In this document: positions 1 to 7,229 of the stretch, in pieces
Numbering within the stretch: the first letter of the stretch is position 1
How the letters are laid out: the number at the start of each line of letters is the position of its first letter
Assembly: GCA_030612185.1 (NCBI GenBank)
Contig: JAUWOI010000219.1
Location: 1 to 7,229, forward strand
From: Anaerolineae bacterium
Lineage (GTDB): Bacteria; Chloroflexota; Anaerolineae; B4-G1
Direction of reading: 5' to 3'
Length of the DNA stretch: 7,229 nt
Made by a program: the position numbers and the translations under genes
Notes under the pieces: generated by a model
What the model was told of the DNA's origin: nothing
The model's input: the letters and a program-made list of their open reading frames with translations, nothing else
Databases searched by the model: none

Positions 1-769
1 CCTCGCCGGCAAAGATCAGCCCCTCGACACCAGCAAGAAACTCCTCAGGCTTGAAGTGACCCTGGGCGGGCCTGGGGCCGTGGTCGGAGAACATGATGAA
101 CGTGGGGTCTTTGGCCTGCGCAGCGAGCCCTTCGATCAAAACCGGGAACTCTTCGTCCAGCCTCTTCATAAACGACGTCTGCCCGGCCAACCCCTCGTCG
201 TGCACGATGCTGTCGCCGGAGATGTTCAGGAGATACAGGTCTGCCTCGTAGTTCTGCATGGCCTGCAAGAGGGCCTGGATTCTCAAGGGGATGATGTCAT
301 AAGAGGCCGTGGACTCCAACCGTATTGCCTCCTCGCTCTCCAACGAGATCACCCGGCCACCGCCCACCTGCCCCAGTTTCCAGCCGATCTGGCAGGTGGT
401 GAAGCCCAGGTTGGGGATGAGCCGCTCGGCCAGCGCCGGGCTCACGAAGTCCGCCAGCCTGGGCGCTCCCTCGACCGGGGTGAGTGTCCCGGTTTCCCGG
501 TCGAAATCCGTCTGTTTCAGGTTGAAGTGGCGCTGGGTGGTCCGATCGAACGTCACCTCGCCCAGCACCGGCAGCATATCAAGGCCGCAGCCTGCCTTGA
601 CCACCACTTCGGCCGACTCGGTGACCGAGGGCACAGCGCTGATCAGGTGGCGAACGGCAGTGCCGCCCTCGAAAGCAGCAGCGATGTTGGTCAGTCCCAA
701 CTCACTGATAAGCGGGTAGAAAAGGCCCAGGTTATCAAGCCATAAGATGATCAGGGGGTTTTCTCTCAC
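1..769 (-). CDS. Type I phosphodiesterase / nucleotide pyrophosphatase-like protein (alkaline phosphatase superfamily), C-terminus missing
   Basis: My own translation gives 256 residues before the window ends, with no stop reached. Residues placed as in metal-dependent phosphodiesterases of the alkaline phosphatase superfamily are visible: Asp12 in WLDNLG near the N-terminus, a probable nucleophile Thr50 in AVPSVTESAE, Asp186 and His190 in SGDSIVHDEG, and Asp229-His230 in MFSDHGP, with His238 close by. The family uses two metal ions to hydrolyse phosphate mono- or diesters; the substrate cannot be read from this sequence. There is no signal peptide, so it is probably cytoplasmic. The GTG start is chosen because AGGAGG lies 5 nt upstream and no ATG, GTG or TTG occurs in frame between it and an upstream stop. 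It lies 62 bp after the preceding gene, likely in the same transcript. A cofactor-independent phosphoglycerate mutase-like relative cannot be fully excluded. Confidence 0.82.
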   Translation of the reverse strand, partial: MRENPLIILWLDNLGLFYPLISELGLTNIAAAFEGGTAVRHLISAVPSVTESAEVVVKAGCGLDMLPVLGEVTFDRTTQRHFNLKQTDFDRETGTLTPVEGAPRLADFVSPALAERLIPNLGFTTCQIGWKLGQVGGGRVISLESEEAIRLESTASYDIIPLRIQALLQAMQNYEADLYLLNISGDSIVHDEGLAGQTSFMKRLDEEFPVLIEGLAAQAKDPTFIMFSDHGPRPAQGHFKPEEFLAGVEGLIFAGE

Positions 770-780
770 TGGCTCCTCCT
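770..780 (-). promoter_or_regulatory. Strong Shine-Dalgarno site fixing a GTG start
   Basis: AGGAGG on the minus strand (780-775) is followed by a 5-nt spacer and GTG at 769-767. It is the only good initiation signal for the phosphodiesterase gene and supports the non-ATG start. Confidence 0.7.
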
Positions 781-831
781 CAATGCCTTGAGCGCAATCT
801 GCGTACGGCTACTCCCTCCCACCCATACAAT

Positions 832-1620
832 TCATACACCAGCACGTCGATCTGCGTGGCGGATAGAAAGCGGATAAGTGGTGCCTTCGCCTGCCTTGAG
901 GCGGGTCAGTAAATAATCAATTCGTTGCGGAATCCACCCACCTAGCATGAGCCAGGGGATCAAGAGGTCAGCGGTGACGTCGAAAACCTTGTTCCACTCG
1001 AAGGCGGGTTCAAAGGCACGCGACTTCAAATAAGCTTGAATGAGGGCATTGTTTTCTTCCGTCTTGAGCGCAGCCAGATCGTCTTCAAAGATGCCGGTCA
1101 CCAGTAAGCCGTCGGCGCCAGCGTCTTCATTGCAGCACTCGCGCACGTAGTTAGCTATGATTTGGAACATGTGCACACTCGCTGTAAAGCCGTGCTTGCC
1201 CGGCTGAACATAGGCGACAGGATGTGTTCCATCGTGGAGCGGGGTGTGGCCGTAGTTATGCCACTGTCTCAACCCCTGGAAGTCAGCGTGCCAGCTCGCT
1301 TCGCTGCACACGACGTCCCCCTCAGTGCCGACGAAGGTCCAGACATGCTCCAACTCGTAGAGGTGGGTAATGTCCCAATCCCACCAGATGGCATATTCGA
1401 TAGCCAAGGCGGCCGGTTGGCGGCCGCGAGGCGTAAGGCCAATACATCGAGGGAAGGAGGGGGAGTAGCCATCGGCGTGGAAGATCGTATACCCCACCAC
1501 CAGGGGTAAGAACGGCTCTTCTTGATCCAAGAAGATGCGCGGCGCGTAGCAGGCGGCCAGAGCCAGTTCGGCCGGGTCTCTATTTGCCTGTGGCGGGCGT
1601 GTGCCTGGGTGATCGACCAT
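832..1620 (-). CDS. Conserved hypothetical protein, 262 aa, possibly Vps62-like
   Basis: This soluble protein has no signal peptide or obvious membrane helix, although residues 219-230 (LLIPWLMLGGWI) are strongly hydrophobic. Visible motifs are YAPRIF at 25-30, a tryptophan-rich core (YAIWWDWDITHLYELEHVW, 76-94), a histidine-rich stretch (His111, 121, 125, 129, 133, 143) and HPVAYVQPGKHG at 133-144. The YAP start, the acidic/His strand and the HPxxYVxxxxHG block also occur in the same order in the neighbouring lipoprotein, so I infer that the two are distant relatives. The layout resembles Vps62-like beta-sandwich proteins, but that link is recalled, not searched. A GAGG 8 nt before the ATG is an adequate ribosome binding site, and a TATAAT box sits just upstream. 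No function can be given. Confidence 0.8.
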   Translation of the reverse strand: MVDHPGTRPPQANRDPAELALAACYAPRIFLDQEEPFLPLVVGYTIFHADGYSPSFPRCIGLTPRGRQPAALAIEYAIWWDWDITHLYELEHVWTFVGTEGDVVCSEASWHADFQGLRQWHNYGHTPLHDGTHPVAYVQPGKHGFTASVHMFQIIANYVRECCNEDAGADGLLVTGIFEDDLAALKTEENNALIQAYLKSRAFEPAFEWNKVFDVTADLLIPWLMLGGWIPQRIDYLLTRLKAGEGTTYPLSIRHADRRAGV

Positions 1621-1643
1621 AATCGGGGCCTCGCTTTTTTCGG

Positions 1644-1649
1644 ATTATA
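1644..1649 (-). promoter_or_regulatory. Candidate -10 box (TATAAT)
   Basis: A perfect TATAAT on the minus strand lies 23 nt before the ATG at 1620, in a 65-bp gap that is AT-richer than its surroundings. No convincing TTGACA-like -35 box is found 16-18 nt upstream. A start about 7 nt downstream would give a leader of roughly 17 nt, just enough to hold the GCGAGG site at 1634-1629. It could give the 262-aa gene and the phosphodiesterase their own promoter. Confidence 0.35.
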
Positions 1650-1685
1650 GAAACTGCTATAGGGTGAGCGATTTGGCTATTTGGA

Positions 1686-2726
1686 TCATGGCGTTGTATT
1701 CAGGCCAAGATCGACCTGGTAGGCATTGGAAAGATACGTCAGTGAGAAATCGCCGCTGAAACTGGCGTGATAGGCCAACGCCCTGGCCGGGTCCAGGAAA
1801 AAGTCTCCCCGCAACAGCGTATCGCCGGTCTCCTGGTTGTAACCCCAGGGGGTGTTGGCCTTGTCCGTGCCGTAATCGTCGCCGTCAATAGCCGCCGGCA
1901 AAATGTGGCCCCGGTAGTCGAAAGGTTTGTCGAAAGCCTGTCCCGGGCCAATCTTTTCCCGGTGTGCCCAGAGGGTCTCGTAGATGGGGACAAGTTGGTA
2001 CGATACGTCGTCGTCTTTGAGGCTCTCCGGTACCTCGGCCCGCTCTCCCACGCGATAGACGACGACGTGTGGCACAAGGATCTTACGGTTGGCGTAGATG
2101 CCGTGACCATACGTCTCCACGTACACGATGGGGTGATTCCCTTCCAGCCGAACCGTCCCTACGACCATAAGAAAGTTCTCTTCCACCGACCGATCTGCGG
2201 TGTAGAGGTAGATGTGGCTATGGGCCAGTGTCTCAACTACCTGCAAGCGACCATACGGGGTGCCGTCTTTGGCGACGACAACTTGAATGGACTCCATGTC
2301 GTTCTCGTGGCAGCCTTCCGATTCCTCGCACGGGTCGCGGGTGTAGTCGCGGGGGTGAAAGAGGGCGTAGAAAAGGAACCAGTGCGTCTCCGTCTCCACC
2401 ACCGAATAGTAGACGTAGGCCGAGAGGTCGCCCGTGGGCTGGTTTTCCCAGTTGTTGTTGCCGACCCAGTCGCCGTCGAAATCCACGGCGGTGATGAAAT
2501 CCTGGTCCGAGGCGACACCCTGGTGGATAACCGGCGCGTAGTGATAGGCCAACTCCTGGTGGGAAGCCTTCCCCTCTTTCCCTCCCATTGGGGGGGCAGT
2601 CGTCGGTGTGGGTGAGACACAACCGCTGAACGCCAAGGCCACCAGGATTGCCAGGCTCAGCCTTAAGAGCGCTTCGTGGTTCAGGCTTCGACGACTTCGA
2701 CGACGGGGAAAGTGATTGCTTATCAT
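1686..2726 (-). CDS. Predicted lipoprotein, 346 aa, unknown function, Vps62-like motifs
   Basis: The N-terminus has an arginine-rich head (RRRSRRS, 8-14), a hydrophobic core and FSGC with Cys36, a plausible lipobox, followed by a Ser/Pro/Thr-rich spacer. It is therefore likely exported and lipid-anchored. The mature part has YHYAPVIHQ (61-69), DFDGDW..NNNWEN (82-95), WFLFYALFHPRDY (116-128), a Cys133/Cys139 pair followed by HENDMESI (140-147), and NHPIVYVETYGHGIYA (197-212). The HEND(x)E block recalls acidic/His metal sites in NLP and Vps62-like beta-sandwich proteins, but this is a guess from pattern. The open frame extends upstream to 2978, but those 84 codons overlap the preceding gene in another frame and lack protein character. 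The start at 2726 puts the signal peptide at the N-terminus and overlaps an upstream stop as ATGA. The ribosome binding site (GAGAG) is weak. Function unknown. Confidence 0.78.
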   Translation of the reverse strand: MISNHFPRRRSRRSLNHEALLRLSLAILVALAFSGCVSPTPTTAPPMGGKEGKASHQELAYHYAPVIHQGVASDQDFITAVDFDGDWVGNNNWENQPTGDLSAYVYYSVVETETHWFLFYALFHPRDYTRDPCEESEGCHENDMESIQVVVAKDGTPYGRLQVVETLAHSHIYLYTADRSVEENFLMVVGTVRLEGNHPIVYVETYGHGIYANRKILVPHVVVYRVGERAEVPESLKDDDVSYQLVPIYETLWAHREKIGPGQAFDKPFDYRGHILPAAIDGDDYGTDKANTPWGYNQETGDTLLRGDFFLDPARALAYHASFSGDFSLTYLSNAYQVDLGLNTTP

Positions 2727-2842
2727 TTCTCTCTCAGCCACTGGCGGACCCACTCGTGATGGGCGCTCCACGTCTCCCATACCGACCTCGCCCAGCGATG
2801 GACATACTCGGCGTGTTCGTCCGGACTTGCTGCGCCATGCCA
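2723..2842 (-). other. Open 39-codon stretch after the Mth938-like stop, no start codon, ends in ATGA
   Basis: Immediately after the TAA of the stand-alone Mth938-like gene the same frame stays open for 39 codons and stops at TGA 2725-2723. That stop overlaps the lipoprotein ATG as ATGA. The conceptual peptide looks like a protein: it is helical in character and rich in Trp, His, Glu and Arg (for example EYVHRWARSVWETWSAHHEW). There is no ATG, GTG or TTG in the frame. It could be a stop-codon read-through extension, the remnant of a longer gene, or coincidence. The Mth938-like domain normally ends in the HxTC seen just before the TAA, so a complete protein is made without it. Confidence 0.35.
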
Positions 2843-3205
2843 TTAGCAGGTCACGTGGAACAGCCCGATGACCCTGCCCTGGGCCTTGTTCCATAAGCGG
2901 ATGGCGTCGGGCGTGGCTGCCAGTTTCGTCTGGCAGTTGTGCTTCTGCAAGTATGCCTGGGCCTCTTCCGAAAGGCACACCAGGTCATACTGTCCTGTTC
3001 CAATGATGAACAGTTCCGCCCCCTTTTCGTACACGTACCTGGCCTCGTCCAGTGAAATGGTATGAGAGGTGCCGTAGATTCTCTTGGACAGTTTCTTCCT
3101 GCGCTTCTTGACCGAGCCGTCTAGGCACAGGATGACGTCGTTTCTGATCTCTAGACCGTCAATGGTGATCGAGCCATAGGTCGTGGCCTCGATTTTCGGT
3201 TTCAT
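2843..3205 (-). CDS. Stand-alone Mth938-like (DUF498) domain protein, 120 aa
   Basis: The protein is one Mth938-like domain: a YGSITIDG strand at 10-17, DVILCLDGSVK (23-33), a helix from about 51, then AELFIIGTGQYD (63-74), a helix with LSEEAQAYLQKHN (78-90), TPDAIRLWNK (98-107) and the closing HVTC (117-120). The same order ends the fused PPK2 upstream (YGTIVIDG, DVIIFPDG, EVVIIGLGT, HITC), so two copies of this domain lie within 2 kb. The family fold is known from archaeal MTH938 and from the mitochondrial complex I assembly factor NDUFAF3; its biochemical role in bacteria is unsettled. The ATG at 3205 is preferred over the open frame from 3256 because GGAGG lies 8 nt before it, and the longer version would be read through a palindromic repeat. 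It follows adk by 54 bp and is probably co-transcribed. The Lys/Arg-rich loop VKKRRKKLSKR (32-42) is basic and might contact an anion. Confidence 0.88.
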   Translation of the reverse strand: MKPKIEATTYGSITIDGLEIRNDVILCLDGSVKKRRKKLSKRIYGTSHTISLDEARYVYEKGAELFIIGTGQYDLVCLSEEAQAYLQKHNCQTKLAATPDAIRLWNKAQGRVIGLFHVTC

Positions 3206-3228
3206 CCACGTCACCTCCCTCCAGGGAG

Positions 3229-3257
3229 CGTAGGACAAGTTGCCAACTTGTCCCACG
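3229..3257. repeat. Palindromic intergenic repeat between adk and the Mth938-like gene
   Basis: GGACAAGTTG (3233-3242) is an exact inverted copy of CAACTTGTCC (3244-3253), with one base between. The pairing continues outward to 3229/3257 with one mismatch. It fills most of the 54-bp gap. There is no T-run after it, so it is a poor rho-independent terminator. Similar palindromes are, in my recollection, dispersed in some Chloroflexota genomes; a regulator operator is the alternative. Confidence 0.65.
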
Positions 3258-3259
3258 TC

Positions 3260-3913
3260 CTACTTCGCCAGGTTGCGGGCTGCCGCCAGCAGGGCTGCGC
3301 TGACGGTGTCTATGTCCCCTGCCCCGTCCGTCTCCACCAGCAGGCCTGCCTGGCGGTAGTGGTCAATGAGGGGCGACGTTTGCTGGTGATAGACCTTGAG
3401 GCGCGCTCGCACCGTCTCTGGCTTGTCGTCATCCCGCTGGTATAACTCCCCACCGCAACCGTCGCATACTCCTTTCTTGGCTGGCGGGCTGAAGATGGTG
3501 TGATAGGGCGTCTGGCACCGGCGGCAGATCCAGCGGCCTGACAGACGGCTCACCAACTCTTCATCAGGGACGGCGATGTAAAGCACACCGTCCAACCTCC
3601 GCCCCATATCGGCGAGCAGCCTGTCCAGGCTTTGAGCCTGGGGTTGGGTACGGGGGAAGCCGTCGAGGATAGCGCCCTGGTCACAATCGGGCCGTTGTAG
3701 TCGTTCCTGCACCATGGCGATGGTCACGTCGTCGGGCACCAGATTGCCCTTGTCCATGTATCCCTTGGCCAGTAGACCGAGTTCCGTCTCGTTCTTCAAG
3801 TTCTCACGGAACAGGTCGCCGCTGGCTACGTGCGGCAGATGCAGTTCTTTCTCCAATCGCTCCGCCTGGGTGCCTTTTCCGGCGCCGGGCGGGCCAAGCA
3901 AGATAAGGTACAT
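3260..3913 (-). CDS. adk: Adenylate kinase, zinc-LID type
   Basis: Full-length at 217 residues, within the usual bacterial long-form range. It reversibly converts ATP plus AMP into two ADP in the cytoplasm. Visible landmarks are the P-loop GPPGAGKGT (7-15), the AMP-site segment ASGDLFR (30-36), LDGFPRT (83-89), and a LID with four cysteines (Cys130, Cys133, Cys150, Cys153) in two CxxC pairs, which in this family bind structural zinc. The RDDD at 160-163 and the C-terminal arginine helix (ETVRARL) are also in place. The start is fixed by GGAGG 6 nt upstream. Adenylate kinase is more often found with secY and ribosomal protein genes; here it sits after two PPK2 genes. That placement suggests it serves to turn polyphosphate-made ADP into ATP. 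It might be a second adk copy in the genome, which this window cannot show. No key residue is missing. Confidence 0.97.
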   Translation of the reverse strand: MYLILLGPPGAGKGTQAERLEKELHLPHVASGDLFRENLKNETELGLLAKGYMDKGNLVPDDVTIAMVQERLQRPDCDQGAILDGFPRTQPQAQSLDRLLADMGRRLDGVLYIAVPDEELVSRLSGRWICRRCQTPYHTIFSPPAKKGVCDGCGGELYQRDDDKPETVRARLKVYHQQTSPLIDHYRQAGLLVETDGAGDIDTVSAALLAAARNLAK

Positions 3914-3914
3914 T

Positions 3915-3938
3915 GTGATCCTCCGAGTGATCCTCCGA
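3915..3938 (-). promoter_or_regulatory. Tandemly duplicated ribosome binding site before adk
   Basis: The 12-mer TCGGAGGATCAC occurs twice in direct succession on the minus strand (3938-3927 and 3926-3915). Each copy contains GGAGG. The copy nearest the gene is ideally spaced (6 nt) from the ATG; the other is 12 nt further out and could act as a standby site. Confidence 0.75.
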
Positions 3939-3955
3939 TATCAGACACACATAAG

Positions 3956-4079
3956 AATCGGGAGAGAGCGTCACCGCTGTGGCAGGCGTGATGCGTGAAA
4001 CGTGATGAAACATCAGCGTTTGACTCATTCTCACGTTTCACGCTTCACGTGCGCTTGTGTGATAGCGCTCTCCCTGATT
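3956..4079. repeat. Long imperfect palindrome with heptamer repeats in both arms
   Basis: Perfect 13-bp arms GCGTGAAACGTGA (3993-4005) and TCACGTTTCACGC (4031-4043) flank a 25-bp centre. Further outside, GGGAGAG (3960-3966) pairs with CTCTCCC (4068-4074) and AATC with GATT. The arms contain heptamers related to CGTGAAA: three in the left arm (from 3986) and three inverted in the right arm (4031-4051). It fills most of the 194-bp gap between the lysine micro-ORF and adk. It could be a dispersed palindromic element, an RNA structure acting on adk, or an operator array. Confidence 0.6.
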
Positions 4080-4107
4080 GTCTGGTCAGCGCGTGGCCGA
4101 AGTCGGG

Positions 4108-4176
4108 TTACTTTCCCTTCTTCTTTCCCTTTTTCTTGCCCTTATCCTTCTTCTTGTCCTTTTTCTTCTTTGCCAT
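4108..4176 (-). CDS. Lysine-rich micro-ORF, 22 aa
   Basis: The ATG at 4176 is preceded by AAGGAG with an ideal 6-nt spacer. The frame runs 22 codons to TAA (4110-4108). Fifteen of 22 residues are Lys, with two Asp and three Gly besides Met and Ala, in runs such as KKKKDKKKDK followed by KKKG repeats. The composition matches the basic linker of the fused PPK2 just upstream (KKKGKKKKKSKK). It starts 62 bp after that gene, in the same direction. Polylysine binds polyphosphate electrostatically, and lysine-rich tracts can be polyphosphorylated, so a polyphosphate-binding microprotein is possible. A stalling leader peptide acting on adk is the main alternative, and a non-functional low-complexity remnant of a duplicated linker is a third. 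Expression is not demonstrated; the strong ribosome binding site is the main reason to believe it. Confidence 0.6.
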   Translation of the reverse strand: MAKKKKDKKKDKGKKKGKKKGK

Positions 4177-4182
4177 TGGAAT

Positions 4183-4188
4183 CTCCTT
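4183..4188 (-). promoter_or_regulatory. Shine-Dalgarno site of the lysine micro-ORF
   Basis: AAGGAG on the minus strand, 6 nt before the ATG at 4176. It is among the best-placed ribosome binding sites in the window and decides in favour of the micro-ORF being translated. Confidence 0.65.
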
Positions 4189-4238
4189 TTCTGTTGTTCG
4201 AGCGGTCGGTTTCAATAAGACCGCCAGTCGGCCCCCTG

Positions 4239-5408
4239 TCAACAGGTGATGTGCAGGATGGCCGCCACCTTGCGCTGGGTTCGCAGTTCCTTGTAGGTCT
4301 CACAGGCTTTGTTGGTTCTGTGGACCATGACCTCGATCCCCGCCTCCTGGAGACATTTCTCTGCCTTGGGGCGCATCTTCACGTTGCCCACAGTGCCCAG
4401 GCCGATGATCACCACTTCCGGCTTGGCCTCGATGACCTTCTTCACGTCCGTGGGGCGCAATACGTGCTCGTCCTTGTGCTCCCAGCGTTCCACTGCACCA
4501 TCAGGGAAAATGATCACGTCTGACTCGTAGGTCTGGCCGTCAATCACGATGGTGCCGTACTCGAACTGGTCAATCATGGGCAACGGCGTCTCCGATAGGC
4601 TCGTTGCTTCGGTCATCTCTGTCTTCTTGCTTTTTTTCTTCTTTTTTCCCTTTTTCTTCCCTCCTTTCTCAGTGTCCGTTGGTATCTCGGCAAGTGGGGT
4701 GTAGTTCAGCTCATGACTGAGTCCGTCCACCAACGTCTTGAGCACTTTGATGCGGGCGTACCATTTGCAGTTTCCTTCGACTATCGTCCAGGGGGCGGTC
4801 AAGGTGCTGGTTTTGAGCAGCATCTCATCTACTGCTTGCTGGTACTGGTCCCACTTTTCTCGATTGCGCCAATCTTCGTCAGTCAGTTTCCAGGCCTTGT
4901 AGTCTATATCTTTCCTGCCCTCAAAACGTCGCAGTTGCTCGTCTCTGCCGATGTGAATCCAGAACTTGAAGAGGATGGTGCCGAAGTCCACCAACTGGCG
5001 CTCGAAGTGGTTGATCTCGCGGTAGGCCCTTTTCCACTCCTCTTCGGTGCAGAAGCCCTCAATCCGCTCCACCATCACCCGGCCATACCAACTGCGGTCG
5101 AAGATAGCGATCTGTCCCTTCTCCGGCAACCGCCGCAAGAAGCGCCACAGGTAGTGATGGGTCTTGTCCTCCCCCTTGGGGGCGGCAATGGGGTAGACCA
5201 CATAGCCCCGTGGGTCGAGTTTCTCCGTCACCCGCTTGATGTTCCCCCCCTTACCGCCGGCGTCCCACCCCTCGTAGACCATGATCACCGGCCGCCGCTG
5301 CACGTAAACCTGATACCCCAGGGCATGCAATGCTACCTGATACCGGATCAGGTCCCTGGCATACTCTTCTTTGGTCAAGGATTTGTTCAGGTCAATTGTC
5401 TCCAACAT
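4239..5408 (-). CDS. ppk2: Polyphosphate kinase 2 fused to a C-terminal Mth938-like domain
   Basis: The protein has 389 residues in three parts. Residues 1-240 are a PPK2 domain with Walker A EGWDAGGKGG (46-55), Walker B FDRSWYGR (103-110) and the lid-side segment around 154-182. FDRSWYGR with Gly is typical of class II, AMP-using enzymes, whereas ADP-specific class I usually has Asn there. Residues 248-262 are a linker with 11 Lys in 15. Residues 282-389 are an Mth938-like domain (YGTIVIDG, DVIIFPDG, EVVIIGLGT, closing HITC). PPK2 alone is usually 230-300 residues, so the fusion accounts for the extra length. The open frame reaches 5483, but the start at 5408 is chosen because the N-terminus (MLETIDLNKSLTKEEY) aligns with that of the adjacent PPK2 (MLEKIDLNKKLSKKEY) and begins 7 bp after that gene's stop. 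The two are probably translationally coupled. The linker DNA carries a possible -1 frameshift signal. The role of the Mth938 part is unknown. Confidence 0.93.
   Translation of the reverse strand: MLETIDLNKSLTKEEYARDLIRYQVALHALGYQVYVQRRPVIMVYEGWDAGGKGGNIKRVTEKLDPRGYVVYPIAAPKGEDKTHHYLWRFLRRLPEKGQIAIFDRSWYGRVMVERIEGFCTEEEWKRAYREINHFERQLVDFGTILFKFWIHIGRDEQLRRFEGRKDIDYKAWKLTDEDWRNREKWDQYQQAVDEMLLKTSTLTAPWTIVEGNCKWYARIKVLKTLVDGLSHELNYTPLAEIPTDTEKGGKKKGKKKKKSKKTEMTEATSLSETPLPMIDQFEYGTIVIDGQTYESDVIIFPDGAVERWEHKDEHVLRPTDVKKVIEAKPEVVIIGLGTVGNVKMRPKAEKCLQEAGIEVMVHRTNKACETYKELRTQRKVAAILHITC
4641..4665 (-). promoter_or_regulatory. Candidate -1 ribosomal frameshift signal (dnaX-like) in the lysine linker
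   Basis: In the reading frame GGA AAA AAG the heptamer A AAA AAG (4647-4641) is in the correct phase for -1 slippage. An AGGAGG (4665-4660) lies 12 nt upstream, matching the stimulatory Shine-Dalgarno placement of dnaX. After a slip, the -1 frame codes for 23 more residues and stops at TGA 4572-4570, giving a 279-residue PPK2 without the Mth938 domain. A Lys/Gly-rich linker makes A- and G-rich DNA anyway, so this may be chance. I did not find a clear downstream stem-loop by eye. Confidence 0.4.
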
Positions 5409-5415
5409 GATTACC

Positions 5416-6252
5416 CTATCCTTTCCCTTCCTCAGCAGCGCCTGCTTCTGGCTCCGCCAATTCGGCCTCTGCCTCCGCCTCAAGTTCTACCTCTTCGGCG
5501 AAATCCTCGTCTTCTCCGGCGAGGGCCTCGGGCAACGCCCCCACCGCCTCCAGCCGCTCGGCCAGTCCGTTGATGATGGTGTTGAGGACCTTGACGCGCG
5601 CCCACCAGCGGCTGGTGGCTTCGACAATGGTCCACGGCCCCCACTCGGTCTCCGTCCGCTCCAGCATCTCCTCCACAGCCAGCAGATACTTGTCGTACTT
5701 GCGGTGGTGCTCCCAATCCTCCTCTGTTACCTGCCAGGATTTCAGTGGGGCTTTCTCCAGAAGTTTGAAGCGTCGCCGCTGCTCCTTCTTACTGATGTGC
5801 AGCCAGACCTTGACCAGGACGTATCCGTCGGCGGCGATGGTCTGCTCGAAATCCACGATGTCCCGGTATGCCTTTCGCCACTCCCGCTTCGGCGTCAGGC
5901 CCTCGACCCGTTCGACCAGCAGCCGGCCGTACCAACTGCGGTCGAAGATGGCCATCTCGCCGTAGTTGGGCAACTTCAACCAGAAGCGCCACAGCCAGGG
6001 ATGCATCTTCTCGTAGGTGCGTGCCCCACGGATGGGATAGAGTTTGAAGCCCCGGGGGTCGAGGCGTTGGGTCAAGGTGGCGATGGTCGTGCCCTTGCCT
6101 GCCGCGTCCCAGCCCTCGAAGAGGATAATGCTGGGGATGCCCGCTTTCCAGGCCGCTGTCTCCAGATCGTACAGCCTGCGCTGGAGTTTGGGCAATTGCT
6201 GCTTATACTCCTTCTTGCTCAACTTTTTGTTGAGGTCTATTTTTTCTAGCAC
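5416..6252 (-). CDS. ppk2: Polyphosphate kinase 2, class II-like, with acidic C-terminal tail
   Basis: The enzyme has 278 residues. The family transfers phosphate from polyphosphate to nucleotides in the cytoplasm; class II members make ADP from AMP. Walker A EGWDAAGKGT (46-55), Walker B FDRSWYGR (103-110), the VERVEG segment (113-118) and TEEDWEHHRKYDKY (176-189) are all intact. The tail from 247 to 275 has 15 acidic residues in 29 and is not part of the catalytic fold. The start is GTG, supported by AAGGAGG 6 nt upstream. It lies 28 bp after the CHAD gene and 7 bp before the second PPK2. Two PPK2 domains in tandem recall polyphosphate:AMP phosphotransferase (PAP), where two such domains sit in one chain. 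Here they are separate proteins, and both keep complete nucleotide-binding motifs. AMP preference is inferred from motif similarity only. Confidence 0.94.
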   Translation of the reverse strand: MLEKIDLNKKLSKKEYKQQLPKLQRRLYDLETAAWKAGIPSIILFEGWDAAGKGTTIATLTQRLDPRGFKLYPIRGARTYEKMHPWLWRFWLKLPNYGEMAIFDRSWYGRLLVERVEGLTPKREWRKAYRDIVDFEQTIAADGYVLVKVWLHISKKEQRRRFKLLEKAPLKSWQVTEEDWEHHRKYDKYLLAVEEMLERTETEWGPWTIVEATSRWWARVKVLNTIINGLAERLEAVGALPEALAGEDEDFAEEVELEAEAEAELAEPEAGAAEEGKG

Positions 6253-6265
6253 CCGAAACCTCCTT
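6253..6265 (-). promoter_or_regulatory. Strong Shine-Dalgarno site fixing the GTG start of the first PPK2
   Basis: AAGGAGG (6265-6259) with a 6-nt spacer precedes GTG at 6252-6250. The protein N-terminus matches that of the second PPK2, confirming the start. Confidence 0.75.
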
Positions 6266-6280
6266 CTTTCGTGGGGCCTA

Positions 6281-7229
6281 TCACAGCACCGAGACGGCCA
6301 GGGCCAGTTGCCGGCGCATCTCGGGACGGTTGAAGTGGCGCCACGTTTCGGGGAACGAATCCACCAGGATACGCAGGTCGTTCTGCTTGGCCACCAGGTA
6401 GCGCGTCACCCCGCTGATGTTGATCCGTTCCCGCCACTCCTGCCTGCTCCACTGATTCAGGAATCCGATCAGCAGATGGCAGGCTACGTCGGCATCGTGC
6501 AGATTGCCCAGGTGGTCCTGCACAATCACCACCTCTTCGACCACTTCCTCCACCTCCGGGCCCAGCACCTCCCGGAAGAACTCCAGAGCATAGCGCAACC
6601 GCTTGCAGTCAATGCGCAGGGCGTGGAGTGTCTCCAGCGACGCGTTCTCGATCACCGGCTCGTAGCCGCGCACCACCTCGTAGCGGGTGTAGATCAGGGC
6701 TGGCACCACCTGATATACCTGCTGGGGCACCGGCCTGCCGGGGGGAGGCGGCAGAGCACCGGCCCCTTCCGTGACCAGGAACTGGCCGAATTCCTGCACG
6801 AAACACTGGTACTGCTTGCTGTCCAGGTAGGCCAGCATCTTCGCTCGCGCCGCCTCTCGCTGTCCCCGCCAGTCCTCCAATAGCGCGTCGAGGTCCGAGC
6901 GCTCGTGGGGGTGGGGTGACCCCGCCTGTACTTCCTCCGCCGCCAGATAGTTCTGGGCCTTTTCCATGAAGACGTCGAGGTCGCGCACGCAGCCCAGGGC
7001 ACGGCCGGTGCGTCGCAATCCCTTGAGGAAGCGCTGGAGGGTGTTGGGGTCAAAGTAGGGGGCAAAGACGCGGAAGGCGGAACGCATGCGGCGGGTGGCG
7101 ACGCGCATGTCGTGCAGTTCCTCAATATCCTCCCCCAACCGTGTGCCCGGCTCGTGTTCCAGCATGCGCACGAAGTGGAAGAGTAACGCCTTACGCCCGG
7201 CCTCGCTCATAGGATCGTCGGGCAGGACG
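6281..7229 (-). CDS. CHAD domain protein, N-terminus cut by window edge
   Basis: CHAD is an all-helical domain with conserved histidines and basic residues that binds inorganic polyphosphate and is often encoded beside polyphosphate genes. The two pseudo-repeats are visible: HDMRVATRRMR at 33-43 and HALRIDCKRLRY at 196-207, counted from the ATG at 7210. VQDHLGNLHDADV (229-241) follows. The ATG at 7210 is possible but probably internal. No ribosome binding site precedes it, the frame stays open to the window edge (VLPDDP before the Met), and in related proteins as I recall them that segment belongs to the domain. I therefore annotate the gene as continuing past 7229; an N-terminal CYTH or other domain cannot be excluded. 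It is the first visible gene of the polyphosphate cluster and probably supplies polyphosphate binding near the PPK2 enzymes. A Pro-rich insert (LPPPPGRPVPQQ, 153-164) separates the two halves. Confidence 0.9.
   Translation of the reverse strand, partial: VLPDDPMSEAGRKALLFHFVRMLEHEPGTRLGEDIEELHDMRVATRRMRSAFRVFAPYFDPNTLQRFLKGLRRTGRALGCVRDLDVFMEKAQNYLAAEEVQAGSPHPHERSDLDALLEDWRGQREAARAKMLAYLDSKQYQCFVQEFGQFLVTEGAGALPPPPGRPVPQQVYQVVPALIYTRYEVVRGYEPVIENASLETLHALRIDCKRLRYALEFFREVLGPEVEEVVEEVVIVQDHLGNLHDADVACHLLIGFLNQWSRQEWRERINISGVTRYLVAKQNDLRILVDSFPETWRHFNRPEMRRQLALAVSVL

Follow-up and report, generated by a model that had tools for sequence, protein, structure and literature searches.

A class II-type polyphosphate kinase 2 fused through a lysine-rich segment to a C-terminal Mth938 domain in an Anaerolineae bacterium

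The nearest known class II polyphosphate kinases 2 (PPK2) with which our locus can be compared are the tandem enzyme PA3455 (PPK2C; PDB 3CZP) and the one-domain PPK2-II structures 9GIA and 9H8J, a class recognised by a signature glycine (PMC8776046). On the other side stands the DUF498/Mth938 family, with the structures of MTH938 (1IHN), PH1505 (2CYJ) and human AAMDC (2AB1). Its proteins span archaea to humans, and we found no biochemical role for them in the literature consulted; AAMDC itself is an amplified breast-cancer gene (PMC7998036). A third point of comparison is provided by lysine-rich polyphosphate-binding proteins, such as the KPM targets EngA and SrmB and the tail of AlgP. Polyphosphate was bound by two proteins with 9 lysines per 20 residues and not by two with 5 and 7 (PMC12077175). 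In R. eutropha, only basic polyphosphate kinases localise to granules, a rule that is imperfect in P. aeruginosa (PMC9239181). The locus described here brings these three elements together: its PPK2 domain shares the fold and the class II glycine with the known enzymes, at 48-52% identity over the domain, and differs from them in carrying a lysine tail and an Mth938 domain, which is here fused rather than stand-alone.

The fused protein and its distribution

The window, meaning the whole 7,229-nucleotide stretch analysed, encodes on its reverse strand, where the other genes and frames placed in it below also lie, a protein of 389 amino acids in a single uninterrupted frame of 389 codons (4239..5408). 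A sequence-only reading of this DNA had proposed that a PPK2 and an Mth938-like domain share this protein, and profile searches bear it out. PF03976 matches residues 11-232 (4713..5378; E 1.6e-87, 293.3 bits against a cut-off of 22.3), and PF04430 places residues 279-386 in DUF498/Mth938 (E 1.2e-21; score 77.2 bits, cut-off 33); the fused domain also has the Mth938 fold. The Mth938 domain as a whole occupies residues 279-389 (4242..4574) and closes with HITC at the very C-terminus. Directly before it stands Met278 (4575..4577), which in the alignment is at least 90% conserved across the fused family, a position that would fit the start of a once-separate Mth938 gene.

We searched 5.8 billion proteins with residues 272-389, considering only proteins of 0.55-1.75 times the query length. 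Counting the window's own protein, 49 of 97 candidates passed E 0.001, and all 49 contain both the PPK2 and the DUF498 Pfam domains. Since the fusion is conserved across these clusters, a sequencing error, frameshift or assembly artefact is ruled out, in agreement with the open frame between the domains. The other clusters are 58-97% identical to the window's Mth938 domain. Forty-seven of the 49 are full-length; the remaining two, a 277-aa fragment (P0011) and a protein with an odd N-terminus (P0003), were left out of the identity table. Among the 47, mean pairwise identity is 0.89 in PPK2, 0.60 in the linker and 0.71 in Mth938, so that the Mth938 part changes faster than the PPK2 part. Our search of 5.39 million open-access papers returned no description of the fusion, consistent with the initial impression of novelty; subscription journals and domain-architecture databases lay outside that search, and the fusion may be visible there.

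The relatives listed from sampled genomes are unfused. In the order of genome G001, matches at E 1e-20 occur in 203 of 400 genomes (E <1e-90 in 43 of them), and none of the matches listed spans both domains. A genome_contigs scan yielded 43 loci with no Mth938 match in their DNA, and among the 120 listed of 7994 PPK2 relatives, DUF498 occurs only in P0001. Seen from the other domain, 83 of 396 genomes in the class of G003 have an Mth938 match, and PPK2 was not found by tblastn in 30 of the loci (L049-L078); another of the matches listed is a 357-aa frame of G343. A scan of IMG/VR yielded no relative. Because the relatives listed are unfused and the closest genome seen, G057, belongs to an order of which two species are sampled, the fusion probably resides in a thinly sampled lineage, within the class to which the Thermoflexia MAG of L003 belongs.

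The split PPK2 pair, its operon and its lysine-rich tail

The best PDB matches of the fused PPK2 are class II enzymes (the C-half of 3czp, 9gia and 9h8j), and both PPK2 proteins of the operon match the catalytic C-half of PA3455 best. Gly109 of the fusion aligns with Gly367 of PA3455, the glycine after Walker B that is the signature of class II. Against TIGR03708, the family of two-domain polyphosphate:AMP phosphotransferases, the protein scores 383.2 bits, below the 547.65 of that model, and matches its C-half only; as it works like one half, we call it a split subunit, PPK2b, rather than a member. The second PPK2 of the operon, PPK2a (5416..6252), is its probable partner as judged from Pfam, tree and tail charge. 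Both halves of the tandem PA3455 enzyme are represented in the window, but as separate genes, and PPK2a retains the FDRSWYGR motif that the N-half of PA3455 lacks.

PPK2a and PPK2b occur as separate neighbouring frames in 9 of the 43 loci (L001-L008 and L041; seven Chloroflexota, two Acidobacteriota), while in other phyla they lie head to tail in one protein. In the PPK2 tree, split PPK2b proteins and fusions (support 100/98) group with tandem C-halves (100/99), and PPK2a falls with tandem N-halves on the opposite side. This tree omits P0003, P0011, 29 more fusions, 11 tandem loci removed to thin the set, and any locus lacking two long PPK2 matches. In it L001, which is unfused, branches among the fusions; a single fusion clade is neither shown nor rejected (p-AU 0.361). 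The C-terminal tails differ in charge: all 10 from PPK2a are acidic (net -1 to -18, with -15 in the window) and all 9 from PPK2b are basic (net +3 to +12, the linker in the window having +5), and such opposite charges might aid pairing of the split halves. Separately, the PPK2a of L002 (4556-5605) is another PPK2 fusion, which ends in a domain resembling the RNA polymerase alpha CTD (PF03118, E 1.5e-8).

Around the pair lie a CHAD domain gene (6281..7210; Pfam), whose frame is open to the window's edge, an adenylate kinase (3260..3913; Pfam/NCBIfam) and a stand-alone DUF498/Mth938 paralogue of 120 aa, Mth938-2 (2843..3205; DUF498 42.1 bits). Two further long frames (832-1620 and 1686-2978) have no Pfam or NCBIfam match at E 0.01. 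CHAD is a polyphosphate-binding family (PMC6537752), and among the nine split-PPK2 loci a CHAD match is present in the DNA of five and an adenylate kinase match in three. Taken by the established activities of these families, the operon reads as polyphosphate binding by CHAD, conversion of AMP to ADP by PPK2a/b and conversion of 2 ADP to ATP and AMP by adenylate kinase. PPK2b-Mth938 would then be the catalytic subunit, resembling the C-half, of a polyphosphate:AMP phosphotransferase of class II that is split in two, its AMP specificity being presumed from family membership, and it is probably paired with PPK2a; the adenylate kinase would go on to make ATP from the ADP, and the operon would recharge AMP from polyphosphate.

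The lysine-rich segment (about residues 246-272; 4593..4673) is predicted to be disordered, with pLDDT below 50 at residues 246-249 and 252-272. It had been taken for a linker. The richness in lysine stands, but the segment appears older than its linking role: the PPK2b proteins of L001-L005, which are unfused, have lysine-rich C-terminal tails (those of L006 and L008 are short), and among the 20 best unfused matches in the order of G001, where L098 is the same gene as L001, 16 tails have at least 6 lysines and 4 have at most 2. On sequence comparison, the linker is the old PPK2b tail and predates the fusion. In all 49 fusions it is the densest lysine window of the whole protein (median 11 lysines per 20 residues); the window's own has 11 in 20, above the roughly 9 per 20 of the two lysine-rich (KPM) proteins that bound polyphosphate. 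Because 42 of 49 fusion linkers reach at least 9 in 20, against 6 of 20 unfused tails, densification of lysines may have accompanied the fusion. The segment shares with EngA, SrmB and the AlgP tail its lysine density and its polyphosphate setting, and polyphosphate binding is predicted for it: inherited from unfused ancestors, it would keep the enzyme on polyphosphate.

A short open reading frame for a lysine-rich peptide of 22 aa, preceded by a ribosome-binding-site-like AAGGAG, lies 3' of the fusion (4108..4176). The same start (AAGGAG, then MAK- or VAQ-) occurs in frame inside the PPK2b tails of L002 (6373) and L004 (8749), the peptide again follows Mth938 in G057 (L083), and the start was not found in the other 27 loci scanned. 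These positions would fit insertion of Mth938 between tail and peptide, and the domain may have been added to the end of the lysine tail, probably once. Between the peptide and adenylate kinase, there is also an inverted repeat (3964-4072; 42-nt arms, 71% complementary); none of 113 loci contains a 12-base stretch taken from its core.

The closest genome adds a variation on this arrangement. G057, whose adenylate kinase and CHAD match those of the window at 88% and 72%, has the order CHAD, Mth938, lysine-rich ORF, adenylate kinase, Mth938-2 (L083), and PPK2 was not found in its draft genome. Its CHAD homologue is a 582-aa frame (L083 7793-9541, reverse strand) with an N-terminal HD/Ppx-GppA-III-like part. 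As its Mth938 retains E314, N342 and K367, three residues typical of the fused domains (see below), G057 looks like a descendant of a fused ancestor that later lost PPK2, with misassembly of the draft genome a possible alternative. Since G057 kept this Mth938 beside CHAD and adenylate kinase with PPK2 not found, the domain need not act on PPK2.

The Mth938 domain and its possible role

One group of the Mth938 tree (99/97) unites all 49 fused domains with that of G057 and leaves 38 other domains outside. The window's Mth938-2 sits on a separate branch with its orthologues from G057, G007 and G238, which rules it out as the source of the fused domain. Of the motif-by-motif likeness first claimed between the two, the HxTC that closes both is borne out, but the domains are only about 28% identical and belong to different old branches.

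G285, D297, H315, G336, G338, T365, A368, H386 and C389 are each present in 94% or more of the 48 fusion rows and in 89% or more of the 38 others (P0003, the G057 domain and the RNase_H_2 protein P0050 were left out of these rows). E314, N342 and K367, by comparison, are fixed or nearly so in the fusions (96-100% of rows) and occur in 0-5% of other rows of the family. They may have been re-fixed beside the core in the fused lineage, which would suggest a new, perhaps anionic, ligand or partner; along the sequence they do not lie significantly nearer to the core than expected at random (p 0.26), and they could reflect the shared ancestry of one clade. Cysteine is the last residue in 46 of 49 fusions, in all 39 distinct complete domain ends from the fetched loci (of 52 places, 5 are truncated where the locus stops) and in all 62 long proteins recovered together with the RNase_H_2 fusion. 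The total is 147 of 150, with near-copies of one protein or more (L058/P0051) present in both the set of 39 and that of 62.

That RNase_H_2 (YprB-like) protein is a second conserved Mth938 fusion, seen in L058 (1501-3216, reverse strand) and P0051-P0110, ending in HLTC, HITC or HLSC, and assigned to Chloroflexi/Anaerolineae wherever an organism name is given. In a search begun from one such protein, 60 of 62 matches combine RNase_H_2 with a C-terminal Mth938. As in the window, Mth938 is the last domain, but the catalytic partner differs and the Mth938 of these proteins, P0050 included, lies apart from the PPK2-fused group. One DLH-hydrolase protein likewise has the domain at its C-terminus, and from these two further partners it looks like a reusable C-terminal module. 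If its function requires the free C-terminal cysteine of HxTC, it could be added only at a C-terminus, as in each kind of fusion here. We rejected a general Mth938-polyphosphate neighbourhood: around 29 other Mth938 loci, counting 69 of 82 picked neighbours (13 overlapping the Mth938 gene were left out), the neighbours are mixed, with no polyphosphate family among the 25 families shown of 97, none of them in more than 3 members, and SecDF at 2 of 69. A functional tie between the domain and polyphosphate or nucleotide chemistry, as initially suggested, is thus partly supported: that the fusion exists, that it is conserved and that it lies in a polyphosphate/adenylate operon speak for a link to polyphosphate-AMP chemistry, but the fused lineage is the only link found and the domain also occurs in RNase_H_2 and DLH proteins.

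Our best explanation of the whole, which we advance tentatively and at a little less than even confidence, is a split class II PPK2, tethered to polyphosphate, whose Mth938 domain would be a C-terminal module for sensing a ligand or for docking. A published survey of domain architectures names DUF498-like domains as possible ligand binders in fusions with Lipocone enzymes (PMC12419801), and for ligands of Mth938 proteins the available part of PMC11263603 offers docking predictions only; the literature consulted, so far as available, yielded no measured ligand of any member. A more specific version, which we consider unlikely as it stands, makes Mth938 a general C-terminal sensor with a pocket formed by the thiol and carboxylate of the terminal cysteine together with HxT, retuned here through E314, N342 and K367 to a phosphate- or nucleotide-like signal that would gate polyphosphate-driven ATP recharging.

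Possible, if somewhat doubtful, is that Mth938 senses no ligand and is purely a protein-docking or assembly module that recruits PPK2a, adenylate kinase, Mth938-2 or CHAD to the polyphosphate surface. Human AAMDC binds RabGAP1L (PMC7998036), a second Mth938 protein is present in the operon, the domain sits at the C-terminus of unrelated proteins, and the disordered linker and a pTM of 0.65 for the fusion model predict no fixed packing on PPK2. Against this, DSSP of the model places G336, T365 and H386 at, or directly following, strands 332-336, 359-363 and 381-385, an arrangement resembling a pocket at strand ends. It is improbable that a neighbouring Mth938 gene merely joined PPK2b by stop loss and rides along near-neutrally: Met278 looks like an old start and the linker sequence is variable, but the in-frame fusion is retained in 47 full-length clusters, with domain identity down to 48% and the core residues kept. 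Two enzymes of one pathway are often fused, and His386 and Cys389 are nearly invariant, yet an enzymatic Mth938 that uses them and the GxG loop on a nucleotide or phosphate compound that PPK2 produces or uses is very improbable, given that no activity was found for any member in the literature consulted, that the cysteine is missing in 3 of 49 fusions and that the RNase_H_2 and DLH partners have no evident chemistry in common with PPK2.

Conserved in fusion with an enzyme whose polyphosphate/AMP reaction is simple to assay, Mth938 becomes open to a direct test of its function, and the lysine tail and lysine peptide bear on how enzymes stay on polyphosphate. If the sensor reading is true, the fusion would be the first handle on a biochemistry common to AAMDC and other Mth938 proteins.
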